A stretch of DNA of 64,000 nt, taken from assembly GCF_000422645.1 (NCBI RefSeq), contig NZ_AUGL01000008.1, positions 124,001-188,000 of the forward strand. Reading direction: 5' to 3'. Source of the stretch: Ferrimonas futtsuensis DSM 18154. Lineage in GTDB: Bacteria > Pseudomonadota > Gammaproteobacteria > Enterobacterales > Shewanellaceae. A program made the position numbers and the translations under genes. The notes beneath the pieces were generated by a model. It was not told the DNA's origin and searched no databases. It saw nothing but the letters and a program-made list of their open reading frames with translations. Below are positions 1 through 64,000 of this stretch, piece by piece. Every line of letters starts with the position of its first letter. Position 1 is the stretch's first letter.

Positions 1-271
1 GGGTGAAGCGCACGCAAGTGTAGTGGTCCTTGAGGTAGTCCACCTGCTTGTCCCACATCTCCAGGCTGTCGGGGTAGCCGTGGATCAGCACCAGGGTCTG
101 CGGTCCATTGCCCTCAATCTGGACTTCCAGGTTGTTGACGATCTCCGGTAACTTGGCCTGGAACGCCTCGTCGGGCATGGGACCGTTGGTGGAGAACGAA
201 TAGAGCATGTACAGAACGGGAGAGAGTAATACCAGTACTGCTATCACAGCGGTCACGAAGACTTTCTTCAT
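1..271 (-). CDS. alpha/beta hydrolase, 3' end outside window
   Basis: Partial gene; the first 90 codons are inside the window. The ATG at 271 follows a GGAAG ribosome site. The protein opens with a signal-anchor-like hydrophobic stretch (MKKVFVTAVIAVLVLLSP), so it is probably membrane-anchored or periplasmic. About 60 residues in, it shows LVLIHGYPDSLEMWDKQ, the HG oxyanion-hole motif and following loop typical of alpha/beta hydrolase-fold enzymes. The nucleophile and the remaining triad residues lie beyond the window edge, so the substrate cannot be inferred. Confidence 0.75.
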   Translation of the reverse strand, partial: MKKVFVTAVIAVLVLLSPVLYMLYSFSTNGPMPDEAFQAKLPEIVNNLEVQIEGNGPQTLVLIHGYPDSLEMWDKQVDYLKDHYTCVRFT

Positions 272-681
272 ATTGCTTCCTTTCCTGCGTTTTCTTTGTG
301 AGTTGAACGTACTCCTCTTCGACATAGAGGAATCTCTGTGTTGTCCGACTTTCGGTACTCCCCGCAGCCGCCTGACAGTCGCGAGTGCCAACCCTTAGGG
401 CAGCGGCCGTGTCATCCTCATGGCAATATCTGAATTAGAGTAATTGCTCTAGTTTAGTATGGCCGGGAATGTAACTAATGATCAACACTTTTTGCTAAAG
501 AGCGATCGCCCGCTCGCGCCCAGGCGGCCGGAGTCGAATTAGAGTTGTTACAAAAGGGGTCACTTTTCCGCGGTGTTTATACCGACTGTTCTGATACTCT
601 TGTGGTTTAGCCTAATCTTCTGAGTAAACAAGAGATCTGCCTTGAGATTGCCAGAGGAAGCATTGCCAAAAGGAGCTGAAT
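272..681. other. intergenic region, no gene recognised
   Basis: About 410 bases between two divergent genes. No open frame with coding character was seen. AT-rich patches near 425-470 and 535-600 probably hold promoters, but no pair of -35/-10 boxes stood out enough to call. Confidence 0.4.
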
Positions 682-1107
682 GTGACCCACAGTAAGGAAG
701 CGAAGGCCCTGGTGGCCAGTATGGCGATCACCGTGTTCTACGCCATCTACCGGTTGTTCAATACCCTGATGTTTTCCGATTGGACCAATGGCGCCGAACT
801 GACCGGTTTTGTTGCCATCTGCCTGTTGTCCCTGGCCGGGGCCTATGGCGGCTATCAGATGTTGTCGCGCCGACGCTTTCCCTTCGTGCTGGTGAGCCTG
901 TTCTGGGCGGCGCAGTCCTTCTATCTGCACGGCACTTTCGGGGCGTGGGACCTGGGCGAGACCCCCATGCTGGGTTTGGCAGCCAGTCCCGAGGCCACCT
1001 CCATCACCGTCAGGTTGCTTCCCCTGGCGATGTACATTGTGGTGACTGTATTGTGGCTGACCCAGAGGCATCTGACCGTCTCATCCACCGCCGAGCACTC
1101 CTCCTAG
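682..1107 (+). CDS. small integral membrane protein
   Basis: A 141-residue hydrophobic protein that I do not recognise as a named family. Four hydrophobic segments are visible, roughly at residues 8-28, 38-58, 67-85 and 108-128, so it should lie in the inner membrane. The start is GTG at 682, with an AGGAG ribosome site a few bases upstream. No catalytic motif or paired charged residues point to a transporter or enzyme. It appears to be transcribed alone; a hairpin follows the stop. Function unknown. Confidence 0.6.
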   Translation: MTHSKEAKALVASMAITVFYAIYRLFNTLMFSDWTNGAELTGFVAICLLSLAGAYGGYQMLSRRRFPFVLVSLFWAAQSFYLHGTFGAWDLGETPMLGLAASPEATSITVRLLPLAMYIVVTVLWLTQRHLTVSSTAEHSS

Positions 1108-1118
1108 ACTGTCCATCG

Positions 1119-1153
1119 GCTGAGTGCTTCTGGCGCTGCAGAAGTGCTCAGCT
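1119..1153 (+). terminator. stem-loop after small membrane protein
   Basis: Imperfect inverted repeat GCTGAGTGCTTCTG / CAGAAGTGCTCAGC around a short loop, just after the stop at 1107. It lacks a clean T run, so termination is only suggested. Confidence 0.35.
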
Positions 1154-1354
1154 AGGCCTGGCGGGTCAGCCTAAATCTCCCCCCTTGCTCCTCCTCGCTT
1201 TTCCCTTCTCTATCCTTTCTCACCCTCTTAATCGATAAATGAGTTTGTATTGATAGTTTGCAACCGCTTTTGTTGGTGACCGGTCTGGGGCACTATAGCT
1301 CCATCGACGCAGCGGGCGTCACCATTTAAACCTTGCGAATAAGAGAGATACGAC

Positions 1355-1912
1355 ATGATCAACACTCAGATTAAGCCTTTCAAAGCCACCGCCTTCAAAC
1401 AGGGCGAGTTTGTCGAGATCACCGAGCAGGATGTGAAGGGCAAGTGGGCGGTGTTCTTCTTCTACCCTGCGGATTTCACCTTCGTCTGCCCCACCGAGCT
1501 GGGTGATCTGGCGGACCACTACCAAGAGCTGCAGCGCCGTGGCGTCGAGGTGTTCTCCGTGTCCACCGACACCCACTTCACCCACAAGGCCTGGCACGAC
1601 AGCTCCGACACCATCGGCAAGATCAACTACTTCATGGTGGGCGACCAGACCGGCACCATCACCAACAACTTTAACGTGATGCGTGAAGGCCAGGGCCTGG
1701 CAGACCGCGCCACCTTCCTGATTGACCCTGAGGGCGTCATCCAGGCGATGGAGATCACCGCCGAAGGCATCGGCCGCGACGCGGAAGACCTGATGCGCAA
1801 GGTGAAAGCGGCCCAGTATGTGGCCAACAACCCAGGTGAAGTGTGCCCGGCCAAGTGGAAAGAGGGTGAACAGACTCTGGCCCCTTCCCTGGACCTGGTC
1901 GGCAAGATCTAA
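1355..1912 (+). CDS. ahpC: alkyl hydroperoxide reductase subunit C (peroxiredoxin)
   Basis: Typical 2-Cys peroxiredoxin of 185 residues, the usual AhpC length. It reduces hydrogen peroxide, organic hydroperoxides and peroxynitrite in the cytoplasm, and is recycled by AhpF, encoded just downstream. The peroxidatic cysteine sits in the FVCPTEL motif near residue 47, and the resolving cysteine near residue 168 in GEVCPAKW. The ATG at 1355 has an AAGAGAGA ribosome site. A hairpin separates it from ahpF, which could keep AhpC in molar excess. OxyR control is usual for this family, but no convincing OxyR site was identified here. Confidence 0.97.
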
Positions 1913-1940
1913 TCTCTGCCGGGGTCTCTCCCCAGTGCCT

Positions 1941-1962
1941 CCCGCCGCCCTGGTGCGGCGGG
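1941..1962 (+). promoter_or_regulatory. intercistronic stem-loop between ahpC and ahpF
   Basis: Perfect 8-bp stem CCCGCCGC/GCGGCGGG with a 6-base loop and no T run, 29 bases after the ahpC stop. It could stabilise the ahpC 3' end or attenuate transcription into ahpF. Confidence 0.5.
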
Positions 1963-2024
1963 GTGGTCACCGGCCACCACTTCACTCCCATCATCGACCA
2001 CCACTGAAATTCTGAGGTTCCACC

Positions 2025-3617
2025 ATGTTAGACCACGCGATGAAGCAGCAATTACACTCTTACTTGTCCAACCTGAAGTCCGATGTGCAGCTGCGCCTGA
2101 GCCTGGATGACAGCGACACCGGCAGCAAGCTGGCGGCGCTGGCGGCGGACATCGCCTCCCTCAGTGACCGCATCAGCGTGGTGCGGGATGACCGCCACAG
2201 CGAGCGCAAGCCATTGATGCTGGTGGAGAACCTGGAGAAGGGCACCGCCATCGGCTTTGCCGGTCTGCCCATGGGCCATGAGTTTACCTCCCTGGTGTTG
2301 GCGCTGCTGCACAGCGGTGGTCATCCCATCAAGCTGGAGCCGCAGACCATAGAACAGATTGCGGCCCTGGATGCCCCGCTCAAGGTGGAGATCTTTATCT
2401 CCCTCTCCTGCCAGAACTGCCCCGAGGTGGTGCAGGCGTTCAACATGATGGCGGCCATTAACCCGCTGGTGTCGGTCACCATGATCGACGGCGCCGCCTT
2501 CCAGGACGAGGTGAAGTCCCGCGACATCCTGGCGGTACCCAGTGTGTTCGTGAACGGCGAGCTCTTCGGGCAGGGGCGTATGTCCCTGACGGAGATCCTC
2601 GGCAAGGTGGACAGCGGCGCTGCCGAGAAGCAGGCGGCCAGGCTCAACCAGCAGCCGCCCTTCGATGTGCTGGTGGTGGGCGGCGGACCTGCAGGCTCTT
2701 CCGCCGCCATCTACGCGGCCCGTAAGGGCATTCGGACCGGGGTGGTGGCCGAGCGCTTCGGCGGTCAGGTGCAGGACACCATGGCCATCGAGAACTTCAT
2801 CTCGGTCAAGGCCACCACAGGCCCGAAACTGGTGGCCAGTCTGGAGGAGCACGTCAAGGAGTACGGGGTGGAGATCATCACCGAGCAGCGTGCGGCCAAT
2901 CTTGTCGGCGCCGAGGAGAGCGGTGACGGCTACATCCATGTGGAGCTGGAGAGCGGCGCGGTGCTCAGGGCCCGCAGCGTCATCACCAGCACAGGAGCCC
3001 GCTGGCGTGAGATGAAGGTGCCCGGTGAGCAGGAGTACCGCAATAAGGGAGTGGCCTACTGCCCCCACTGCGACGGTCCGCTGTTCAAGGGCAAGCGGAC
3101 TGCGGTGATCGGCGGAGGTAACTCCGGCATCGAAGCGGCCATCGATTTGGCCGGCATCGTCGACCATGTCACTGTGCTGGAGTTTGCCGATACCCTGAGA
3201 GCCGACCAGGTGCTGATCGATAAGGCCAATGCCACCGCCAACATCGACATCATCACCCTGGCCCAGACCACTCGGGTACTGGGCGACGGCACTCGGGTCA
3301 CCGGTCTGGAGTACCAGGACCGCAGCAGCGGAGAGCTGCACCGGCTGGCGCTGGCGGGGATCTTCGTTCAGATTGGCCTGGTGCCCAACAGCGAATGGTT
3401 GAAGGACAGCAAGGTGGTCCTGTCCCAGCGCGGTGAGGTTGAGGTGGATGCCCACGGTGCCACCAGCCTGGCGGGGGTGTTTGCCGCCGGTGACGTGACC
3501 ACCGTGCCCTACAAGCAGATCATCATCGCCATGGGCGAGGGGGCCAAGGCCAGCCTGGGGGCGTTCGATTACCTGATTCGCACTCCGGTCCCCGCCAAGC
3601 AGACTCAGGCCGCCTGA
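2025..3617 (+). CDS. ahpF: alkyl hydroperoxide reductase subunit F
   Basis: 530-residue NAD(P)H-dependent flavoprotein disulfide reductase that transfers electrons to AhpC. The N-terminal double-thioredoxin-like domain carries the redox pair C129-Q-N-C132. It is followed by the FAD-binding GGGPAG at 219-224, the thioredoxin-reductase-type active site CPHC at 346-349 and the nucleotide-binding GGGNSG at 363-368. All redox centres are present and the length matches AhpF. It lies 112 bases after ahpC on the same strand and ends in a strong terminator, so the two form one operon. Confidence 0.97.
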
Positions 3618-3638
3618 CCGCCACCATAGCCAAGTTTC

Positions 3639-3671
3639 AATGCCAGTCAGTGCCGCTGACTGGCATTTTTT
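3639..3671 (+). terminator. rho-independent terminator after ahpF
   Basis: Stem TGCCAGTCAG/CTGACTGGCA with a 5-base loop, followed by a T run. The flanking A and T bases extend the stem. It also faces the 3' end of the convergent gene to the right and may serve both. Confidence 0.85.
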
Positions 3672-3677
3672 ATGGGC

Positions 3678-6503
3678 TTACCTCACCATGCTGCTCAACT
3701 GGCTCAGCAGTATCTCCTTGGTGTTGGTCAGGCTTTGCAGGGCGGCGTCGAGTCGGGCGCTCTGGCCCTTGTGTCTGGCGTCATTCACCTGGTTGGCGTA
3801 GCGCTGCAGCTCCGCATAGTGGTGTTCCAGAGACTGGTAGTCGGCGTGACCGGCGTACAGCTGCTTGGCCTCACCGAGCAGCCACTGGCCGAAGCGGCAG
3901 TCATGGCCTCCCAGAGCGGGCGGATGGGGGCGCCTATCCTCAAGGAACCACTGCAGCTCGTTGTACCAGGAGCGGATCTCCACCATGGAGATGACGATGG
4001 AGAGCCGGGTTGGATCCAGTGAGCGGGTGCTCAACCAGCTGGCGGGGGGCGTCCAGTTGGCCAGCCAGTCGGGGATCTCGCCACCGGACATGGGTTGGGC
4101 GATGAAAAAGCCCTGTGCGTGTTCGCAGCCCAGCCAAAGCAGCAGCTTGCCATGCTCTTCCGAGGTGATGCCCTCGGCAATCACCTGCTGGCGGAAGGCC
4201 AGGGACATCGCCAGTATGCTCTGGACGATGGCCAGATCCACCGGATCCTGCATGATGTCGCGAATGAAGCTGCGGTCCACCTTGAGCTGGGTGGCGGGCA
4301 GCTGCTTGAGGTAGGAGAGGGTGGAGTAGCCGGTGCCAAAATCGTCCAGGGCGAAGCGAATCCCCATCTGCTGGCAGGACTGCATCACCTTGGAGACCTC
4401 ATCAATCTTACGAATGGCGTTGGTCTCGAGAATCTCGAATTCGATGGAGTCTGTGGTGACCGACTGATGACGGGCCTTGATGGACTCGATCAGTTTGATG
4501 AAGTCCGGCGATTGCAGCTGCCGGGCACCGATGTTGATGCTGATTGGGGTGGAGAACCCCTGACTCTGCCAGATCTCCAGTTGCTTCATCGCCTCATTGA
4601 TCACCCATTCGCCAATCTGGGCATAGACCGAGTGTTCGTGCACCAGGGGCAGGAAGTGATTGGGTTCCAGCAGGCCCCGCTCCGGATGTTGCCAGCGCAG
4701 CAGCGCCTCGACCCCAATCAAGGTTCCCCGGGCCATGTTGACCTTGGGTTGGTAATGGAGAATGAACTCGTCACGTTGCAGGGCCTGGGCGATGCGCTGC
4801 ACCGCCTTGTGGTGTTTGCCCAGGTTATCGGCGTGTTCGTGGTCGTAGAAGCTGTAGCGGTTTTTTCCGGCCAGCTTACTGAGGTACATCGCCTGGTCGG
4901 ACTGGCGCAGCAGCTGTTCCACCGTAGTTTCCGACCGCTGGGGATAGAGGGTGACCCCGATGCTGGTGGACACGCTCAAGGAGTGAGAGTTCACCCGGAT
5001 CGGGGTGGCGGCGGCGATCAGCAGGCGGTCGAGCAAGGCTTTCCCTTCATCCAGAGGAGGGAAGTCATTGAGGATCGCCACGAACTCATCACCGCCGAGA
5101 CGGGCTATGGTGTCCTCCCCGCGGATGGCGGTCAGCAGGTTCGAGGCAACCTGCACCAGGACCTTGTCACCCACATCGTGGCCGTGCTCATCGTTGATCT
5201 GCTTGAAGCCGTCCAGGTCCATAAACACCACGGCAAACTGGGTGGAGTGTCGCTGGGCGTAGGCCAGGGCCTGTTGCAGTCGGTCCAGCAGCAGCGCCCG
5301 GTTGGGCAGGTTGGTGAGGTTGTCGTAATGGGCGATGCGCTCCAGTTCGAGTTGCTGCTCCTTGAATTTGGTGATGTTGCGGCACACCCCTATCCAGCGA
5401 TGGGGCCGACCAGTGCCGTCGATGATGGGCAGGGCGCGGTCACTCCAGTACTGATAGCTGCCATCTTTGGCGCGGATGCGGTACTCGTAGTTGAGCTCCT
5501 GGGTGGAGACCCGGTGCAGCTCCACCGCATCACTCAGTGCCTGACGGTCCTCTTCGTGAATCAGGTTGAGCCAGGCCTCGATGTTCTCTGAGATCTCGCC
5601 CGGCTTGAAGCCAAGGAAGCCATCGATGTTGCCGAACCATTGCAATTTGTCGGTGGCCACATCCCATTCGTAGATGAGGTCATAGGCCACCTGTCCGGCC
5701 ACCTGCAGCCGGGCTTCGCTGTCCTTCAGTGCCTGTTGATGATGCTTGCGCTCGGTGATGTCCATGGTCAGGCCGCGCATCAGAATGGCCCGGCCCCGTT
5801 CGTCCCGTTCGGCGTCGCCTATGGTGTGCATCCAGCGTACGCTGCCGTCGGCCAGCAACAGCCGATACTCCAGGTTGTGCTCCTTGCCATCCTCGATGCA
5901 GGCCCTGACATCTTCACGCCAGGCCGGCAGATCCTCCGGGTGGATGGAGGCGGCGACAGTCTCCAGTTTGCCGTCGAAACTGCCCCGCGGCATGCCCCAG
6001 ATCTGCTCCATCTTCTCGGACCAGAACACCTCGTCGGTGATAAGGTCAAACTCCCAGGAGCCTGTGTTGGTGACCTTGAGGGTCTGGCGGTAGTGAGCCT
6101 CTTTCCTCTGCAGGTCATCTCGTATGCGGTGAAGTTCGGTGGTGTCCTGAATCACCACCGCAAAGTACTTGGGGGTGCCATTGGGGCCGCGTACCAGCGA
6201 GGCAGTCAGGGAGACCCAGACGACATTGCCGGATTTCTGGATGTAGCGCTTGTCCATGGTGTAGGACTGGGTGTCGCCGGCGAGCGCCTGCTGCTGGAGC
6301 TGCAGGTTGATCTCGAGATCGTCCGGATGGGTGACATCACTGAAGCTGAGGCGCAGCAGCTCCTCTTCGGAGTAGCCGAGGATCTGGCACATCTTCTCGT
6401 TGACCTCAAGCCACATGCCATCGGGTGCGATGCGAGCGATGCCCACCGCCGCCTGATGGAAGATGGCCTGATAGCGTTGGTCTGAGTCCGTTGTTCTGGT
6501 CAT
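3678..6503 (-). CDS. PAS-PAS-PAS-GGDEF-EAL-CZB cyclic-di-GMP signalling protein
   Basis: 941 residues without clear membrane segments, so probably cytoplasmic. Three PAS/PAC sensor modules span about 8-125, 140-255 and 265-385. A GGDEF diguanylate cyclase domain follows, with an intact GGDEF signature at 470-474 and an inhibitory I-site RxxD at 461-464. An EAL phosphodiesterase domain has E599-A-L and a DDFGTGYS motif near 720. The C-terminal 100 residues contain HDCRFGQW (H867, C869) and later histidines, as in CZB zinc-binding domains. The first histidine expected of a CZB appears to be replaced. Both catalytic signatures are intact, so the net activity cannot be told from sequence. The gene stands alone. 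Confidence 0.93.
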   Translation of the reverse strand: MTRTTDSDQRYQAIFHQAAVGIARIAPDGMWLEVNEKMCQILGYSEEELLRLSFSDVTHPDDLEINLQLQQQALAGDTQSYTMDKRYIQKSGNVVWVSLTASLVRGPNGTPKYFAVVIQDTTELHRIRDDLQRKEAHYRQTLKVTNTGSWEFDLITDEVFWSEKMEQIWGMPRGSFDGKLETVAASIHPEDLPAWREDVRACIEDGKEHNLEYRLLLADGSVRWMHTIGDAERDERGRAILMRGLTMDITERKHHQQALKDSEARLQVAGQVAYDLIYEWDVATDKLQWFGNIDGFLGFKPGEISENIEAWLNLIHEEDRQALSDAVELHRVSTQELNYEYRIRAKDGSYQYWSDRALPIIDGTGRPHRWIGVCRNITKFKEQQLELERIAHYDNLTNLPNRALLLDRLQQALAYAQRHSTQFAVVFMDLDGFKQINDEHGHDVGDKVLVQVASNLLTAIRGEDTIARLGGDEFVAILNDFPPLDEGKALLDRLLIAAATPIRVNSHSLSVSTSIGVTLYPQRSETTVEQLLRQSDQAMYLSKLAGKNRYSFYDHEHADNLGKHHKAVQRIAQALQRDEFILHYQPKVNMARGTLIGVEALLRWQHPERGLLEPNHFLPLVHEHSVYAQIGEWVINEAMKQLEIWQSQGFSTPISINIGARQLQSPDFIKLIESIKARHQSVTTDSIEFEILETNAIRKIDEVSKVMQSCQQMGIRFALDDFGTGYSTLSYLKQLPATQLKVDRSFIRDIMQDPVDLAIVQSILAMSLAFRQQVIAEGITSEEHGKLLLWLGCEHAQGFFIAQPMSGGEIPDWLANWTPPASWLSTRSLDPTRLSIVISMVEIRSWYNELQWFLEDRRPHPPALGGHDCRFGQWLLGEAKQLYAGHADYQSLEHHYAELQRYANQVNDARHKGQSARLDAALQSLTNTKEILLSQLSSMVR

Positions 6504-6667
6504 GTCTCAGGTTTGGCCAGGGTTGATTGTTGTGCCCGGATTGGGATGGCTGTATGTGATGGTCAGGCTATCTGGAGCAACTTGGAAATAACTATAGTTT
6601 TGACTGGCGCGGTTTGCCGTTTACCCCGGCTTTAATCGGCCAGGCGACGGCGGTGTTGGAGAGGAAG

Positions 6668-6694
6668 AAGCGAAGAGAGGCCGCAGCCTCTCTT
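6668..6694 (-). terminator. stem-loop terminator after secreted hydrolase gene
   Basis: Stem AAGAGAGGC/GCCTCTCTT with a CGCA loop, just beyond the stop of the leftward gene. The downstream tract on the minus strand is T-rich but interrupted. Confidence 0.55.
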
Positions 6695-6716
6695 AATGAG
6701 ATGCGCTATCAGGCGC

Positions 6717-8045
6717 TTACTCCACTGAGTAGAGGGCATTGCCCTGACCATCGTCGCTGACTGTCAGGGTGAAGGCGCTGTTGGGGGCATCGTTTCCGGC
6801 GCTGCCCCTGTCATCGATCAGGCTTATCTGGCGCGGGCCGAAGGTGGTGCCGTTGCCCAGGTAGAGGGTGACGCTGGCGGTTTCCGGCCCACGGCCATTG
6901 AAGTAGTTCACGCCCACTCGATAGCTGCCTTCGCTGACGTCATTGCAGGCCACATAGTAGTTCTCCGGGCCAAAGCCATTGGTGTCATCCACATCCAGGG
7001 TACCGTCGTTGCCCTGTGGGTTGCGGTAGTACACATGGGCGCCGCCGGGCTCAAACACATGCAGGTCCACATCGGGCTGGTCTCCCCAGGTAAGGGTGGC
7101 GCGAATGGCGCCTTCCCCGGCGATGAGTTCGGGATACTCCAGGCTGTTGGCCAGCTGCAGGATGCCGCTGTCGATGCGTTCACGGGATTTCAGCCTGCCG
7201 TCCAGATAGCTCTCCAGGAAGCCGTGGTTGAGGAAGTCCCTGTGGTCATTCAGTACGCCAGGATCGTTGTCTATGTTGGCGGGCAGCACGGTCTCGGTCA
7301 CCCTCAGCAACTGAATCACCCGGTCATCGTCGGCGGTGACATAGCTGGCGCCGTTGACGGTCTCCGCCGCCGGTGAGGCCACCCCAAAGTAGCCGATGCT
7401 CTGCCTGTGATTTGGCAGCATGTCGATCACCCGGGCAACCGAGGTGTTGGTAAACAGGTTGCCCTGGCTGTGGGCGACAATCAGTACCCGCTTGCCGTTG
7501 AGCATGGCATCGGCGTACAGGCCGCTGTGAAGGTCGTTGACCCGGTTCAGATCCTTCATGGCGTCGGCGGAGATCTGCGCCATGGTGTCGGCCAACTCGT
7601 CGAGCAGTTCATCGGTCAGGGCGGCGGCCAGCAGGTAGCCGTCGGTCACGGCGATGGCCACGGTCTGGCGAATGGCGTCGTTGGTCAGGCCCGCCTGCAG
7701 CATGTCGTACACCATGTAGGCGATGCTGCCGTCCGGATCCTCATGCATTTTTTGCTGGAACACCTGAATCACATCCGTGGTAAACCCCTGGCTGAGGTTG
7801 TAGGCCGGGAAGAACTGATAGGCGCTGTTCTCCTCCAGCGCTTCCAGTGGACCCTTGTATTCCCTGCGCAAGGTATCGCTGGCGATCAGGGCGTCGGCGT
7901 ACTTGGTGTTGATGCCGTTGGCAAAGTAGACCTGGGTCTGCTTGCTGCCCTGATCCGGAAAGGTGCAACCACTCAGGCTGGCCTCGGCGGCAGGGGCCAG
8001 AGTCAGGGCGCTGAGGATCCCCAGTGCAATGGTGCTGTGCTTCAT
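6717..8045 (-). CDS. secreted serine hydrolase with C-terminal YfaP/DUF2135-like domain
   Basis: 442 residues from the ATG at 8045, chosen because AGGAG lies 9 bases upstream; a second ATG two codons earlier is too close to it. A signal peptide (MKHSTIALGILSALTLAPAAEA) predicts export. The nucleophile motif AHSQGN lies mid-protein, as in alpha/beta hydrolases and lipases. The last 120 residues (TWGDQPDVDLHV, then PQG and GFGPENYY) resemble the DUF2135/YfaP beta-sandwich fold. It begins 13 bases after the lipoprotein gene stop, so the two are almost certainly co-transcribed. Substrate unknown. Confidence 0.75.
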   Translation of the reverse strand: MKHSTIALGILSALTLAPAAEASLSGCTFPDQGSKQTQVYFANGINTKYADALIASDTLRREYKGPLEALEENSAYQFFPAYNLSQGFTTDVIQVFQQKMHEDPDGSIAYMVYDMLQAGLTNDAIRQTVAIAVTDGYLLAAALTDELLDELADTMAQISADAMKDLNRVNDLHSGLYADAMLNGKRVLIVAHSQGNLFTNTSVARVIDMLPNHRQSIGYFGVASPAAETVNGASYVTADDDRVIQLLRVTETVLPANIDNDPGVLNDHRDFLNHGFLESYLDGRLKSRERIDSGILQLANSLEYPELIAGEGAIRATLTWGDQPDVDLHVFEPGGAHVYYRNPQGNDGTLDVDDTNGFGPENYYVACNDVSEGSYRVGVNYFNGRGPETASVTLYLGNGTTFGPRQISLIDDRGSAGNDAPNSAFTLTVSDDGQGNALYSVE

Positions 8046-8058
8046 CGTCATGGTCTCC

Positions 8059-8895
8059 TTACTCCTGAGGCAGTTGGCAGTCGAGGTTGGCGGGGTCATA
8101 GCTGTTGCCCACGGTGCCGCTGCGGGAGCGGTCGAAGGCGTCATAGGCCTGCTGGCGCTCACGGGTATTGAGCATCAGCGCCCGAATGACGGCGGCCTTC
8201 TGGCTGGCCTCCATGCCGTACTCATTCACGAAGCAGGCGCTCATCTTGGCCAGCTCGTTGGCGGCCAGGGTCTGTTTGACGTCATCCCCTTCGGTGCCGG
8301 AAGCGATCACTTCGGCGTATTTGGCGGCGCCCATGCGAGCCAGTTCCCGCTCTGGCCGGGAGAGGGGGTAGAGCTCGAGAATCTTGATCTCCACATCGTC
8401 CCGAACGCCGTCACTGTCTGCGTCCACCCCGGCGACCTCCTGATCGGGATCGTCAGGCATCTGTGGCAGCTTGTCTTTGTCCAGCTCCTCCAAGGTGAGG
8501 AGGAGGGCGTGTTGGTCTTTGGCGCCCTGGTCATCCACCACGGTGATGGCTATTTCAATTTCGGTATCCTCGGCCAGTTCACCCACCCTGAGGGTGGCGG
8601 TCTCGCCATTGGGAAGCAGTGAGATCTGGCCTTGGTCATAGCCGCCCAGATTCAGCTGCCATTGGTAGCTGACGATGCCGCCATCGGCGTCGCTGGAGGC
8701 TTCGGCGCTGAGCAGCACATCGGCGCGCTCGGTGGTCGAGGCCGGGCCGTCCAGTTGTGCCACAGGAATCAGATTGACCTCTGGCTGGGGGGCTGGACTG
8801 CTGTCGGAGTCGGAGCCGCCGCAGGCGGAGAGCATCCCCACCAGGCTCAGGGCGAGCAGGTGGCGTCGCGTCGTGGATTGGGTCATAGAGTGCAT
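8059..8895 (-). CDS. lipoprotein with PKD-like and calcium-repeat segments
   Basis: 278 residues from the ATG at 8895, which has an AAGGAAG ribosome site; the open frame extends further upstream without one. The lipobox LSAC is near residue 25 and a GGSDSDSS linker follows. Next comes a PKD/Ig-like module (SSDADGGIVSYQWQL) and then an acidic DADSDGVRDDVE repeat like thrombospondin type-3 calcium loops. The C-terminal helical region is not recognised. It is the first gene of a two-gene operon with the exported hydrolase and may anchor or assist it at the envelope. That partnership is inferred only from the neighbourhood. Confidence 0.65.
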   Translation of the reverse strand: MHSMTQSTTRRHLLALSLVGMLSACGGSDSDSSPAPQPEVNLIPVAQLDGPASTTERADVLLSAEASSDADGGIVSYQWQLNLGGYDQGQISLLPNGETATLRVGELAEDTEIEIAITVVDDQGAKDQHALLLTLEELDKDKLPQMPDDPDQEVAGVDADSDGVRDDVEIKILELYPLSRPERELARMGAAKYAEVIASGTEGDDVKQTLAANELAKMSACFVNEYGMEASQKAAVIRALMLNTRERQQAYDAFDRSRSGTVGNSYDPANLDCQLPQE

Positions 8896-9083
8896 ATGGC
8901 TTCCTTGTGTCGATTCAACGGGGCATGGCCCTAAGTTATTGTTTCGTTGGGTTGAATCTAAGGAAGTCGCCACAAAGCATCTACGAGAAAAGCGGGCGCT
9001 TTTCTCGGTGATCCCAGGTGGGGTGGTGTTAAGGGGAAGGCCGGTCACCCCAGGGGGGAGCGACCTCAGGGCGGGGTGACGGG

Positions 9084-9596
9084 CTAATCGAGGCGTTTGC
9101 CGCAGACGCTGTCCAGGGCCTGGCGCAGCTGAGTCAGCGCCTGAATATGCTCGGACAGTTCCACTTTGATGCCGTTGAGTTCGTTTTCGGAGATCTTGTA
9201 GTCACTGAGGGCCGAGGTGAGGGCCACCTGCACATCACCGTGCTCCTTATTGAGCCCCATCCAATCCTCCATGAAGGATTTGTAGTCGTGCTCCTGCTCC
9301 CCGTCACTCTTGAGGTACTCCAGTCGCATGCCGTAGAGGGAGAGCAGATCATCGAGCACCGGTGCGTGCTGATTCTCCTCCTTGAGGGCCATCAGCACCA
9401 GGATGAACTCATCCACATTGAGCTTATGGGCCTCTCTGTCCGGATTGATCTTGTTGTGGAAGGTGCTCTTCTTGACGCTGTGGCCGCGGCTTTGCTGGAA
9501 GGCGTCGTCGACCCTGGCGTAGAGGCGGTCGATGCCCATCAGCTTGCTCTGGGCATGGAGGGTCTTGTGAAACTTGTAGATCTTGTCGTCACTCAC
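9084..9596 (-). CDS. phage CII/CP76-like regulatory protein
   Basis: 170 residues resembling the P2/186-type phage regulatory protein CII (CP76) family. Shared features are an N-terminal helical DNA-binding region, a KKSTFHNKINPDREAHKLNVDEF segment shown here only by its key residues, and a helical C-terminus. In phages these proteins activate early promoters. Here it stands alone with no other phage gene nearby, so it is either a domesticated host regulator or a prophage remnant. The frame is intact. The family call rests on motif recall and is moderately sure. Confidence 0.55.
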   Translation of the reverse strand: MSDDKIYKFHKTLHAQSKLMGIDRLYARVDDAFQQSRGHSVKKSTFHNKINPDREAHKLNVDEFILVLMALKEENQHAPVLDDLLSLYGMRLEYLKSDGEQEHDYKSFMEDWMGLNKEHGDVQVALTSALSDYKISENELNGIKVELSEHIQALTQLRQALDSVCGKRLD

Positions 9597-9674
9597 CTTG
9601 AGGATCCTGGTGGTTAGAGGGGCTTGTTTGGGGAATTTACAGAGATTTTTCAGAGGATTGAAGCCAAACTTTGA

Positions 9675-9706
9675 AAAAGAAAAGCCAGGCGTCGCGCCTG
9701 GCTTTT
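9675..9706 (-). terminator. terminator after rsgA
   Basis: Perfect 11-bp stem AAAAGCCAGGC/GCCTGGCTTTT with a 5-base loop. On the minus strand it is followed by a T-rich stretch, ending the leftward rsgA transcript. Confidence 0.85.
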
Positions 9707-9726
9707 ATGCTCTTGGTGGTGAACGG

Positions 9727-10770
9727 TCAGTAACCCTTCTTCATTCGCCTGGAGGCGGTGCCGACGGATTTCACCATCTTGCCGAACTCCTTGTCCTGGG
9801 CGCGAAGCTGCTGCAGGGAGGCGGCGTTTCTGGCCTGCTCGGACTGCAGCTTGAGGTAGTTGCCGAGACGTCTGGGCTCCAACTGACCCTGGTCGATGGC
9901 CTGCTGGACGGCACAGCCGGGTTCACTGCCATGCTGGCAGTCGCTGAAACGGCACTCCTGGGCCAGGGCGTCGATGTCGGCGAAAGTGCGCCGCACTCCC
10001 TGCTCACACTCTGCCAGTTGCAGCTCGCGCATTCCCGGGGTATCGATGATCACCCCACCGGATGGCAGCAGGTGCATGGAGCGGGCGGTGGTGGTGTGCC
10101 TGCCCTTGCTGTCGTCCTCGCGGATGCCGCCGGTCTGCTGTGCATCGCTGCCCAGCAGGGTGTTGATCAGGGTGGACTTGCCCACGCCTGAGGAGCCCAG
10201 CACCGACAGGGTCTGACCTGGGCGACACCAGGTCAGTAGAGACTGGCAGCTGTCGCTCTCCAGGGCGTTGACCGATTCCACCATCAGCAGCGGGTCCAGT
10301 TGCTGCACCTGGCGCCGCTTCTCTTCGGCGTCGTCGCACAGGTCCGCCTTGGTCAGCACCACCACGGGGTCGACACCGGCTTCGTGAGCCAGGGCCAGGT
10401 AGCGCTCAATCCGACTCAGGTTGAAGTCCTGATTGAGGGAGCAGACCACAAACAGGGTGTCGATGTTGGCGGCGATCAGCTGTTGCCCCAGCTTGCTGCC
10501 GGGGGCCTTACGGCTGAACAGGGACTTGCGCTCCAGCAGGCGCAGCAATTGCCCCTGGTTGTCCAGCAGCAGCCAGTCCCCCGGGGTCATCTGTGGCAGC
10601 GAGGGAGTGAGTGCCAGGGTATGCTTGCCCCGCTCACTCAGTAGCTGGTACTCACTGCGGTGATGGGCGATGACCCGGGCGGGATGAGCCAATTCGAACT
10701 CGTCCAGGTTCAGCTGTTGTTGAAAGCAGGGTTGCCACCCCAGGTGTAAGAGAGAGATGTGTGTACTCAT
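9727..10770 (-). CDS. rsgA: ribosome small-subunit-dependent GTPase A
   Basis: 347 residues, the usual RsgA length. It is a circularly permuted GTPase that assists late 30S maturation. The G4 motif TKAD (140-143) precedes the P-loop GSSGVGKST (192-200) and the G3 motif DTPG (243-246), the order diagnostic of the family. The C-terminal zinc motif is complete: C273, C278, H280 and C286. It is not next to orn or psd, the usual partners in gammaproteobacteria, so it may be a second, paralogous RsgA. It is monocistronic with its own terminator. Confidence 0.9.
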
Positions 10771-11044
10771 TGGGTTTCCCTAGGCATACAGAGTCGACTC
10801 TGTGTGCACTAAACAGAGAAGTGTTGGAAACCTGTGTGGTCGTGGTCGACCGGTTCCCGGTTACAGAACACCGGGCAAAGGAGGGGGAAGCGGAGACGGT
10901 TGCTGTTGGGTCTCTACTTGGTGGCCTTTACCGGGTGGGTGGTTGGCACAATCATCAAAATCTCCAGTTTCTGTGTGGGGGGCTGGCCCGCAGTATACCA
11001 GCTTTTGGACTGGCAGCCAGCGGGCCGGGCTAGCAAAAAATGGT

Positions 11045-12376
11045 CTAGAACGGCGAGTGCAACTCCGCCAGATTTCCCATCTTGGGGGTAAACAGGTTCT
11101 GGTGCAGGCGGGCGGCAAACTCGTCGGTCATGCCGGAGATGTAGTCGGCGATCACTCGGTGGCCGCTGTGGCCTGCATCCTGGGCGGCCTGCCAGCGTTT
11201 CTGGGTGGATTTGGGAAGCAGCCTCAGCGGGTCTGAGGCGAAGGCTTCAAACAGCTCCATCACCACCTGCTGCCCCTTGTACTCAAGGATCTGCACTTCC
11301 GGTTTGCGGATAACGCATTCGAAGACGAAGCGCTTGAGCTGGTTGAGGCAGGTATCGAAGCCGGGCTCCATCACCGCGTGGTAGGCCAGCAGCGGCGAGT
11401 CAAATTCTCCCTGCGTCTCGATGCGGATATGGGTGACGAAGGCGTTGACCAGGGTGCCGATGGCGTCTTTGCGCTGGTGATGCTCGTCGGAAAACAGCTT
11501 CTCGCCGATGGCCTCGATGCGCTGGGCCAGGTAGTTGTCGCCGATGGCCTTGATCGGCTCGGCCACTTTTTGGCGCCAGCTGCCGTAGGAGACGATCCCC
11601 ATGACGATGGCGTCCTCCAGATCGTGGACCGAGTAGGCGATGTCGTCGGCCATCTCCATGATGGAGGCATCCAGTGAGCGGTAGAGAGAGCGCGGGCGAC
11701 CGCTGGGACCGGGACGGGTCTGGGTGACCAGGTCTTTGTCCTTGTCGCCCAGTGGCGCCAGTACCCAGTCGAGGATCTCTGCGTCATCATCGAAGATCCC
11801 CTTGCCAGGAGCCCACTCGTCAGCCTTGAGCTGGCGGAAGTTGCCGCTGTGGGCCTCCTCCAGATGTCCGCCCAGGCTGGAGAGCAGCACCGGGTATTTC
11901 AGCACGCCCAGCAGGGTGCGTCGGGTCAGGTTCATACCGAAGGATTCGGTGTAGGGCTCCAGCCTGGCCAGAATACGGAAGGTCTGTCCGTTGCCCTCGA
12001 AACCGCCGTGGTTGCGCATCATGTAGTTGAGTGCCACTTCGCCACCGTGCCCATAGGGCGGGTGCCCCAGGTCGTGGGCCAGACACAGGGATTCAATCAG
12101 GTGGTCACTGCCGATGAGGTCGGCGTGCTGCGGATGGGCCCGGCGCAGTTGGGCGGCGATGCCGGTGCCTATCTGGGCGGCTTCCAGGGAGTGGGTCAGC
12201 CGGGTGCGGTAGAAGTCGTTCATCCCCACACCCAGCACCTGGGTCTTGGCCTGCAGCCGGCGGAAGGCGGCGGAGTGCATGATGCGGGCCTTGTCCCGCT
12301 GCAGAGGGGAGCGTTGATCGTCCTGGCGCTGTTTGGACTCTTCGAACCGGCGCGCCATCGAGTCGGAATACTGCAT
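11045..12376 (-). CDS. dgt: dGTP triphosphohydrolase-like HD protein
   Basis: 443 residues, the size of type-2 deoxyguanosinetriphosphate triphosphohydrolase-like proteins, which hydrolyse dNTPs to nucleoside and triphosphate. The metal-binding HD residues are visible: H62 (RLTHSLE), H101-D102 and the [10 protein letters not shown] motif at 101-110. A distal Asp lies in [14 protein letters not shown]. The ATG at 12376 starts a protein that reaches full family length. It is a single gene on the minus strand between rsgA and the DUF2325 gene. Confidence 0.9.
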
Positions 12377-12441
12377 ATCTGGCTTCCTCTGTATGTTCTC
12401 CCCTTAGTTTTGACTAACTCTATAAACTAATCAACGGCTTG

Positions 12442-13713
12442 TTACGAGGCATCCTGGGTACCGAAGGCGATGCAGCCGCTGTCGTTGGCCACATCGGAGA
12501 GGGCCTTGGCGATGGTGGACAAGCTGGAGGAGGGCACAAACAGGTGACGTTTGCCCTGCTGCTTACAGAATTTTTTCAGTCGGTAGTAGGCGTCGTGGCT
12601 GATGCAGTCGGTGGCACAGATCACCGCATCGGCGCTCCACAGCAGGGCGTCCAGGCGCTTGCGGCTGTCCTCGACGCCGCCATCGTGGTGACTGAAGTCG
12701 CCCTGGCAGCGTTCCACCAGTGCCTTGTATTGATCCACCATACGGTGCAAGCCGCCCACCACCAGAATCTTCTGGCCTTTGAGATCCGGCACCTTGGTGC
12801 AGTCGGTGCACCCTCCCTTTTCCGGGCCACAGCCTCCGCAGGGGGAGAGACTCTGGCTGACCATCCCCTCCAGGGCGATGGTCTCCTCCTGCTTGCGGGT
12901 CAGTTGCTGGGTGAGGGTGATCACCTGGGCTTCGGTCTGCTCCAGCTTCTGTTGCCAGGCGTCCTTCTGACGGGCCAGGGCCTGGGCGGATGCCTGGGCA
13001 CTGGTCAGTTCACTCTTGAGCTGGATCACCTGCTCCAGGTTGTCCCCCGGCTTGGTGGTGGCCTGTTGCAGCTGTTGCTGAAGCTTGTGGTTCTCCGCCT
13101 TGAGCAGGGTGATCTCCCGCTGCTGGTTGATCATCTGGCTCTCTTTATTGGCCAGACTCTGGGCGGCTTTCTGCTGGCTGCGCTCCAGGTTGCGCTTCAG
13201 ATCGGCCACCTCCTTCTCCAGGGCGTGCAGCCGTTTGAGATCCGCCCGTTCGCCCGCCCCCACCTGGTGGGAGAGCATATGGATGGTTTCGTAGGCCATA
13301 TCCTGGGTGGGGATGTCGCACAGTGGGTGGGTCAGCAGGGCCCACAGGCCTTCGGCGGCGGCCCCCCGGTCGATGTGTTCCTTCCAGGCCTGCTTGAGCT
13401 GTTCCCGGTCCTTTATCTGACCAAAGCGCTTTGTGGCGGCGGAAAACTTGCGGTCCAGGTGCTTCTGTACCGCCATGGAGAGGCGGTTCTTGTCATCACA
13501 GTTGGAGACCACCCAGGTGTGCAGCCAGTAGTCGCTGTTGCGAGCGGCTTGCTTGTCGGCCACTTTCTCCACCAACTTGCGGATCTCTATGGTGGTCAGG
13601 CAGGTGCCGATCACCGGACACAGCAGCTTGGAGTTGAGCTCCCACAGCTTGCGTTTGCCCTTGAAGGTGGTGATAACGGTGGACCCGACTGGGGTGGCGT
13701 GTTGCTCACACAT
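12442..13713 (-). CDS. DUF2325 protein with coiled coil and four-cysteine cluster
   Basis: 423 residues. The N-terminal 150 are of unknown fold and contain LCPVIGTC (C32, C38). A long coiled coil rich in Q, E, K and L spans about 155-285. A C292-x2-C295-x6-C302-x2-C305 cluster, a likely metal site, precedes the DUF2325 domain (310-420), which begins with the Rossmann-like ILVVGG. AGGAG lies 7 bases before the ATG. A near-perfect Fur box is 72 bases upstream, so expression is probably iron-repressed. The role is unknown; iron, haem or metal homeostasis is inferred from the Fur site and cysteines. Confidence 0.75.
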   Translation of the reverse strand: MCEQHATPVGSTVITTFKGKRKLWELNSKLLCPVIGTCLTTIEIRKLVEKVADKQAARNSDYWLHTWVVSNCDDKNRLSMAVQKHLDRKFSAATKRFGQIKDREQLKQAWKEHIDRGAAAEGLWALLTHPLCDIPTQDMAYETIHMLSHQVGAGERADLKRLHALEKEVADLKRNLERSQQKAAQSLANKESQMINQQREITLLKAENHKLQQQLQQATTKPGDNLEQVIQLKSELTSAQASAQALARQKDAWQQKLEQTEAQVITLTQQLTRKQEETIALEGMVSQSLSPCGGCGPEKGGCTDCTKVPDLKGQKILVVGGLHRMVDQYKALVERCQGDFSHHDGGVEDSRKRLDALLWSADAVICATDCISHDAYYRLKKFCKQQGKRHLFVPSSSLSTIAKALSDVANDSGCIAFGTQDAS

Positions 13714-13784
13714 TGAGAACTCCTGTGATTCAACCCGATATGTTTCAGTAGTGATACAAGTCTAGCGGCGGGACAAATGATGTC

Positions 13785-13804
13785 AATGAGAATTATTATC
13801 ATTT
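13785..13804. promoter_or_regulatory. Fur box
   Basis: AATGAGAATTATTATCATT is a near-perfect match to the palindromic Fur consensus (ATGATAATNATTATCAT core) with one mismatch. It lies between two divergent genes, about 72 bases from each start, and could repress both when iron is plentiful. Confidence 0.85.
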
Positions 13805-13877
13805 GGCTCGTTAGCCAAGGCTCAGGGCCTCTGCTAGAGTAGCCGCCAGTGTATCAAGCTTATTGTTGGACGGAACC

Positions 13878-14732
13878 ATGCTGCGTCGCCTTTTTGCCCT
13901 TTCCCTGGTGTTTTTGACCGTGCCAGCCCTGGCAAAACAGCCCACCATCGCGGCGCTGACGCCCCATTCGGTTGAGTTGCTGTTCGAGGTGGGCGCCGGT
14001 GCGCAGATTGTCGCCACGGTGGAGTACGCCGATTATCCCGACGCCGCCCGGTCCATTCGGCGGGTGGGTCATCACAACCAGATGGACTTCGAAGCCCTGA
14101 TGGCGCTGCAGCCTGATCTGGTGGTGCTTGGAATCAGCGATACCTCCATGCACTTTGTGACCCGCCTAAAGGAGCTGGGGTTCAATGTTATTGATACCAG
14201 TGTCACTCGAGTGGCGGATATTGCACCACTGCTGGCCCGCCTCGGAGAGTTGACCGGCCACACGGAGCAGGGGACCAAGGCGGCCAGCCGTTTCTCGACA
14301 GAGTATGCCAGGCTGAAGTCGGCCTACCAGGGGCGCTCGCCGGTGCCGGTGTTCTACCAGCTGTGGTCCGAGCCTCTGATGACCGCTTCCAGCAGCTGGA
14401 TGGATGGCCTGATCAGCGATTGTGGTGGGGTGAACCTGTTCGCCGACAGTTTGGCGGAGTATCCCCAGGTGAGTGTTGAGCAGGTGGTGGCGGCCGCGCC
14501 GCAAGGGATCCTTGTGCCCACCAACCATGGTCTGGGCGAGAACAGTACCGAGCGTTGGCAGAGTTGGCCGGAGATCCCGGCGGTGGCCAATGGTCAGATC
14601 CTGTCGGTGAACAGTGACTGGTTGCATCGCACCGGCCCGCGAATTGTCAAAGGGATGGCCCAGCTGTGTGAAGCCATCGAGCAGGTGCGCCGCTCGAAGG
14701 AAAAAGACCCCGCGGGTGCGGGGCAAAATTAA
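13878..14732 (+). CDS. btuF: BtuF-like periplasmic corrinoid-binding protein
   Basis: 284 residues from the ATG at 13878; a TTG five codons earlier is possible but would spoil the signal peptide MLRRLFALSLVFLTVPALA. The body fits the helical-backbone class III solute-binding proteins (BtuF/FhuD/TroA type). Segments such as VEYADYPDAARSI, LQPDLVVLG and GFNVIDTSV are characteristic of vitamin B12-binding BtuF. No btuC or btuD permease gene is adjacent. The divergent Fur box suggests iron control, so a siderophore or haem ligand is an alternative to cobalamin. No B12 riboswitch was found. Confidence 0.75.
   Translation: MLRRLFALSLVFLTVPALAKQPTIAALTPHSVELLFEVGAGAQIVATVEYADYPDAARSIRRVGHHNQMDFEALMALQPDLVVLGISDTSMHFVTRLKELGFNVIDTSVTRVADIAPLLARLGELTGHTEQGTKAASRFSTEYARLKSAYQGRSPVPVFYQLWSEPLMTASSSWMDGLISDCGGVNLFADSLAEYPQVSVEQVVAAAPQGILVPTNHGLGENSTERWQSWPEIPAVANGQILSVNSDWLHRTGPRIVKGMAQLCEAIEQVRRSKEKDPAGAGQN
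14706..14726 (-). terminator. stem-loop at btuF 3' end
   Basis: CCCCGC-GGGT-GCGGGG stem inside the last codons of btuF. Only the minus-strand reading is followed by a T run (TCTTTTTCC), so it would stop leftward transcription rather than btuF itself. Confidence 0.4.
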
Positions 14733-14898
14733 GGCTGGGTCAATCTGGATCAGGCACAGGTGCGCATAAGGTGGGTGTTTCCGCTGATCCGCCGGAAACC
14801 GGTCGTGACCGGGGCAGAGGCCGGTAGCTGACCGTTGTTTTGGGTGTGGTTTCGATAGGCTCTCCTCCTTGATTGCCAATGAATGCGGTGGCCCTGAG

Positions 14899-14988
14899 CA
14901 CAGGGGAGAGCGTCGGGTGTCTGTTGATGGGGAACCTGTCCCGATCAGACACCCATTCGCGCAGTCAGAGAGGGTGCCCTCCCCTGTG
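14899..14988. repeat. nested inverted-repeat element, possible structured RNA
   Basis: Three nested complementary pairs. The outer pair is CACAGGGGAG (14899-14908) with CTCCCCTGTG (14979-14988). The middle pair is GGGTGTCTG (14915-14923) with CAGACACCC (14946-14954). The inner pair is GATGGGGA with TCCCGATC around ACCTG, with one mismatch. It lies in the 417-base gap between btuF and yfbR. It does not match a riboswitch I can name. Confidence 0.55.
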
Positions 14989-15149
14989 AATCAGAATAAT
15001 GACCGCATGGGTAGGGAAAGTATAAGAGAGATACACGGGTTGGCCGGGGTGATTCTAGACCGTTTGGCTATATGCTTAATGGTTGATTCTAAAAGGAAAA
15101 GACGTCAAAAGGATGACGCCGCCAACATTCTGTCGTTTCCTGCTGTTGT

Positions 15150-15743
15150 CTACGGTTTGCTGGAGGTGATCAGGTGATCCACCGAACAGTCGCTGTCCTC
15201 GCCAAACCACTGATGCAGGGTGGTTAATTCTGGGTAGTTGTTGCACACCTCCTCCACCGCGTCCTCCATTCGTGCCAGGGCATCGCCAAACTCCACCGAG
15301 TTGCCAAAGGCCACTTCCAACCGGCACTTGAGGTAGGCGGAGTAGATGTCACAGGCCTTCACCAGCTCCTGCTCAATCCCGCCCGGGTTAAAGGCTTCCT
15401 CGATGGCCTGATGGAGGTCGGGCGGGGTGGTGTTGAGAATCTTCTGCTCTGCGGTGCGCTCCAATGCCTTGAATTCGTTGTAGAGGGTGTCGGAGGAGCG
15501 CTTCACCGGGGTAACCACGTCGCCGGTGATGGTTTCGGAGATGTCGTGGAGCAGGGCGTGGGACAGCATTTTGGACAGATCCAGATCGCGGCCATTTTGC
15601 TGGGCAATTTTGCCCACCAGGAAACTGAGGATGCCGACAACCGCGGAGTGCTCCAGCACAGATTCCGGCTGCATGGAGTACATCAGGCTCCAGCGTTTGA
15701 GCAGGCGTTGGCGCAGGGCCAGGTTCAAAAACTTATAACTCAT
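15150..15743 (-). CDS. yfbR: 5'-deoxynucleotidase YfbR
   Basis: 197 residues from the ATG at 15743 (CAGGAAG ribosome site); the frame extends further upstream without support. HD-domain nucleotidase that dephosphorylates deoxyribonucleoside 5'-monophosphates in dNTP salvage. The substrate-selecting R17-W18 and the HD residues H32, H66-D67 and E70 (HALLHDISETITGDVVTPVK, given by its key residues) align with E. coli YfbR. alaA lies just upstream on the same strand, the same pairing as in E. coli. Confidence 0.92.
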   Translation of the reverse strand: MSYKFLNLALRQRLLKRWSLMYSMQPESVLEHSAVVGILSFLVGKIAQQNGRDLDLSKMLSHALLHDISETITGDVVTPVKRSSDTLYNEFKALERTAEQKILNTTPPDLHQAIEEAFNPGGIEQELVKACDIYSAYLKCRLEVAFGNSVEFGDALARMEDAVEEVCNNYPELTTLHQWFGEDSDCSVDHLITSSKP

Positions 15744-15825
15744 GGACACTTCCTGTGGAGGTTCATCGACTGAGCATAACAAAGGGGAGGGGGACAGGAA
15801 ACGCGCTCGCTGACTAAGGGGGCAA

Positions 15826-15852
15826 ACAAAAAGCGCCCGGTCAGGGGCGCTT
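15826..15852 (-). terminator. terminator after alaA
   Basis: Stem AAGCGCCC/GGGCGCTT with a short loop. On the minus strand it is followed by TTTTTGTTT. It separates alaA from yfbR, so the two are transcribed independently at least in part. Confidence 0.8.
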
Positions 15853-15871
15853 AGGTTGCATCCAGGCTGAA

Positions 15872-17086
15872 CTACTGGCGGTAGCGGCTCAGGAACTGCT
15901 CAAATTTATCCAGGGCCTTCTCCAGGTCCTCGATGTGGGGCAGGAACACAAACCTCAGGTGATCCGGCTCCGGCCAGTTGAAGGCGGTACCCTGTACCAG
16001 CAGGATCTTCTCCTGCATCAGCAGGTCCAGCACCAGTTTCTCGTCGTCCATCAGGTTGAATTTTTTCACATCCAACCTGGGGAAGGCGTACATGGCGCCC
16101 TTGGGCATCTTGCAGGTGACGCCGTCGATGGCGTTCAGCCGATCCACGGTCAGCTGGCGCTGCTCATAGAGGCGGCCTCCGGGAATGATCAGCTCATTGA
16201 CGCTCTGATAGCCTCCCAGAGCGGTCTGGATGGCGTGCTGCACCGGGACGTTGGCACACAGGCGCATGGAAGCCAGCATCTCCAGTCCTTCGATGTAACT
16301 CTTGGCCCGCCCTTTGTCCCCGGAGAGGACCATCCAGCCAGCGCGGAAACCGGCGGCGCGATACACCTTGGAGAGGCCGTTCATGGTGATGATAAACAGG
16401 TCATCGGCCAGGGTGCAGGTGGGGATGTGTTCGGCACCATCGTAGAGGATCTTGTCGTAGATCTCGTCGGAGAACACCACCAGATTGTGTTCACGGGCGA
16501 TCTCCAGCATCCCCAGCAGGATCTCCTTGCTGTAGACGGCACCGGTGGGGTTGTTGGGGTTGATCAGCACCATGGCCCGGGTGCGCGGGGTGATCTTGGC
16601 GCGCACATCATCGAGATCCGGGAACCAGTCGGCTTCCTCGTCACAGCGATAGTGGCGGGCGTTGCCCCCGGCCAGGTGCACTGCCGCGGTCCACAGGGGG
16701 TAGTCCGGGGCAGGGACCAGCACTTCGTCGCCGTTATTCAGCAGGCCCTGCATCGCCATCACAATCAACTCGGAGACGCCGTTGCCGATGTAGACGTCGT
16801 CCACATCCACGTCCTTGATCCCCATCTGCTGAAAATAGTGCACCACCGCCTTACGGGCGGAAAACAGTCCCTTGGCATCACAATAGCCCTGGCTTTCCGG
16901 CAGGTTGTGAATGACGTCGCGGACAATCTCCTCCGGGGCTTCGAAGCCGAAGGGGGCGGGGTTGCCAATGTTGAGCTTGAGGACCCGGTGACCCTCCTCC
17001 TCCAAGCGCTTCGCTTCCCGTGCCACCGGACCGCGAATGTCGTAGCAGACGGTACTGAGCTTGTCGGATTTTAGGATGGGATGCAT
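15872..17086 (-). CDS. alaA: alanine transaminase (PLP-dependent aminotransferase)
   Basis: 404 residues from the ATG at 17086 (AGAGG ribosome site), one residue shorter than E. coli AlaA. It catalyses transamination between glutamate and pyruvate to form alanine. Fold-type I landmarks are present: NPNNPTG at 176-182, D207-E208-I-Y210, and the PLP lysine K240 in GLSKVYRAAGFRAGW. The AAGFRAGW context is typical of the YfbQ/AlaA branch. It is followed by its own terminator and then yfbR. Confidence 0.93.
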   Translation of the reverse strand: MHPILKSDKLSTVCYDIRGPVAREAKRLEEEGHRVLKLNIGNPAPFGFEAPEEIVRDVIHNLPESQGYCDAKGLFSARKAVVHYFQQMGIKDVDVDDVYIGNGVSELIVMAMQGLLNNGDEVLVPAPDYPLWTAAVHLAGGNARHYRCDEEADWFPDLDDVRAKITPRTRAMVLINPNNPTGAVYSKEILLGMLEIAREHNLVVFSDEIYDKILYDGAEHIPTCTLADDLFIITMNGLSKVYRAAGFRAGWMVLSGDKGRAKSYIEGLEMLASMRLCANVPVQHAIQTALGGYQSVNELIIPGGRLYEQRQLTVDRLNAIDGVTCKMPKGAMYAFPRLDVKKFNLMDDEKLVLDLLMQEKILLVQGTAFNWPEPDHLRFVFLPHIEDLEKALDKFEQFLSRYRQ

Positions 17087-17380
17087 ACCACGGAACCTCT
17101 GGTGGGGGGTGAAAAACAGTGTCTGGAGGCTCACCATAGCGAAATATGCTGGTGGTGAAAAGCCTTGGATTTATTGGTTTGTCGGCGTCATTCGGCTTGC
17201 TGGATGAAATGTGCAGTGGAAATCACTGGTGATGTGGTTGGGCTGAGGCAGGAGAGAGAGGTGAGCGGCTTTCAAGCCTCACTTATCTGCTGATTTCAAA
17301 TATTGAATCTACAGATGACTTTTTGTTCGCCGTGGGCTATAACACCCTCTTAACAACAGGTCATACCAGTACGGAGACTC

Positions 17381-17860
17381 ATGGCTATCCCTTTTTCTGC
17401 GGCCGCTTTTCGCCGCCTGATCAACCTCTGGCCCCCCTTTCTGTTCAGCAGCATCAAGCTGGAACACCTGGAGCCGGATTACAGCTACTGCCGGGTGGCG
17501 CTGAAGGAGCGCCCCTGGAACCGCAACATCAATCGCAGCCACTTTGGTGGCAGCCTGTTCTCCATGACCGACCCCATCTATGCCCTGTTGCTGATGGGCA
17601 AACTGGGCCGTGGCTACCGGGTGTGGGATAAGGCTGCGTCCATCGACTTCATCAAACCCGGCAAGGGTAATCTGACCGCGGAGTTTCGCGTCAGCGAGGA
17701 GCAGCTGGCCAGGATTCGCGAGGCCACCGAGTGTGGCTCCAAGTACCACCCGGAGTTTGTGGTGGAGGTGATCGACGCCCGGGGAGAGGTGGTGTGTCGT
17801 CTGCACCGAACCCTCTATGTACGCAAGGTATACGCCAACAAGCAGGATCAAGCCGCCTGA
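17381..17860 (+). CDS. DUF4442 hotdog-fold protein
   Basis: 159 residues matching the DUF4442 family, hotdog-fold proteins related to acyl-CoA thioesterases. The HFGGSLFSMTDPIYAL segment corresponds to the conserved central helix of the fold. A start with a hydrophobic N-terminal helix and full family length support the ATG at 17381. No substrate can be assigned; a thioesterase role is family-based inference. It is monocistronic, ending at a bidirectional terminator shared with fldA. Confidence 0.75.
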   Translation: MAIPFSAAAFRRLINLWPPFLFSSIKLEHLEPDYSYCRVALKERPWNRNINRSHFGGSLFSMTDPIYALLLMGKLGRGYRVWDKAASIDFIKPGKGNLTAEFRVSEEQLARIREATECGSKYHPEFVVEVIDARGEVVCRLHRTLYVRKVYANKQDQAA

Positions 17861-17893
17861 TTGTTTTGATGGGCGCAGGTCTTAGCTAAGGCC

Positions 17894-17928
17894 CATAAAA
17901 AAACGGACCCGGTAGGGTCCGCTTTTTT
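17894..17928. terminator. bidirectional terminator between DUF4442 gene and fldA
   Basis: AAAAAACGGACCC-GGTA-GGGTCCGCTTTTTT: a strong 7-8 bp GC stem flanked by A and T runs, serving the convergent genes on both sides. Confidence 0.9.
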
Positions 17929-17944
17929 GCAAAGCTCTGGGGGC

Positions 17945-18466
17945 TTAGGCCAACTCGGCCAGGCACATCTCTTCGTAGATCTGCTTTACCCAGGCGTCAA
18001 CACGGGCTTCGGTCAGCTCAGGCTGACGATCTTCGTCGATGCCCAGACCGACAAAGGTGTTGTCGTCTACCAGCGCCTTGGAGGCTTCGAACTCGAAGCC
18101 CTCAGTGGAGGTATGACCGACGATGATGCCGCCACGGTCGCGAACGATGTCACCCACCATGCCCATGGCATCCAGGAAGTACTCGGCGTAATCTTCCTGA
18201 TCGCCGCAGCCGAAGATGGCCACCAGCTTGTCGGTGAAGTCGATCTGCTCCAGTTCGGGGAAGAAATCATCCCAATCGCACTGGGCTTCGCCGTAGTACC
18301 AGGTGGGGATGCCGAACAGCAGCAGGCTGAACTCATCAATCTCTTCCTTGGTGCTCTTGGCGATGTCTTTAACGTCGCACATTCCGCCCAGTTTCTTCTG
18401 GATCATCTTGGCCACGGCTTCGGTGTTGCCGGTGTCACTGCCAAAAAACAGACCTACACTTGCCAT
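17945..18466 (-). CDS. fldA: flavodoxin I
   Basis: 173-residue long-chain flavodoxin, a cytoplasmic FMN electron carrier for radical-SAM enzymes, IspG/H and other acceptors. The FMN phosphate loop GSDTGNTE is at residues 9-16. The conserved PTWYYGE and GCGDQEDYAEYF segments bind the isoalloxazine ring. It is last in the leftward row ybfF, DUF2788 gene, ybfE, fldA, as in other gammaproteobacteria, 36 bases after ybfE. Confidence 0.96.
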   Translation of the reverse strand: MASVGLFFGSDTGNTEAVAKMIQKKLGGMCDVKDIAKSTKEEIDEFSLLLFGIPTWYYGEAQCDWDDFFPELEQIDFTDKLVAIFGCGDQEDYAEYFLDAMGMVGDIVRDRGGIIVGHTSTEGFEFEASKALVDDNTFVGLGIDEDRQPELTEARVDAWVKQIYEEMCLAELA

Positions 18467-18502
18467 TTATCTACCTATCTTTTCACTGACTTAGGTCAGG
18501 AG

Positions 18503-18793
18503 TTAATCCTGAGCCTTACCAACTTGTTGAAACTGTTCGAGTAGGATGGACTCAATCAGTTGACTGCGGCTGACGTTGTCGGTCATCGCCTGCTCATTCA
18601 ACGCATTATAGAGTGCATCCGACACTTTTAGTTCAATACGTTTCAACCCCTGCGAGCGGTCTCGCTGAATCTGATTTCGCTTGTTGACGCGCAGTTGCTC
18701 TTTACGAGGCAAGGGGTTGGTCTTGGGTCTGCCGCGCCGCCTTTCGGTGGCGAACAGATCCATGGTGGTTCTATCGGTTTTTTCTACTGCCAT
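18503..18793 (-). CDS. ybfE: ribbon-helix-helix protein YbfE (LexA-regulated family)
   Basis: 96 residues. The N-terminal TDRTTMDLFATERRRGRPKT motif, the basic NKRNQIQRDRS stretch and the C-terminal SRSQLIESIL helix match E. coli YbfE, a small DNA-binding protein in the LexA regulon. The C-terminal half has ribbon-helix-helix character. It is directly upstream of fldA on the same strand, the conserved arrangement. No clear LexA box was identified near it here. Confidence 0.88.
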   Translation of the reverse strand: MAVEKTDRTTMDLFATERRRGRPKTNPLPRKEQLRVNKRNQIQRDRSQGLKRIELKVSDALYNALNEQAMTDNVSRSQLIESILLEQFQQVGKAQD

Positions 18794-18806
18794 GCAAAGT
18801 CGCTGC

Positions 18807-19028
18807 TCAACCTACTCCGCTCCCTTCCCATACCAGCTGAATAATGCCTTTGGCGATAAAGCCGGCACAGCCGAGGAAGAGAACCAACCAGACGATGTAG
18901 CGACCAAACGCAGGGACATCGCCTCGATTTAATACGTCCCGGATCGACATTCCTATCAGGAAAAACACCGCTGCAAAAAAGAGGTTCAATCCTACTGCTT
19001 CGAGCTGTGCTACATCACTGACTAACAT
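18807..19028 (-). CDS. DUF2788 small membrane protein
   Basis: 73 residues with two hydrophobic helices (about 13-30 and 44-66) separated by a conserved-looking loop, IRDVLNRGDVPAFGRYIVW. This matches the DUF2788 family seen in Shewanella-type genomes. Probably an inner-membrane protein of unknown function. It lies 13 bases upstream of ybfE on the same strand and so is probably co-transcribed. Confidence 0.8.
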   Translation of the reverse strand: MLVSDVAQLEAVGLNLFFAAVFFLIGMSIRDVLNRGDVPAFGRYIVWLVLFLGCAGFIAKGIIQLVWEGSGVG

Positions 19029-19127
19029 CTATTTACCATCCTGGCGAAACCGGCGGGCTACTATAGCACAACCACCTGGGCGTTAGAACGCCTTTCCTGT
19101 GTGGATTAGCACAGCAGCCGATGCCCT

Positions 19128-19904
19128 CTAGTTCCTGTGTGACGCGAGAAATTGGGCCACGTGACGATTAAATTGCTCCGGCTTTTCCGCATGCAGCCAA
19201 TGACCGGTGCCGGTGATCACCCGTGCCTTGGAGGCGGGGAAGCGGCGGACAATCTCGTCGCGGTGTTCCGGCAGCAGGTATTCCGACAGCTCACCCTTCA
19301 AAAACAGTACCGGGCCCGAGTAGGGAGGAAGCTCTGGTACCGGGCCGATGATCTCTGGGTAGTAGTGAACGATGGCGCCGATATCCAGCTGCCAGTCGTA
19401 ACTGCCCTGTTTCTCCGGCTTCAGGCTTTTCATCAGAAATGCGGTGGTGCCGGTTTCGATGCCCGCGTCCATAAAGGCCTGCTGAGCCATCTTCCGGGTC
19501 AGCCCGGGCTGATTCTCCAGCTGGGTCAGGGTGGCCAGAATGCTCTGGTGGCGGTTGGTGCGATAGCCGTTGGGCGCGATGTCCGCCACCGCCAGGGCCA
19601 ATACCCGGTTCGGGTGGCTCTGGGCGTAGGTCATGGCGACTTTGCCACCCAAGGAGTGGCCCACCAGGGCCCATTGCTCCAGCCCCAGTTGCTGGCGAAG
19701 GGACTCCAGCTCGTCCGCCATATCGGACAACACCATGGACTGGCCCTTTGGGGAGTCGCCGTGATTGGGGAGATCCACCCGGATCACCCTCCAATGGTGC
19801 TCCAACAGGGTCTGTCCCAGGCGCCCCAGGTTGTCTGCGCTGCCGAATAAACCGTGGACCAATACCACCGCCGGCCCGCTGCCCTGGTCAATAAAATTCA
19901 ACAT
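19128..19904 (-). CDS. ybfF: YbfF-type alpha/beta hydrolase
   Basis: 258 residues from the ATG at 19904 (AGGAT upstream); the longer open frame adds an unsupported N-terminus. Alpha/beta-hydrolase landmarks: oxyanion LVHGLFGSADNLG, nucleophile elbow GHSLGGK, acid near DIAPNGY, and a terminal histidine in GTGHWLHAEKP. These features and the seqA-ybfF-ybfE-fldA neighbourhood identify YbfF, an esterase active on short acyl esters in vitro. The physiological substrate is unknown. Confidence 0.9.
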   Translation of the reverse strand: MLNFIDQGSGPAVVLVHGLFGSADNLGRLGQTLLEHHWRVIRVDLPNHGDSPKGQSMVLSDMADELESLRQQLGLEQWALVGHSLGGKVAMTYAQSHPNRVLALAVADIAPNGYRTNRHQSILATLTQLENQPGLTRKMAQQAFMDAGIETGTTAFLMKSLKPEKQGSYDWQLDIGAIVHYYPEIIGPVPELPPYSGPVLFLKGELSEYLLPEHRDEIVRRFPASKARVITGTGHWLHAEKPEQFNRHVAQFLASHRN

Positions 19905-20039
19905 GACATCCTGATTCCTAGGGTGTGTTGATCTTTGATGGTGAACTTTTGGCTGAGAATGACGGCAACCAATTAAGGCGTTCGATTGCAGGCAAGGTAC
20001 CAACCCAATGTGGTAGCTGTGTCGCTCAGAAGTTGCCAT

Positions 20040-20549
20040 GAGTGATGAATCAAGGCGTGACTCTGAAGGAATGGTATTGCCCTTCTAAAGAGTCACAACA
20101 CAGAGTCAACGCTCAGGGCAACTTCCCTGCGGGTTGATTAAAACGGACTTCATGCTGCGTTTGCCAATCTCGCTTTAGAACCACTAGAGCTTTGATTGGC
20201 TGCCTTGCCTGAAGCCCGTTTTATTTCAACTGAGCTCGCAGATATCAAATTGTGTTGGTACTGCTCTACGTCAATATCGAACAACGCAGAGTGGTTGTCG
20301 TCAGGCCAGCCCCGAAAGGGCGCTCCAATCCGCTTGGAGGCAACCCAGTTCAGGGCAAACTTCGATCTTATTGATGTCACAGAGGCCAGGTGCTGGCGCA
20401 AAAGTATTCAGTAAAGATCTACATGCCCTAAAGTTTGATGGCGCAAATTGTGCGGATGGCAACGGCAAAAAGCAATCGGTGGCTTGGTCTGATCTCCCCA
20501 GGTGTGTTTATAATGCGTGACGACTTGAACCCCGGCGATTGGAAAGCCC
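20040..20549. other. 510-base gap with dyad and possible decayed sequence
   Basis: No supported gene. At 20057-20096 there is a dyad: GTGACTCT-GAAGG, an 11-base loop, CCTTC-TAA-AGAGTCAC. An open frame at 20150-20401 on the minus strand has no ribosome site and no recognisable family, and could be a degenerate remnant. The seqA promoter should lie at the right end. Confidence 0.35.
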
Positions 20550-21113
20550 ATGAAATACATCGAAATCGACGACGAACTTTACAGTCATATTGCCAGCAAC
20601 ACTCAGCGTATCGGCGAGAGTGCGTCTGACATCTTGCGCCGTCTTTTGGACCTGCCCGGTACCGCGGCAGAGGCCCCTAAGCCCAAGCATGTAAGCCAGC
20701 CCGGACTGGAGTCCGGTGAAGCCGTCGTTGAAGCGCCTAAGGCGCAGGTGGAAGTTCGTTCCCGAGTGGCCGAGGCCGGCCAGTTCAATGAGCTGTTGGA
20801 CGATGCCCTGCTGGAGAAGCAGAAGGGCGCCGTTGGCCGCTTCCTCTATCTGCTGGACGCCCTCTATCGTCAGCAGCCAGAAGCCTTTGTCTCCGTGCTG
20901 GAGATTCGCGGCCGTGACCGTCTCTATTTTGCCACCAGCAAAGACGAGCTGCTCTCCGCCAGTAAGAGTGCCAACCCCAAGCAGATTGGCGACAGCCTCT
21001 ACTGGGTGACCACCAACAACAACACCGGCAAGAAGCGCTCTCTGCTGAGCTCTGCTGCCGAGTCTCTGGGATGCCCCACGGACGTAGCCAAGGAGATTGC
21101 GGCCCGCATCTGA
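20550..21113 (+). CDS. seqA: replication initiation negative regulator SeqA
   Basis: 187 residues. The N-terminal oligomerisation motif (MKYIEIDDELYSHIASNT, then GESASDILRRLL) and the C-terminal domain that binds hemimethylated GATC pairs (RFLYLLDALYRQQP, YWVTTNNNTGKK) are both clear. It sequesters newly replicated origins in Dam-methylating gammaproteobacteria, which implies that this host has Dam. It lies upstream of pgm, the conserved seqA-pgm order; pgm starts 53 bases after its stop. Confidence 0.96.
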   Translation: MKYIEIDDELYSHIASNTQRIGESASDILRRLLDLPGTAAEAPKPKHVSQPGLESGEAVVEAPKAQVEVRSRVAEAGQFNELLDDALLEKQKGAVGRFLYLLDALYRQQPEAFVSVLEIRGRDRLYFATSKDELLSASKSANPKQIGDSLYWVTTNNNTGKKRSLLSSAAESLGCPTDVAKEIAARI

Positions 21114-21165
21114 GGCCGCTACCTTTACTACTCCGACGCACGGAAGCCACTTTGTAGGACAATTT

Positions 21166-22809
21166 ATGGCAATCCATTCCCGGGCTGGCAGCGTTGCCAG
21201 CCCGGCTGATGTTATTGACATCAGCCACCTCATCAGCAGCTACTACACCCTCAAACCCAACCCAAGCCAGGGCGCCGAGCAGGTCAGTTTCGGCACTTCG
21301 GGTCATCGCGGGTGTGCGCTGAATCGCTCCTTCAACGAGCAGCATATTCTGGCCATTACCCAGGCCGTGGTGGACTACCGCAGTGAGCAGGGATTCACCG
21401 GCCCCCTCTACCTGGGTTTTGACACCCATGGCCTGAGTCAGCCCGCCTTTGCTTCTGTGCTGCAGGTGTTGGCGGCAAACGGGGTGACGGTGCGGGTTCA
21501 GCAGGAGCGTGGCTTTGTGGCCACCCCGGTGATCTCCCACTCTATCCTGGATCACAACCGCCAGGGCGGCGACCTGGCCGATGGCCTGATTCTGACCCCC
21601 TCACACAACCCGCCACAGGATGGGGGCATCAAGTACAACCCACCCCACGGCGGCCCGGCGGACACCGACGCCACCGGCTACATCGCCAATCGTGCCAACG
21701 CCTATCTGAGCGATGGTCTGCAGGGCGTGCGTCTGGTGACCCTGGACGTGGCCATGGCCACCGGCCTGGTGGAGCAGGTGGACATGATTGGCACCTATGT
21801 GGAGCACCTGGCCGAGGTGATCGACTTCGAGGCGATCCGCAAGGCGGGCCTGAAAATTGGTGTCGACCCCATGGGCGGCTCCGGCATCCATACCTGGCCT
21901 CGCATCGCCGAGCGCTATGGCCTGGATATTGACGTGGCCAACCCTGTGGTGGACCCGGCGTTTGCCTTTATGCCACTGGACAAAGACGGCAAGATCCGCA
22001 TGGACTGCTCCTCGCCTTATGCCATGGCCAACCTACTGAAGATTAAAGATCAGTTCGACATCAGCATCGGCAATGATCCGGATTTCGACCGTCACGGCAT
22101 CGTCTGCCGCGACGGCGGCCTGATGAACCCCAACCACTATCTGGCGGTGGCCATCGATTACCTGCTGGGGCATCGCCCCAACTGGCGCAGCGATCTGCCC
22201 GTGGGTAAGACCCTGGTGTCCAGCGCCATCATCGATAAGGTGGTGGCGGACCATGGTCGGGTGTTGAACGAAGTGCCAGTGGGCTTCAAATGGTTCGTCA
22301 GCGGCCTCCACGGCGGCGATCTGGCCTTCGGCGGCGAAGAGAGCGCCGGTGCCAGCTTCCTGGACAAGGCCGGAAACGCTTTCTCCACCGACAAGGATGG
22401 GTTCATCCTGGGCCTGTTGGCGGCAGAGATCCTGGCGGTCACCGGCGAATCTCCTGCCGCGCACTATCGCCGTCTGGAGCAGAAGTTTGGTCAGGCGTTT
22501 TACAGCCGCATCGATGCTCCCGCCAACGATGAGCAGAAGGCGCTGCTCAAAGCGATGGATCCGCAGATGGTGCAGTCTGATGCCCTGGCCGGTGAGGCGA
22601 TCACCGCCAAGTTGACCCGGGCTCCCGGCAACGGTGCGGCCATCGGCGGGCTGAAGGTCACCACAGAGAACGGCTGGTTTGCCGCTCGTCCTTCGGGAAC
22701 CGAGGCGATTTACAAAATCTACGCCGAGAGCTTGAAGAGCGAAGCTCACCTGGCTGAGTTGATTGAGGATGCCAAGGCCCTGGTGGACAGCGTGTTCGCC
22801 GCCAAATAA
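21166..22809 (+). CDS. pgm: phosphoglucomutase (alpha-D-glucose-specific)
   Basis: 547 residues from the ATG at 21166 (TAGGA upstream), matching the 546-residue E. coli enzyme. It interconverts glucose-1-phosphate and glucose-6-phosphate. The phosphoserine loop is LTPSHNPP with S146; TSGHRG (44-49) is the substrate-phosphate region. The metal loop DPDFDRHG and the distal phosphate-binding loop RPSGTEA near the C-terminus are intact. Co-oriented with seqA and followed by a strong terminator. Confidence 0.96.
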   Translation: MAIHSRAGSVASPADVIDISHLISSYYTLKPNPSQGAEQVSFGTSGHRGCALNRSFNEQHILAITQAVVDYRSEQGFTGPLYLGFDTHGLSQPAFASVLQVLAANGVTVRVQQERGFVATPVISHSILDHNRQGGDLADGLILTPSHNPPQDGGIKYNPPHGGPADTDATGYIANRANAYLSDGLQGVRLVTLDVAMATGLVEQVDMIGTYVEHLAEVIDFEAIRKAGLKIGVDPMGGSGIHTWPRIAERYGLDIDVANPVVDPAFAFMPLDKDGKIRMDCSSPYAMANLLKIKDQFDISIGNDPDFDRHGIVCRDGGLMNPNHYLAVAIDYLLGHRPNWRSDLPVGKTLVSSAIIDKVVADHGRVLNEVPVGFKWFVSGLHGGDLAFGGEESAGASFLDKAGNAFSTDKDGFILGLLAAEILAVTGESPAAHYRRLEQKFGQAFYSRIDAPANDEQKALLKAMDPQMVQSDALAGEAITAKLTRAPGNGAAIGGLKVTTENGWFAARPSGTEAIYKIYAESLKSEAHLAELIEDAKALVDSVFAAK

Positions 22810-22828
22810 GCGACGACCTCGTAGAAAT

Positions 22829-22856
22829 CGGCAGCCCTGGGCTGCCGTTTTTTTTG
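22829..22856 (+). terminator. rho-independent terminator after pgm
   Basis: Stem CGGCAGCC/GGCTGCCG with a tight loop, followed by eight T residues. Confidence 0.92.
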
Positions 22857-23171
22857 GACTAGTGCCACAGCAGGTGGCCAGACGGCTTGTCAGAGGTGTC
22901 GTGATAAAGGCATGGTTAATGCGTGAGTTGTGGCCCCAGGGTTAGGCAAAACAGCCAAGGAGCGGTAAGGTCAGTGGGTTCCAGGAGTGGTGTAGTGGTG
23001 ATGAGTGCCATCGCCACCGGGAAGATCCTCCCCCAATATGGCTGAAACCATCACCATGTGGGGGCTAGGTGAACTGGCATTGAGGGGCGGTGCCCGGGAG
23101 GTGGAGAGCCACCTTGGAGGGCGCATCTATCTCAAAATAAGCCGTTTTGATGATGTAAGGGAGGAGGGGCG
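22857..23171. other. intergenic region, nothing recognised
   Basis: About 315 bases between the pgm terminator and the next gene. No supported open frame, repeat or RNA was seen. A GGAGG-like site (AAGGGAGGAGG) sits just before the next start. Confidence 0.4.
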
Positions 23172-23579
23172 ATGACCGCACAGACACCGGATTTTATGTA
23201 TCTTGATGGTGAGTTTCATGCCCTCGATGATTGGCCATCCCTGCCAGCGCTTGGCCAGGGCGTAGCCCCGCGTGCCGACGCCGAGTGGGAGGAGGTGGAT
23301 AAAGCCCTGCTGTCCTCCTGTTGCTGGCGTGAATACCTGGGCACCTGGTCCATTGACGACGGCCGGCTGTATCTGAAAGAGATCAGGGGTAAGTACCGGC
23401 TCACCGATGGCCCGCTGTTTGCCCAATGGTTCAGCGGTGAGCTGACTCTGCCCCAGGGAGAGTTGCTCGATTGTAAGCCGGAGCTGGATTTTAAGCTGGT
23501 CTATGAACGGGCCCGGGTTCTGGAGATAGAGCAGGGCAGGGTAGTGGCAGATCGTATCGAAGCCCCGGAGCAGAACTAA
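23172..23579 (+). CDS. conserved hypothetical protein
   Basis: 135 residues, soluble, with no signal peptide. Its core, YLGTWSIDDGRLYLKEI followed by FAQWFSGELTLPQGE, looks like a conserved family found as a short stand-alone protein, but I cannot name it. A GGAGG ribosome site precedes the ATG. The stop is 11 bases before the next gene, so the two are probably co-transcribed. Function unknown. Confidence 0.65.
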   Translation: MTAQTPDFMYLDGEFHALDDWPSLPALGQGVAPRADAEWEEVDKALLSSCCWREYLGTWSIDDGRLYLKEIRGKYRLTDGPLFAQWFSGELTLPQGELLDCKPELDFKLVYERARVLEIEQGRVVADRIEAPEQN

Positions 23580-23589
23580 GGAGAAAGCC

Positions 23590-24099
23590 TTGACCGAACT
23601 GAGTCTCAGGTTGTTGACGGCAGAGGATGAGCAGTGGCTCTATGAGCTGGAGCGTGATCCAGAGGTGATGCGCTTTACCGACCGCGGCCCGCAGACGCTG
23701 GCGCAGATTCAGGCGCAGATGCCCAGCTTGCTGGCGGGTTACGACGACCCCGAGGGGCTGAAGCTGTGGGTGGTGGAACACCCCATTCTCGGCAGCATCG
23801 GCACCGCCGCCTTCTATCGGGGGGAGAGCACCCACTACGAGGTGGGCTACAAGCTGGCCCGACGGTATTGGGGCCAGGGATTGGGCAGTGCCTCGATGGC
23901 GGCGCTGATGCTCTGGGTGGCGGAGCACCACCCCGATGCGCCTCTGGTGGCGGAAGCCTTCGAGCAGAATGTCGCCTCTGCCCGGATCCTGGAGAAATTT
24001 GGCTTTAAGTGCACCCGGCGCCATTTCAACGAGGCGAGGCAGCTGTGGGATCTCACCTTTGAGCGCCCCCCCATTGCGGTGCTTCCCCTGACCCTCTAG
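23590..24099 (+). CDS. GNAT-family N-acetyltransferase (RimJ/RimL-like)
   Basis: 169 residues. The start is TTG at 23590, preceded by AAGGAG with good spacing. The fold shows the RimJ/RimL arrangement: N-terminal TELSLRLLTAEDEQWLYEL, an acetyl-CoA-binding turn in LARRYWGQGLGSASM, and the family's NVASARILEKFGFK segment near the C-terminus. Such enzymes acetylate protein N-termini, ribosomal proteins or small amines; the substrate cannot be predicted. Probably co-transcribed with the preceding hypothetical gene. Confidence 0.85.
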   Translation: MTELSLRLLTAEDEQWLYELERDPEVMRFTDRGPQTLAQIQAQMPSLLAGYDDPEGLKLWVVEHPILGSIGTAAFYRGESTHYEVGYKLARRYWGQGLGSASMAALMLWVAEHHPDAPLVAEAFEQNVASARILEKFGFKCTRRHFNEARQLWDLTFERPPIAVLPLTL

Positions 24100-24146
24100 T
24101 GCCCAGCGTCGACGCCGAAAACAGCGGCTTGGTCGAGAGCCGGGCC

Positions 24147-24629
24147 TCAGTACAGGGCGATGTGGCAGCTGGGCAGGTCGTGCTTGTCGAAATAACCCTG
24201 GTGGTACTCTTCGGCGCGGAAGAAGGTGGTGACCGGCTCGATGGCGGTGACTATGGTCTTCTCCTTCCAATACCCCTCTGCCTGTTGATGCGCCTTGGAG
24301 GCCTCGGCGATGTCGCGCTGGGTATCATCGTGGAAGAACACCACGCTGCGGTACTGACTGCCGTGATCCTCACCCTGCTGATTCAGCGTGGTGGGGTTGT
24401 GGAACTGCCAGAAGGTGTCCAGCAGCTGCCGATAGCTGATTTGTGCTTCATCGAACTCCACCTGCACCACCTCGGCGTGGCCGGTTTCGCCGGTTTTTAC
24501 CTGCTCATAGCTGGGGGTGTCCTGCTCGCCGCCCATATAGCCACACACCGCCGAGGTCACGCCATCGAGCTCTTTGAAGAACTGCTCTACACCCCAAAAA
24601 CATCCTGCACCGAAGGTGGCAATGGCCAT
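24147..24629 (-). CDS. msrA: peptide methionine-S-sulfoxide reductase MsrA
   Basis: 160 residues. MsrA repairs the S-epimer of oxidised methionine using thioredoxin. The catalytic signature GAGCFWG places the nucleophile at C10, and the conserved GYMGG, GHAEVV and HNPTT segments follow. The short form lacks the N-terminal extension seen in E. coli MsrA. One candidate resolving cysteine lies near the C-terminus (SCHIALY). It forms a single-gene unit convergent with the acetyltransferase gene. Confidence 0.95.
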   Translation of the reverse strand: MAIATFGAGCFWGVEQFFKELDGVTSAVCGYMGGEQDTPSYEQVKTGETGHAEVVQVEFDEAQISYRQLLDTFWQFHNPTTLNQQGEDHGSQYRSVVFFHDDTQRDIAEASKAHQQAEGYWKEKTIVTAIEPVTTFFRAEEYHQGYFDKHDLPSCHIALY

Positions 24630-24797
24630 ACTGTGACTCCTTAATCTGGATTTCTAGACGGCTAAACGTCCAAATGTCCGTAAACTGTATCAGCTCCATG
24701 ACAGATTGCAACCCCGAATCTTAATCGTCCGGGGTGCCGCTTTGCGGCTTCTGAGGCTACAATGGCCAGCACAAGAAAAAAGCAATTGGAGTGCGAC

Positions 24798-25808
24798 GTG
24801 TTATTTGAACACCAGGATCTTTTGGCGCTGACCTTGGCCCATCCCCACCCCCGCAAGCAACCGCAAAGCCGCACCCTGGCCGACGGCACCCTGCTGACCC
24901 TCATCGATACCGGCATCCTGGCCATCGAACCGGCTGAGCCCGGCGACAGCGATATCGTGCTCTCCTGCGCTGTCCACGGCAATGAGACCGCCCCCATAGA
25001 GCTGGTGAATGAGCTGGTGAATGCCATCATTGATGGCAGCCTCATCTGTCGCCAGCGGCTGCTGGTGCAACTGGGCAATACCCAGGCGATGGTCAATGGC
25101 ACCCGGGGCGTGGCAGAGAACATGAACCGGCTGTTCAGTGGCGCCCACGCCGAGGGGGAGCCCAACGATGAGAAGCGCCGGGCGGCCCTGCTGGAGCAGA
25201 CGGTCAGAGAGTTTTTCAAGGAGCCGGGACGCAAGCGGTTCCACTACGATCTGCATACCGCCATCCGCGATTCCCAGCGGGAGAAGTTTGCGGTCTACCC
25301 CTACCGCCCGGGCCGCCCCTGGAGCATCGAGCAGATCCGCTTCCTGGCCGGGTGCGGCGTGCAGACCATACTGCTGTCCCACAACCCCACCACCACCTAC
25401 AGCTATTTCTCCTCCAACGAGTTTGGCGCCGATGCCTTCACCGTGGAACTGGGCAAGGTGTTCCCCTTCGGCCAGAACGACATGAGCCGTTTCGCCTCCT
25501 GCAAGGCGCAGCTGGCCAGGTTGATTGCCGCCGAGGCGCTGGATTATCCGCCCCTGTCGAAGAGTGTGGTGTTTGATGTCTGCCAGGTGGTGAACAAGCA
25601 CCATGAAGATTTTCAGTTCACCTTCGCCGATGATCAGGCCAACTTTACCGAGTTCGCCCCGGGGCATCTGCTGGCCAACGATGGCGAGCTGGAGGTGAGG
25701 GTCGGGGAGGTGGCGGAGTCGATCATCTTCCCCAACGCCAATGTGGCCATCGGTCAGCGGGCGCTGTTGACTGTGGTGCCCACAGAGATAGACGAACGAT
25801 TTGAGTAG
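24798..25808 (+). CDS. astE: succinylglutamate desuccinylase
   Basis: 336 residues from GTG at 24798, which has GGAG six bases upstream and aligns with known AstE N-termini (LLALTLAHP). An ATG at 24762 with a GAGG site is an alternative. It is a zinc carboxypeptidase-like enzyme of the last AST step, splitting N-succinylglutamate into succinate and glutamate. The zinc site is seen in VHGNETAPIE (H and E) and YDLHTAIR (H), with a catalytic Glu in FTVELGKVFPFG. No astA, astB or astD lies nearby. Confidence 0.88.
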   Translation: MLFEHQDLLALTLAHPHPRKQPQSRTLADGTLLTLIDTGILAIEPAEPGDSDIVLSCAVHGNETAPIELVNELVNAIIDGSLICRQRLLVQLGNTQAMVNGTRGVAENMNRLFSGAHAEGEPNDEKRRAALLEQTVREFFKEPGRKRFHYDLHTAIRDSQREKFAVYPYRPGRPWSIEQIRFLAGCGVQTILLSHNPTTTYSYFSSNEFGADAFTVELGKVFPFGQNDMSRFASCKAQLARLIAAEALDYPPLSKSVVFDVCQVVNKHHEDFQFTFADDQANFTEFAPGHLLANDGELEVRVGEVAESIIFPNANVAIGQRALLTVVPTEIDERFE

Positions 25809-25862
25809 ATTTAGAGTGCTTGGTGAGAAGTCACTGTAAATATTGCGATACAGCTGACAAAG

Positions 25863-25878
25863 TGTGATCGCGATCATG
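25863..25878. promoter_or_regulatory. CRP-like palindrome upstream of bkd operon
   Basis: TGTGA-TCGCGA-TCATG matches 8 of 10 conserved bases of the TGTGA-N6-TCACA CRP consensus and contains the perfect 12-bp palindrome TGATCGCGATCA. It lies about 130 bases before the first bkd start. Confidence 0.4.
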
Positions 25879-26008
25879 GATGGCTCCCACCTTGAGCACC
25901 CTATGGGCAGGCAGTAACCTTAGCCCAAACATAACAAGGCCAAACCCAGGTTTGGTGATAATAAACGGCCAGGGATGCTGGCCTCAGACACAAGACGGAA
26001 GCGAAATA

Positions 26009-27184
26009 ATGAGCCTCGAACCTCAACATCAGGTGCACAAGGCGGTCATGACCTCGGGTCACGCTTTGAAGATCCCTGAACTGAAGATCTTGCAGTCCGA
26101 CGGAACCCCTTACCCCGGCGCCACCCTGCCTGACATCGATCAGGAACTGGCGCTCAAAATCTATGACACTGCGGTGTTTACCCGGGTACTGGACGAGCGG
26201 ATGTTGGCCGCCCAGCGTCAGGGCCGCATCAGTTTCTACATGACCTGTATCGGCGAGGAAGCCGCCGTGGTGGGCAGTGCCGCGGCCCTGGGTCAGGATG
26301 ACATGATCATGGCCCAGTACCGTGAGCAGGCGGCCCTGCGCTATCGTGGGTTCACCACCGAGCAGTTTATGAACCAGATGTTCTCCAACGTGAAGGATCT
26401 GGGTAAGGGCCGTCAGATGCCGATCCACTACGGTAGCAACGAGCTCAACTACATGACGGTCTCCTCGCCTCTGGGCACTCAGATCCCCCAGGCCGCAGGC
26501 TACGCCTATGGTCAGAAGCGGGCGGGCAAAGAGGCGGTGACCCTGTGCTACTTCGGTGAAGGCGCCGCCTCCGAAGGCGACTTCCACGCTGGCCTGAACA
26601 TGGCGGCGGTACTCAACTGCCCGGCGATCTTCTTCTGCCGCAACAACGGCTACGCCATCTCCACCCCCACCTCTGAGCAGTTTGCCGGTGACGGCATCGC
26701 CCCTCGTGGTGTGGGCTATGGCATCAACACCATCCGGGTGGACGGCAACGACATGCTGGCGGTGCTGGCCGCCACACAGCAGGCCCGCGCCATCGCCGTG
26801 GCGGAGAACAAGCCGGTGCTGATCGAAGCGATGAGCTACCGTCTGGGGGCGCACTCCAGCTCCGATGATCCTTCCGGCTATCGCTCCCGAGAGGAGGAGG
26901 CCAAGTGGCGCGAGCACGACCCGGTGCTGCGCTTCAAGCTGTGGCTGCTGGCCCAGGGCTGGTGGAGTGAGCAGCAGGATGAGGCCCTCTACGACCAGTA
27001 CCGCAAGGAGGTGCTGGCGGCGGTGAAGGTGGCGGAAACCCTGCCCAAGCCTGCCTACGACACCCTGGTGACTGACGTGTACGACATCGTACCCGAGCAC
27101 CTGGAGAAACAACTGCAAGAGACCCGGGATCACATGGCTCGTTACCCCGACCACTACCCCGCAGACAGTGGCAAGGAGGCGTAA
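26009..27184 (+). CDS. bkdA1: branched-chain 2-oxoacid dehydrogenase E1 alpha subunit
   Basis: 391 residues from the ATG at 26009 (GGAAG upstream); the open frame extends further left without support. Thiamine-diphosphate-dependent E1 alpha that decarboxylates 2-oxoacids from valine, leucine and isoleucine. The TPP motif begins at GEGAASEG (183-190) and ends at NNGYAIS (212-218). The phosphorylation-loop region YRLGAHSSSDDPSGYRS, given here by its key residues, is typical of BCKDH rather than pyruvate dehydrogenase. First of a tight three-gene operon with E1 beta and E2. Confidence 0.93.
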   Translation: MSLEPQHQVHKAVMTSGHALKIPELKILQSDGTPYPGATLPDIDQELALKIYDTAVFTRVLDERMLAAQRQGRISFYMTCIGEEAAVVGSAAALGQDDMIMAQYREQAALRYRGFTTEQFMNQMFSNVKDLGKGRQMPIHYGSNELNYMTVSSPLGTQIPQAAGYAYGQKRAGKEAVTLCYFGEGAASEGDFHAGLNMAAVLNCPAIFFCRNNGYAISTPTSEQFAGDGIAPRGVGYGINTIRVDGNDMLAVLAATQQARAIAVAENKPVLIEAMSYRLGAHSSSDDPSGYRSREEEAKWREHDPVLRFKLWLLAQGWWSEQQDEALYDQYRKEVLAAVKVAETLPKPAYDTLVTDVYDIVPEHLEKQLQETRDHMARYPDHYPADSGKEA

Positions 27185-27187
27185 CCC

Positions 27188-28165
27188 ATGGCCCAGATGA
27201 ACCTGTTACAAGCGATCAACAGCGCCATGGACATCGCCATGGCCACCGACGACTCCGCCGTGGTGTTTGGTGAGGACGTCGGCCACTTCGGCGGTGTGTT
27301 CCGTGCCACCTCCAAGCTGCAGGAGAAGTACGGCAAGGAGCGCTGTTTCAACACCCCGCTCACCGAGCAGGGGATCATCGGCTTTGCCAACGGTCTGGCT
27401 GCCCAGGGCAGCACCGCCATTGCCGAGATCCAGTTTGCCGACTACATCTTCCCGGCGTTCGACCAGTTGGTGAACGAGTCCGCCAAGTTCCGTTACCGCT
27501 CCGGCAACGAGTTTGACGTCGGCCGCCTGACCGTGCGCACCCCCTATGGCGGTGGCATCGCCGGCGGTCACTACCACTCCCAGTCCCCCGAGGCCTACTT
27601 TACCCACACCCCAGGGCTGAAAATTGTGGTGCCGCGCAACCCCTATGAAGCCAAGGGTTTGCTGCTGGCCTCCATCCGCGATGACAACCCTGTGGTGTTC
27701 TTCGAGCCCAAGCGCCTCTACCGCGCCTCCGTGGGTGAGGTGCCCGAGGGCGAATACACCATCAGCCTGTCCAAGGCCCAGGTGGTGCAGAATGGCAGCG
27801 ACATCACCCTGCTGGGCTGGGGTGCCCAGATGGAGCTGATTGAGAAGGCCGCCAAGATGGCTGCCGACATCGGCATCAGCTGCGAGATCATTGACCTGCG
27901 TACCCTGCTGCCCTGGGACGTGGACACCGTGGCCAAGTCGGTGTGCAAAACCGGCCGCCTGCTGGTGAGCCACGAGGCGCCCATCACCGGTGGTTTTGCC
28001 GGCGAGATCGCCGCCACCATTCAGCAGGAGTGCTTCCTGCACCTGGAGTCCCCCATCGCCCGGGTGTGTGGCATGGACACTCCATACCCACTGGCGCTGG
28101 AACAGGCGCATATGGCGGATCATCTGAAGATCTTTGAAGCCATCAAGGCCAGCGTAGAGTTTTAA
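27188..28165 (+). CDS. bkdA2: branched-chain 2-oxoacid dehydrogenase E1 beta subunit
   Basis: 325 residues, starting four bases after the E1 alpha stop. It carries the transketolase-like pyrimidine-binding region ([16 protein letters not shown]) and the C-terminal domain ([17 protein letters not shown]), as expected of E1 beta. It forms the alpha2-beta2 decarboxylase with the preceding product. Tight spacing within the operon implies translational coupling. Confidence 0.94.
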
Positions 28166-28176
28166 GGGAGCGCAGC

Positions 28177-29754
28177 ATGATTAAGGAATTTATCCTGCCG
28201 GACATCGGCGAAGGCGTCGTCGAGTGTGAGGTGATGGATTGGCTGGTGGCCGAAGGCGACGAGATCAAAGAGGATCAGGTGGTCGCCGAGGTGATGACCG
28301 ACAAGGCTTTGGTGGAGATCCCGGCGCCCTATGATGGCAAGGTGGTCAAACTGCACTACAAGAAGGGCCAGGTGGCCAAGGTGCATGAGCCGCTGTTCTC
28401 GGTGGAACTCAACGGGGCCAGCGCCGACGTGGCCGCCCCGTCAGCCCCCGCCAAGGCGCCACAGCCAGAGGCCCCTGTGGCCCAGTCCGCTGCCGCCCCC
28501 CAGGGCGAGCAGGTGGAGGAGTTTATCCTGCCGGACATCGGTGAGGGGATTGTCGAGTGTGAGGTGGCCGAATGGCTGGTGAGCGAAGGGGATGAGGTGG
28601 TCGAGGACCAGCCCATCTGTGATGTGATGACCGATAAGGCCCTGGTGCAGATCCCGGCGGTGAAGAGTGGCACCATCCACAAGCTTCACTACCAGAAGGG
28701 GGAGATTGCCAAGGTGCATGAGCCGCTGTTCTCCCTGACCGTGAGCGGCGCGGATCAGGCCGAGCCCGCCAAGGCGGCGCCGGCCCCTGCCCAAGCTGCG
28801 GCGGCAGAGGCGCCCGAACCGGTGAACCGCCAGATAGCTGCCGACAGCGGCGCCGTAACCCAGGGCAAGGCCCTGGCCAGTCCGGCGGTGCGGCGCATGG
28901 CCCGGACCCTGAATGTGGATATTGCCGAGGTGCCCGGCAGTGGCAAGAACGGCCGGGTCTACAAGGAGGATATCCAGGCCTTTGTGGACGGCCCGAGCCA
29001 GCCAATTGCCGCTTCACAGCCGATGGCACAGGTAGCAGCGCCAGCTTCTCAAGACCGGGTGGAACCCATCCGCGGCATCAAGGCTGCCATGGCCAAGCAG
29101 ATGACCGCCTCGGTACAGACCATTCCCCACTTCACCTATTGTGAAGAGCTGGATCTGACCGAGCTGGTGACTCTGCGCGCCTCCCTCAAGCAGCGCTACG
29201 CCGATAAGGGAATCAAGCTGACCCTGATGCCCTTTATCATCAAGGCGATGTCTGTGGCGGCCAAGGAGTACCCTGTGCTCAACGCCCAGGTGAACGACGA
29301 CTGCAGTGAGCTCACCTACAAGGGTGACCACAACATCGGCATGGCGGTGGACGGCAAGATGGGCCTCATCGTGCCCAACGTCAAGAGGGTGCAGGAGAAG
29401 TCGATCATCGAAGTGGCCCAGGAGGTGACCCGACTCACCACTGCTGCCCGTGATGGCCGGGTCTCTCCGGAAGACCTGCGTGACGGCACTTTGTCGGTGT
29501 CCAATATCGGCGCCCTGGGCGGTACCGTGGCCACCCCCATCATCAACAAGCCTGAAGTGGCCATCGTCGCTCTGGGTAAGCTGCAAACCCTGCCCAGGTT
29601 CAATGAGCAGGGTGAGGTGGAAGCCCGCACCATCATGCAGGTGAGCTGGTCCGGCGACCACAGGGTGATTGACGGCGGTACCATCGCCCGATTCTGCAAC
29701 CTGTGGAAGTCACTGCTGGAGAATCCGGCGGAGATGATGCTCCACCTCAGCTGA
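28177..29754 (+). CDS. bkdB: dihydrolipoyl branched-chain acyltransferase (E2) with two lipoyl domains
   Basis: 525 residues. Two N-terminal lipoyl domains carry the lipoylated lysine in MTDKAL at K43 and K154, joined by Ala/Pro linkers. A peripheral subunit-binding domain lies at about 225-265 (SPAVRRMARTLNVDI). The C-terminal acyltransferase domain ends with the catalytic DHRVIDGG motif. Two lipoyl domains are more than the single one of many BCKDH E2 proteins, but are common in Shewanella-type enzymes. No E3 gene follows, so the complex must borrow a shared dihydrolipoyl dehydrogenase. Confidence 0.94.
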   Translation: MIKEFILPDIGEGVVECEVMDWLVAEGDEIKEDQVVAEVMTDKALVEIPAPYDGKVVKLHYKKGQVAKVHEPLFSVELNGASADVAAPSAPAKAPQPEAPVAQSAAAPQGEQVEEFILPDIGEGIVECEVAEWLVSEGDEVVEDQPICDVMTDKALVQIPAVKSGTIHKLHYQKGEIAKVHEPLFSLTVSGADQAEPAKAAPAPAQAAAAEAPEPVNRQIAADSGAVTQGKALASPAVRRMARTLNVDIAEVPGSGKNGRVYKEDIQAFVDGPSQPIAASQPMAQVAAPASQDRVEPIRGIKAAMAKQMTASVQTIPHFTYCEELDLTELVTLRASLKQRYADKGIKLTLMPFIIKAMSVAAKEYPVLNAQVNDDCSELTYKGDHNIGMAVDGKMGLIVPNVKRVQEKSIIEVAQEVTRLTTAARDGRVSPEDLRDGTLSVSNIGALGGTVATPIINKPEVAIVALGKLQTLPRFNEQGEVEARTIMQVSWSGDHRVIDGGTIARFCNLWKSLLENPAEMMLHLS

Positions 29755-29767
29755 TGAATCCCACTGT

Positions 29768-29789
29768 GGCGGGCCCAGTCGGGCCCGCC
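29768..29789 (+). terminator. stem-loop after bkd operon
   Basis: Perfect 9-bp stem GGCGGGCCC/GGGCCCGCC with an AGTC loop, 14 bases past the stop. No T run follows, so it may be a processing or stabilising hairpin rather than an intrinsic terminator. Confidence 0.5.
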
Positions 29790-29879
29790 AATATCCGGCT
29801 TATGCCTTTCTGAACGTTTCCCACCCTTTTGCTGCACCAAAGTTAAGACAGTTTTGACCTTCTTAATCGATTTTGTGAC

Positions 29880-29908
29880 TTAGCACGGCGGTTCTAATTA
29901 GGTATAAT
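29880..29908 (+). promoter_or_regulatory. sigma-70 promoter for nadA
   Basis: -35 TTAGCA and a perfect -10 TATAAT separated by 17 bases, ending 37 bases before the nadA start. Confidence 0.7.
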
Positions 29909-29945
29909 GGCGTCAGACCCAAATTAGAGGCTGTTGTAAAGAATC

Positions 29946-31010
29946 ATGATGGAAGTCCCTCAACTGGACGATATGCACTATCCCTTCCCGCCCAAGCCAG
30001 CCAAGCTGAGCGACGAGGAGAAGAAGCAGTATCGTGAGCGCATCAAGACCCTGCTGAAGCAGAAAGACGCCGTTCTGGTGGCGCACTACTACACCGATCC
30101 CGAGATCCAGGCCCTGGCCGAGGAAACCGGCGGCTGTGTGGCTGACTCCCTGGAGATGGCCCGCTTCGGCAACGAACACCCGGCCAAGACTCTGGTGGTG
30201 GCCGGTGTGCGCTTTATGGGGGAGACCGCCAAGATTCTCACTCCGGAGAAGCGGGTGCTGATGCCGACTCTTGAGGCCACCTGTTCCCTGGATATTGGCT
30301 GTCCCGCCGATAAGTTTGGTGAATTCTGCGACCAGCACCCGGACCATGCCGTGGTGGTGTACGCCAACACCTCGGCGGCGGTGAAGGCGCGTGCCGATTG
30401 GGTGGTGACCTCCTCCATCGCCCTGGAGATCGTTGAACACCTGGACAGTGAAGAGAAGAAGATCATCTGGGGGCCGGATCGTCATCTGGGCGGTTACATC
30501 GCCAAGCAGACCGGTGCCGAGATGATTATGTGGCAGGGGCACTGTGTGGTGCACGATGAGTTCAAGTACCGAGCCCTGGTGGATCTGAAGAAGCAGCATC
30601 CTGAAGCGGCTGTGCTGGTGCATCCCGAGTCGCCCGATTTTATCGTTGAGATTGCCGACGCGGTGGGCTCCACCAGTCAGCTGATCAAGGCCAGCCAGGA
30701 GCTGCCCAATCAGACCTTCATCGTGGCCACCGACCGCGGCATCTTCTACAAGATGCAGCAACTCTCCCCGGAGAAGACCTTCCTCGAGGCCCCCACCGGC
30801 GGTGACGGCGCCACCTGTCGCAGCTGTGCCCACTGCCCCTGGATGGCGATGAACGGCCTGCAGGCCATCGAACGCTGCCTGAACACCGACGACCTGACGG
30901 ACCACGAGGTGTTTGTGGATGAGTCCCTGGCCGAGAAGGCGATGATTCCGCTGAACCGGATGCTGGATTTTGCCGCCGACCTGAGAATGCAGGTTAAGGG
31001 CAACGCCTGA
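29946..31010 (+). CDS. nadA: quinolinate synthase A
   Basis: 354 residues. It condenses iminoaspartate with dihydroxyacetone phosphate to quinolinate in NAD biosynthesis. The three [4Fe-4S] ligands fall at C113, C200 and C297, exactly the E. coli numbering, and the CRSCAHC motif (291-297) is intact. The ATG at 29946 gives this numbering; a second ATG follows directly. The gene is alone, with its own promoter and terminator. Confidence 0.96.
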
Positions 31011-31025
31011 CGGACAGAGGGTTAG

Positions 31026-31055
31026 AAAAAGCGGGGCCAATGGCCCCGTTTTTTT
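31026..31055. terminator. bidirectional terminator between nadA and prepilin gene
   Basis: AAAAAG-CGGGGCC-AAT-GGCCCCG-TTTTTTT: a 7-bp GC stem flanked by A and T runs, placed between convergent genes. Confidence 0.92.
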
Positions 31056-31070
31056 ATGAGTAAGTGCGGG

Positions 31071-31625
31071 TTAGAAGCGGGTGGTGATCTCACCGGTCAG
31101 GCCGTTATAGCTGAGCCTGGGGCTGGCCAGACCCTCACCGGAAGCGACATAGTAGAGTTCACACTGGTGAACGCCGGCGTAGTGGATCACCAGGGTGTGG
31201 TAGTTGGCCGCTTCCTGGTAGCTGGCCTCGTTTTGGGGCAGGGCGCTGATGTTGTGATCGGGCACCGGCTCGAGCAGCCCCTCTACCGTTTGCAGGCAAT
31301 CGGTAAAATCACTGATTCGCCCATCTCCCAGGCCGGCTTCAGGATAGCAGCTGCCCAGGGTGCTGGAGCGCACACCCAACTCGGGAAAATCCAGCCCACC
31401 TCCGACTCCCAGGGCCCCCTGGCCGATGATATCTCCCCCCCTGGCCATGCACAGCCCATGAAACTGCCCCACCGCCGAACTGAAGGCGCCAAAGATGGCC
31501 CGGGCCTGGGCCTGGTGGGCATCGTCACTCAGGGAGATGAAGCGCGGCAAGGCCACGGCCGCAAGCAGCGCCAGCAGAATCATGACGACCACAATCTCTA
31601 TCAGGGTGAAGCCGCGTTGTGGCAA
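31071..31625 (-). CDS. type IV prepilin-like protein
   Basis: 184 residues from a TTG at 31625 preceded by GGAG at 6 bases, giving the short leader MPQRG and then FTLIEIVVVM, a perfect class III signal for prepilin peptidase with Glu at +5. Upstream GTG starts in the same frame would give an implausibly long leader. The hydrophobic N-terminal helix is followed by a globular domain with three cysteines near FHGLC, GSCYPE and TDCLQ, and another near HQCELYY. It may be a minor pseudopilin or MSHA-type pilin. No pilus assembly genes are adjacent. Confidence 0.75.
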   Translation of the reverse strand: MPQRGFTLIEIVVVMILLALLAAVALPRFISLSDDAHQAQARAIFGAFSSAVGQFHGLCMARGGDIIGQGALGVGGGLDFPELGVRSSTLGSCYPEAGLGDGRISDFTDCLQTVEGLLEPVPDHNISALPQNEASYQEAANYHTLVIHYAGVHQCELYYVASGEGLASPRLSYNGLTGEITTRF

Positions 31626-31768
31626 AGGGATGCTCCGGTATTCGTCGGAAATCACGAGAATAGGGGGATTGGCTGTCCGGGTAAAGCCCGGTCGCCTCAG
31701 ACAGCCATAAGACACCGACTGGGATTCAGAGTCTAGACTGTTTGGTGTTTGATATCTGGAGATCTCCT

Positions 31769-32548
31769 ATGGGAACCCGCCTGATCACCGAGTTGCAGCC
31801 AAGGTTGGCGTCACTGTATCGGCATGCCCTGGAGCAGGGAATGGCGATGGATTGCCATGGGGACATCGAGCCGTTGCACCGATATCGCGTGGCCCTGCGA
31901 AAGCTGCGTTGCCTGCTGAAACTCTATCGTCCCTACCTGCCCCAAGAGGCGGTACAGGCCCTGCTGGTCAGTACCGGGCAGCAGGCGCGCATCAGCAACC
32001 GGATGCGGGATTTGGATGTGTTTGCCGACTCACTGGGAGAGGCGCACCCCCTGGCTGCCCTGGTAAGGCAGTGGCGGGAGGAAACTTTCACACAGTTGTA
32101 CCTGGCGTTGGGGCAACTTAAGCGGGAGAGGCAGCTGTGCTTGGTCTGCCTGTCACTTCCCTGGGGTAAGGGTGAAGAGGCTTTCGAGGAGGTCACCGGT
32201 AAGTTGGAGCGGAAACTTACCCGTAAGGCGGAAAAGGATCTGCACAGGGCAAGAGAGAGTGGTACCGCCGAGGACTGGCACCGATTGAGGTTGAGGATAA
32301 AGGCTCAGCGTTACCTGAAGGAGGTGTGTTTGCCCCACAAACCCTGGAAGCGGGAGAAAGCGCTCCAGGATGCGCTGGGTGAGTTCAACGACAGCTGCAG
32401 CCAAATAGGGTTTCTTGAGTCCAGGCTGGATGAGGTGGATGAGGGAGTGAGGCCGCAGATGAAGACTCTGCTTGGGGAAACGCGCAAGCGAATGGCGCAG
32501 CAATTGGCACAGCTAAACCAGCAGAGCTGGCAGGCTGAACAAAATTAG
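31769..32548 (+). CDS. CHAD domain protein
   Basis: 259 residues from the ATG at 31769 (GGAG at 8 bases). It matches the CHAD domain, a helical domain rich in conserved histidines and basic residues that binds inorganic polyphosphate. Signature segments are HRYRVALRKLRCLLKLY, the RMRDLDVF stretch and the late HRLRLRIKAQRYLKEV segment. It lacks the CYTH triphosphatase domain often fused or adjacent. Polyphosphate association is a family-based inference. Confidence 0.85.
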   Translation: MGTRLITELQPRLASLYRHALEQGMAMDCHGDIEPLHRYRVALRKLRCLLKLYRPYLPQEAVQALLVSTGQQARISNRMRDLDVFADSLGEAHPLAALVRQWREETFTQLYLALGQLKRERQLCLVCLSLPWGKGEEAFEEVTGKLERKLTRKAEKDLHRARESGTAEDWHRLRLRIKAQRYLKEVCLPHKPWKREKALQDALGEFNDSCSQIGFLESRLDEVDEGVRPQMKTLLGETRKRMAQQLAQLNQQSWQAEQN

Positions 32549-32578
32549 AGCATTCAACAGGAAATCTGTAAAAAGGGT

Positions 32579-32607
32579 TTGCAATCCCCAGCCTGTCTCC
32601 CTAATAT
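32579..32607 (+). promoter_or_regulatory. sigma-70 promoter of tRNA-Ser array
   Basis: -35 TTGCAA and -10 TAATAT with exactly 17 bases between, followed by a GC-rich discriminator. It lies 45 bases before the first tRNA-like sequence and probably drives the whole array. Confidence 0.75.
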
Positions 32608-32651
32608 ACGCATCCGCAGCAACGATGAAGCATCGCTGTTCGCAACAAATT

Positions 32652-32672
32652 GGTTAGGTGTCCGAGTGGCTG
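32652..32672 (+). pseudogene. 5' fragment of tRNA-Ser
   Basis: The first 21 bases of the tRNA-Ser genes downstream (acceptor strand through GTGGCTG of the D loop) are exact. The sequence then changes abruptly to unrelated bases, and no anticodon or 3' half follows before the next copy. Truncation falls at the same base as in the interrupted fourth copy. Confidence 0.8.
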
Positions 32673-32765
32673 CAGCAGCGCAGCATAACCACGCCCCAGG
32701 CGGGGTTCTCAGCCATCAAACCACCGAGTTAGATTTAAGCTCGTAAAACAACAAATCAAAAATAT

Positions 32766-32853
32766 GGTTAGGTGTCCGAGTGGCTGAAGGAGCACGCCTG
32801 GAAAGTGTGTATACGGCAACGTATCGAGAGTTCGAATCTCTCCCTAACCGCCA
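32766..32853 (+). tRNA. tRNA-Ser (anticodon GGA), copy 1
   Basis: 88 bases with encoded CCA. The 7-bp acceptor stem GGTTAGG/CCTAACC is perfect. The anticodon loop CTGGAAA gives GGA (reading UCC and UCU). A long variable arm (TATACGGCAACGTATC region) and a T loop TTCGAAT are as expected for a class II serine tRNA. A terminator-like hairpin follows. Confidence 0.95.
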
Positions 32854-32863
32854 TATAAGAGAG

Positions 32864-32894
32864 AAGGCTCAATCGAAAGATTGAGCCTTTTTTC
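32864..32894 (+). terminator. hairpin after tRNA-Ser copy 1
   Basis: 11-bp stem AAGGCTCAATC/GATTGAGCCTT with a GAAA tetraloop and T6. Because further tRNAs follow, read-through or processing is likely. Confidence 0.8.
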
Positions 32895-32897
32895 GAT

Positions 32898-32985
32898 GGT
32901 TAGGTGTCCGAGTGGCTGAAGGAGCACGCCTGGAAAGTGTGTATACGGCAACGTATCGAGAGTTCGAATCTCTCCCTAACCGCCA
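32898..32985 (+). tRNA. tRNA-Ser (anticodon GGA), copy 2
   Basis: 88 bases, identical to copy 1 over the whole mature sequence including CCA, and 132 bases downstream of it. Confidence 0.95.
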
Positions 32986-32995
32986 TATAAGAGAG

Positions 32996-33026
32996 AAGGC
33001 TCAATCGAAAGATTGAGCCTTTTTTC
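32996..33026 (+). terminator. hairpin after tRNA-Ser copy 2
   Basis: Exact repeat of the hairpin after copy 1 (AAGGCTCAATC-GAAA-GATTGAGCCTT, T6). Confidence 0.8.
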
Positions 33027-33029
33027 GTT

Positions 33030-33229
33030 GGTTAGGTGTCCGAGTGGCTGCCCTCCGCGAAGCGGAAAAAATGCACGCCTATGCGTGCGCAGCCCAGGAG
33101 TCGGTCTGTTGATACATCTCTATAGACACTTGGCTCGGTAAAGCCACAAATTACTATGGGCTGCCATGCATACCTGGAAAGTGTGTATACGGCAACGTAT
33201 CGAGAGTTCGAATCTCTCCCTAACCGCCA
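33030..33229 (+). pseudogene. tRNA-Ser interrupted in the D arm
   Basis: 5' part 33030-33050 and 3' part 33173-33229 match the intact copies exactly, including GGA anticodon, variable arm and CCA. The 10 D-arm bases between them are replaced by 122 bases, a net gain of 112. GGCTGCC occurs at 33046-33052 and again at 33159-33165, a 7-bp direct repeat near the junctions. The insert has two small hairpins (TCCGC-GAA-GCGGA and GCACGC-CTAT-GCGTGC). The 3' side of the D stem is lost, so a functional product is unlikely. Confidence 0.85.
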
Positions 33230-33234
33230 TACAA

Positions 33235-33270
33235 AGAAAAAGCCCCTGCACGAAGTGCAGGGGTTTTTTC
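33235..33270 (+). terminator. terminator of the tRNA-Ser array
   Basis: 9-bp stem CCCCTGCAC/GTGCAGGGG with a GAA loop, followed by T6. Confidence 0.9.
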
Positions 33271-33567
33271 TTTATGCGCGTTACGGGAGGACTTGGTTTG
33301 GGCTCTCCAGTTCGCAACGGAGCGAAGCATGAGCGGAGTAACGCCGAAGGCGATCATCTCTCCCTAGTTCGGCCCCGCGATAGTGGTTTGAAAAGCTGCC
33401 TTTGAATTCTTCGCTAAGGCAGCGTCGTTGATTCGAGCCGCCCCGGCGATCATCTCCCCTTAACTCGGTTCTCTTGTCCCCCTTTCGCTATCTCTCCCCA
33501 ACGCTGCTCTCTAATTGCGACTATCCTTGAAGGTTATTGCCTGAGGTTGCGCCCCTAAGGAGCCGCC
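33271..33567. other. gap with degenerate tRNA-like fragments
   Basis: About 300 bases without a gene. CGATCATCTCTCCCTAGTTCGG near 33350 (given by its ATCTCTCCCTA core, shared with the tRNA-Ser 3' end) and a similar CGATCATCTCCCC near 33448 look like decayed copies of the T-arm/acceptor region. An AAGGAG ribosome site for the next gene is at the right end. Confidence 0.35.
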
Positions 33568-34272
33568 GTGCCCCTAACCAGAACCTTGGCCAGGCGTCTG
33601 GTCAACTATCAGGACAGCCGTTGCCTGGGGGCCAGGTTGAGGCGTGCCAGGCTTGAGCCTCTGCTGGGAATGATTCAGCGCCTGTCGGCCAAGGGGGAGC
33701 CGGTGAGGCTGTTGGATATCGGCGGCACCGAGCAGTACTGGCGCATCGTACCTGAGTCTTTTCTGTCAGAGCATCGGGTGGAGATCACCATTGCCAACCC
33801 CGCTCCTCACAAGAGAGACACCGGCCGTGGCCATTTCCGCCAGCTTAAAGCCGATGGTTGCAACCTGAGCCTGTGCGACGACCACAGTTTTCATCTGGTG
33901 CACTCCAATTCGGTGATTGAGCATGTGGGCGACTGGCAGCGGATGAGGCGTTTTGCGGCTGAGATAGCCCGCGTCGGTCAGGGTTACTTCGTCCAGACAC
34001 CCCATTACTGGTTCCCTATAGAGCCTCACTGCATGACGCCCTGTTTTCACTGGCTGCCCCGTCCCTGGCAACTGGCCCTGGTTCAGCGTTTTGCCCTGGG
34101 GAACTGGAAGCAGGCGACAAACCTGGATGCAGCCATCGCCACAGTCGACAGTGCCAGGTTGTTGAACACCCCCATGATGGCGGCGCTGTTTCCCGATGGA
34201 GAGCTGCACTATGAGCGAATAGCCGGGTGGCCCAAGTCGATTCTCGCTCTTCGTCAGCCACCATTGTCTTGA
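33568..34272 (+). CDS. class I SAM-dependent methyltransferase
   Basis: 234 residues from GTG at 33568, preceded by AAGGAG. The SAM-binding motif I is VRLLDIGGTEQYW. HLVHSNSVIEHVGDW corresponds to the motif IV region of the methyltransferase type 11 family. HYWFPIEPHCMTPCFHWLP resembles methyltransferases linked to lipid or glycan modification, but the substrate cannot be stated. It lies just downstream of the tRNA array and 57 bases before the FKBP gene. Confidence 0.8.
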   Translation: MPLTRTLARRLVNYQDSRCLGARLRRARLEPLLGMIQRLSAKGEPVRLLDIGGTEQYWRIVPESFLSEHRVEITIANPAPHKRDTGRGHFRQLKADGCNLSLCDDHSFHLVHSNSVIEHVGDWQRMRRFAAEIARVGQGYFVQTPHYWFPIEPHCMTPCFHWLPRPWQLALVQRFALGNWKQATNLDAAIATVDSARLLNTPMMAALFPDGELHYERIAGWPKSILALRQPPLS

Positions 34273-34329
34273 GCCCGGGTCACTGCCCCTGCTACCATGA
34301 AATCTGTTTAGATATCGAGAGGATAAACA

Positions 34330-34803
34330 GTGTCCAAGTACATAATTATCGCCATGGTAGTGCTGTTGGTCGGCTACTTCTTCTATAAGAGCTCCGCCAA
34401 TGGCAAGGTGGCCCAGGAGAACGCCCGCATTGGCGATGAGTTTCTTGAGGAGAACGCCAAGCGCGATGGGGTGATCACCACAGAAAGCGGCCTGCAGATG
34501 CTGGTGCTGCAGCCTGGCGCCGGCGCGGTGCACCCAACTGCCAAGGACAAGGTGAAGGTTCACTACCACGGTTCTCTGCTGGATGGCACGGTGTTTGACA
34601 GCTCAGTGGATCGCGGCGAGCCCATCGAGTTCAAGCTGAACCAGGTGATCCCTGGCTGGACCGAGGGCGTGCAGCGCATGGTAGAGGGTGAGAAGACCCG
34701 CCTGTTTATTCCTGCCCGCCTGGCCTATGGTAATCGCGGTGTGGGCAAGATCCCGCCAGGCTCTTTGCTGATCTTCGAAGTGGAGCTGCTGGCCATCAAC
34801 TAA
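34330..34803 (+). CDS. membrane-anchored FKBP-type peptidyl-prolyl isomerase
   Basis: 157 residues from GTG at 34330 with a GAGAGGA site upstream. One N-terminal transmembrane helix (about residues 4-19) is followed by an FKBP domain with VKVHYHGSLLDGTVFDSS, the VIPGWTEGVQRM loop and AYGNRGVGKIPPGS, all conserved active-site segments. It should act as a prolyl isomerase or chaperone on the periplasmic face. It is monocistronic, ending in a strong terminator. Confidence 0.9.
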   Translation: MSKYIIIAMVVLLVGYFFYKSSANGKVAQENARIGDEFLEENAKRDGVITTESGLQMLVLQPGAGAVHPTAKDKVKVHYHGSLLDGTVFDSSVDRGEPIEFKLNQVIPGWTEGVQRMVEGEKTRLFIPARLAYGNRGVGKIPPGSLLIFEVELLAIN

Positions 34804-34819
34804 GGCCAAAGTCTCCATC

Positions 34820-34858
34820 AAAAAGGCGCCCCTGAACCTGAGTTCGGGGGCGTTTTGT
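34820..34858 (+). terminator. terminator after FKBP gene
   Basis: 11-bp stem CGCCCCTGAAC/GTTCGGGGGCG with a CTGA loop, followed by TTTT. Its right arm is part of the repeat that recurs at 48561. Confidence 0.88.
34831..34856 (+). repeat. left copy of 26-bp direct repeat flanking cytochrome block
   Basis: The core CCTGAACCTGAGTTCGGGGG plus CGTTTT matches 25 of 26 bases at 48561-48586 (one A/G change). The two copies bracket the regulator/cytochrome block. Confidence 0.75.
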
Positions 34859-34969
34859 TCCAGGGCTCCCAAGTTGGCAGGACCGCCTGCCTTCTCGGTT
34901 TCGAAGGCGTGACTGGGCCTTACCCCCTGCTGCCGGTACCGGTTGTGTCAGCCGGTGAATCAGGCTGCT

Positions 34970-35965
34970 TTAGACGGGGCTGAAGAGGTGATTTTCGCCT
35001 AGCGGCTTGCCTCCCGGGTTCATCCACCACTCCTTGTACTCCTTAAATGTCATGCCGCTGGCGTGTACGAACCTCTTTGTGACAGAGCTTTGGCTGCGTA
35101 TTCCGAATTCGTGCATCACCGCCTTCACATTCCAGTTGTGCCGAACAACAGCCTGCTGCATCCTGGAAAAAATCGCCGCATTAACCATCTTAAGAGGGGT
35201 TTCTCCCTGTTGTCGCAACACTATTTCCAGATGCCGACGTGAGCAACCCAGCATCAGGGACAACTGCTCTACATTGAGGCATTCGAAGGGCAGGGAGTTC
35301 AGTGCTGCCTGAACCTGCCTGATTATGCCAATGCGCTTACCCAGGCAACCTGCGCCGGGCAGAGCCCTACTGCCGTCAGGGCCGTTGATAGTGAATTCGA
35401 AGGCATCGCCGTCAAATTCCGCGTGTTGCAGGCAGGGCTTGTCTCCTCCATAAAACCTCCCTCCAAGTGGCAGCTTCAGTGTCATTGAACTTGGTTTCAG
35501 CCCGGCATAACGCATCATCAACTGCAGGAAGATGATCATGTTCAAGTCACTGTATTTACCCACCAGGTCCTTCCTTGCATGGGTGTGGGAGAGCTTCAGG
35601 GATGTGCCGTCGCAGGCAATGGATAGGTTGGGGTTGGCAATGGTTGAAGAGTAAACCAATAAGTATCGACACATTGAGGAGAGGGCAAGGTTATCTTGAC
35701 CGACAATATTGGGTAACACGGGGTGGGTTGAGGAGGCCATTCTGTGGAGGTGGTTCGTAAAAAACTTATCGTTGCCCGTTTCCTCCTCCATGACTTGAAA
35801 TATTCTGTTTGCGGTGAGTTTACCTATTGGCTCTAAGTCATGCAGTTGCAGAATATGATTATAAGGTTTAAGCCTGGATACCCCTATCTCTCTGCCCGAT
35901 TTCAACAGTGATTTTACGGAGATGGCTGGAGAGATTTCGTATTGCATTAGGCATCCATGGAGCAT
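34970..35965 (-). CDS. AraC/XylS-family transcriptional regulator
   Basis: 331 residues; a second ATG at 35947 is an alternative start, and neither has a strong ribosome site. The N-terminal 200 residues are like the ligand-binding region of AraC regulators of the arabinose-binding type. The C-terminal AraC helix-turn-helix pair spans about 230-320 (NVEQLSLMLGCSRRHLEIVLR and the second helix near VKAVMHEFGIRSQSSVTKRF, given by key residues). First gene inside the block bounded by the direct repeats; it probably regulates a neighbouring cytochrome gene. Confidence 0.85.
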   Translation of the reverse strand: MLHGCLMQYEISPAISVKSLLKSGREIGVSRLKPYNHILQLHDLEPIGKLTANRIFQVMEEETGNDKFFTNHLHRMASSTHPVLPNIVGQDNLALSSMCRYLLVYSSTIANPNLSIACDGTSLKLSHTHARKDLVGKYSDLNMIIFLQLMMRYAGLKPSSMTLKLPLGGRFYGGDKPCLQHAEFDGDAFEFTINGPDGSRALPGAGCLGKRIGIIRQVQAALNSLPFECLNVEQLSLMLGCSRRHLEIVLRQQGETPLKMVNAAIFSRMQQAVVRHNWNVKAVMHEFGIRSQSSVTKRFVHASGMTFKEYKEWWMNPGGKPLGENHLFSPV

Positions 35966-36114
35966 AAGCCGGAATATATCACCTGACTCTAGCTAAGGAG
36001 GTGGGGGTCACCAACTGTGACTTTACACAGACTTGTGGTCTTTATGTCCTGCATCACCGAAACAATCAACTGGCAACCATGTTTACCGCAGGTCTATTTG
36101 TAGCTATGGCACCG

Positions 36115-36144
36115 ATAGAAAAAGGCGCTTCATCGAAGCGCCTT
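36115..36144 (-). terminator. terminator after first octahaem gene
   Basis: 10-bp stem AAGGCGCTTC/GAAGCGCCTT with an ATC loop. The minus-strand reading is followed by five T residues. Confidence 0.88.
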
Positions 36145-36178
36145 AGAAAACTCAACTAGCGATAATTAGCTGCATCGA

Positions 36179-37996
36179 TTATTGAGTGCTTGCATCCAGG
36201 AATCTTTGGTAGCGCTTCTCACCTTCGATGAGCTTGTTACGTTCTTCATCACTGAATACGCCGGGAGTGGGGAACTCTGAGCTATGGCAGCTTGAACAGG
36301 CGTTAGGCATGATGTCGAATTGAGTGCATTGCTTCATGTTCGGCGGGTAGGCGAAGTTTTCATAGCAATTGCCCATAGCCTGGATGGTCTGCCAGGCCTT
36401 GGTCAGATCCTGCTCCTCATCTGCGCCCTCCTCGGTGAAGGGGAGAAGTGCATCATAAACGGCCAAAGAGTCGGTTGGCGAGTAGGCCTTGAATGAGTGG
36501 CTGCGAATATCATAACGACGTGAGCGCTCAAAACTGTGTTTGCTGAACGGCATGTGACAGTCGATGCATTCAACGCCCAGCATATCGTGGCTGGTCATCT
36601 TGTGAGCCGCATTGTCCTTATCCGTGTGACAGGAGCTGCACAACTGGTCACCCGGCAACTTGAGTTCCTGGGAGTGGGGGTTATGACACGAGCTGCAGGT
36701 CAGTCCGGCTTCACCGTGGGACGATGCCGCGATCTCCTCCGGATGGCTCTTGGAGCCGCGCTTATGGCCGTTACCGATCCAGTTCGCCCTTTCCATATAG
36801 GTGTAGAAGTCGGACAGGTTGTCGCCAACATTGAAATGCTCACCTTTCTCTTCCGGGTTCTCCTCATTGAACTTGTAGGGCAGCTCCAATGCATATGGGA
36901 TAGGCTTGTTGGCTGGCATGCCAGACTGGTGACAGTTGGAGCACTCTGAGCCCTTGTTGTCGCCGGTCAGGTCCGCTGGGTTAACAATGTCCTCTTTGTT
37001 CATAGAGCGGCTGTGCTTGGCTCCGGGGCCGTGGCACTTTTCACAGCCCGTTTCCCAGTGGGCGTCCCAGATATTGGACTCGGTGACCACAGGGAAGCCG
37101 ATAGGCAATTGCTGCCATTTATCAATTTCAAATGCAGTCAAGTGACACTCTGCGCATTTGTTCTCGTAGGAGGATATCGACCTGTACATGCTCCACGTGG
37201 GCTCGGCGATGAATGAACCATCCGGGTTATACCAGAAGTAGGATAGCCAGGTTGTCCATCGCTCGTTTTCGCCGACACCGGTGTCGGGCCAATACACCAA
37301 CGGCAGCACCTGCAGGGAGTTCTTCTCCTGGTCATAGCTGAAGAAATTGATTTGGGTGCGATAGCCTACGGCGTCAATTCTATAGGAGACCTCCTTAGTG
37401 GCATCCACACCGTCATGCAGAGTCACCCAGTATTCATCTCCTTTCATATAGGTGGTGTATTTATGCTGATAGTCGGCATAGACAACCCGGGGCGTATCCT
37501 CTGTGCCCCAGGGCGCGTCGATGGTATGGCCCTCTTCGGTGTAGAGTTTGCGCATCACGGTAGCATGCCGGGTATCTTTCCACTCGTCATACTGACGGCT
37601 GTGACAGGTGGCGCACTCCTTTGAGCCGACAAACTCTCCCCGGCTTAAGGGAGGCAGCTCAGTGTCTTTTTCGAGAACGTTGATGGTAATGGAGGAGCTG
37701 GCCTCCAGCGTACCGTCGGAGATTGTATAAGAGACGGAGATCTCGCCCGGTGGTTGATCTTCCCCGGCGGCATAGAGTACCTGATTGTCTTCGACGGTCA
37801 GGTTGCCGGCTTTAACGACGGTTAGTGTGTCGCCGTCCGGGTCGGTGTCGTTGGCTAGTACATCGATTGATACGGCCTCCCCCTGATAGAGGGTAACCTC
37901 ATCCGGGTTTGCTAAAGGGGCAGAGTTTTTTACCTCAACCGGGCTGTCATCACTGCCATTGCACCCAAAAAGCAATGGAATCAAAGCAGCACACAA
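36179..37996 (-). CDS. octahaem c-type cytochrome lipoprotein; start region frameshifted
   Basis: The open frame encodes 605 residues with eight CXXCH haem sites (CATCH, CAECH, CEKCH, CSNCH, CSSCH, CSSCH, CIDCH, CSSCH). A cadherin-like module (LANDTDPDGDTLTV) follows the FGC lipobox near the N-terminus. The frame opens only at TTG 37996, which leaves a signal peptide without its basic start. The proper start ATG-ATG-ATG at 38021-38013 (AGGA upstream) is one base out of frame across an A8 run (38005-38012). With A7 the protein would begin MMMKKINLLCAALIPLLFGC, like its paralogue. It is thus phase-variable, slippage-dependent, inactive, or a sequence error. Substrate unknown. Confidence 0.85.
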   Translation of the reverse strand: MCAALIPLLFGCNGSDDSPVEVKNSAPLANPDEVTLYQGEAVSIDVLANDTDPDGDTLTVVKAGNLTVEDNQVLYAAGEDQPPGEISVSYTISDGTLEASSSITINVLEKDTELPPLSRGEFVGSKECATCHSRQYDEWKDTRHATVMRKLYTEEGHTIDAPWGTEDTPRVVYADYQHKYTTYMKGDEYWVTLHDGVDATKEVSYRIDAVGYRTQINFFSYDQEKNSLQVLPLVYWPDTGVGENERWTTWLSYFWYNPDGSFIAEPTWSMYRSISSYENKCAECHLTAFEIDKWQQLPIGFPVVTESNIWDAHWETGCEKCHGPGAKHSRSMNKEDIVNPADLTGDNKGSECSNCHQSGMPANKPIPYALELPYKFNEENPEEKGEHFNVGDNLSDFYTYMERANWIGNGHKRGSKSHPEEIAASSHGEAGLTCSSCHNPHSQELKLPGDQLCSSCHTDKDNAAHKMTSHDMLGVECIDCHMPFSKHSFERSRRYDIRSHSFKAYSPTDSLAVYDALLPFTEEGADEEQDLTKAWQTIQAMGNCYENFAYPPNMKQCTQFDIMPNACSSCHSSEFPTPGVFSDEERNKLIEGEKRYQRFLDASTQ

Positions 37997-38004
37997 TAGG
38001 TTTA

Positions 38005-38012
38005 TTTTTTTT
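38005..38012 (-). repeat. A8 homopolymer in the octahaem gene leader
   Basis: Eight A residues (T8 on the plus strand) directly after the ATG triplet. The paralogous gene has seven at the same place and is in frame. Confidence 0.9.
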
Positions 38013-38021
38013 CATCATCAT

Positions 38022-38360
38022 TCCTGTGAAAATATTAAATGGCAATCTGCATGTCTGCAGTTTGCTATTACATTTTTCCGCTGGGTTGATTTGAAGGCAA
38101 ACGCAAAACTTTTCCGATTCGCGAACGGTGTGGCGTTGATCGCTTAACCAGTTCACAAATTTATGTTTGATTCGATAGTGAAAACAGTAGCGGATAAAAA
38201 GAGAGGTTTGGCATCTATATATAGTGTCTATTTTTATCCATTGGACGATGAGTTCAAGGTTAAAATGATTCACTTTTTGGCGAGGTTTTTGTGAATGTTC
38301 AGGCGTCATTTCGCTACTGAGATCTAAGCTTATGTCATTCAGATAGACAATGACGCCGAA
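38022..38360. other. AT-rich upstream region of first octahaem gene
   Basis: About 340 bases without a supported gene. It contains the inverted repeat GGCGTCATT (38302-38310) / AATGACGCC (38349-38357), with an inner TGTC/GACA pair, which could be an operator or structured leader. The promoter of the leftward gene should lie here. Confidence 0.45.
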
Positions 38361-38393
38361 TACAAAAAAGGGCAGCGGCTGATGCCGCTGCCC
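38361..38393 (-). terminator. terminator after second octahaem gene
   Basis: Perfect 10-bp stem GGGCAGCGGC/GCCGCTGCCC with a TGAT loop. The minus-strand reading ends in six T residues. Confidence 0.92.
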
Positions 38394-38428
38394 TGAATTA
38401 CCCACTTTTAGGGTTAGGTAAGAAGGTG

Positions 38429-40348
38429 TTACTTCTGCTGGTCCAGGAAGCGCTGGTAGCGCTCTGTGCCTTCAACCAGTTTGGCGCGTTCGGTCTCGTC
38501 GAACACCCCAGGCTTGGGATATTCATCGTCGTGACAGTCGCTGCAGGCATTGGGCAGGACATCGAAGTAATCACACACCTGGCTCGGGCGGAAGATTCCG
38601 TCGCTGTAACACACTCCATTGGCGCCACCCATCATCTGGATGTAGTTCCACCAGTTGGTCATCACGGGATCGGTGCCTTCACCACGGGAGTAGGGGGCAA
38701 GGGCATCGAAGTTGGCCAGGGACTCGGCCGGGCTGATGGCATCGAAGCTGTGGTTGTCGTTGCTCCAGCGGTTGGCGACCGATTCGGTGGCGACGAAGTG
38801 ACAGTCGACGCAGGAGACACCCACCATGTCGTGGATTGGCAGGGTGTGGTTGGTGCCGCGGTCCTGGTGACATTGGGTGCACAGAGCATCTCCCTCTTTC
38901 TGCATGCCCATGGCGTGAGGGTCATGACAGGTCACGCAGTCGATCTGCATCTCGAAGTGCTTGGAGGTCATGTAGGTGGCCACCTGATTCTTCTGCCCCT
39001 TGGGGTAGTCGGTGCCAAGGAACACGTCCTGGGTATCCACTTCGGTAAACAGGCTCAGGTCATCGCCGGTTCGGTAGTGCTTTCCGGGGTTGGTGGTGAT
39101 GTTGCCATCTTCATCGAACTCAGGCAGGTAGGGCTGAGAGTAGTGGTAGATGTCCGGATGCTTGGCCATCTGGTGGCATTGGGCGCAGGAATCCACGGAT
39201 TGCTGGAAGCTCATCTTGCCCGGGTTGGTGATGTCGTCGCCCCTCATGCTGGTGGCGTGAATGGAGCCCTCGTTGTGGCAGCGTTCGCAACTAATGCCAT
39301 CCTCTACCGCATCGGAGTCTTTGGAGTTGGTGTGAGCAGCCAGCATGGTGTATTTTTCGCTGACGTCCCACCCCTCAACATTGCCGCCAGTGGTGTGACA
39401 GGTGAAGCACTGGTTGTCCCAGCTCATCTTCTTAAGTTCTTCACGCTGGTCGATGGGGCCAGCAGGCGGGAAGTATGACATAACCATCTCGCCGTCTTTG
39501 ACCAGGCTGCCGTCCTGGTTCCAGAAAATCCCGGTGGTGTAGAACGAAGTGAACCGGGCCACATCGCCTTTATTATACCAGGCAAAGGGCATCATCCGGC
39601 CATAACTGCTCTCCACGTTGGGATCGTTGTCGGAGGGGAAGTCGTAGCTGACGAACTGCTTGGAGACGGTGCTGGAGATGCCGTCGATACGGTACACCGC
39701 AGACTCGTCAGTATTGACGGCATCGTGCAGTTCGGCGTAGTACTTACCATCGGCCCCTTTATAGGTGGAGAACTCCATATTGGGTTTGCCATAAATGGTG
39801 TGACGCTTGGGGTCGGCCTCGGTGCCCCAATCCAGTTCCGGGATGATCGCCTCAATGGTCTTGTTTTCCTTGGTGTAGAGGCGACGGTAATCCTGGGCGT
39901 GCTTGGTCGGTTGCCAATCGTTGTAGTGGCTGGAGTGGCAGCTCTTACAGGTTTTGGCGGTAACGAAAGTGGCCTCGGTCGGCTCGATGACGCCATCCTC
40001 TACGGTGATGTAGACGGTTCCCTTGGTTTGGTTCTCACCGTCGGAGACGGTGTAGCTGAAGCTGGACTCGCCCAGGGGGGCATCGGCTGCGGCACTGAAA
40101 CTCAGTTTGCCATCTCCGGTGATGGTCAGATCGCTGGACACTATGGTCAGGGTGTCGCCATCGGCGTCGGTGTCGTTGGCCAGGGCATCGATCACCAGAG
40201 TGTCGCCACGGTTTATGGTGGCGTAATCGGGCTGGGTGACCGGAGCTCGGTTGTCAGGCAGTTGTATTATCTTGTTGTTGTCATCACTGCCACAGCCAAC
40301 CAGGCCCACTGACAGTGCCAGCATGAGGGGCGTAGTTTTTTTCATCAT
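38429..40348 (-). CDS. octahaem c-type cytochrome lipoprotein with cadherin-like domain
   Basis: 639 residues from the ATG at 40348 (AGGA upstream; GTG at 40351 also possible). A lipoprotein signal ends at LVGC. A cadherin/Ig-like module (DALANDTDADGDTLTI) spans about 35-115. Eight haem motifs follow: CKSCH, CFTCH, CERCH, CAQCH, CVTCH, CTQCH, CVDCH, CSDCH. The CKSCHSSHYNDWQPTKHA pattern is like cytochrome c554/multihaem respiratory cytochromes. It is a paralogue of the gene at 36179-37996 throughout, including the shared C-terminus (KPGVFDETER, RYQRFLD). Probably a lipid-anchored periplasmic or surface electron carrier; acceptor unknown. Confidence 0.9.
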   Translation of the reverse strand: MMKKTTPLMLALSVGLVGCGSDDNNKIIQLPDNRAPVTQPDYATINRGDTLVIDALANDTDADGDTLTIVSSDLTITGDGKLSFSAAADAPLGESSFSYTVSDGENQTKGTVYITVEDGVIEPTEATFVTAKTCKSCHSSHYNDWQPTKHAQDYRRLYTKENKTIEAIIPELDWGTEADPKRHTIYGKPNMEFSTYKGADGKYYAELHDAVNTDESAVYRIDGISSTVSKQFVSYDFPSDNDPNVESSYGRMMPFAWYNKGDVARFTSFYTTGIFWNQDGSLVKDGEMVMSYFPPAGPIDQREELKKMSWDNQCFTCHTTGGNVEGWDVSEKYTMLAAHTNSKDSDAVEDGISCERCHNEGSIHATSMRGDDITNPGKMSFQQSVDSCAQCHQMAKHPDIYHYSQPYLPEFDEDGNITTNPGKHYRTGDDLSLFTEVDTQDVFLGTDYPKGQKNQVATYMTSKHFEMQIDCVTCHDPHAMGMQKEGDALCTQCHQDRGTNHTLPIHDMVGVSCVDCHFVATESVANRWSNDNHSFDAISPAESLANFDALAPYSRGEGTDPVMTNWWNYIQMMGGANGVCYSDGIFRPSQVCDYFDVLPNACSDCHDDEYPKPGVFDETERAKLVEGTERYQRFLDQQK

Positions 40349-40351
40349 CAC

Positions 40352-40797
40352 TTGGTTATCCTTTTTTGCGCATTTTTCTTTGCAAATAGATCGTATCGTG
40401 GAAAGGCACGGGCGCTGAGTGAGCGCGCTGACAGAGATTCATGGGTAGGGTGTCGCCTGGGTCGAGGCGTGACATTTCTTTTACAAATCTGCATCTGGAG
40501 CGAAACGGTTTCACTTTCAGGGTTTGAATAGGCCGGCTAGGTCACGGGCTGTAGGTCGTCGGTTGGCTACCGACGTCAAAAAGTGGAGAGGTTCTCCAAT
40601 CGGTTGGGAAGGGGCGTGGTTGTTAATAATCCTCTCTTAAAATCAATGTCTTCAGTATGTTGCTGCTATTTGCTGGTGATGCCGTTCGTGAGGTAAAGGG
40701 TGAAATTTTTAGATTCATCGACGCGGGTGAATTCGCCTTGCCAACGAATCGAATGTAGAGTCCACTGCCACAGAGTTATCAAGCTAAGGGGCCAGTA
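40352..40797. promoter_or_regulatory. divergent regulatory region between octahaem and TetR genes
   Basis: 446 bases between divergent genes with no coding frame. At 40502-40512 lies the palindrome GAAAC-G-GTTTC, a candidate operator. A small hairpin CGTCGGT-TGGCT-ACCGACG lies near 40558-40576. The divergent TetR regulator may act here, as is common for the family. Confidence 0.45.
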
Positions 40798-41508
40798 ATG
40801 GAAAACGACAATGCTCGAAAGTTGAAAGTAGCTAAAACTGCATTAGGAATGATTCGGGAATGCGGTTACTTGCAGTTTACTATGAATGATCTTAGTAAGG
40901 CCGCGAATGTTTCTCCTGGTACATTATATCGAACTTTCCCATCTAAAGATGACCTGCTCGTTTATCTGTTCGGATCTGTTGTTGGATCCTTGAGAGCATC
41001 ATTAAGAATGTTTGATCGTATGGACCTCTCTGAAAGAGAAAAAGTGATTTGCCGAATCTGCTATCAGTATTATATTCGAAGCTATAACCCAGATCTTTCA
41101 TCCCTGGACTTGATCGGTACAAATTCTGCGATTTTTAACCAGGCATCTCAGGAAACCAGGAATCGATTCAAAGAGATTTTTTATGAGACAACTCAGTGGC
41201 AGGCCGCTAACTTCACCAATTTGGTTCTCACGGGGAAATTGATTTCGAGTGAAGAGGAGCTGAAAAAGACCATTAAACGGCTGATAGTAATTTCCAGAGG
41301 CGGAATGGTTATAGCAAATCATATATTTATTGAGAAAGAGATGTATCAGATAGAAGATCTGATGGAGTTTTGTGATTTGGTCCTGGAGCAGTTGACTTGG
41401 ATTGGGGACGAGGGACGATGTGATTTTAGACTTATTCTATTGGCGATGCGTACCGTTCGCGACAAGTCAGCATCTGGTCATTCATCTCAGTTTCCTTTTG
41501 CCAGTTAA
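40798..41508 (+). CDS. TetR-family regulator, copy 1
   Basis: 236 residues. The N-terminal TetR helix-turn-helix (TMNDLSKAANVSPGTLYRTF) is clear, with the usual SKDDLLVYLF extension; the C-terminal ligand domain is not recognised. It is closely related over most of its length to the regulator at 47690, sharing LYRTF.SKDDLLVYLF, SLDLIGTN.AIFNQA and GRGGMVI.NH-like segments. The coding sequence is distinctly AT-rich against the rest of the window, suggesting foreign origin. It sits divergent from the second octahaem gene and upstream of the first tetrahaem gene. Confidence 0.88.
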   Translation: MENDNARKLKVAKTALGMIRECGYLQFTMNDLSKAANVSPGTLYRTFPSKDDLLVYLFGSVVGSLRASLRMFDRMDLSEREKVICRICYQYYIRSYNPDLSSLDLIGTNSAIFNQASQETRNRFKEIFYETTQWQAANFTNLVLTGKLISSEEELKKTIKRLIVISRGGMVIANHIFIEKEMYQIEDLMEFCDLVLEQLTWIGDEGRCDFRLILLAMRTVRDKSASGHSSQFPFAS

Positions 41509-41954
41509 CGCTATTTATATAGTTATTTCATAGGGTTGTATTCGATTTTTGATTCTTCCAAATGGGACTTGTAATGATCGGCGGATTAATCTTTGGGCTC
41601 CCTCTGATTTTTGCTGGCTGTCTGATGATGAGTACGGTGGAGAAACTCTCCATTTCCCTGATCTCACTCGTGCGTTAGTGAGGTGTTGATCAATGAGGGG
41701 GAGCGAGAAAGTGAAAAAGTATTCTAGTTAGTGTGGCGGAAACGTTATCCCCTTAGAAAAAAGCATGAGGATAAGCGTTTTACACTTTTGGTGAGAAGCC
41801 TCTAGCGGTAAAAAACGTGGTCGAATTTACAATATTTGGTGCTGGTAGATACTGAGTCGCTCTAAGTTGACAGAGGCTCAGTCTATCGTTTTTCCCTAAG
41901 TTACATTGGATTCGCTTATATGCCTGTCCAGGGATTTGTAGTATCAAAATTTGG
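41509..41954. other. 446-base gap upstream of tetrahaem gene, with possible 38-codon ORF
   Basis: AT-rich leader region. A short frame at 41562-41678 would encode a 38-residue hydrophobic peptide (starting MGLVMIGGLIFGLPLIFAGC), but its ribosome site is weak. GGAAACGTTATCC near 41738 is a partial palindrome. No clear promoter was assigned. Confidence 0.3.
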
Positions 41955-43931
41955 ATGATGATTATGAGACCATGTAGACTCGCGCAACTGTGCGCGTCAT
42001 ATCTGTTATTGGCTACGCTGACCGCTTGCGGTGGCTCCGATGGTGATGAATCAACGGCTCCGGAAGTGCCCCCGGTAGAGCCGCCAGCAGGCAGCAAACC
42101 CCACCAATCACTGGATATTGTGCAGCCACAAAAGGCCAGTTTCGACGGTGAGATCACCATCTATCTGGGCAGGTGGTACCCCTGTATGGAGCGTGAATAC
42201 AAGGGTGACGGTGTCGACATCAGTCAATATTGCACCGGTGATGAGCCCCCAACGCCGATGGGTGAATACGCGGATAACGAGTTTAACCGCAATAAAATTA
42301 CCCCGGATGATAGTAAGTACATCTTCAAGGTGAAGGCCGATGACATCAAGGCCTATGCGGCACAGCCTGACTCCCCCATTCCCCTTCGCCCCGATGTCTA
42401 TGCTGAAGGCCATTTCTCTGTAATGGATGTGGTGCTCTATGCCTCTCACGTCCGCGACGACCTGGATGTGAAAGCCATCTGGAGTGAGGAACTCGGCACC
42501 CATCTGCTCAGCACCGCCTGGGACACCGATGGCGATGGCACCCTGTCTGAAGCCGAATTGAATAACCGGAGCACCGACTGGTACCCCTCCTACATCTGGC
42601 ACGACGGAGAGTTCGATCGCCTCCAAGGCACCCCAAACCTGGAGACAGTCTATGTTCGCGCCGACCTAGGCCTGGCCAAGAGCAAGATGCGCATCCGCAT
42701 CCAGCCATACAATTCCGCCGTGACCGAGCGTCGTAACATGCAGTTCAAGCTGCAAGCGGATCGTAGGCGAGCAAACGGCGATAAAGTCATTGTGCCGTTG
42801 GTGTGGGCAATTGATGCCCAGGGCAATGACGTGGTGAAAGTTCAAAATCTGGAGGTGACCGCCCACGACCTTCGCACCGACATCTTTCAGCCCGGCGTGA
42901 TCACATCCATGGATGTGTGGCTGTCGCTTCAGGACCAGGGATTGGCCGATGTGCGCTTCACCTATTGGGGCACCATGTCGACGGAAGCGGAAGTTAACAA
43001 CTACGCGTTAACGTCCGTCAATGGCCTGCGTGCCCAGGGAATGGTGGGCTGGGCTGCGGCAACCGGCGAAATGTTTACAACTCAGGACTTCTTCCTGGAT
43101 GACCTGGAATGGCCAACCCCCAGTGCACTGATGGCAGCCGACAGAGGGGAAGGCGATCCTAAGCTCAAGGGCAAGTGTCAGTGGATGCATGGCGGTCAGG
43201 GCCATACCATCGAATCCGCCCAAATCTGTATCGACGAGTGGTATAACAAGTTTGGTGGATTCATGGACCACGACATGCCTGATCAGGAGGTCATGCACTA
43301 TCCAAAGGGAGTGATTTTTGCTGGCTATCAGACGTGGATGCCTGGCCAGTTTGACATCACCGAACGCCATTTCGTCGATGAAGATGGAGACTATGAAAAC
43401 CAGGTAATCGCCGACATCAATGACGCCATTGCGCCTTTGACCGACGATCACTTTGGTTGGGGAATTGCCGACTGCCGCAACTGTCACGATGATGTGCATA
43501 AGGGCTCACTGGGGGTAGAGCAGCCCTATGAGTGTGCCGCTTGTCACGGCAGCAATGGCGCCATGAAGGGGCATGGTGAAGTCAGCCGCTGCTTCTGGTG
43601 TCATACCGAAGACAATCAGATGGCTCACCACGGTTCGGCATCGGGTTTCATGAAGTTTGGTGACGTTGAGTGCCAGGGTACCAGCGTGACCGGTTTGAAC
43701 CTCGATGGTATGCAAGAGGGTTCTTGTGCCAATGCAGTGAATACCCTGGATGCAGAGCGCCTTGCTGGTCCTAATGGCGAGTGGGGGGGCATTAAGCAGC
43801 CCATCCATGACCAGGCGGATAACCTGCAGTATTACGGAGCCGGTGAACGTACGGGTATCAACAGCGACTGGCACAACAGTGAGGACTTCCCTGATCCTTA
43901 CTCCTGTGTGACCTGTCATCCCAACGACTAG
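41955..43931 (+). CDS. tetrahaem c-type cytochrome lipoprotein, copy 1
   Basis: 658 residues from ATG 41955; a later ATG at 41964 is equally plausible. Lipoprotein signal ends at LTAC, followed by GGSDGDES and a Pro-rich linker. A long non-haem domain (about 60-480) includes an EF-hand-like loop DTDGDGTLSEAE. Four haem motifs cluster in the last 170 residues: CRNCH, CAACH, CFWCH, CVTCH. The C-terminal layout, with HFGWGIADC before the first haem and FPDPYSCVTCH at the end, is repeated in the gene at 44349. The architecture recalls surface multihaem lipoproteins but is not MtrC/OmcA. Substrate unknown. Confidence 0.85.
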   Translation: MMIMRPCRLAQLCASYLLLATLTACGGSDGDESTAPEVPPVEPPAGSKPHQSLDIVQPQKASFDGEITIYLGRWYPCMEREYKGDGVDISQYCTGDEPPTPMGEYADNEFNRNKITPDDSKYIFKVKADDIKAYAAQPDSPIPLRPDVYAEGHFSVMDVVLYASHVRDDLDVKAIWSEELGTHLLSTAWDTDGDGTLSEAELNNRSTDWYPSYIWHDGEFDRLQGTPNLETVYVRADLGLAKSKMRIRIQPYNSAVTERRNMQFKLQADRRRANGDKVIVPLVWAIDAQGNDVVKVQNLEVTAHDLRTDIFQPGVITSMDVWLSLQDQGLADVRFTYWGTMSTEAEVNNYALTSVNGLRAQGMVGWAAATGEMFTTQDFFLDDLEWPTPSALMAADRGEGDPKLKGKCQWMHGGQGHTIESAQICIDEWYNKFGGFMDHDMPDQEVMHYPKGVIFAGYQTWMPGQFDITERHFVDEDGDYENQVIADINDAIAPLTDDHFGWGIADCRNCHDDVHKGSLGVEQPYECAACHGSNGAMKGHGEVSRCFWCHTEDNQMAHHGSASGFMKFGDVECQGTSVTGLNLDGMQEGSCANAVNTLDAERLAGPNGEWGGIKQPIHDQADNLQYYGAGERTGINSDWHNSEDFPDPYSCVTCHPND

Positions 43932-44010
43932 TGCCAGGAATCTGAGTTAAGCAATTGTTAGACGATGATATTTGTCTTGACTGAGAAGAATGAGCTCAGA
44001 ATAAAATAGA

Positions 44011-44039
44011 AGGCATACCAATGTTGGTATGCCCTTTTT
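44011..44039 (+). terminator. terminator after tetrahaem gene 1
   Basis: 10-bp stem GGCATACCAA/TTGGTATGCC with a minimal TG loop, followed by TTTTT. Confidence 0.9.
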
Positions 44040-44268
44040 GACGATACGCCTGATTATTTGGACTGCGATTCACCCTAAGGTGACAAAAGGTTGGTATTGA
44101 CGACTTGCTTTTAATGGTTGCCAGGAAGGTAAAATCGGAACATGTAAAGATGTTCCTTCTTTATAACTCTGATGCAGTGCTACTTGGTGTAGCCTTTCAT
44201 TGAAGTTAATGGAGCAGTAGCGAGGAGATGCAATCCTACTTCTGAATTGCTGTCCATAACGAGGTGTA
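44040..44268. other. intergenic region with small dyad
   Basis: About 230 bases between convergent cytochrome genes. GGAACAT-GTAAAG-ATGTTCC at 44137-44156 is a perfect 7-bp hairpin without a T run. Nothing else was recognised. Confidence 0.4.
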
Positions 44269-44300
44269 TAGAAAAGCCAGTTGTCATTGACAACTGGCTT
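44269..44300 (-). terminator. terminator after tetrahaem gene 2
   Basis: 13-bp palindromic stem AAGCCAGTTGTCA/TGACAACTGGCTT; the minus-strand reading ends in TTTT. Confidence 0.8.
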
Positions 44301-44348
44301 AATTAACAGCCGTTAACCGATCTTCATTCGGCTCACAGGTAGTGCGAT

Positions 44349-46385
44349 TTACTGCTTATCTTGGTGGCAGGTACCACAGGAGAATGGGTCTGGGAATTTC
44401 TTGGTGAAGTCATAATCATTGTTTGAAGACACCCAGCGATCGCCATAGCCTTTTTCGTCTCCTTCCAGGACTTCACTATGGTTGTCGGAGAATCCATACA
44501 TATTGTTGTCATCTCCTGCTTTGCGACGCGTGGTAACTGTATTAATCCAGTTATCTTCATGTTTCAGCAGCTTGCGAGTGCTGGCTGGTCCATGATTCTT
44601 GGGTAACTTGTCTTCTGAGTGGCACCAGAAACAGCGAGCTTCCCGTCCATGGGCTTCGGGAGCACCATTATTGCCATGGCAAGTGGAACAGTAGTAGGGC
44701 TGGATTTCATCGAATCCGTCTGCTGCATTCACAGGCCAGGAGTAGCCGCCATGCCCCAGAGGCGCTGCCTCTTCGTTATGGCATAGGGCGCAGTCAGCCA
44801 CTTTCCAGCCAAAGTGGTTTTCGTTCAACAGGGGAGCCTTGCCATTCTGACTTTCTTCTGTTGCTGGAGTCAGGGTGCGCAAAGTTACGATGTCAGAGTC
44901 AATGAAGCCTGTCTTAACGCCTTTTTCCACAAGCGCATTATGACGCCAGTTGTAATCCCACTGGATGGTTTCGTTTTTTGAAACGCTATCGATCTTGGTT
45001 CCGAGGCTATGGTAACCGGCATTGTTTAGATCTTGTTTCGACAAAACTACATTTTCGGCACCAAAAGGCATCATCCACAGATCGTTGTTGATGTTTCCGA
45101 AAAAGCCTCCGATGCCAAATGCACTCCAGAAGTCTCGCACGCAATCTGTCATTGGCACTGGGGTGTTGATCGTATCGGAGCGACCCGTGACCGCATCAAA
45201 GTTACAGACCCCTGGTATGCGGTCTGAGAAAAAGATGTCTTTGCCGAACTCGTTCAGGACAGAAGTGGTGGTGACGAAGGAGCGCAGCCCTATGGTTTTA
45301 CCCAGTTCAGGGGCACGGGATAAGGCGAAGGAGTTAACAATAGCGCCAGTCTCCAGGGTTGGCCACCAGGTGAGCCTGAAGTCGTGTCCCATATCAGCCA
45401 AGGTCAAAAATACGTCCATGTTAGTAATGACGCCCTCTTGGTACACGTCACTCCTAAGGTTGTGTGCCTTGACCTCAATGTTTGTCGCAATTGGGTTTTC
45501 CGGGTCGTCGCTCCAGCCAATCCAGTCTACAATGACTTTTCCATTGTTCGAGGCCAGGCGCTCTGCTTCACTCTTCCAGAGGTGTTTCAGGCGGGCCTTG
45601 AAGGATGAAGAGGCGTCAATGAAGCGAATGCGTTGTTCCTCTTTCACCAAGAACATATCCATTCTATTGAACGGAATCTCCCCGCTATGGTCTCTGTACA
45701 ACCCGGCCTTGCCCATGCTCTGGGTGAATCTAAAGTGCCAGTTACTTGACTCCTCTCCTTCATCGCTAAAGCTGCCATTTCCGTTTCGATCGTAGGCTAA
45801 AGTGAACTCATGCGTATTGTAGTCAGAGTTTTCTGGAGTAATGATCTCTCCTACGAACTTCATGTCGTCACGAGTTGCGACCATATAGCGCAGCAGGTCA
45901 AAAACAGAGTAGCTTCCCTCTTTGAATATGTCTGGCCTCGCTGTTCCTGCGCCCAGACCGTCGGGATTCGTTGACAATACTCGATGAATATCTTCGGCTG
46001 CGACTCGAGATATGTCTGTCTGTTGATTAATGACACCGGCAAGGTTTGCATCGAGGGCATTGACAAATCCGTCGCCATTAACGTCTGTGTTACATGGATG
46101 GGTGACGTTATCTGGCAATGTCATGCAGAATTTGCTTGAGTCCATGGTGATCCCGCGGATCCACTTCCATACTTGCTCGTTCATGTAGTCAAAGGTCACA
46201 TTGACATGGCCTGTTAATCCACTGGTATCGAGTGCCATTTTACCGCTTTCAACATATTGCCAAGCGGGGTTATCTGGAGTTGGGTCCGGCCCGGGGCCAG
46301 GTGTTGCGGTCGTAGAGCTGTCAGAGCCACAACCTGCAAGCATTAATGCGAGTAGGCCAGATAGTGCCTTTTTGTTTTTGATCAT
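44349..46385 (-). CDS. tetrahaem c-type cytochrome lipoprotein, copy 2
   Basis: 678 residues from the ATG at 46385, chosen because GGAG lies 9 bases upstream and it yields the lipoprotein signal MIKNKKALSGLLALMLAGC. The N-terminal domain has two acidic calcium-loop-like motifs (DVNGDGFVNALDA, dockerin-like; YDRNGNGSFSDE, EF-hand-like). Four haem motifs are near the C-terminus: CALCH, CSTCH, CFWCH, CGTCH. HFGWKVADC, CFWCHSEDK and FPDPFSCGTCH parallel the paralogue at 41955. Base use is more AT-rich than that paralogue. Convergent with it and divergent from a LuxR-type gene. Confidence 0.87.
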   Translation of the reverse strand: MIKNKKALSGLLALMLAGCGSDSSTTATPGPGPDPTPDNPAWQYVESGKMALDTSGLTGHVNVTFDYMNEQVWKWIRGITMDSSKFCMTLPDNVTHPCNTDVNGDGFVNALDANLAGVINQQTDISRVAAEDIHRVLSTNPDGLGAGTARPDIFKEGSYSVFDLLRYMVATRDDMKFVGEIITPENSDYNTHEFTLAYDRNGNGSFSDEGEESSNWHFRFTQSMGKAGLYRDHSGEIPFNRMDMFLVKEEQRIRFIDASSSFKARLKHLWKSEAERLASNNGKVIVDWIGWSDDPENPIATNIEVKAHNLRSDVYQEGVITNMDVFLTLADMGHDFRLTWWPTLETGAIVNSFALSRAPELGKTIGLRSFVTTTSVLNEFGKDIFFSDRIPGVCNFDAVTGRSDTINTPVPMTDCVRDFWSAFGIGGFFGNINNDLWMMPFGAENVVLSKQDLNNAGYHSLGTKIDSVSKNETIQWDYNWRHNALVEKGVKTGFIDSDIVTLRTLTPATEESQNGKAPLLNENHFGWKVADCALCHNEEAAPLGHGGYSWPVNAADGFDEIQPYYCSTCHGNNGAPEAHGREARCFWCHSEDKLPKNHGPASTRKLLKHEDNWINTVTTRRKAGDDNNMYGFSDNHSEVLEGDEKGYGDRWVSSNNDYDFTKKFPDPFSCGTCHQDKQ

Positions 46386-46699
46386 CGATCGATTCTCCAT
46401 TTTTGACCAAGAGTCAACTTTTGGCTTTGCCATACGGATTCTAATTATTATGGCGATAATGAGATTGAATATGACCGAACCATTTGATTTTAGGTCATAT
46501 TTGATCTCAGTTTTTTATAAAATGGTTTGGATTTGTCTTTTATGGAAATTATTTTGTGTAAAATTGAATCTAAATCTGACTTGCATAAATTCCATAGTGT
46601 CTTTAACACTCTGGATTGCTTATAACCAGAATTTTGCTCTCTAGATTGAACCATAGAGCCAATATGCTAAATGACTTCGGTGGAAGTTTGATCGAGGCG
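46386..46699. promoter_or_regulatory. AT-rich region between tetrahaem gene 2 and LuxR-type gene
   Basis: 314 bases, strikingly AT-rich. The inverted repeat ATATGACC (46469-46476) / GGTCATAT (46493-46500), with a 16-base spacer, lies about 85 bases upstream of the tetrahaem gene start and is a plausible operator. Confidence 0.45.
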
Positions 46700-47284
46700 T
46701 TACACCCAGCCCAAATTTCTGGCCTCGAAGATTAAGTTAGGCTTGTTGATTGCGCCAATTTTCTGCTTCGCAACAGACAGGTGATAATCGACCCCTCGAT
46801 TTGTTAGATGCAACACATCGGCAATTTCACTGGCGCTTAGACCCAACGCGGTCATTTTGACAACCTGAAGGGTTTTTAACTTCAACTCTTCGGGAACTTG
46901 TCCAGCATGATTGTTTTTTACGATGGTGTTACGTACCAGGCTTAATGCATCTTGAGTCGAGAAGCGTTCAAGGTTGTGACACAGCATTGTGTTCGAGACG
47001 ACAACTAGATAGCCCATCAGGATGGGTTGATCAGACGAAAAAACAGAGTAAGACTTTACTGATAAGGTGTGTCCTCCTATGGTGATTTTGCCCGATCCTT
47101 TAAGACAGTCTTTAAGCCCAAGAGCAATGCCCGCACCGGCTTTTCTCAGCTTATGGTCGGACACTGAAATGGCTGTTACTAGTGATTGATCTATTTCATT
47201 TAAATGAATCTCAACCACCCGCGTCGGGTAGGAGAGATGCTCATTACCTGCACTGAAAAATACCCAGCCTAATTCTGATTGCAT
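46700..47284 (-). CDS. LuxR-type helix-turn-helix regulator
   Basis: 194 residues from the ATG at 47284, which has GGAGG six bases upstream. The C-terminal 60 residues form a LuxR/GerE helix-turn-helix (VVKMTALGLSASEIADVLHL, then TNRGVDYHLSVAKQKIGA). The N-terminal 125 residues are not recognised and lack a receiver phosphorylation site, so it is not a classical response regulator. It may control the adjacent tetrahaem gene. Its own upstream region contains two CRP-like sites. Confidence 0.8.
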   Translation of the reverse strand: MQSELGWVFFSAGNEHLSYPTRVVEIHLNEIDQSLVTAISVSDHKLRKAGAGIALGLKDCLKGSGKITIGGHTLSVKSYSVFSSDQPILMGYLVVVSNTMLCHNLERFSTQDALSLVRNTIVKNNHAGQVPEELKLKTLQVVKMTALGLSASEIADVLHLTNRGVDYHLSVAKQKIGAINKPNLIFEARNLGWV

Positions 47285-47394
47285 AACCATCCTCCGATAG
47301 CGGCATTTGATGGCTGTCATTGTAGGAAAAACCTAAATCCGATTTCGGAGTGCCATTCGCAAGATTCACAGGGGTGATAACAGAGCCTTGGTGG

Positions 47395-47410
47395 TGTGAT
47401 CGGTGTCACG
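47395..47410. promoter_or_regulatory. CRP-like site 1
   Basis: TGTGA-TCGGTG-TCACG matches nine of ten conserved bases of TGTGA-N6-TCACA. It lies between divergent regulator genes. Confidence 0.65.
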
Positions 47411-47457
47411 CTTCGGTTTGTCGAGGTGAATGTTTCATACGGAGTCGGCGCCTTGGA

Positions 47458-47473
47458 TGTGATCAGCGTCACG
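47458..47473. promoter_or_regulatory. CRP-like site 2
   Basis: TGTGA-TCAGCG-TCACG matches nine of ten conserved bases. It is 63 bases from site 1, close to six helical turns, so both would lie on the same DNA face. Confidence 0.65.
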
Positions 47474-47689
47474 CTCTGTGTGTTATCACATCTGCCATCC
47501 CAGTTCGAAGTGGAGAGTTTCTCCATTTTTGGGGAGCGACAGGCGCTTGATCTGATTACAAGATTAATTCTTTTAAATCAGGCGCTTATGTGTGAGCTCT
47601 GTATTTTGAATCAAGAGGTGGATGGAGTTTTTGCCATTCAGGGCCAAATTAGCCGCAGCTGAGTTCAGTGTTATAGTGGAGCCATACGA

Positions 47690-48433
47690 GTGATGGAGCA
47701 ACGCTCCTATCTGCACGAGAACGCAACACTGGACGTTACAATGTTTAATAAAGCTCAGATAAGAAAGGTTAAAATTGCCAAAGCCGCCATGAGGTTGATC
47801 AGAGAGCAGGGCTATTTGCAGTTCTCGATGAATGAGCTTGCCAAAGAGGTGGAGGTAACCGCTGGCACTTTATATCGCACCTTTGCCTCTAAAGATGATT
47901 TGCTGGTTTATCTGTTCAGTTCGGTCATAGAAACTCTAGCCGAGTCAATGTATAAGTTTGGCAGGATGGATCTGTCAACAAAGGAAAAAATTGTCTGTTG
48001 TCACTGCTACCAGTTTTACTTGAGACAGTTCTACCCAGACAGCGCGTCACTGGATCTTATAGGTACCAATAAGGCGATATTCAATCAGGCCCGGCCGGAA
48101 ACCAGAGAAAAGTTCAAGCGCATTTTTGATATGTCCACGATAAGATTTAAGAAGCAGTTTTCGGACTTGGTCGATAGCGGTAAGGTCAAAGCGGATAAGG
48201 AGCTTCTATTTCAGGTGCTTCGGCAGATGACTTTAATCGGTCGTGGGGGGATGGTGATATCCAACCATGTGTTTATTCCTCAGGACACATTTAAGATTGA
48301 AGACCTGATCAGTCTGTGTTGCCATACGCTGGATCAATTGGATTGGCAAGGAGATGAGGGTAGGGCGGATAAAAGACTTATTTTGCTGGCATTGCGCTCT
48401 GAAGTTGAGCAATCAGTGTCAGAACTTTGGTAA
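47690..48433 (+). CDS. TetR-family regulator, copy 2
   Basis: 247 residues from GTG 47690 (GGAG at 8 bases). An ATG at 47741 would align better with the start of copy 1 at 40798, so the true start is uncertain. The TetR helix-turn-helix is SMNELAKEVEVTAGTLYRTF. The remainder aligns with copy 1 almost end to end, showing an intra-locus duplication. Codon use is AT-rich. It is the last gene before the right copy of the flanking repeat. Confidence 0.87.
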   Translation: MMEQRSYLHENATLDVTMFNKAQIRKVKIAKAAMRLIREQGYLQFSMNELAKEVEVTAGTLYRTFASKDDLLVYLFSSVIETLAESMYKFGRMDLSTKEKIVCCHCYQFYLRQFYPDSASLDLIGTNKAIFNQARPETREKFKRIFDMSTIRFKKQFSDLVDSGKVKADKELLFQVLRQMTLIGRGGMVISNHVFIPQDTFKIEDLISLCCHTLDQLDWQGDEGRADKRLILLALRSEVEQSVSELW

Positions 48434-48560
48434 TGGTAACCAGAATCCTTAGTCACCGCCTATATCTTTAGGCAACGTTACACGGTCATTCTACTTCAAT
48501 GTGCTGTTCATGCCCTTTTGAACTTATCCTTACTGGATAATATTGCGTCGGTTACAAGCG

Positions 48561-48586
48561 CCTGAGCCTGAGTTCGGGGGCGTTTT
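48561..48586 (+). repeat. right copy of 26-bp direct repeat flanking cytochrome block
   Basis: The core CCTGAGCCTGAGTTCGGGGG plus CGTTTT matches 34831-34856 at 25 of 26 bases. Unlike the left copy it does not form a good hairpin, as if only part of a terminator had been duplicated. Confidence 0.75.
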
Positions 48587-48715
48587 TATGTCCGGGCATC
48601 GCCATTGGAGCATGGTGATGAGCAGTAAGGTCACTGCCTTTGACAAGAAAGGTCATTATCAAATTCCGCCACCTTGCCTAGAGTGATAACAGGCTCACTT
48701 CAGCAAGGACGATTG

Positions 48716-49924
48716 ATGACTCAGCACGCCTACCTCTTTGATGCCATCCGCACCCCCAGGGGGCGGGGCAAGGCAACCGGGGCCCTCCACGAGGCCAAAC
48801 CCATCTCTCTGATTACCTCACTGCTTGCCAGTCTGCAGCAGCGTAACGGCTTCGACACCAGCGCGGTGGACGACGTGGTCCTCGGCTGCGTGTCTGCCGT
48901 GGGGGATCAGGGGGCGGACATCGCCAAGACCGCCACCCTGGCTGCGGGCTGGGACGATGATGTGGCCGGAGTGACCCTCAACCGATTCTGCGCCTCCGGG
49001 TTGGAGGCGGTCAACATGGCGGCGATGAAGGTGCGCTCCGGCTGGGAGCAACTGGTGGTGGCCGGCGGGGTGGAGTCCATGTCCCGGGTGCCCATGGGCT
49101 CCGACGGCGGCGCCTGGGCCAATGACCCTGCCACCAACCTGGCCACCGGATTCATGCCCCAGGGCATCGGTGCAGATCTGATTGCGACTCTGGATGGCTA
49201 TTCCAGGCAGCAGCTGGACAGTTTCGCCCAGCGTTCTCACCACAATGCGGCGGCCGCCTGGTCGCGGGGCGCCTTTGCCAACAGCGTGCTGCCGGTGACC
49301 GACCAAAACGGATTGACCCTGCTGGATCACGACGAACTGGTGCGGCCGGACTGCACCCTGGAGACCCTGGGGGGGCTCAAGCCCTCCTTCCAGGCGCTGG
49401 GGGAGATGGGCTTCGATGAGGTGGCCCGTGCCAAGTATCCCCAGGTGGAGCGCATCGAGCACCTGCACACCCCGGGCAATGCCTCGGGCATCGTCGATGG
49501 CGCCGCCCTGGTGCTGGTGGGCAGCGAAGCCGCCGGTCAGCAGTTCAATATGACGCCCCGGGCCAGGGTGATTGCCACCGCCGTGGTGGGCACCGATGCC
49601 ACCATCACGCTCACCGGGCCGGCTCCGGCGGCCCGCAAGGCGCTGGCCCTGGCCGGGCTGAGCGCAGACGACATCGACCTCTATGAGGTGAACGAAGCCT
49701 TTGCCTCGGTGGTGCTGCGCTTTATCAAGGAGATGGATGTGCCCTTGGATAAGGTGAACGTCAATGGCGGCGCCATCGCCATGGGTCACCCCTTGGGGGC
49801 CACCGGTGCCATGATCCTCGGTACCCTGCTCGATGAGCTCGAGGCCAGGGATCTGAAGCGGGGCATGGCCACCCTGTGCGTGGGCGGTGGCATGGGCATT
49901 GCCACCATCATCGAGCGAGTCTGA
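48716..49924 (+). CDS. acetyl-CoA acyltransferase (thiolase)
   Basis: 402 residues from the ATG at 48716 (AAGGA upstream). Thiolase of the FadA/FadI/AtoB superfamily. Nucleophile C92 lies in [11 protein letters not shown]358 in GHPLGATG and C388 in LCVGGGMG, so the full catalytic set is intact. It performs the last, thiolytic step of beta-oxidation. First of a four-gene operon; the hydratase/dehydrogenase gene follows after 11 bases. Confidence 0.92.
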
Positions 49925-49935
49925 GGGAGCAGATC

Positions 49936-52068
49936 ATGAGCAGCATAAGAATCGAACTGGAGAGCGATGGCATCCTCCACCTGGTGCTGGACAGGTCCGG
50001 CGCCTCCGCCAACCTGATGGACCAGGCCTTTGCCGAGGACCTGGCTCATACAGTCTCAGCCATCCAGGAGATGGACTACAAAGGCATCGTCCTGCGCTCG
50101 GCCAAGAGCACCTTCTTTGCCGGTGGCGATCTGGGCCAGATTGCCCAGGTGACCCGGGAGAGCGCCGAACCTTTCTACAAGATGGTGGAGTCAATCAAGG
50201 CCAGCCTGCGCGCCCTGGAGACCGATGGCAGGCCCGTGGTGGCCTGCATCGGCGGCGCCGCCCTCGGTGGTGGCTGGGAACTGGCCCTGGCCTGCCACCA
50301 TCGTATCGCCCTGGACAGTAAGGGGGTGAGAATCGGGCTGCCCGAGGTCACCCTGGGGCTGTTGCCTGGTGGGGGCGGCGTGGCTCGCACCGTGCGCATG
50401 TTCGGTTTGCAGCAGGCGCTGCCTCTGCTGACCGAGGGGCGGCAGTTCTCCCCGGCCGAGGCGTTGGAAGCCGGCCTGGTGCACCAATTGGCAGACTCGG
50501 AGCAGGAGATGTTGCAGGCGGCCAAGGCCTATATCCAGGCCCATCCCCAGATGGCCCAGCCCTGGGATGTGAAGGGCTATCGCTTGCCCGGTGGCAGCCC
50601 CGGCTCCCCCAAGGTGGCGCAGATGCTGGCGGTGGCCCCGGCCATGTTGCGTAAGAAAACCAAGGGGGTGATGCAGGCGCCTGAGGCGATACTCTGTGCC
50701 ATGGTGGAGGGGGCTCAGGTGGACTTTGACACCGCCTGTCGCATCGAGTCCCGCTACTTTGTCGAGTTGGTGTGCAGCCAGCAGGCGAAAAACCTGATCA
50801 ACACCTTCTGGTTTGAGCTCAATGCCATCAAGGGGGGAGCTGGGCGTCCTCAGCAGTTCTCACCCTCTAAAGTGAGCCGGATTGGGGTGCTGGGCGCCGG
50901 AATGATGGGGGCGGGCATCGCCTATGCCGCCGCGTCCAGGGGCATCGAGGTGGTGCTCAAGGACATCAGCCTGGCGCAGGCACAGAAGGGCAAAGCCTAC
51001 AGTGAGGCCCTGATGGCGAAGCGGGTCCAGCGGGGACGCAGCAGCGACGCTCAGGCCCAGCAGTTGCTGAAACGCATTGTGCCGACGGAATCGGTGGCGG
51101 AACTGGCCGGGTGTGAGCTGGTGATAGAGGCGGTGTTCGAGAACCGCGACCTCAAGGCTAAGGTGACCCGGGAGGCGGAAGCGGTGCTGGCGGACACGAC
51201 TCTGATTGCGTCCAACACCTCGACCCTGCCCATCACCGGCCTGGCCCAGGCCTCCAGGCGACCGGAGAGCTTCATCGGCCTGCACTTCTTCTCACCAGTG
51301 GACAAGATGCCTCTGGTGGAGATCATCTGCGGTCAGCAGACCTCAGCCGAGTCCCTGGCCCGGGCCTATGATTTTGTGTTGCAACTGGGCAAGACCCCCA
51401 TTGTCGTCAACGACAGCCGTGGCTTCTTTACCTCCCGGGTGTTCGGCACCTTCACCAATGAGGGGATCGCCATGCTGGCAGAGGGGGTGGCCCCGGCCGC
51501 CATCGAGAACGCCGCCTGGCTGGCAGGATTCCCGGTCGGGCCCCTGGCGGTCTCCGATGAGGTCAGCCTGACCCTGATGAAGAAGATCCGCAACCAGACG
51601 GTGGCGGACCTGGCTGAGGAGGGGATCGCCGCATCGCCCAAGGAGGCGGACCCGGTAATTGACCGCATGCTGGAGCTGGAGCGGGCCGGCAAGGCCGTTG
51701 GTTGCGGCTTCTACGACTACCCCAAAGGGGAGAAAAAGCGGCTTTGGAGCGGCCTGTCCCAGCATTTCCCCCAGGCTGAGGTGCAGCCCGATGTGCAGGA
51801 ACTTAAGGAGCGGCTGATGTTCATCATGGCGGTGGAAACCATTCGCTGCATGGAGGAGGGGGTGCTCAACCATCGCCGGGATGCGGACGTGGGCTCCATC
51901 TTCGGCATCGGCTTCCCCGCCTGGAGCGGCGGTGCCGTCCAGTTCATCGACCACCTGGGCCCCAAGGCCTTTGTGGCCCGGGCGGACCAACTGGCCGAGA
52001 ACTGCGGCGAGCGTTTCCGGGTGCCCGATGGCCTCAGAGCGCGGGCTGCTAAAGGCCAGGGCTATTGA
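49936..52068 (+). CDS. bifunctional enoyl-CoA hydratase / 3-hydroxyacyl-CoA dehydrogenase
   Basis: 710 residues from the ATG at 49936 (GGGAG upstream), the FadB/FadJ size. The N-terminal crotonase domain (about 1-190) has the oxyanion-hole [12 protein letters not shown] and a glutamate in [17 protein letters not shown]. The NAD-binding [16 protein letters not shown] begins the dehydrogenase domain near residue 315, with the catalytic H in [15 protein letters not shown]. It performs the hydration and oxidation steps for the adjacent thiolase. Sequence alone cannot tell FadB from FadJ, so no symbol is given. Confidence 0.92.
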
Positions 52069-52095
52069 TTCCAATCGATTCTCAAGGAGGAAATC

Positions 52096-53244
52096 ATGTT
52101 TCCAAGAACTCTGTTTGACAGCGATCATCAACTGTTTCGCGACAGCGTCCGCCGTTTCCTGGAGGCGGAGGTGGTGCCCTTCCACGCCCAGTGGGAGAAG
52201 GAGGGCTGCGTCGATCGGGGCCTGTGGTTAAAAGCGGGGGAACAGGGCTTCCTCTGCCCGACTCTGCCCGAGGCTTATGGTGGGGTGGAGGTGGACTTTC
52301 GCTACAACGTCATCATCAACGAGGAGATCGCCCGTGTCGGCGCGTCCGGCCTGGGCTGGGGCCTGCATTCGGACATCGCCGTGCCCTACATCCTCCATTA
52401 CGGCAGCGAGGCCCAGAAGCAGCGGCTGCTGCCGGGCTGCATCAGCGGTGAGCTGGTGACTGCCATCGCCATGACCGAGCCCGGCACCGGCTCGGATCTG
52501 CAGGGGATCAAGACCAAGGCGCAGCGTGACGGTGACGGCTGGCTGCTCAGCGGCGCCAAGACCTTCATCACCAATGGTCAGCACGCCAACCTGGTGATCG
52601 TAGTGGCCCGCACCGACCCGCAGGCGGGCTCCCGTGGCTTCAGCCTGTTCCTGGTGGAGGAGGGGATGGCCGGATTCAGCCGCGGCACCAATCTGGAGAA
52701 GATCGGCATGAAGGCCCAGGACACCTCAGAGCTGTTTTTCGACAATGTTCGCCTGCCCGCCGATGCCCTGCTGGGCGAGGAGGGGGCCGGCTTCGCCTAC
52801 CTGATGCGGGAGTTGCCCCAGGAGCGACTGTCGGTGGCCAGCAACGCGGTGGCCAATGCGGAGTCGATTCTGGAGCAGACCCTGGCCTATGTGGCGGAGC
52901 GACGTGCCTTCGGCAAGCCCATCGCCGCGCTGCAGAACACCCAGTTCAAGCTGGCGGAGTGCCGCACCAAGGTGGATGCGGCCCGGGTGTTTACCGACCG
53001 CTGCATCGAACTGCATCTGGAGGGCAAACTGGATGCGGCCATGGCGGCCCAGGTGAAACTGCTCACCACCGAGCTTCAGGGTGAGGTGCTGGATGAGTGT
53101 CTGCAGCTGCACGGCGGCTATGGCTACATGTGGGAGTACCCGGTGGCCCGGGCCTGGGCCGACGCCAGGGTGCAGCGCATCTACGCCGGCACCAGCGAGG
53201 TGATGAAGCTGATCATCGCCCGCAAGATGCTGGAGCAGCAATGA
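52096..53244 (+). CDS. acyl-CoA dehydrogenase
   Basis: 382 residues, the size of short/medium-chain acyl-CoA dehydrogenases. It introduces the alpha-beta double bond and passes electrons to ETF. FAD-binding AMTEPGTGSDL and TFITNG motifs are present, with the catalytic base E368 in YAGTSEVMK, the position used by short-chain enzymes. AAGGAGG precedes the ATG. Its stop overlaps the start of the next gene (ATGA), implying coupled translation. Confidence 0.93.
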   Translation: MFPRTLFDSDHQLFRDSVRRFLEAEVVPFHAQWEKEGCVDRGLWLKAGEQGFLCPTLPEAYGGVEVDFRYNVIINEEIARVGASGLGWGLHSDIAVPYILHYGSEAQKQRLLPGCISGELVTAIAMTEPGTGSDLQGIKTKAQRDGDGWLLSGAKTFITNGQHANLVIVVARTDPQAGSRGFSLFLVEEGMAGFSRGTNLEKIGMKAQDTSELFFDNVRLPADALLGEEGAGFAYLMRELPQERLSVASNAVANAESILEQTLAYVAERRAFGKPIAALQNTQFKLAECRTKVDAARVFTDRCIELHLEGKLDAAMAAQVKLLTTELQGEVLDECLQLHGGYGYMWEYPVARAWADARVQRIYAGTSEVMKLIIARKMLEQQ

Positions 53245-54410
53245 GCCCCGAAGCCAGGGGTACCCTGAGCGGCCTCAAGGTGCTGGATTTCTCCACCCTG
53301 TTGCCGGGGCCCTTCGCCAGTCAGCTGCTGGCGGACATGGGGGCGCAGGTGACCCGCATCGAGTCCCCCTCCAGACCGGATCTGCTCAGGCAGCTCAGCC
53401 CCAGTGTGGGTGGGGAGTCGGCAGCGCACCTGACCATCAACCGCAACAAGCGCAGCCTGGCGTTGGATCTCAAGGCGCCACAGGCAACCGAGGTGGTTCG
53501 CCGCCTGGTGGCGGAGCACGACATCCTGCTGGAGCAGTTCCGCCCCGGGGTGATGGCTCGGCTGGGGCTGGATTACCCCAGCCTGAGGGAGTGTAATCCG
53601 AGGCTTATCTACTGCTCCCTCACCGGTTACGGTCAGAGCGGTCCCCTGGCCCACAGGGCGGGTCACGACATCAACTACCTGGCGTTGTCCGGGCTGGCCA
53701 GTTACAGCGGCCGCTCTGAGCCTGTGCTCAGTGGCACCCAGGTGGCGGATCTGGCCGGGGGCTCCCAGCAGGCGGTGATCGCCATCCTGGCGGCGCTGTT
53801 TGAGCGCCAGAGCAGTGGTCTGGGGCAACATCTGGATATCGCCATGGTCGAGGGGGCCCTGGCGCTGAACGCCATGGCTGCGGCGGCGGTGGGTTGTGGG
53901 GCCCCGGTGCCGCACCCGGGCTCTGAAATGCTCAATGGCGGCAGTCTCTACGATTACTACGCCACCGCCGACGGCCGTTACCTGGCGGTGGGGGCCCTGG
54001 AGCCCCAGTTTGTCCTGGCGTTTTTTCAGGCCATCGAGCGTCCCCAGTGGGCAACGCATGCCCTGGCGCCACCGGGGCAGCAGTCTGAACTGAAGCGGGA
54101 GATCGCCGGGGTGATGGCCGGTCAGACTCTGGCCCACTGGCAACAGAGGTTTGCCCCGCTGGATTGCTGTGTGGAGCCGGTGCTCAACCTGAAGGAGGCG
54201 ATGGTTCATCCGCAGTTTGTGGAGCGAGGCATGATTCGTAAGCTGACCCATCAGGGGCAACCCCTGACACAGCTGGCCTGTCCGCTGAATCGTCAGGGGC
54301 CAATCCAACCCGGCGCGGCTCTGGGGGAGCACAGCGAGGCGGTGCTCAGGGAGCTGGGGTACGGGGAGGAGGAGGTTGCCGAACTGAAAGCCAGCGGGGC
54401 AGTGGCCTAA
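53241..54410 (+). CDS. CoA-transferase family III, alpha-methylacyl-CoA racemase-like
   Basis: 389 residues from the ATG at 53241, overlapping the dehydrogenase stop by four bases. Family III (CaiB/BaiF) fold. GHDINYLALSG (H142) and QVADLAGG (D170) are the catalytic pair and sequence context of alpha-methylacyl-CoA racemases, rather than of formyl- or carnitine-CoA transferases. Racemisation of 2-methyl-branched acyl-CoA would let the operon degrade both epimers. A CoA-transferase role remains possible. Last gene of the operon. Confidence 0.85.
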   Translation: MSPEARGTLSGLKVLDFSTLLPGPFASQLLADMGAQVTRIESPSRPDLLRQLSPSVGGESAAHLTINRNKRSLALDLKAPQATEVVRRLVAEHDILLEQFRPGVMARLGLDYPSLRECNPRLIYCSLTGYGQSGPLAHRAGHDINYLALSGLASYSGRSEPVLSGTQVADLAGGSQQAVIAILAALFERQSSGLGQHLDIAMVEGALALNAMAAAAVGCGAPVPHPGSEMLNGGSLYDYYATADGRYLAVGALEPQFVLAFFQAIERPQWATHALAPPGQQSELKREIAGVMAGQTLAHWQQRFAPLDCCVEPVLNLKEAMVHPQFVERGMIRKLTHQGQPLTQLACPLNRQGPIQPGAALGEHSEAVLRELGYGEEEVAELKASGAVA

Positions 54411-54421
54411 ATCAAGCTCAT

Positions 54422-54449
54422 GAAAAAAGGCGCCATCGGCGCCTTTTTC
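54422..54449. terminator. bidirectional terminator after beta-oxidation operon
   Basis: AAAAAAGGCGCC-ATC-GGCGCCTTTTT: a GC-rich stem between A and T runs, also serving the convergent NUDIX gene. Confidence 0.9.
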
Positions 54450-54458
54450 TTGTAGGTG

Positions 54459-54992
54459 TTAAGCCACCCGCTCCTGGCAGTCATCCAGGCGCGCCGCCAG
54501 GTGCTCCAGCAGCCAGGTTTCCCGCTGGATGGACATGCCCGCCTTGGGGCTGGCGGCCATGGTCTTGTGATTGTGGGCGATGGCGTCGTGGATGTTGACC
54601 CACAGCGGACGCATGCCGTTCTGCTGCTCGTAGTGCTCCAGCCGGGTTTCGCCCAGGTCACGGTCGGCGCTGCACAGGTAGCAGTAGGAGAGCATCCTCT
54701 GGTTGTCGGCGTCCTCCTTGTACCAGGGGCGCAGCTCCTCGAACAGGCCCAGCTCTTCGATAATGGTCAGGTTGGCGGCCCCGGTCTCCTCGGCCACTTC
54801 ACGCAGCAGCGCCTGCTCCAGGCTTTCCCCCTGATCGACGCCGCCACCCGGGAGGCTGTAATCCTCATAACGCTCGGTATAGAGCAGCAGGATCTGATCG
54901 CCGTCGAGGATGGCGGCCCGCACCGCCTTGCGCAGGGTTTCGCTGCCCTGGGGGATGGCGTCTGGGTGGGTGGTGCTGTTCAGGGGCTGCAT
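54459..54992 (-). CDS. NUDIX hydrolase
   Basis: 177 residues from the ATG at 54992 (GGAG at 6 bases); an upstream in-frame TTG is rejected for lack of a ribosome site. The Nudix box G-x5-E-x7-REVAEETG is complete (GGGVDQGESLEQALLREVAEETG, given by its key residues). It hydrolyses a nucleoside-diphosphate-linked substrate that cannot be specified. Between the beta-oxidation operon and the flagellar genes, with no functional tie to either evident. Confidence 0.9.
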   Translation of the reverse strand: MQPLNSTTHPDAIPQGSETLRKAVRAAILDGDQILLLYTERYEDYSLPGGGVDQGESLEQALLREVAEETGAANLTIIEELGLFEELRPWYKEDADNQRMLSYCYLCSADRDLGETRLEHYEQQNGMRPLWVNIHDAIAHNHKTMAASPKAGMSIQRETWLLEHLAARLDDCQERVA

Positions 54993-55044
54993 CTGGGTCT
55001 CCGGCAATCAAAGCGCGCCATTGTACGCGCTGGGGAGCTGGGTG

Positions 55045-55075
55045 AAAAGAGGCCCCGCATGCGGGGCCGGAAAAG
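55045..55075 (-). terminator. terminator after flhA
   Basis: Perfect stem GGCCCCGC/GCGGGGCC with almost no loop. The minus-strand reading ends in TCTTTTC. It closes the leftward flagellar operon. Confidence 0.8.
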
Positions 55076-55099
55076 CCGTTCCGTGGCTGGGAGAAGCGG

Positions 55100-57184
55100 T
55101 TATGCCGTGAGCTGGGCGGCGATCTCCAGTTCCCGGGTTTCGGGGACCTCGTTGTAGGAGAGCACATTGAGGCCACGGGCGAAGGCCAGGGCGTAGCGGC
55201 CCAGCAGCGGCCTGAGCTGAGGGGCCACCAGCAGCATGGCGGGGTGCCCCTGCTGGCGAGCCGCCGCCAGCTGTTCGGGCATCGCCTGCTGCAGCCTGGC
55301 CAGCAACTGGGGATCCACCGGGAAGGAGTCCAGGGCCACCTGACCACCCTGCTGGGCCTGGTTGAGTGAGGTCAGCAGCTGCTGCTCCAGTTCAGGGGCC
55401 AGGGTGATGACGCTGAGCTTGCCACTGTCGCCGGCGACCTGGTGCACCAGATTGTGTTTGAGGGCACAGCGCACATCGGCGGCCAGCAGCACCGGATCCT
55501 GGGTGGCGTCACTGGACTCCAGCAGGGTGGTGGCCACGGTGCGAATGTCCTTGAGGGAGACCTGCTCCCTGAGCAGCAGCCTGAAGGTTTTCAGCTGTTG
55601 TACCGGGGTCAGGGCGGTGGAGAGCGCTTCCGACAGCTTGGGTGCCACCATGGCCAGTCGTTCGCCGATGGCGTTGATGTCATCGTGTTGTAGCATCTCT
55701 GGCAGCGCTTCCCGCAGCAGCTTGCTGACGTGGGTGGCGATGATGGTGGCGTGATCCACCACCGAATAGCCCAGGTTCAGCGCCTTGGCCTTGTCGTTGC
55801 TGTCGATCCAGATGGCATCCATCTGGTAGGCCGGGTCCTTGGTGATGATCCCCTCGATGTTGCCGTACACCTGTCCGCTCTGGATCGCCAGCAAGCGCTC
55901 GGGTTGCAGCTCCGCCCTGGCCAGCGGGGTGCCGAGGATGGCGATCTGGTAGCCATTGGGGGGCAGGGAAAGGTTGTCCCTGACCCGAACCTCCGGCAGC
56001 AGGAAGCCCGCCTGCTCTGACAGGGTACGACGGATGCCGGTCAGCCGCTTGATCAACTCCGCCCCCTGGCTGCGGTCCACCAGATGCACCAGGCGATAGC
56101 CCACACCCAGTTCGATGATGTCGGTGTGGGGCAGGGCGTCCCAGCTGGGCTGGGTTGGTTCGCTGACCAGCTCTTGCGCTTTCTCCTGCACCTCCTCCAG
56201 CGGCGTTTCCGGGGCCAACTGAGACTGACGGAAGGCGACGAAGCCGATTACGGCAGCAAAGGAGAGGAACACCAGGGCGGGCATGCCGGGAACCAGCCCC
56301 AGGATCGCCATGACGCCGGCGGCGGTGCCCAGCACCCTGGGGTTGGCCAGCAGCTGGCGGGAGAGCTGCTTGGGCATCTCTTCCGCGTCGGACACCCGGG
56401 TAACGATGATGGCGGCGGCGGTGGCCAGCAGCAGTGATGGGATCTGGGCCACCAGGCCATCACCGATGGTGAGCAGGGCGTAGGTCTTGAAGGCGTCGGC
56501 GGCGCCGAGGTCGTACATGAAGATGCCGATGCAGATGCCGCCGATGATGTTGATGGCCAGGATCAGTATGCCGGCGATGGCGTCACCGCGGACAAACTTG
56601 GAGGCGCCGTCCATCGCACCGTAGAAGTCCGCCTCCCGGGCCACCTCCTGGCGCCGGGTTCTGGCCTGCTCCTGGGTCAGGGTGCCGGCGTTGAGATCGG
56701 CGTCGATGGCCATCTGTTTGCCCGGCAGGGCATCCAGGGTGAAACGGGCGGACACCTCGGAGATACGCTCCCCCCCCTTGGTTATCACCACGAAGTTGAT
56801 GATCATCAGGATCAGGAAGACCACCGCACCCACCACGTAATTGCCGCCAATCACCACCTCACCGAAGGCCTGGATCACCTTACCGGCGGCGTCGCCACCC
56901 TGGTGGCCCTCGAGCAGCACCACCCGGGTGGAGGCGACGTTCAGGGTCAGCCGCATCAGGGTCGCCAGCAGCAGCAGGGTCGGGAAGACCGAAAACTCCA
57001 GGGGACGGCGGATGGAGACCGACACCAGCAGCACCAGGATCGCCAGAATGATGTTGAAGGTGAACAGGATGTCCAGCAGCCAGGGGGGCAGTGGCAGAAT
57101 CACCATGGCGAGGATCGCCAGCAGCATCACCGGGATGCCCATAAAGCCTTTGTTGTTAGTCAGGGACTGTAGCAGCCGTGTCAT
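55100..57184 (-). CDS. flhA: flagellar export apparatus protein FlhA (lateral-type)
   Basis: 694 residues. Inner-membrane export gate protein that couples proton motive force to flagellar export. Several transmembrane helices fill the first 310 residues. The FHIPEP signature region is RRPLEFSVFPTLLLLATLMRLTLNVASTR, given by its key residues, and a cytoplasmic domain (about 330-694) docks chaperone-substrate complexes. Last gene of fliMNPQR-flhBA, the order of lateral-flagella loci such as that of Vibrio parahaemolyticus. In a polar locus flhF and flhG usually follow, but here they do not. Confidence 0.95.
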   Translation of the reverse strand: MTRLLQSLTNNKGFMGIPVMLLAILAMVILPLPPWLLDILFTFNIILAILVLLVSVSIRRPLEFSVFPTLLLLATLMRLTLNVASTRVVLLEGHQGGDAAGKVIQAFGEVVIGGNYVVGAVVFLILMIINFVVITKGGERISEVSARFTLDALPGKQMAIDADLNAGTLTQEQARTRRQEVAREADFYGAMDGASKFVRGDAIAGILILAINIIGGICIGIFMYDLGAADAFKTYALLTIGDGLVAQIPSLLLATAAAIIVTRVSDAEEMPKQLSRQLLANPRVLGTAAGVMAILGLVPGMPALVFLSFAAVIGFVAFRQSQLAPETPLEEVQEKAQELVSEPTQPSWDALPHTDIIELGVGYRLVHLVDRSQGAELIKRLTGIRRTLSEQAGFLLPEVRVRDNLSLPPNGYQIAILGTPLARAELQPERLLAIQSGQVYGNIEGIITKDPAYQMDAIWIDSNDKAKALNLGYSVVDHATIIATHVSKLLREALPEMLQHDDINAIGERLAMVAPKLSEALSTALTPVQQLKTFRLLLREQVSLKDIRTVATTLLESSDATQDPVLLAADVRCALKHNLVHQVAGDSGKLSVITLAPELEQQLLTSLNQAQQGGQVALDSFPVDPQLLARLQQAMPEQLAAARQQGHPAMLLVAPQLRPLLGRYALAFARGLNVLSYNEVPETRELEIAAQLTA

Positions 57185-57193
57185 CGGTTATCC

Positions 57194-58324
57194 TCAATCG
57201 TGACGCAGGTGTTGGGGAATGTGGAACTGGGGCAGGGGGGCGGGGCGCCCCTGCTTGCCACGTCGGTGGGCCTTGAGCTGCAGCACATAGCTGAGTACAT
57301 GGGCAATGGCGTGGTAGAGCTGGGCCGGAATCTGCTGCTCCACCTGGGTAGAGTGGTAGATGGCCCGGGTCAGAGGGGGCGCGCTGACCACCTCCAGCTC
57401 GTATTTGGGTGCCAGGGAGCGCATGTAGAGGGCGACCTCGTCGACCCCTTTGGCCAGCACGTAGGGGGCATCGGCCTTTTCCGGCTCATATTTGAGCGCC
57501 ACCGCATAGTGGCTGGGGTTTATCAGCAGCACGTCCGCCTGGGGCAGCGCCACTTCGGCGCGGCTGCGGGCCATCTTCTGTTGCAGCTGGCGGATGCGGG
57601 ATTTGACCTCCGGCTTGCCCTCCTGCTGCTTGTGCTCATCCTTGATCTCCTGCTTGCTCATCTTCAGTTTTCGCTTGTGACTCCAGGCCTGGTACGGCAG
57701 GTCGATCACCCCCACGATGGCGACGGCGCCCGCCAGCCAGTAGAGGCCGGTAACCAGCAGGTCGGACGCCCGCTCCAGGGCCAGCGGCAGCGGCTGCTGG
57801 GCCAGTTTGGGCAGGGTGATCCACACCTGGCGCAGGTAGATCAGCATGGTGCCGGCGATCAGCGCCACCTTGAGGATCGACTTGCCCAGCTCTGCCAGGG
57901 CGTTCAGCGAGAACAGCCGGCCGAAGCCGGCGATCAGGCTGATGCGGCTGAGTTTGAATCCGGCGTTGCCCAGGTTGAGCAGGGGGCCTTCGGGCAGGGA
58001 GGCCGCCGCCGCGGTCAGCAGATAGAGACCGGCCAACAGCGGCACCAGGCTCTGCAGCAGCATCAGCAGGGTCAGCCCCAGGTGCTGCTGCATCATGCCG
58101 GGCACCGCCAGGGCGGCCCGGCTGACGGAAAAGTTGTTGGCCCCCACCCCCTGAACGAAACTGGCCAGGTAACCACTGCCGCTGTCCAGCAGGGTGGCGG
58201 CCCCCAGCAGCAACACGGCGCTGGCAAAGTCCTTGGATCGGGCAACCTGGCCCTGCTCCCGGGCTTTTCGCAGCCGGTTGGCCGTGGGTTGTTCGGTTTT
58301 GTCGCCGGACTGCTCATTGCTCAT
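57194..58324 (-). CDS. flhB: flagellar export switch protein FlhB (lateral-type)
   Basis: 376 residues. Four transmembrane helices (about 33-205) and a cytoplasmic domain that autocleaves to switch export from rod-hook to filament substrates. The cleavage site aligns at residues 269-272 but reads NPSH instead of the usual NPTH; the Asn-Pro pair needed for cleavage is kept. Its start overlaps the fliR stop (ATGA). Some type III systems also carry NPSH-like variants, so this is a mild oddity. Confidence 0.95.
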   Translation of the reverse strand: MSNEQSGDKTEQPTANRLRKAREQGQVARSKDFASAVLLLGAATLLDSGSGYLASFVQGVGANNFSVSRAALAVPGMMQQHLGLTLLMLLQSLVPLLAGLYLLTAAAASLPEGPLLNLGNAGFKLSRISLIAGFGRLFSLNALAELGKSILKVALIAGTMLIYLRQVWITLPKLAQQPLPLALERASDLLVTGLYWLAGAVAIVGVIDLPYQAWSHKRKLKMSKQEIKDEHKQQEGKPEVKSRIRQLQQKMARSRAEVALPQADVLLINPSHYAVALKYEPEKADAPYVLAKGVDEVALYMRSLAPKYELEVVSAPPLTRAIYHSTQVEQQIPAQLYHAIAHVLSYVLQLKAHRRGKQGRPAPLPQFHIPQHLRHD

Positions 58325-59100
58325 GGCGTCCCCCCAATGGCTTGCAGCATGACCCGCAAGGCATCACTGGTCAGCTGCGCGTACAGGCCGGGGAGGCCGG
58401 TGAACACCAACAGCAGGCACACCAGACCCATCATCATCGACATGGGAAAGCCCAGGGCGAAGACGTTGAGGCTGGGGGCGGCCCGGCTGAGGACGCCAAA
58501 GGTGAGGTTGACCAGCAGCATGGCGGTGACCGCCGGTACCGCCAGGGTAAGGGCGGAAGCAAAGATCCAGCCAAACCTCAGGGCCAGCATCTCCATGGGC
58601 AGGTTGAAAATGCCGCTGCCCACCGGCCACAGGGTGAAGCTGTCCACCAGGATGCCCAGGGCCACCAGATGTCCCTCCAGGGCCAGGAACATCAGGATGC
58701 CGTAGAGCATCAGCAACTGGCTGACGATGGCCTGGCTCATGCCGTTGACCGGATCATTCATGATTGCCATGGAGAGGCCCATCTGCATGGAGACCACAGA
58801 GCCGAGCACGGTGAGCACATGGATCAGCAGCAGCAGGGGAAACGCCAGCAGCATGCCGGTGAGGATCTGCTCGGCGGCCAGCAGCACCGCGGTGAGCGAG
58901 GCGGCGTCCACTTGGGGCGGCGCGGGCACCATGGGAGCCATCACCACAGACAGCACCAGGGCCAGCAGGACTTTGGCGCGGATGGTGATGTGGGCGCTGG
59001 AGAACATGGGCATCATGCTGAAGGCGCCCATCAGCCGGCAGAAGGGCCACCAGATGTGGCCCAGTAGGCTGCCCAGTTCGGCGCTGGTCAGGGTCAGCAT
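58321..59100 (-). CDS. fliR: flagellar export apparatus protein FliR (lateral-type)
   Basis: 259 residues, nearly all hydrophobic with about six membrane helices, as expected of FliR in the FliPQR export gate. The C-terminal segment (GLPGLYAQLTSDALRVML) is typical. It starts four bases after fliQ and overlaps flhB by four bases within the operon. Confidence 0.93.
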   Translation of the reverse strand: MLTLTSAELGSLLGHIWWPFCRLMGAFSMMPMFSSAHITIRAKVLLALVLSVVMAPMVPAPPQVDAASLTAVLLAAEQILTGMLLAFPLLLLIHVLTVLGSVVSMQMGLSMAIMNDPVNGMSQAIVSQLLMLYGILMFLALEGHLVALGILVDSFTLWPVGSGIFNLPMEMLALRFGWIFASALTLAVPAVTAMLLVNLTFGVLSRAAPSLNVFALGFPMSMMMGLVCLLLVFTGLPGLYAQLTSDALRVMLQAIGGTP

Positions 59101-59103
59101 GGG

Positions 59104-59373
59104 CTAGCCGATGAGGTAGGGGATGTCATTGAACAGACGCTGAAACAGGTCCATCACCTGTTGCAGCAACCAGTGGCCGGCAAACAGCACCATCAGCAGG
59201 GTCATGATCAGCTTGGGCAGGAAGCTCAGGGTCTGTTCATTGACCTGGGTGGCGGCCTGAAACACCGCGATGACGATCCCCAGGGCCAGGCCGGGGAGAA
59301 TCAATACCGCCACCATATTGACCACCAGTAATACGGCGTCGGCAAACAGGGTGCTGAGTACTTGAGTATCCAT
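59104..59373 (-). CDS. fliQ: flagellar export apparatus protein FliQ (lateral-type)
   Basis: 89 residues with two transmembrane helices (about 13-37 and 48-72). The conserved GLALGIVIAVFQAATQVNEQTLSF segment, noted here by its QAATQVNEQTL core, is diagnostic for FliQ of the FliPQR core gate. Tight spacing on both sides in the operon. Confidence 0.95.
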   Translation of the reverse strand: MDTQVLSTLFADAVLLVVNMVAVLILPGLALGIVIAVFQAATQVNEQTLSFLPKLIMTLLMVLFAGHWLLQQVMDLFQRLFNDIPYLIG

Positions 59374-59377
59374 GAGG

Positions 59378-60112
59378 CTATCCGAAACTCGCGGCCAGGG
59401 TGCCCACCGTCATGCTCCAGCCATCCACCAGCACAAACACCATCAGCTTGAACGGCAGGGAGATGATCAGCGGCGACAGCATCATCATCCCCATGGACAT
59501 CAGCACACTGGCGACCACCAGATCGATGACCAGGAAGGGGAGAAACAGCAGAAAGCCGATTTGGAACGCGGTCTTGAGCTCACTGAGCACGAAGGCGGGC
59601 ATCAGGGTCAGGAAGGGCACCTGGTCCGGGGTCAGATCCAGAGAATCGCCGGAGATGCGCATCATCTGTTCCAGGTCCGACTCCCGGGTCTGGGCCAGCA
59701 TGAAGGCGCGCAGCGGTACTTCGGCCCGGCTGGCGGCCTCCACCAGATTGATCTCGCCGCCGTCATAGGGCTGCACCGCGTCGGCGTAGATCTGCTCGCC
59801 CACCGGTCGCATGATAAACAGGGTCAGGATCAGGGCGATCCCCAGCAGCACCTTGTTGGGGGGGCTCTGTTGCAAGCCCAGTGCCTGGCGAAGTACCGCC
59901 AGCACCACAATGATTCGGGTGAAGCTGGTGGTCATCAGCAGCAGCGCCGGCAGCAGGCTGATGGCGGTCATCAGCGCCAGGATCTCCAGCTTGATGTTGA
60001 CTGCCTGGGACTGGTCACCGTCATCCAGCGTCAGCAGGGTCAGGCCCTCAGCACTGGCGGCAAAGGGCAGGAGCAACAGCAGCAGGGGCCAGAAGCGGGC
60101 CAGCTTAGCCAT
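59378..60112 (-). CDS. fliP: flagellar export apparatus protein FliP (lateral-type)
   Basis: 244 residues from the ATG at 60112. A cleavable signal peptide (MAKLARFWPLLLLLLPFAASA), as in FliP family members, is followed by a first helix pair, the MTTSFTRIIVVLAVLRQALG family signature and C-terminal helices with LMVFVLVDGW. The start overlaps the fliN stop by eight bases. Confidence 0.95.
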   Translation of the reverse strand: MAKLARFWPLLLLLLPFAASAEGLTLLTLDDGDQSQAVNIKLEILALMTAISLLPALLLMTTSFTRIIVVLAVLRQALGLQQSPPNKVLLGIALILTLFIMRPVGEQIYADAVQPYDGGEINLVEAASRAEVPLRAFMLAQTRESDLEQMMRISGDSLDLTPDQVPFLTLMPAFVLSELKTAFQIGFLLFLPFLVIDLVVASVLMSMGMMMLSPLIISLPFKLMVFVLVDGWSMTVGTLAASFG

Positions 60113-60467
60113 CGTAGCCGCCGGAGACCTTGGTATTTTCCACCTCCAGCAGGCGAACGCCATAGCGGCCATTGACTTCAACCACCTCACCACGCCCCAA
60201 CAGGGCGCCGTTGACGCGCAGATCCAGGGGTTCACCCACCATGCGGTCCAGGGTGATCACGTCCCCCTCTCCCAGGGTGGTCAGTTCTCCCAGGGTCATC
60301 TCGGCACTGGCCAGCTCCAACGAGACCTGGACGGGCAACTGCTGAAAGAAGCCCATGTCTTTCTTGGACCGGGATTGAGGGGCCGCAGAGGCGGTCGCCG
60401 TCGGCACCTCCTCCTCCAGCAGATCATCCAACAACAGGTCATCATCCAGCAGGTTGTCATCAACCAC
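60105..60467 (-). CDS. fliN: flagellar motor switch protein FliN (lateral-type)
   Basis: 120 residues from a GTG at 60467, one base after the fliM stop, with GAGGAG 7 bases upstream. The acidic, Leu/Asp-rich N-terminus (VVDDNLLDDDLLLDDLLEEE) is followed by the SpoA/FliN C-ring domain (LPVQVSLELASAEMTLGEL, LDRMVGEPLDLRVNG). It forms the lower C-ring with FliM and FliG. Longer in-frame starts overlap fliM and are rejected. Confidence 0.92.
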   Translation of the reverse strand: MVDDNLLDDDLLLDDLLEEEVPTATASAAPQSRSKKDMGFFQQLPVQVSLELASAEMTLGELTTLGEGDVITLDRMVGEPLDLRVNGALLGRGEVVEVNGRYGVRLLEVENTKVSGGYDG

Positions 60468-60468
60468 G

Positions 60469-61335
60469 TTAGTACTCCTCGGCTTTATGGGCATCCTGGT
60501 TGAGCTTGGCCACCAGTTTGCCGTCTTGGGCATGCACGCTGGCATAGAACTGGGTGCGGCCACCTATGGTGACCGGGCAGCGGGCGTGCAGATGGATGGG
60601 CAGAATATCGCCCTGTTTTAATTCGTTGAGTGTCTGGACCGGTACCGCCTTGCGGGCCAGTTCCACCCGGGCCTGTACCGGGATCTGGGTCATGCGTTGT
60701 TTGACCTTGGACATCAGCTCAGGATCGGCCTTGTGCTCGGTGCGCTGCTCAGACAGGGAGCCGAGCAGGGCTTCACTGACATAGAAACGGATGGGCTCGA
60801 AGGGGTGGCTCCTGGGCCACTCGAAGCGCCAGCACGCGGGCGACTGAATGCCATCCAGGCTGGGCACCACCTCCAGGTCCAGCTCTTCCATGGAGAGTCG
60901 GGTCTTGGGCAGTGTCTCCAGGCTGGTCTCGACGATACGGTGAGCCAGACGCAATTCGGAGTGGCTGATGGGGCGCAGGGGGCTGACCAGTCGTTGACTG
61001 GCGCCGCCATAATAGCTGCTGGCCAACTGATCCAGAGTGCAGCGGTCGATGGCCAGCCAGGCCAGGGCGGTTCGCCCATGGCTGAGGACAAAACAGGCAT
61101 TGCCCTGATCCGCGGGCAGGGGCTGCTCGTCCAACCGGACCCGGATCGGGGTGGCCTGACCAAGGCGCATCAGGGGCTTGAAGATCTGCAGCACGGCGTC
61201 CAGCATCTGGCTGTAACCCAGCTCAAGCTGGCGAAGCAGGCGGCTGCGAGCCAGTTTTTCCTGGACCAAAACCACAGGTCTTACCGTTGCATCAGTGTCA
61301 CCAGCGAATAGTTTTGCTTTTGCTGTTGTCTTCAT
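60469..61335 (-). CDS. fliM: flagellar motor switch protein FliM (lateral-type)
   Basis: 288 residues, shorter than polar FliM (about 320-340). The middle CheC-like region and the C-terminal SpoA domain (QGDILPIHLHARCPVTIGG) are present. The N-terminal CheY-binding peptide (LSQxEIDALL-type) is not seen; the protein begins MKTTAKAKLF. First gene of the leftward operon, facing motY across a 380-base AT-rich control region. Confidence 0.85.
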   Translation of the reverse strand: MKTTAKAKLFAGDTDATVRPVVLVQEKLARSRLLRQLELGYSQMLDAVLQIFKPLMRLGQATPIRVRLDEQPLPADQGNACFVLSHGRTALAWLAIDRCTLDQLASSYYGGASQRLVSPLRPISHSELRLAHRIVETSLETLPKTRLSMEELDLEVVPSLDGIQSPACWRFEWPRSHPFEPIRFYVSEALLGSLSEQRTEHKADPELMSKVKQRMTQIPVQARVELARKAVPVQTLNELKQGDILPIHLHARCPVTIGGRTQFYASVHAQDGKLVAKLNQDAHKAEEY

Positions 61336-61716
61336 TATGAACTGTTCTTTAATTGAGCTTAAATTCGTAAAACCCTGCTGCCACTAGACCTGGCCTGGGT
61401 GTAAAACGCTGTCCAATATGATTGGTGCGCAATATATCGATCTATCGTGTGGACACGGTTTAAATTTAATTCTTCACTCTTGAATGATATTTAGAACCTC
61501 AGTCAATTATCTGACAAAGTCAAAAATACGTTGTTCAAGTTATGCGTGTTATTCACGGCGATGGCTACCATATCAGTGGTTTGCGGGGTGTTCAATGGGA
61601 TTTTGCGAAAAATGAATCTTACTGATTGGCGGGAAGAAAAATATAAATCCAAACTTGATTTTCTGGGTGGAAAAATAATAGTCTGTCAATTCTTAAAAAT
61701 TCGCCCAGTGGCTATA
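61336..61716. promoter_or_regulatory. divergent control region of the lateral flagellar locus
   Basis: 381 AT-rich bases between fliM and motY, which must hold both promoters. A sigma-54 promoter is expected from the LafK partner, but no sequence had both the GG and GC elements with correct spacing. TGGCAGCAGGGTTTTA on the minus strand near 61376-61390 is the closest, and it fails at the -12 element. Confidence 0.5.
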
Positions 61717-62658
61717 ATGTCTAGTTTTGTAAATAAGGTATTTTTGACGGCTGTCGTTTTTCCGGCGCTGGCCAATGCTGCGGTGGTTAAATTTGATACC
61801 CCGCTGGAAAGAGCTGGGTGGAAATTTGACGGTGACAAATTTCAGTGTCGCCTCATACATGAAGTCGATCATTTCGGCCGATTTGTATTAAGCCGTCACG
61901 CCGGTCACTCACTCTCTCTGGCGCTGGAATCAGATTGGCTCCCAGAGCAGGGCATCGATGCCAGATTCAGTCTTCAGAAGCCGGGCTGGCAACCCTCCTC
62001 TCCCGATGCCGGACATCACTATCCTGCCCATTGGCAACAGAGCCAAGCCAGACTGGTTGGGGCGGGCGAGCCCTTCCTTCAGGCTCTGGAACTGGGCTGG
62101 AACTGGCAGGTGGTGCTGAGCGACTCGCAGGGACAGCAATGGCAGGTGTCCAGTGCCAATGTTCAGGGGCAGCCTGCCGCTCTGGCGATGCGCCAATGCC
62201 TGAAGCAACTGTTGCCCGTCTCCTATGAGCAGGTGAGACGACTGGAGATCCCTTATCCCAGCGGCGCTGTGGAACCGGCTTCCGGCGCCGCAGACAGCAT
62301 CGATGCCGCTGCCGCTTATGTGCAGGCAGACAGCCGCATCCGCAAGGTGCTGGTGGATGGTCACAGCGACAGCGATGGTGACAGCCTGGCCAACCTGGTG
62401 CTGAGCCGCACCCGGGCCGATGAGATCGCAGCCCGGTTGGTGGCGGCGGGTGTACCTGCGGCAAAGATAGAGATTCGAGGCCATGGGGAGCGTTTCCCCC
62501 TGGTCAGTAATGGCAGTGCCACCGGACGCGCCAAGAACCGCAGGGTTACCATTCGCCTGGTGATGGCCGGTGATGACCTGCCGCCCTCGCAGGCGGAGGC
62601 GCCGGACATGAGCAGCACCCTGCCAAAAACACTCAATGCTCAGGAGAGCGGAGAATGA
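61717..62658 (+). CDS. motY: MotY-like flagellar T-ring/OmpA-family protein
   Basis: 313 residues from the ATG at 61717; an upstream in-frame start has no signal peptide. Signal peptide [21 protein letters not shown], an N-terminal MotY-type domain (about 22-165), then an OmpA-like peptidoglycan-binding domain ([17 protein letters not shown], then [11 protein letters not shown] and KNRRVTI). It anchors stator units of sodium- or proton-driven lateral motors. Its stop overlaps the lafK start by four bases. Confidence 0.88.
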
Positions 62659-63962
62659 GCGATTATTCCATTCGAATCGCCGGGTTCGAACTCAGCGGGT
62701 GCGACCGGGCTCAGTTGGATCTTCAAGGGTTTAACCTGCTGGATATCGACAGCCGCAAACCCGCCTGGCTGACCCTGGTCGGCTTGCAGGGATGCGCTCC
62801 CGAGCAGGTCAGCCAGAAGATGGCCGAGGTGGCCGGCAGCATGAAAGTGGTGCTGGTCGATCCGGATGCCGGTGAGGTGGCCAGCGCGGCCCTGAGCTGC
62901 TGCGCCCAGGACTATCTGTTGGCCCCCCTGGATCTGGAGCAGTTGCACCGCCTGATTCGCCGGCTGATCACCATCGAAAGCAGCCGTGCGGATCTGGTGG
63001 CGGAAGCTCCGGCCAGCCGCCAGCTGCTGATGCTGGCGCATCGCGCCGCCTCCACCGAGGCCAGTGTGCTGCTCTCCGGGGAGAGTGGTACCGGGAAGGA
63101 GCAACTGGCTCGCTACATTCACCGCCACTCAGCCCGGGCGGACAAGCCCTTTGTGGCGGTCAACTGCGCCGCCATTCCGGAATCGATGCTGGAGTCGGTG
63201 CTGTTTGGTCATGCCAAGGGCGCCTTTACCGGTGCCCATGCGGACAAGGCGGGCAAGTTCGAGTTGGCCAACGGCGGCACCCTGCTTCTGGATGAGATTG
63301 GTGAGATGCCGCTGATGCTGCAAGCCAAGCTGCTCAGGGTGTTGCAGGAGCGGGAGGTGGAACGCCTGGGGTGTCACAAGCCCATCAACCTGGATATCCG
63401 CATCATCGCCGCCAGCAACAAGGACCTTCGAAAAGAGGTGAGTGAGAGCAATTTCCGTGAGGATCTCTTCTACCGCCTGGATGTACTGCCTCTGCTCCTG
63501 CCCCCTTTGCGGGACCGCCGCGAGGATATCCTGCCCCTGGCGGATCACCTGCTGGAACGCCACAACCACCTTGCGGGGGATGACAGCTGCTACTTCAGCG
63601 AAGCCGCTCGCGCCGCGCTGCTGGCCCATGACTGGCCGGGGAATGTCCGAGAGCTGGACAACTGCGTACAGCGGGCGCTGGTGATGCGCCGTGGCACCGC
63701 CCTGCAGGCCCTGGAGCTTGGGTTGCCCCAGCAGCAGGTGATGCCAGCGAGCTGTGCCGCCGGCCAGGGGTTGAAGGCCTCCAAGCAGCAGGCGGAGTTC
63801 CAGTACATCATCGACACCCTGAAGCGGTTCGGCGGCCATCGTAGCCGCAGCGCCGAGACCCTGGGGATGACCACCAGGGCGCTGCGTTACAAGATGGCGC
63901 AGATGCGGGAAGCGGGCATCGACGTCGATGCCATTATCAAAAGCGCCGAATGTGCCGCATAG
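62655..63962 (+). CDS. lafK: sigma-54-dependent flagellar regulator LafK
   Basis: 435 residues. An atypical N-terminal receiver-like domain (1-110) precedes the AAA+ domain with Walker A GESGTGKE (142-149), sigma-54-contacting GAFTGA (189-194) and the Walker B region LLLDEIGEM. The Fis-type helix-turn-helix is near the C-terminus ([19 protein letters not shown]). This matches FleQ/FlrC/LafK-type regulators; the position between motY and fliE identifies LafK, activator of lateral flagellar genes. Confidence 0.9.
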
Positions 63963-63978
63963 AGGAAGCTGAGCAATC

Positions 63979-64000
63979 ATGAGCATTAATACCGAGCAAT
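63979..64000 (+). CDS. fliE: start of putative fliE, truncated by window
   Basis: Only seven codons (MSINTEQ) are present, after an AGAGGAAG site. In lateral loci lafK is followed by fliE (hook-basal body junction protein), so this identity is inferred from position alone. Confidence 0.4.

Follow-up and report, generated by a model that had tools for sequence, protein, structure and literature searches.

Paired multihaem lipoproteins and their regulators in Ferrimonas futtsuensis: a possible node of a modular Mtr-type electron-transfer system

Mtr-type conduits are usually pictured as fixed three-part machines. The described systems closest to the locus considered here are MtrCAB/OmcA of Shewanella, DmsEFAB, the surface cytochromes OmhA and OcwA of Gram-positive iron reducers (OcwA carries nine haems), and the VqmA- and RhlR-type regulators and LuxR solos. 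The cytochromes of the locus had been judged unlike MtrC/OmcA, and this judgement holds: no protein of the window, the whole 64,000-nucleotide stretch of F. futtsuensis DNA, matches TIGR03507 (MtrC/OmcA) at E ≤ 1, and the CXXCH counts are 8, 8, 4, and 4 rather than ten.

The block comprises two octahaem and two tetrahaem lipoprotein genes, two TetR genes, one AraC gene, and one LuxR-type gene, called with a custom script or from mechanical lists of open reading frames. An AraC-type regulator (34970–35965, minus strand; HTH_AraC, E 6e-8) marks the left edge and has an orthologue at the equivalent position in F. sediminum. To its right lie OctA (36179–37996, minus), OctB (38429–40351, minus), TetR1 (40798–41508, plus; TetR_N, E 1e-11), TetraA (41955–43931, plus), TetraB (44349–46433, minus), a LuxR-type (GerE) regulator (46700–47320, minus) that is upstream of and co-directional with TetraB, and TetR2 (47690–48433, plus; TetR_N, E 2e-14). 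The gene inventory of the original prediction is thereby confirmed, and its picture of multihaem lipoproteins in paralogous pairs with adjoining regulators is supported. The block is no chance assembly, since it is conserved at 91.6% identity over 13,468 bp (window positions 34993 to 48435) in F. sediminum. Its boundary is that of a real island: the gene to the right is 78.9% identical to its F. sediminum counterpart, and leftwards, over 1 kb, nothing matches the F. sediminum stretch. The TetR and LuxR genes have a GC content of 41–45%, against 58% in the whole window.

The block is one node of a larger and apparently undescribed system. We think it rather probable that the tetrahaem lipoproteins are exchangeable surface electron-transfer tips of a single orphan Mtr-type conduit, mostly switched by LuxR-type regulators, with a TetR layer in this cluster. 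The block would then be a cassette, spread by horizontal transfer, that belongs to a modular Mtr-type system for extracellular electron transfer. The route of electrons over the outer membrane would be an orphan decahaem/MtrB-porin pair, whose genes lie elsewhere in the genome, and lipid-anchored tetrahaem proteins would accept the electrons at the surface.

In the searches made here, the tetrahaem family has matches in Ferrimonas and some Shewanella only, and no relative was found in the viral contigs searched. It has 99 full-length members (at least 500 residues) that are distinct in their last 300 residues; the genome scan, made with two short peptide patterns, is not exhaustive. Every one of the 99 has exactly four CXXCH motifs, and every one has at least one non-motif histidine before haem 1 and between haems 1 and 2, 2 and 3, and 3 and 4. 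A simple lipobox pattern fits 97 of the 99; under a relaxed pattern, the residue at position +2 is glycine in 88 and aspartate in 4. Fragments of 143, 162, and 178 residues, in three genomes, were left out of these counts. The family occurs in 19 of 152 Shewanellaceae genomes when the best eight candidates per genome are scored, and up to 17 paralogues are found in a single genome. The genome scans scored eight or three candidates per genome, which makes the gene counts minimum values and means that a genome bearing the genes may have been overlooked. A local duplication giving rise to TetraA and TetraB was rejected, as the two are 28% identical and members are scattered over genomes; a second copy of TetraA, 98% identical as a protein, lies elsewhere in the genome.

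TetraA consists of an N-terminal region of about 420 residues, which contains an internal repeat, and a C-terminal four-haem module. Mean column identity in the family alignment is 24%, and the large N-terminal domain is variable. The calcium-loop domain that had been assigned to both tetrahaem proteins is weak in both (EF-hand, E 0.15, in TetraA; Dockerin, E 2e-4, just under the cut-off, in TetraB); Dockerin_1 is matched by 15 of 70 relatives. Beyond these, Pfam yields no match for the N-terminal regions of TetraA and TetraB. PF22113, a haem domain of MtrC/OmcA cytochromes, scores 11 bits in TetraB, gives no match in TetraA, and is matched at E ≤ 0.01 by 9 of the 70 relatives. Domain searches of the window proteins and the 70 relatives found no recognised catalytic domain. 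Comparison of the predicted TetraA structure with known structures gave 133 matches at E ≤ 10 and none at E ≤ 0.001, and the top matches, to USP7, have a query TM below 0.1. The absence of a significant match makes the role of the N-terminal domain a guess; ours is that it might be the acceptor-facing part. The family alignment profile has no match among solved structures at E ≤ 1. At E 0.5–1.4 the TetraA model gives no more than a lead, to the beta-domain of transcobalamin and to a putative metal-binding protein. Among 18 hand-picked neighbours of tetrahaem genes, judged by eye from their first 60 residues, most look generic, a Lon-like protease recurs, and three resemble TonB-dependent receptors.

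The original prediction gave each haem class adjoining regulators of its own. This is not the rule; over the 99 relatives the rule is a tetrahaem gene with a LuxR-type gene, found within 1 kb of 86 and within 300 bp of 80. The 13 members with no LuxR-type gene within 1 kb include TetraA. Conversely, 87 of 95 distinct matches to a LuxR profile (118 of 129 before removal of repeats) have a tetrahaem gene no more than 1 kb away, the profile having been built from LuxR matches in these same stretches. The F. futtsuensis genome has only 20 GerE matches, of which five are directly beside tetrahaem genes. Tetrahaem and LuxR sequences co-vary (Mantel r 0.79 over 81 pairs with distinct regulators no more than 400 bp apart, orthologous pairs of different species included; none of 2000 permutations was as high). 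A GerE domain is present at E ≤ 0.01 in 57 of 61 LuxR members, and the Pfam autoinducer-binding domain is not among the families that they match. The predicted structure of the LuxR-type protein resembles RhlR (E 7e-6), VqmA, QscR, and SdiA, with a whole-chain TM near 0.3, and suggests that the partner is probably a ligand-responsive regulator. Most tetrahaem genes would be switched by a neighbouring regulator of this kind.

The statement that MtrA, MtrB, and CymA are lacking is correct for MtrA and MtrB within the block but not for the genome, which elsewhere holds three MtrA/MtrB-type pairs and a CymA-sized gene. One of the three is an orphan decahaem and MtrB-porin pair, identified by homology and ten CXXCH motifs, and the notion of a host without a conduit was accordingly rejected. 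In this draft genome the contig of the orphan pair differs from that of every tetrahaem gene found. In S. atlantica, a decahaem (TIGR03508, 320 bits) and a porin (TIGR03509, 416 bits; MtrB_PioB, E 1e-159) lie close to tetrahaem and octahaem genes; S. canadensis, S. benthica, and isolate N1E18-Z likewise carry this pair in the vicinity of tetrahaem genes. All 10 orphan porin rows, out of 10, group in one clade (support 100/99), and in most Shewanella genomes that have this clade it is a direct neighbour of the tetrahaem family. The clade lies next to MtrB and is separate from the DMS-type rows. A profile of the orphan MtrB, read as the best value per genome, scores 857–1203 bits in 18 of the 152 Shewanellaceae genomes; the next best value is 683, and one genome has no match. 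Ten of the 18 positive genomes were used in building the profile and eight were not. The orphan conduit is thus found in 18 of 19 genomes that bear tetrahaem genes and in none of the 133 others (Fisher 2e-22, a value that overstates independence because the genomes are related). The linkage of conduit and tetrahaem genes in Shewanella means that part of this co-occurrence may be joint transfer. The exceptional genome is that of F. sediminicola (G012), with one intact tetrahaem gene and no orphan conduit.

No ten-haem protein of MtrC size is listed within 6.5 kb in ten orphan loci, to the extent that their stretches allow. The same holds for nine of the ten loci of a further set; in the tenth, G142, the contig extends little beyond the porin. 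An open reading frame of 791–878 residues, DmsA-like by size only, lies within 64 bp of the porin in 23 DMS-type rows, whereas none of DmsA size is directly beside the porin in the orphan rows. Two orphan pairs have a large frame in their surroundings, one of 827 residues in G001, 1.6 kb away on the opposite strand, and one of 832 residues in G144, about 3 kb away. Searches of open-licence papers turned up no title or abstract opening on a LuxR-paired tetrahaem lipoprotein family or on the orphan pair.

The palindrome TGGAGA-N3-TCTCCA precedes TetR1/OctB (40584–40598), TetraA (41638–41652), and TetR2/LuxR (47511–47525). These three exact copies, all within the block, are the only ones in the window. 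Two further exact copies in the genome, which has five, lie inside open reading frames, so that those of the block are the only ones outside such frames. With at most one mismatch there are 69 copies in the genome, exact ones included, against 5 for the reversed pattern. Exact copies also occur in the clusters of F. sediminum, F. kyonanensis, and F. aestuarii and 5' of the LuxR gene in three Shewanella loci; the arms are conserved and the spacers variable. Of 30 TetR-bearing stretches, 15 lack the palindrome even when one mismatch is allowed. The palindrome is a probable candidate for a TetR operator, and the two TetR proteins with this common site would form a joint layer in clusters of this type, octahaem genes included. 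The proposal of separately switched modules is only partly right, being weakened by a single palindrome common to three transcription starts.

The octahaem and TetR genes are an additional layer of some clusters. The predicted cadherin-like module of the octahaem proteins is a bacterial Ig/cadherin-like Big_9 domain, matched by both OctA (E 3e-13) and OctB (E 1e-14); as a mark of the whole family it was rejected, since the family matches of the 70 tetrahaem relatives do not include it. The haem regions are of the C554/C7/paired-CXXCH type, and PF22113 exceeds its cut-off in these regions only (39 bits in OctA, 34 in OctB). The haem region of OctB aligns partially with PDB 6qvm, which is probably OmhA (193 residues, E 9e-9), and with 6i5b (70 residues, E 4e-4), pointing to a distant relationship; 6v0a (nitrite reductase, E 0.001) and 4rkm (MccA, E 0.01) match more weakly. 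All four cytochromes have the lipobox-like stretch claimed for them, but in OctA the lipobox frame has TTG as its sole start. Just upstream, a different frame holds an ATG run whose ribosome site looks good by eye, which leaves the signal-peptide start out of frame in this strain; the corresponding run is in frame in F. sediminum. OctA may therefore be frameshifted, misassembled, or switched at a run of A in this strain.

It is conceivable, if unlikely, that the tetrahaem lipoproteins are substrate-specific terminal reductases, each acting on one soluble compound through a binding or catalytic N-terminal domain, with the LuxR protein as compound sensor. The variability of that domain, the regulator adjoining 86 of 99 genes, the number of paralogues per genome, and the likeness of the LuxR proteins to ligand-binding regulators all speak for such enzymes. 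A dedicated LuxR sensor is a poor fit to simple mineral respiration, which is a point against the scheme that we prefer. Yet the histidine spacing in all 99 proteins appears suited to bis-His electron-transfer haems rather than to an open catalytic haem, and the domain searches offer no catalytic module.

A less probable arrangement still has the lipoproteins feeding an ordinary MtrCAB or DmsEF-like conduit, the orphan pair being a linked passenger. The F. futtsuensis genome does encode a DmsEFAB-like cluster as well as an MtrCAB cluster, the latter sharing its contig with MtrC/OmcA-type genes and the four-haem CymA-sized gene, and the lone gene of F. sediminicola has no orphan pair to serve it. 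MtrCAB-type clusters, however, occur in Ferrimonas both with and without tetrahaem genes, whereas the orphan pair tracks the family, also across separate contigs in drafts. That the cluster is kept by transfer and is largely silent or decaying seems very improbable. The OctA start, the family fragments, and the low GC of the TetR and LuxR genes hint at decay, but the constancy of four haems in full-length members, the close regulator of most, the conservation of the block in another species, where the OctA frame is intact, and the palindrome arms kept while spacers vary all argue against it.

The scheme of exchangeable tips can be taken further, to one wire with many tips, in which the single orphan MtrAB-type conduit serves up to 17 tetrahaem proteins, each selected by its LuxR sensor. 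We put this forward tentatively, as somewhat short of an even chance. Each LuxR protein would sense an acceptor, or a signal announcing one, and ligand-specific switching would change the outer electronic face of the cell, somewhat like the paired regulators of nutrient-uptake repertoires. If one conduit does serve a regulated library of tips, the choice of acceptor in marine metal reducers becomes a matter of which tip is on, and the LuxR partners would be a direct handle on natural acceptors. The analysis adds a cytochrome family, a candidate for an operator, and a testable conduit that is inherited together with the family.

Compared with MtrCAB/OmcA, the system shares an MtrA-like decahaem, an MtrB/PioB porin, and putative outer-membrane multihaem lipoproteins, whose acidic Cys-Gly-Ser-Asp type of start resembles that of the MtrC-type protein of the same genome. 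It differs in that the orphan conduit has no adjoining MtrC/OmcA gene, the lipoproteins have four or eight haems instead of ten, and their paralogues are dispersed, most with a LuxR gene. The S. atlantica decahaem scores above the threshold set for TIGR03508, the DmsE family, and DMS-type clusters, recognised by size and order only, are present in genomes with the orphan pair; unlike DmsEFAB, the orphan porin is not directly followed by a DmsA-size gene and belongs to its separate clade beside MtrB. OmhA and OcwA (6i5b) align with OctB over part of the haem region. Published work assigns 11 haems to OmhA, against 8 in OctB, and groups OcwA with nonahaem cytochromes; the octahaem proteins are distinguished by an Ig domain, a lipid anchor, and a Gram-negative host. 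Finally, the partner regulators have in common with LuxR solos and VqmA- or RhlR-type proteins the GerE DNA-binding domain and a predicted fold of ligand-binding type, and are set apart by the lack of a matched Pfam autoinducer-binding domain and by their linkage to a cytochrome gene.

The eight genes originally predicted for window 34970-48433 and their order (AraC, the octahaem lipoproteins OctA and OctB, TetR1, the tetrahaem lipoproteins TetraA and TetraB, a LuxR/GerE regulator and TetR2) are borne out by gene annotation and CXXCH counts. The block is a real feature, but the original prediction mistook a single node for the whole. Judged from sequence, the basic unit, which recurs across the genome, is a tetrahaem lipoprotein paired with a putative LuxR switch. 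A single orphan Mtr-type conduit, a decahaem (MtrA/DmsE type) and MtrB-porin pair, apparently serves these units. Co-occurrence of the orphan pair with tetrahaem genes is the strongest evidence.

The block is an island: window 34993 to 48435 shares 91.6% identity with F. sediminum across 13,468 bp of DNA, whereas the thiolase gene to its right shares 78.9%. Its TetR and LuxR genes have GC contents of 41%, 45% and 45%, against 58% window-wide; its AraC gene has 51%. The F. futtsuensis genome comprises 4.30 Mb in 39 contigs.

TetraA and TetraB are, by sequence likeness, two members of a large family. Matches (E ≤ 0.001) occur in 8 of 60 sampled genomes, this one included, all eight of them Ferrimonas; one (G007) holds only a fragment. 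Stretches from the other seven contain 60 full-length genes (at least 500 residues): F. futtsuensis has 7 of them and F. sediminicola 1, and the remaining five genomes have 13, 17, 8, 8 and 6. At E ≤ 1e-20 the family is found in 19 of 152 Shewanellaceae genomes; in a spread of 394 genomes from the order, where three candidates were scored for each, only three Ferrimonas have it. Two peptide patterns scanned against contigs of 84,980 species gave 55 loci, 52 of them in Ferrimonas or Shewanella. The remaining three (L157, L158, L159) are MAG contigs encoding short three- or four-haem proteins of 103-132 residues, whose likeness is restricted to the family's haem module; it is possible that such proteins were the source of that module.

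TetraA proteins at 91-92% identity in S. atlantica and isolate N1E18-Z, together with a second copy in the F. futtsuensis genome, indicate that the genes move. This copy (stretch L052, 8341-10368) is 98% identical as protein and, over 2,029 bp, 95% identical as DNA, and the DNA likeness spans only the gene and about 50 bp upstream. It adjoins another TetR gene and a LuxR-tetrahaem pair.

All 99 distinct full-length proteins (differing in their last 300 residues) have exactly four CXXCH motifs. A simple lipobox pattern describes 97 of them, and position +2 holds Gly in 88 and Asp in 4. Every one has at least one extra His ahead of the first haem and in each gap between successive haems (1-2, 2-3, 3-4), enough for predicted bis-His ligation of all four haems. 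The TetraA structure is predicted well (mean pLDDT 82.8, pTM 0.86), with a mostly confident region from about residue 50 to 470 followed by the four-haem module. The motif RPD-F--G--S--D-L occurs twice in the N-terminal region, and the two parts of this region match each other profile to profile (probability 93.5%, E 2e-7). Neither the TetraA model nor the family alignment profile significantly matches a solved structure.

A LuxR-type gene lies within 1 kb of 86 of the 99 tetrahaem genes and within 300 bp of 80; of the 86, 48 follow the tetrahaem gene and 24 precede it on its own strand, and 14 are on the other strand. Conversely, 87 of 95 distinct LuxR-profile matches lie within 1 kb of a tetrahaem gene, in stretches selected around such genes; as a whole-genome control, F. 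futtsuensis has 20 GerE matches, five of which adjoin tetrahaem genes (contigs C6, C4, C7 and two on C12). Distance matrices of 81 tetrahaem/LuxR pairs correlate (Mantel r 0.79; best of 2000 permutations 0.17), partly through common descent of pairs across species. The window LuxR is probably ligand-responsive, because its model (pLDDT 83.3; 28 structural matches at E ≤ 0.001) resembles RhlR, VqmA, QscR and SdiA (E from 7e-6, whole-chain TM near 0.3), a signal that comes partly from the common DNA-binding domain. The 13 tetrahaem genes with no near LuxR include TetraA and close relatives; 12 are on stretches with a TetR relative and one on a short contig. In F. kyonanensis (L084, 9440-11749) an 837-residue tetrahaem gene with LuxR and TetR precedes a 769-residue protein with a Tat-like signal, by eye possibly a molybdoenzyme, and genes resembling TonB-dependent receptors by eye lie close to tetrahaem genes at L085 (4178-6565), L100 (9377-11785) and L058 (5434-7236).

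Three exact copies of the palindrome TGGAGA-N3-TCTCCA are present in the window, all intergenic: in the OctB/TetR1 gap, upstream of TetraA and in the LuxR/TetR2 gap. Its position and symmetry suggest that TetR binds it. Two further exact copies, of five genome-wide, fall within ORFs. At up to two mismatches, 14 matches are seen in the window where 3.1 would be expected, with weak matches also over-represented. Allowing one mismatch, exact copies included, gives 69 sites genome-wide against 5 for the reversed pattern; the palindrome is therefore informative only when exact. TetR-bearing stretches number 30, some of which overlap: 12 carry an exact copy, 3 only a one-mismatch copy and 15 no copy. 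Exact copies belong to this cluster and related clusters of F. sediminum, F. kyonanensis and F. aestuarii; the sites of the remaining TetR lineages must differ. An exact copy also precedes a LuxR gene in F. kyonanensis, S. canadensis and two uncultured Shewanella isolates; the spacers vary.

F. futtsuensis has three MtrB homologues. The first belongs to an MtrCAB cluster that includes a four-haem CymA-sized gene, the second to a cluster whose gene sizes and order are DmsEFAB-like, and the third to the orphan pair on contig C10, which has the same ABC-permease neighbour as in Shewanella. ABC-transporter genes lie upstream of the orphan pair in Ferrimonas and Shewanella alike (L192, 4923-11055; L107, 1-4915). 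In S. atlantica a few kilobases separate the decahaem (TIGR03508, 320 bits) and the porin (TIGR03509, 416 bits) from TetraA and a tetrahaem and octahaem gene cluster; S. canadensis and N1E18-Z are arranged similarly, and in S. benthica the pair adjoins a tetrahaem gene. No MtrC-type gene lies near the pair at nine of ten further loci, the tenth stretch being too short; genome G144 has an 832-residue ORF about 3 kb away. A tree of 52 MtrB proteins, of which 48 come from 14 Ferrimonas genomes and 4 from Shewanella, places the ten orphan porins in one clade and the 14 MtrCAB porins in another, each with support 100/99. A fourth clade of five (L207, L209, L212, L214, L223), from Ferrimonas lacking intact tetrahaem genes, adjoins an 11-haem protein of 815-893 residues and more multihaem genes. 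Identical or near-identical duplicates of DMS-type porins occur at L224, L225; L229 (F. balearica G013, G001).

Of seven Ferrimonas genomes that have an intact tetrahaem gene, six have the orphan pair; of seven that lack such a gene, none has it, and the porins there lie next to MtrC-type genes, DmsA-size genes or other multihaem genes. F. balearica, the type species (genome length 4,279,159; PMC3035368), has neither the pair nor an intact tetrahaem gene. An orphan-porin profile scores 857-1203 bits in 18 of 152 Shewanellaceae genomes, eight of which lay outside its building set, and 683 or below in the rest. All 18 are among the 19 with the tetrahaem family; outside Ferrimonas, the porin is found in 12 of 12 tetrahaem genomes versus 0 of 126 others. 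Seven of the 18 have a tetrahaem gene no more than 5 kb from the pair and an eighth has one about 11 kb away, all Shewanella; the distance is 15 to 24 kb in G001, G002 and G011; in the other seven, F. futtsuensis included, the two are on different contigs. Electrons would pass from the orphan conduit to the predicted surface tetrahaem lipoproteins.

Neither OctA nor OctB matches the MtrC/OmcA family model. In this strain (window 36179-38010) the OctA start, an ATG run that has a good ribosome site and adjoins a run of eight A, is out of frame with the lipobox; in the intact F. sediminum OctA, ATG run and lipobox share one frame. OctB has orthologues at 72-93% in three other Ferrimonas. One of these, genome G003, has OctB and a TetR gene with no tetrahaem gene, and the octahaem is therefore not strictly bound to the tetrahaem system. 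The OctB haem region matches 6qvm (E 9e-9), which is probably OmhA, and 6i5b (E 4e-4). The OmhA gene coordinates in PMC7829351 agree with the 681 residues of 6qvm.

The LuxR-paired tetrahaem family and the orphan pair are not mentioned in the sections of PMC8805035 and PMC9732548 that concern us here. They describe dmsEFAB in Ferrimonas (PMC9732548), and MtrCAB in every Ferrimonas assembly examined together with modular accessory cytochromes (PMC8805035).
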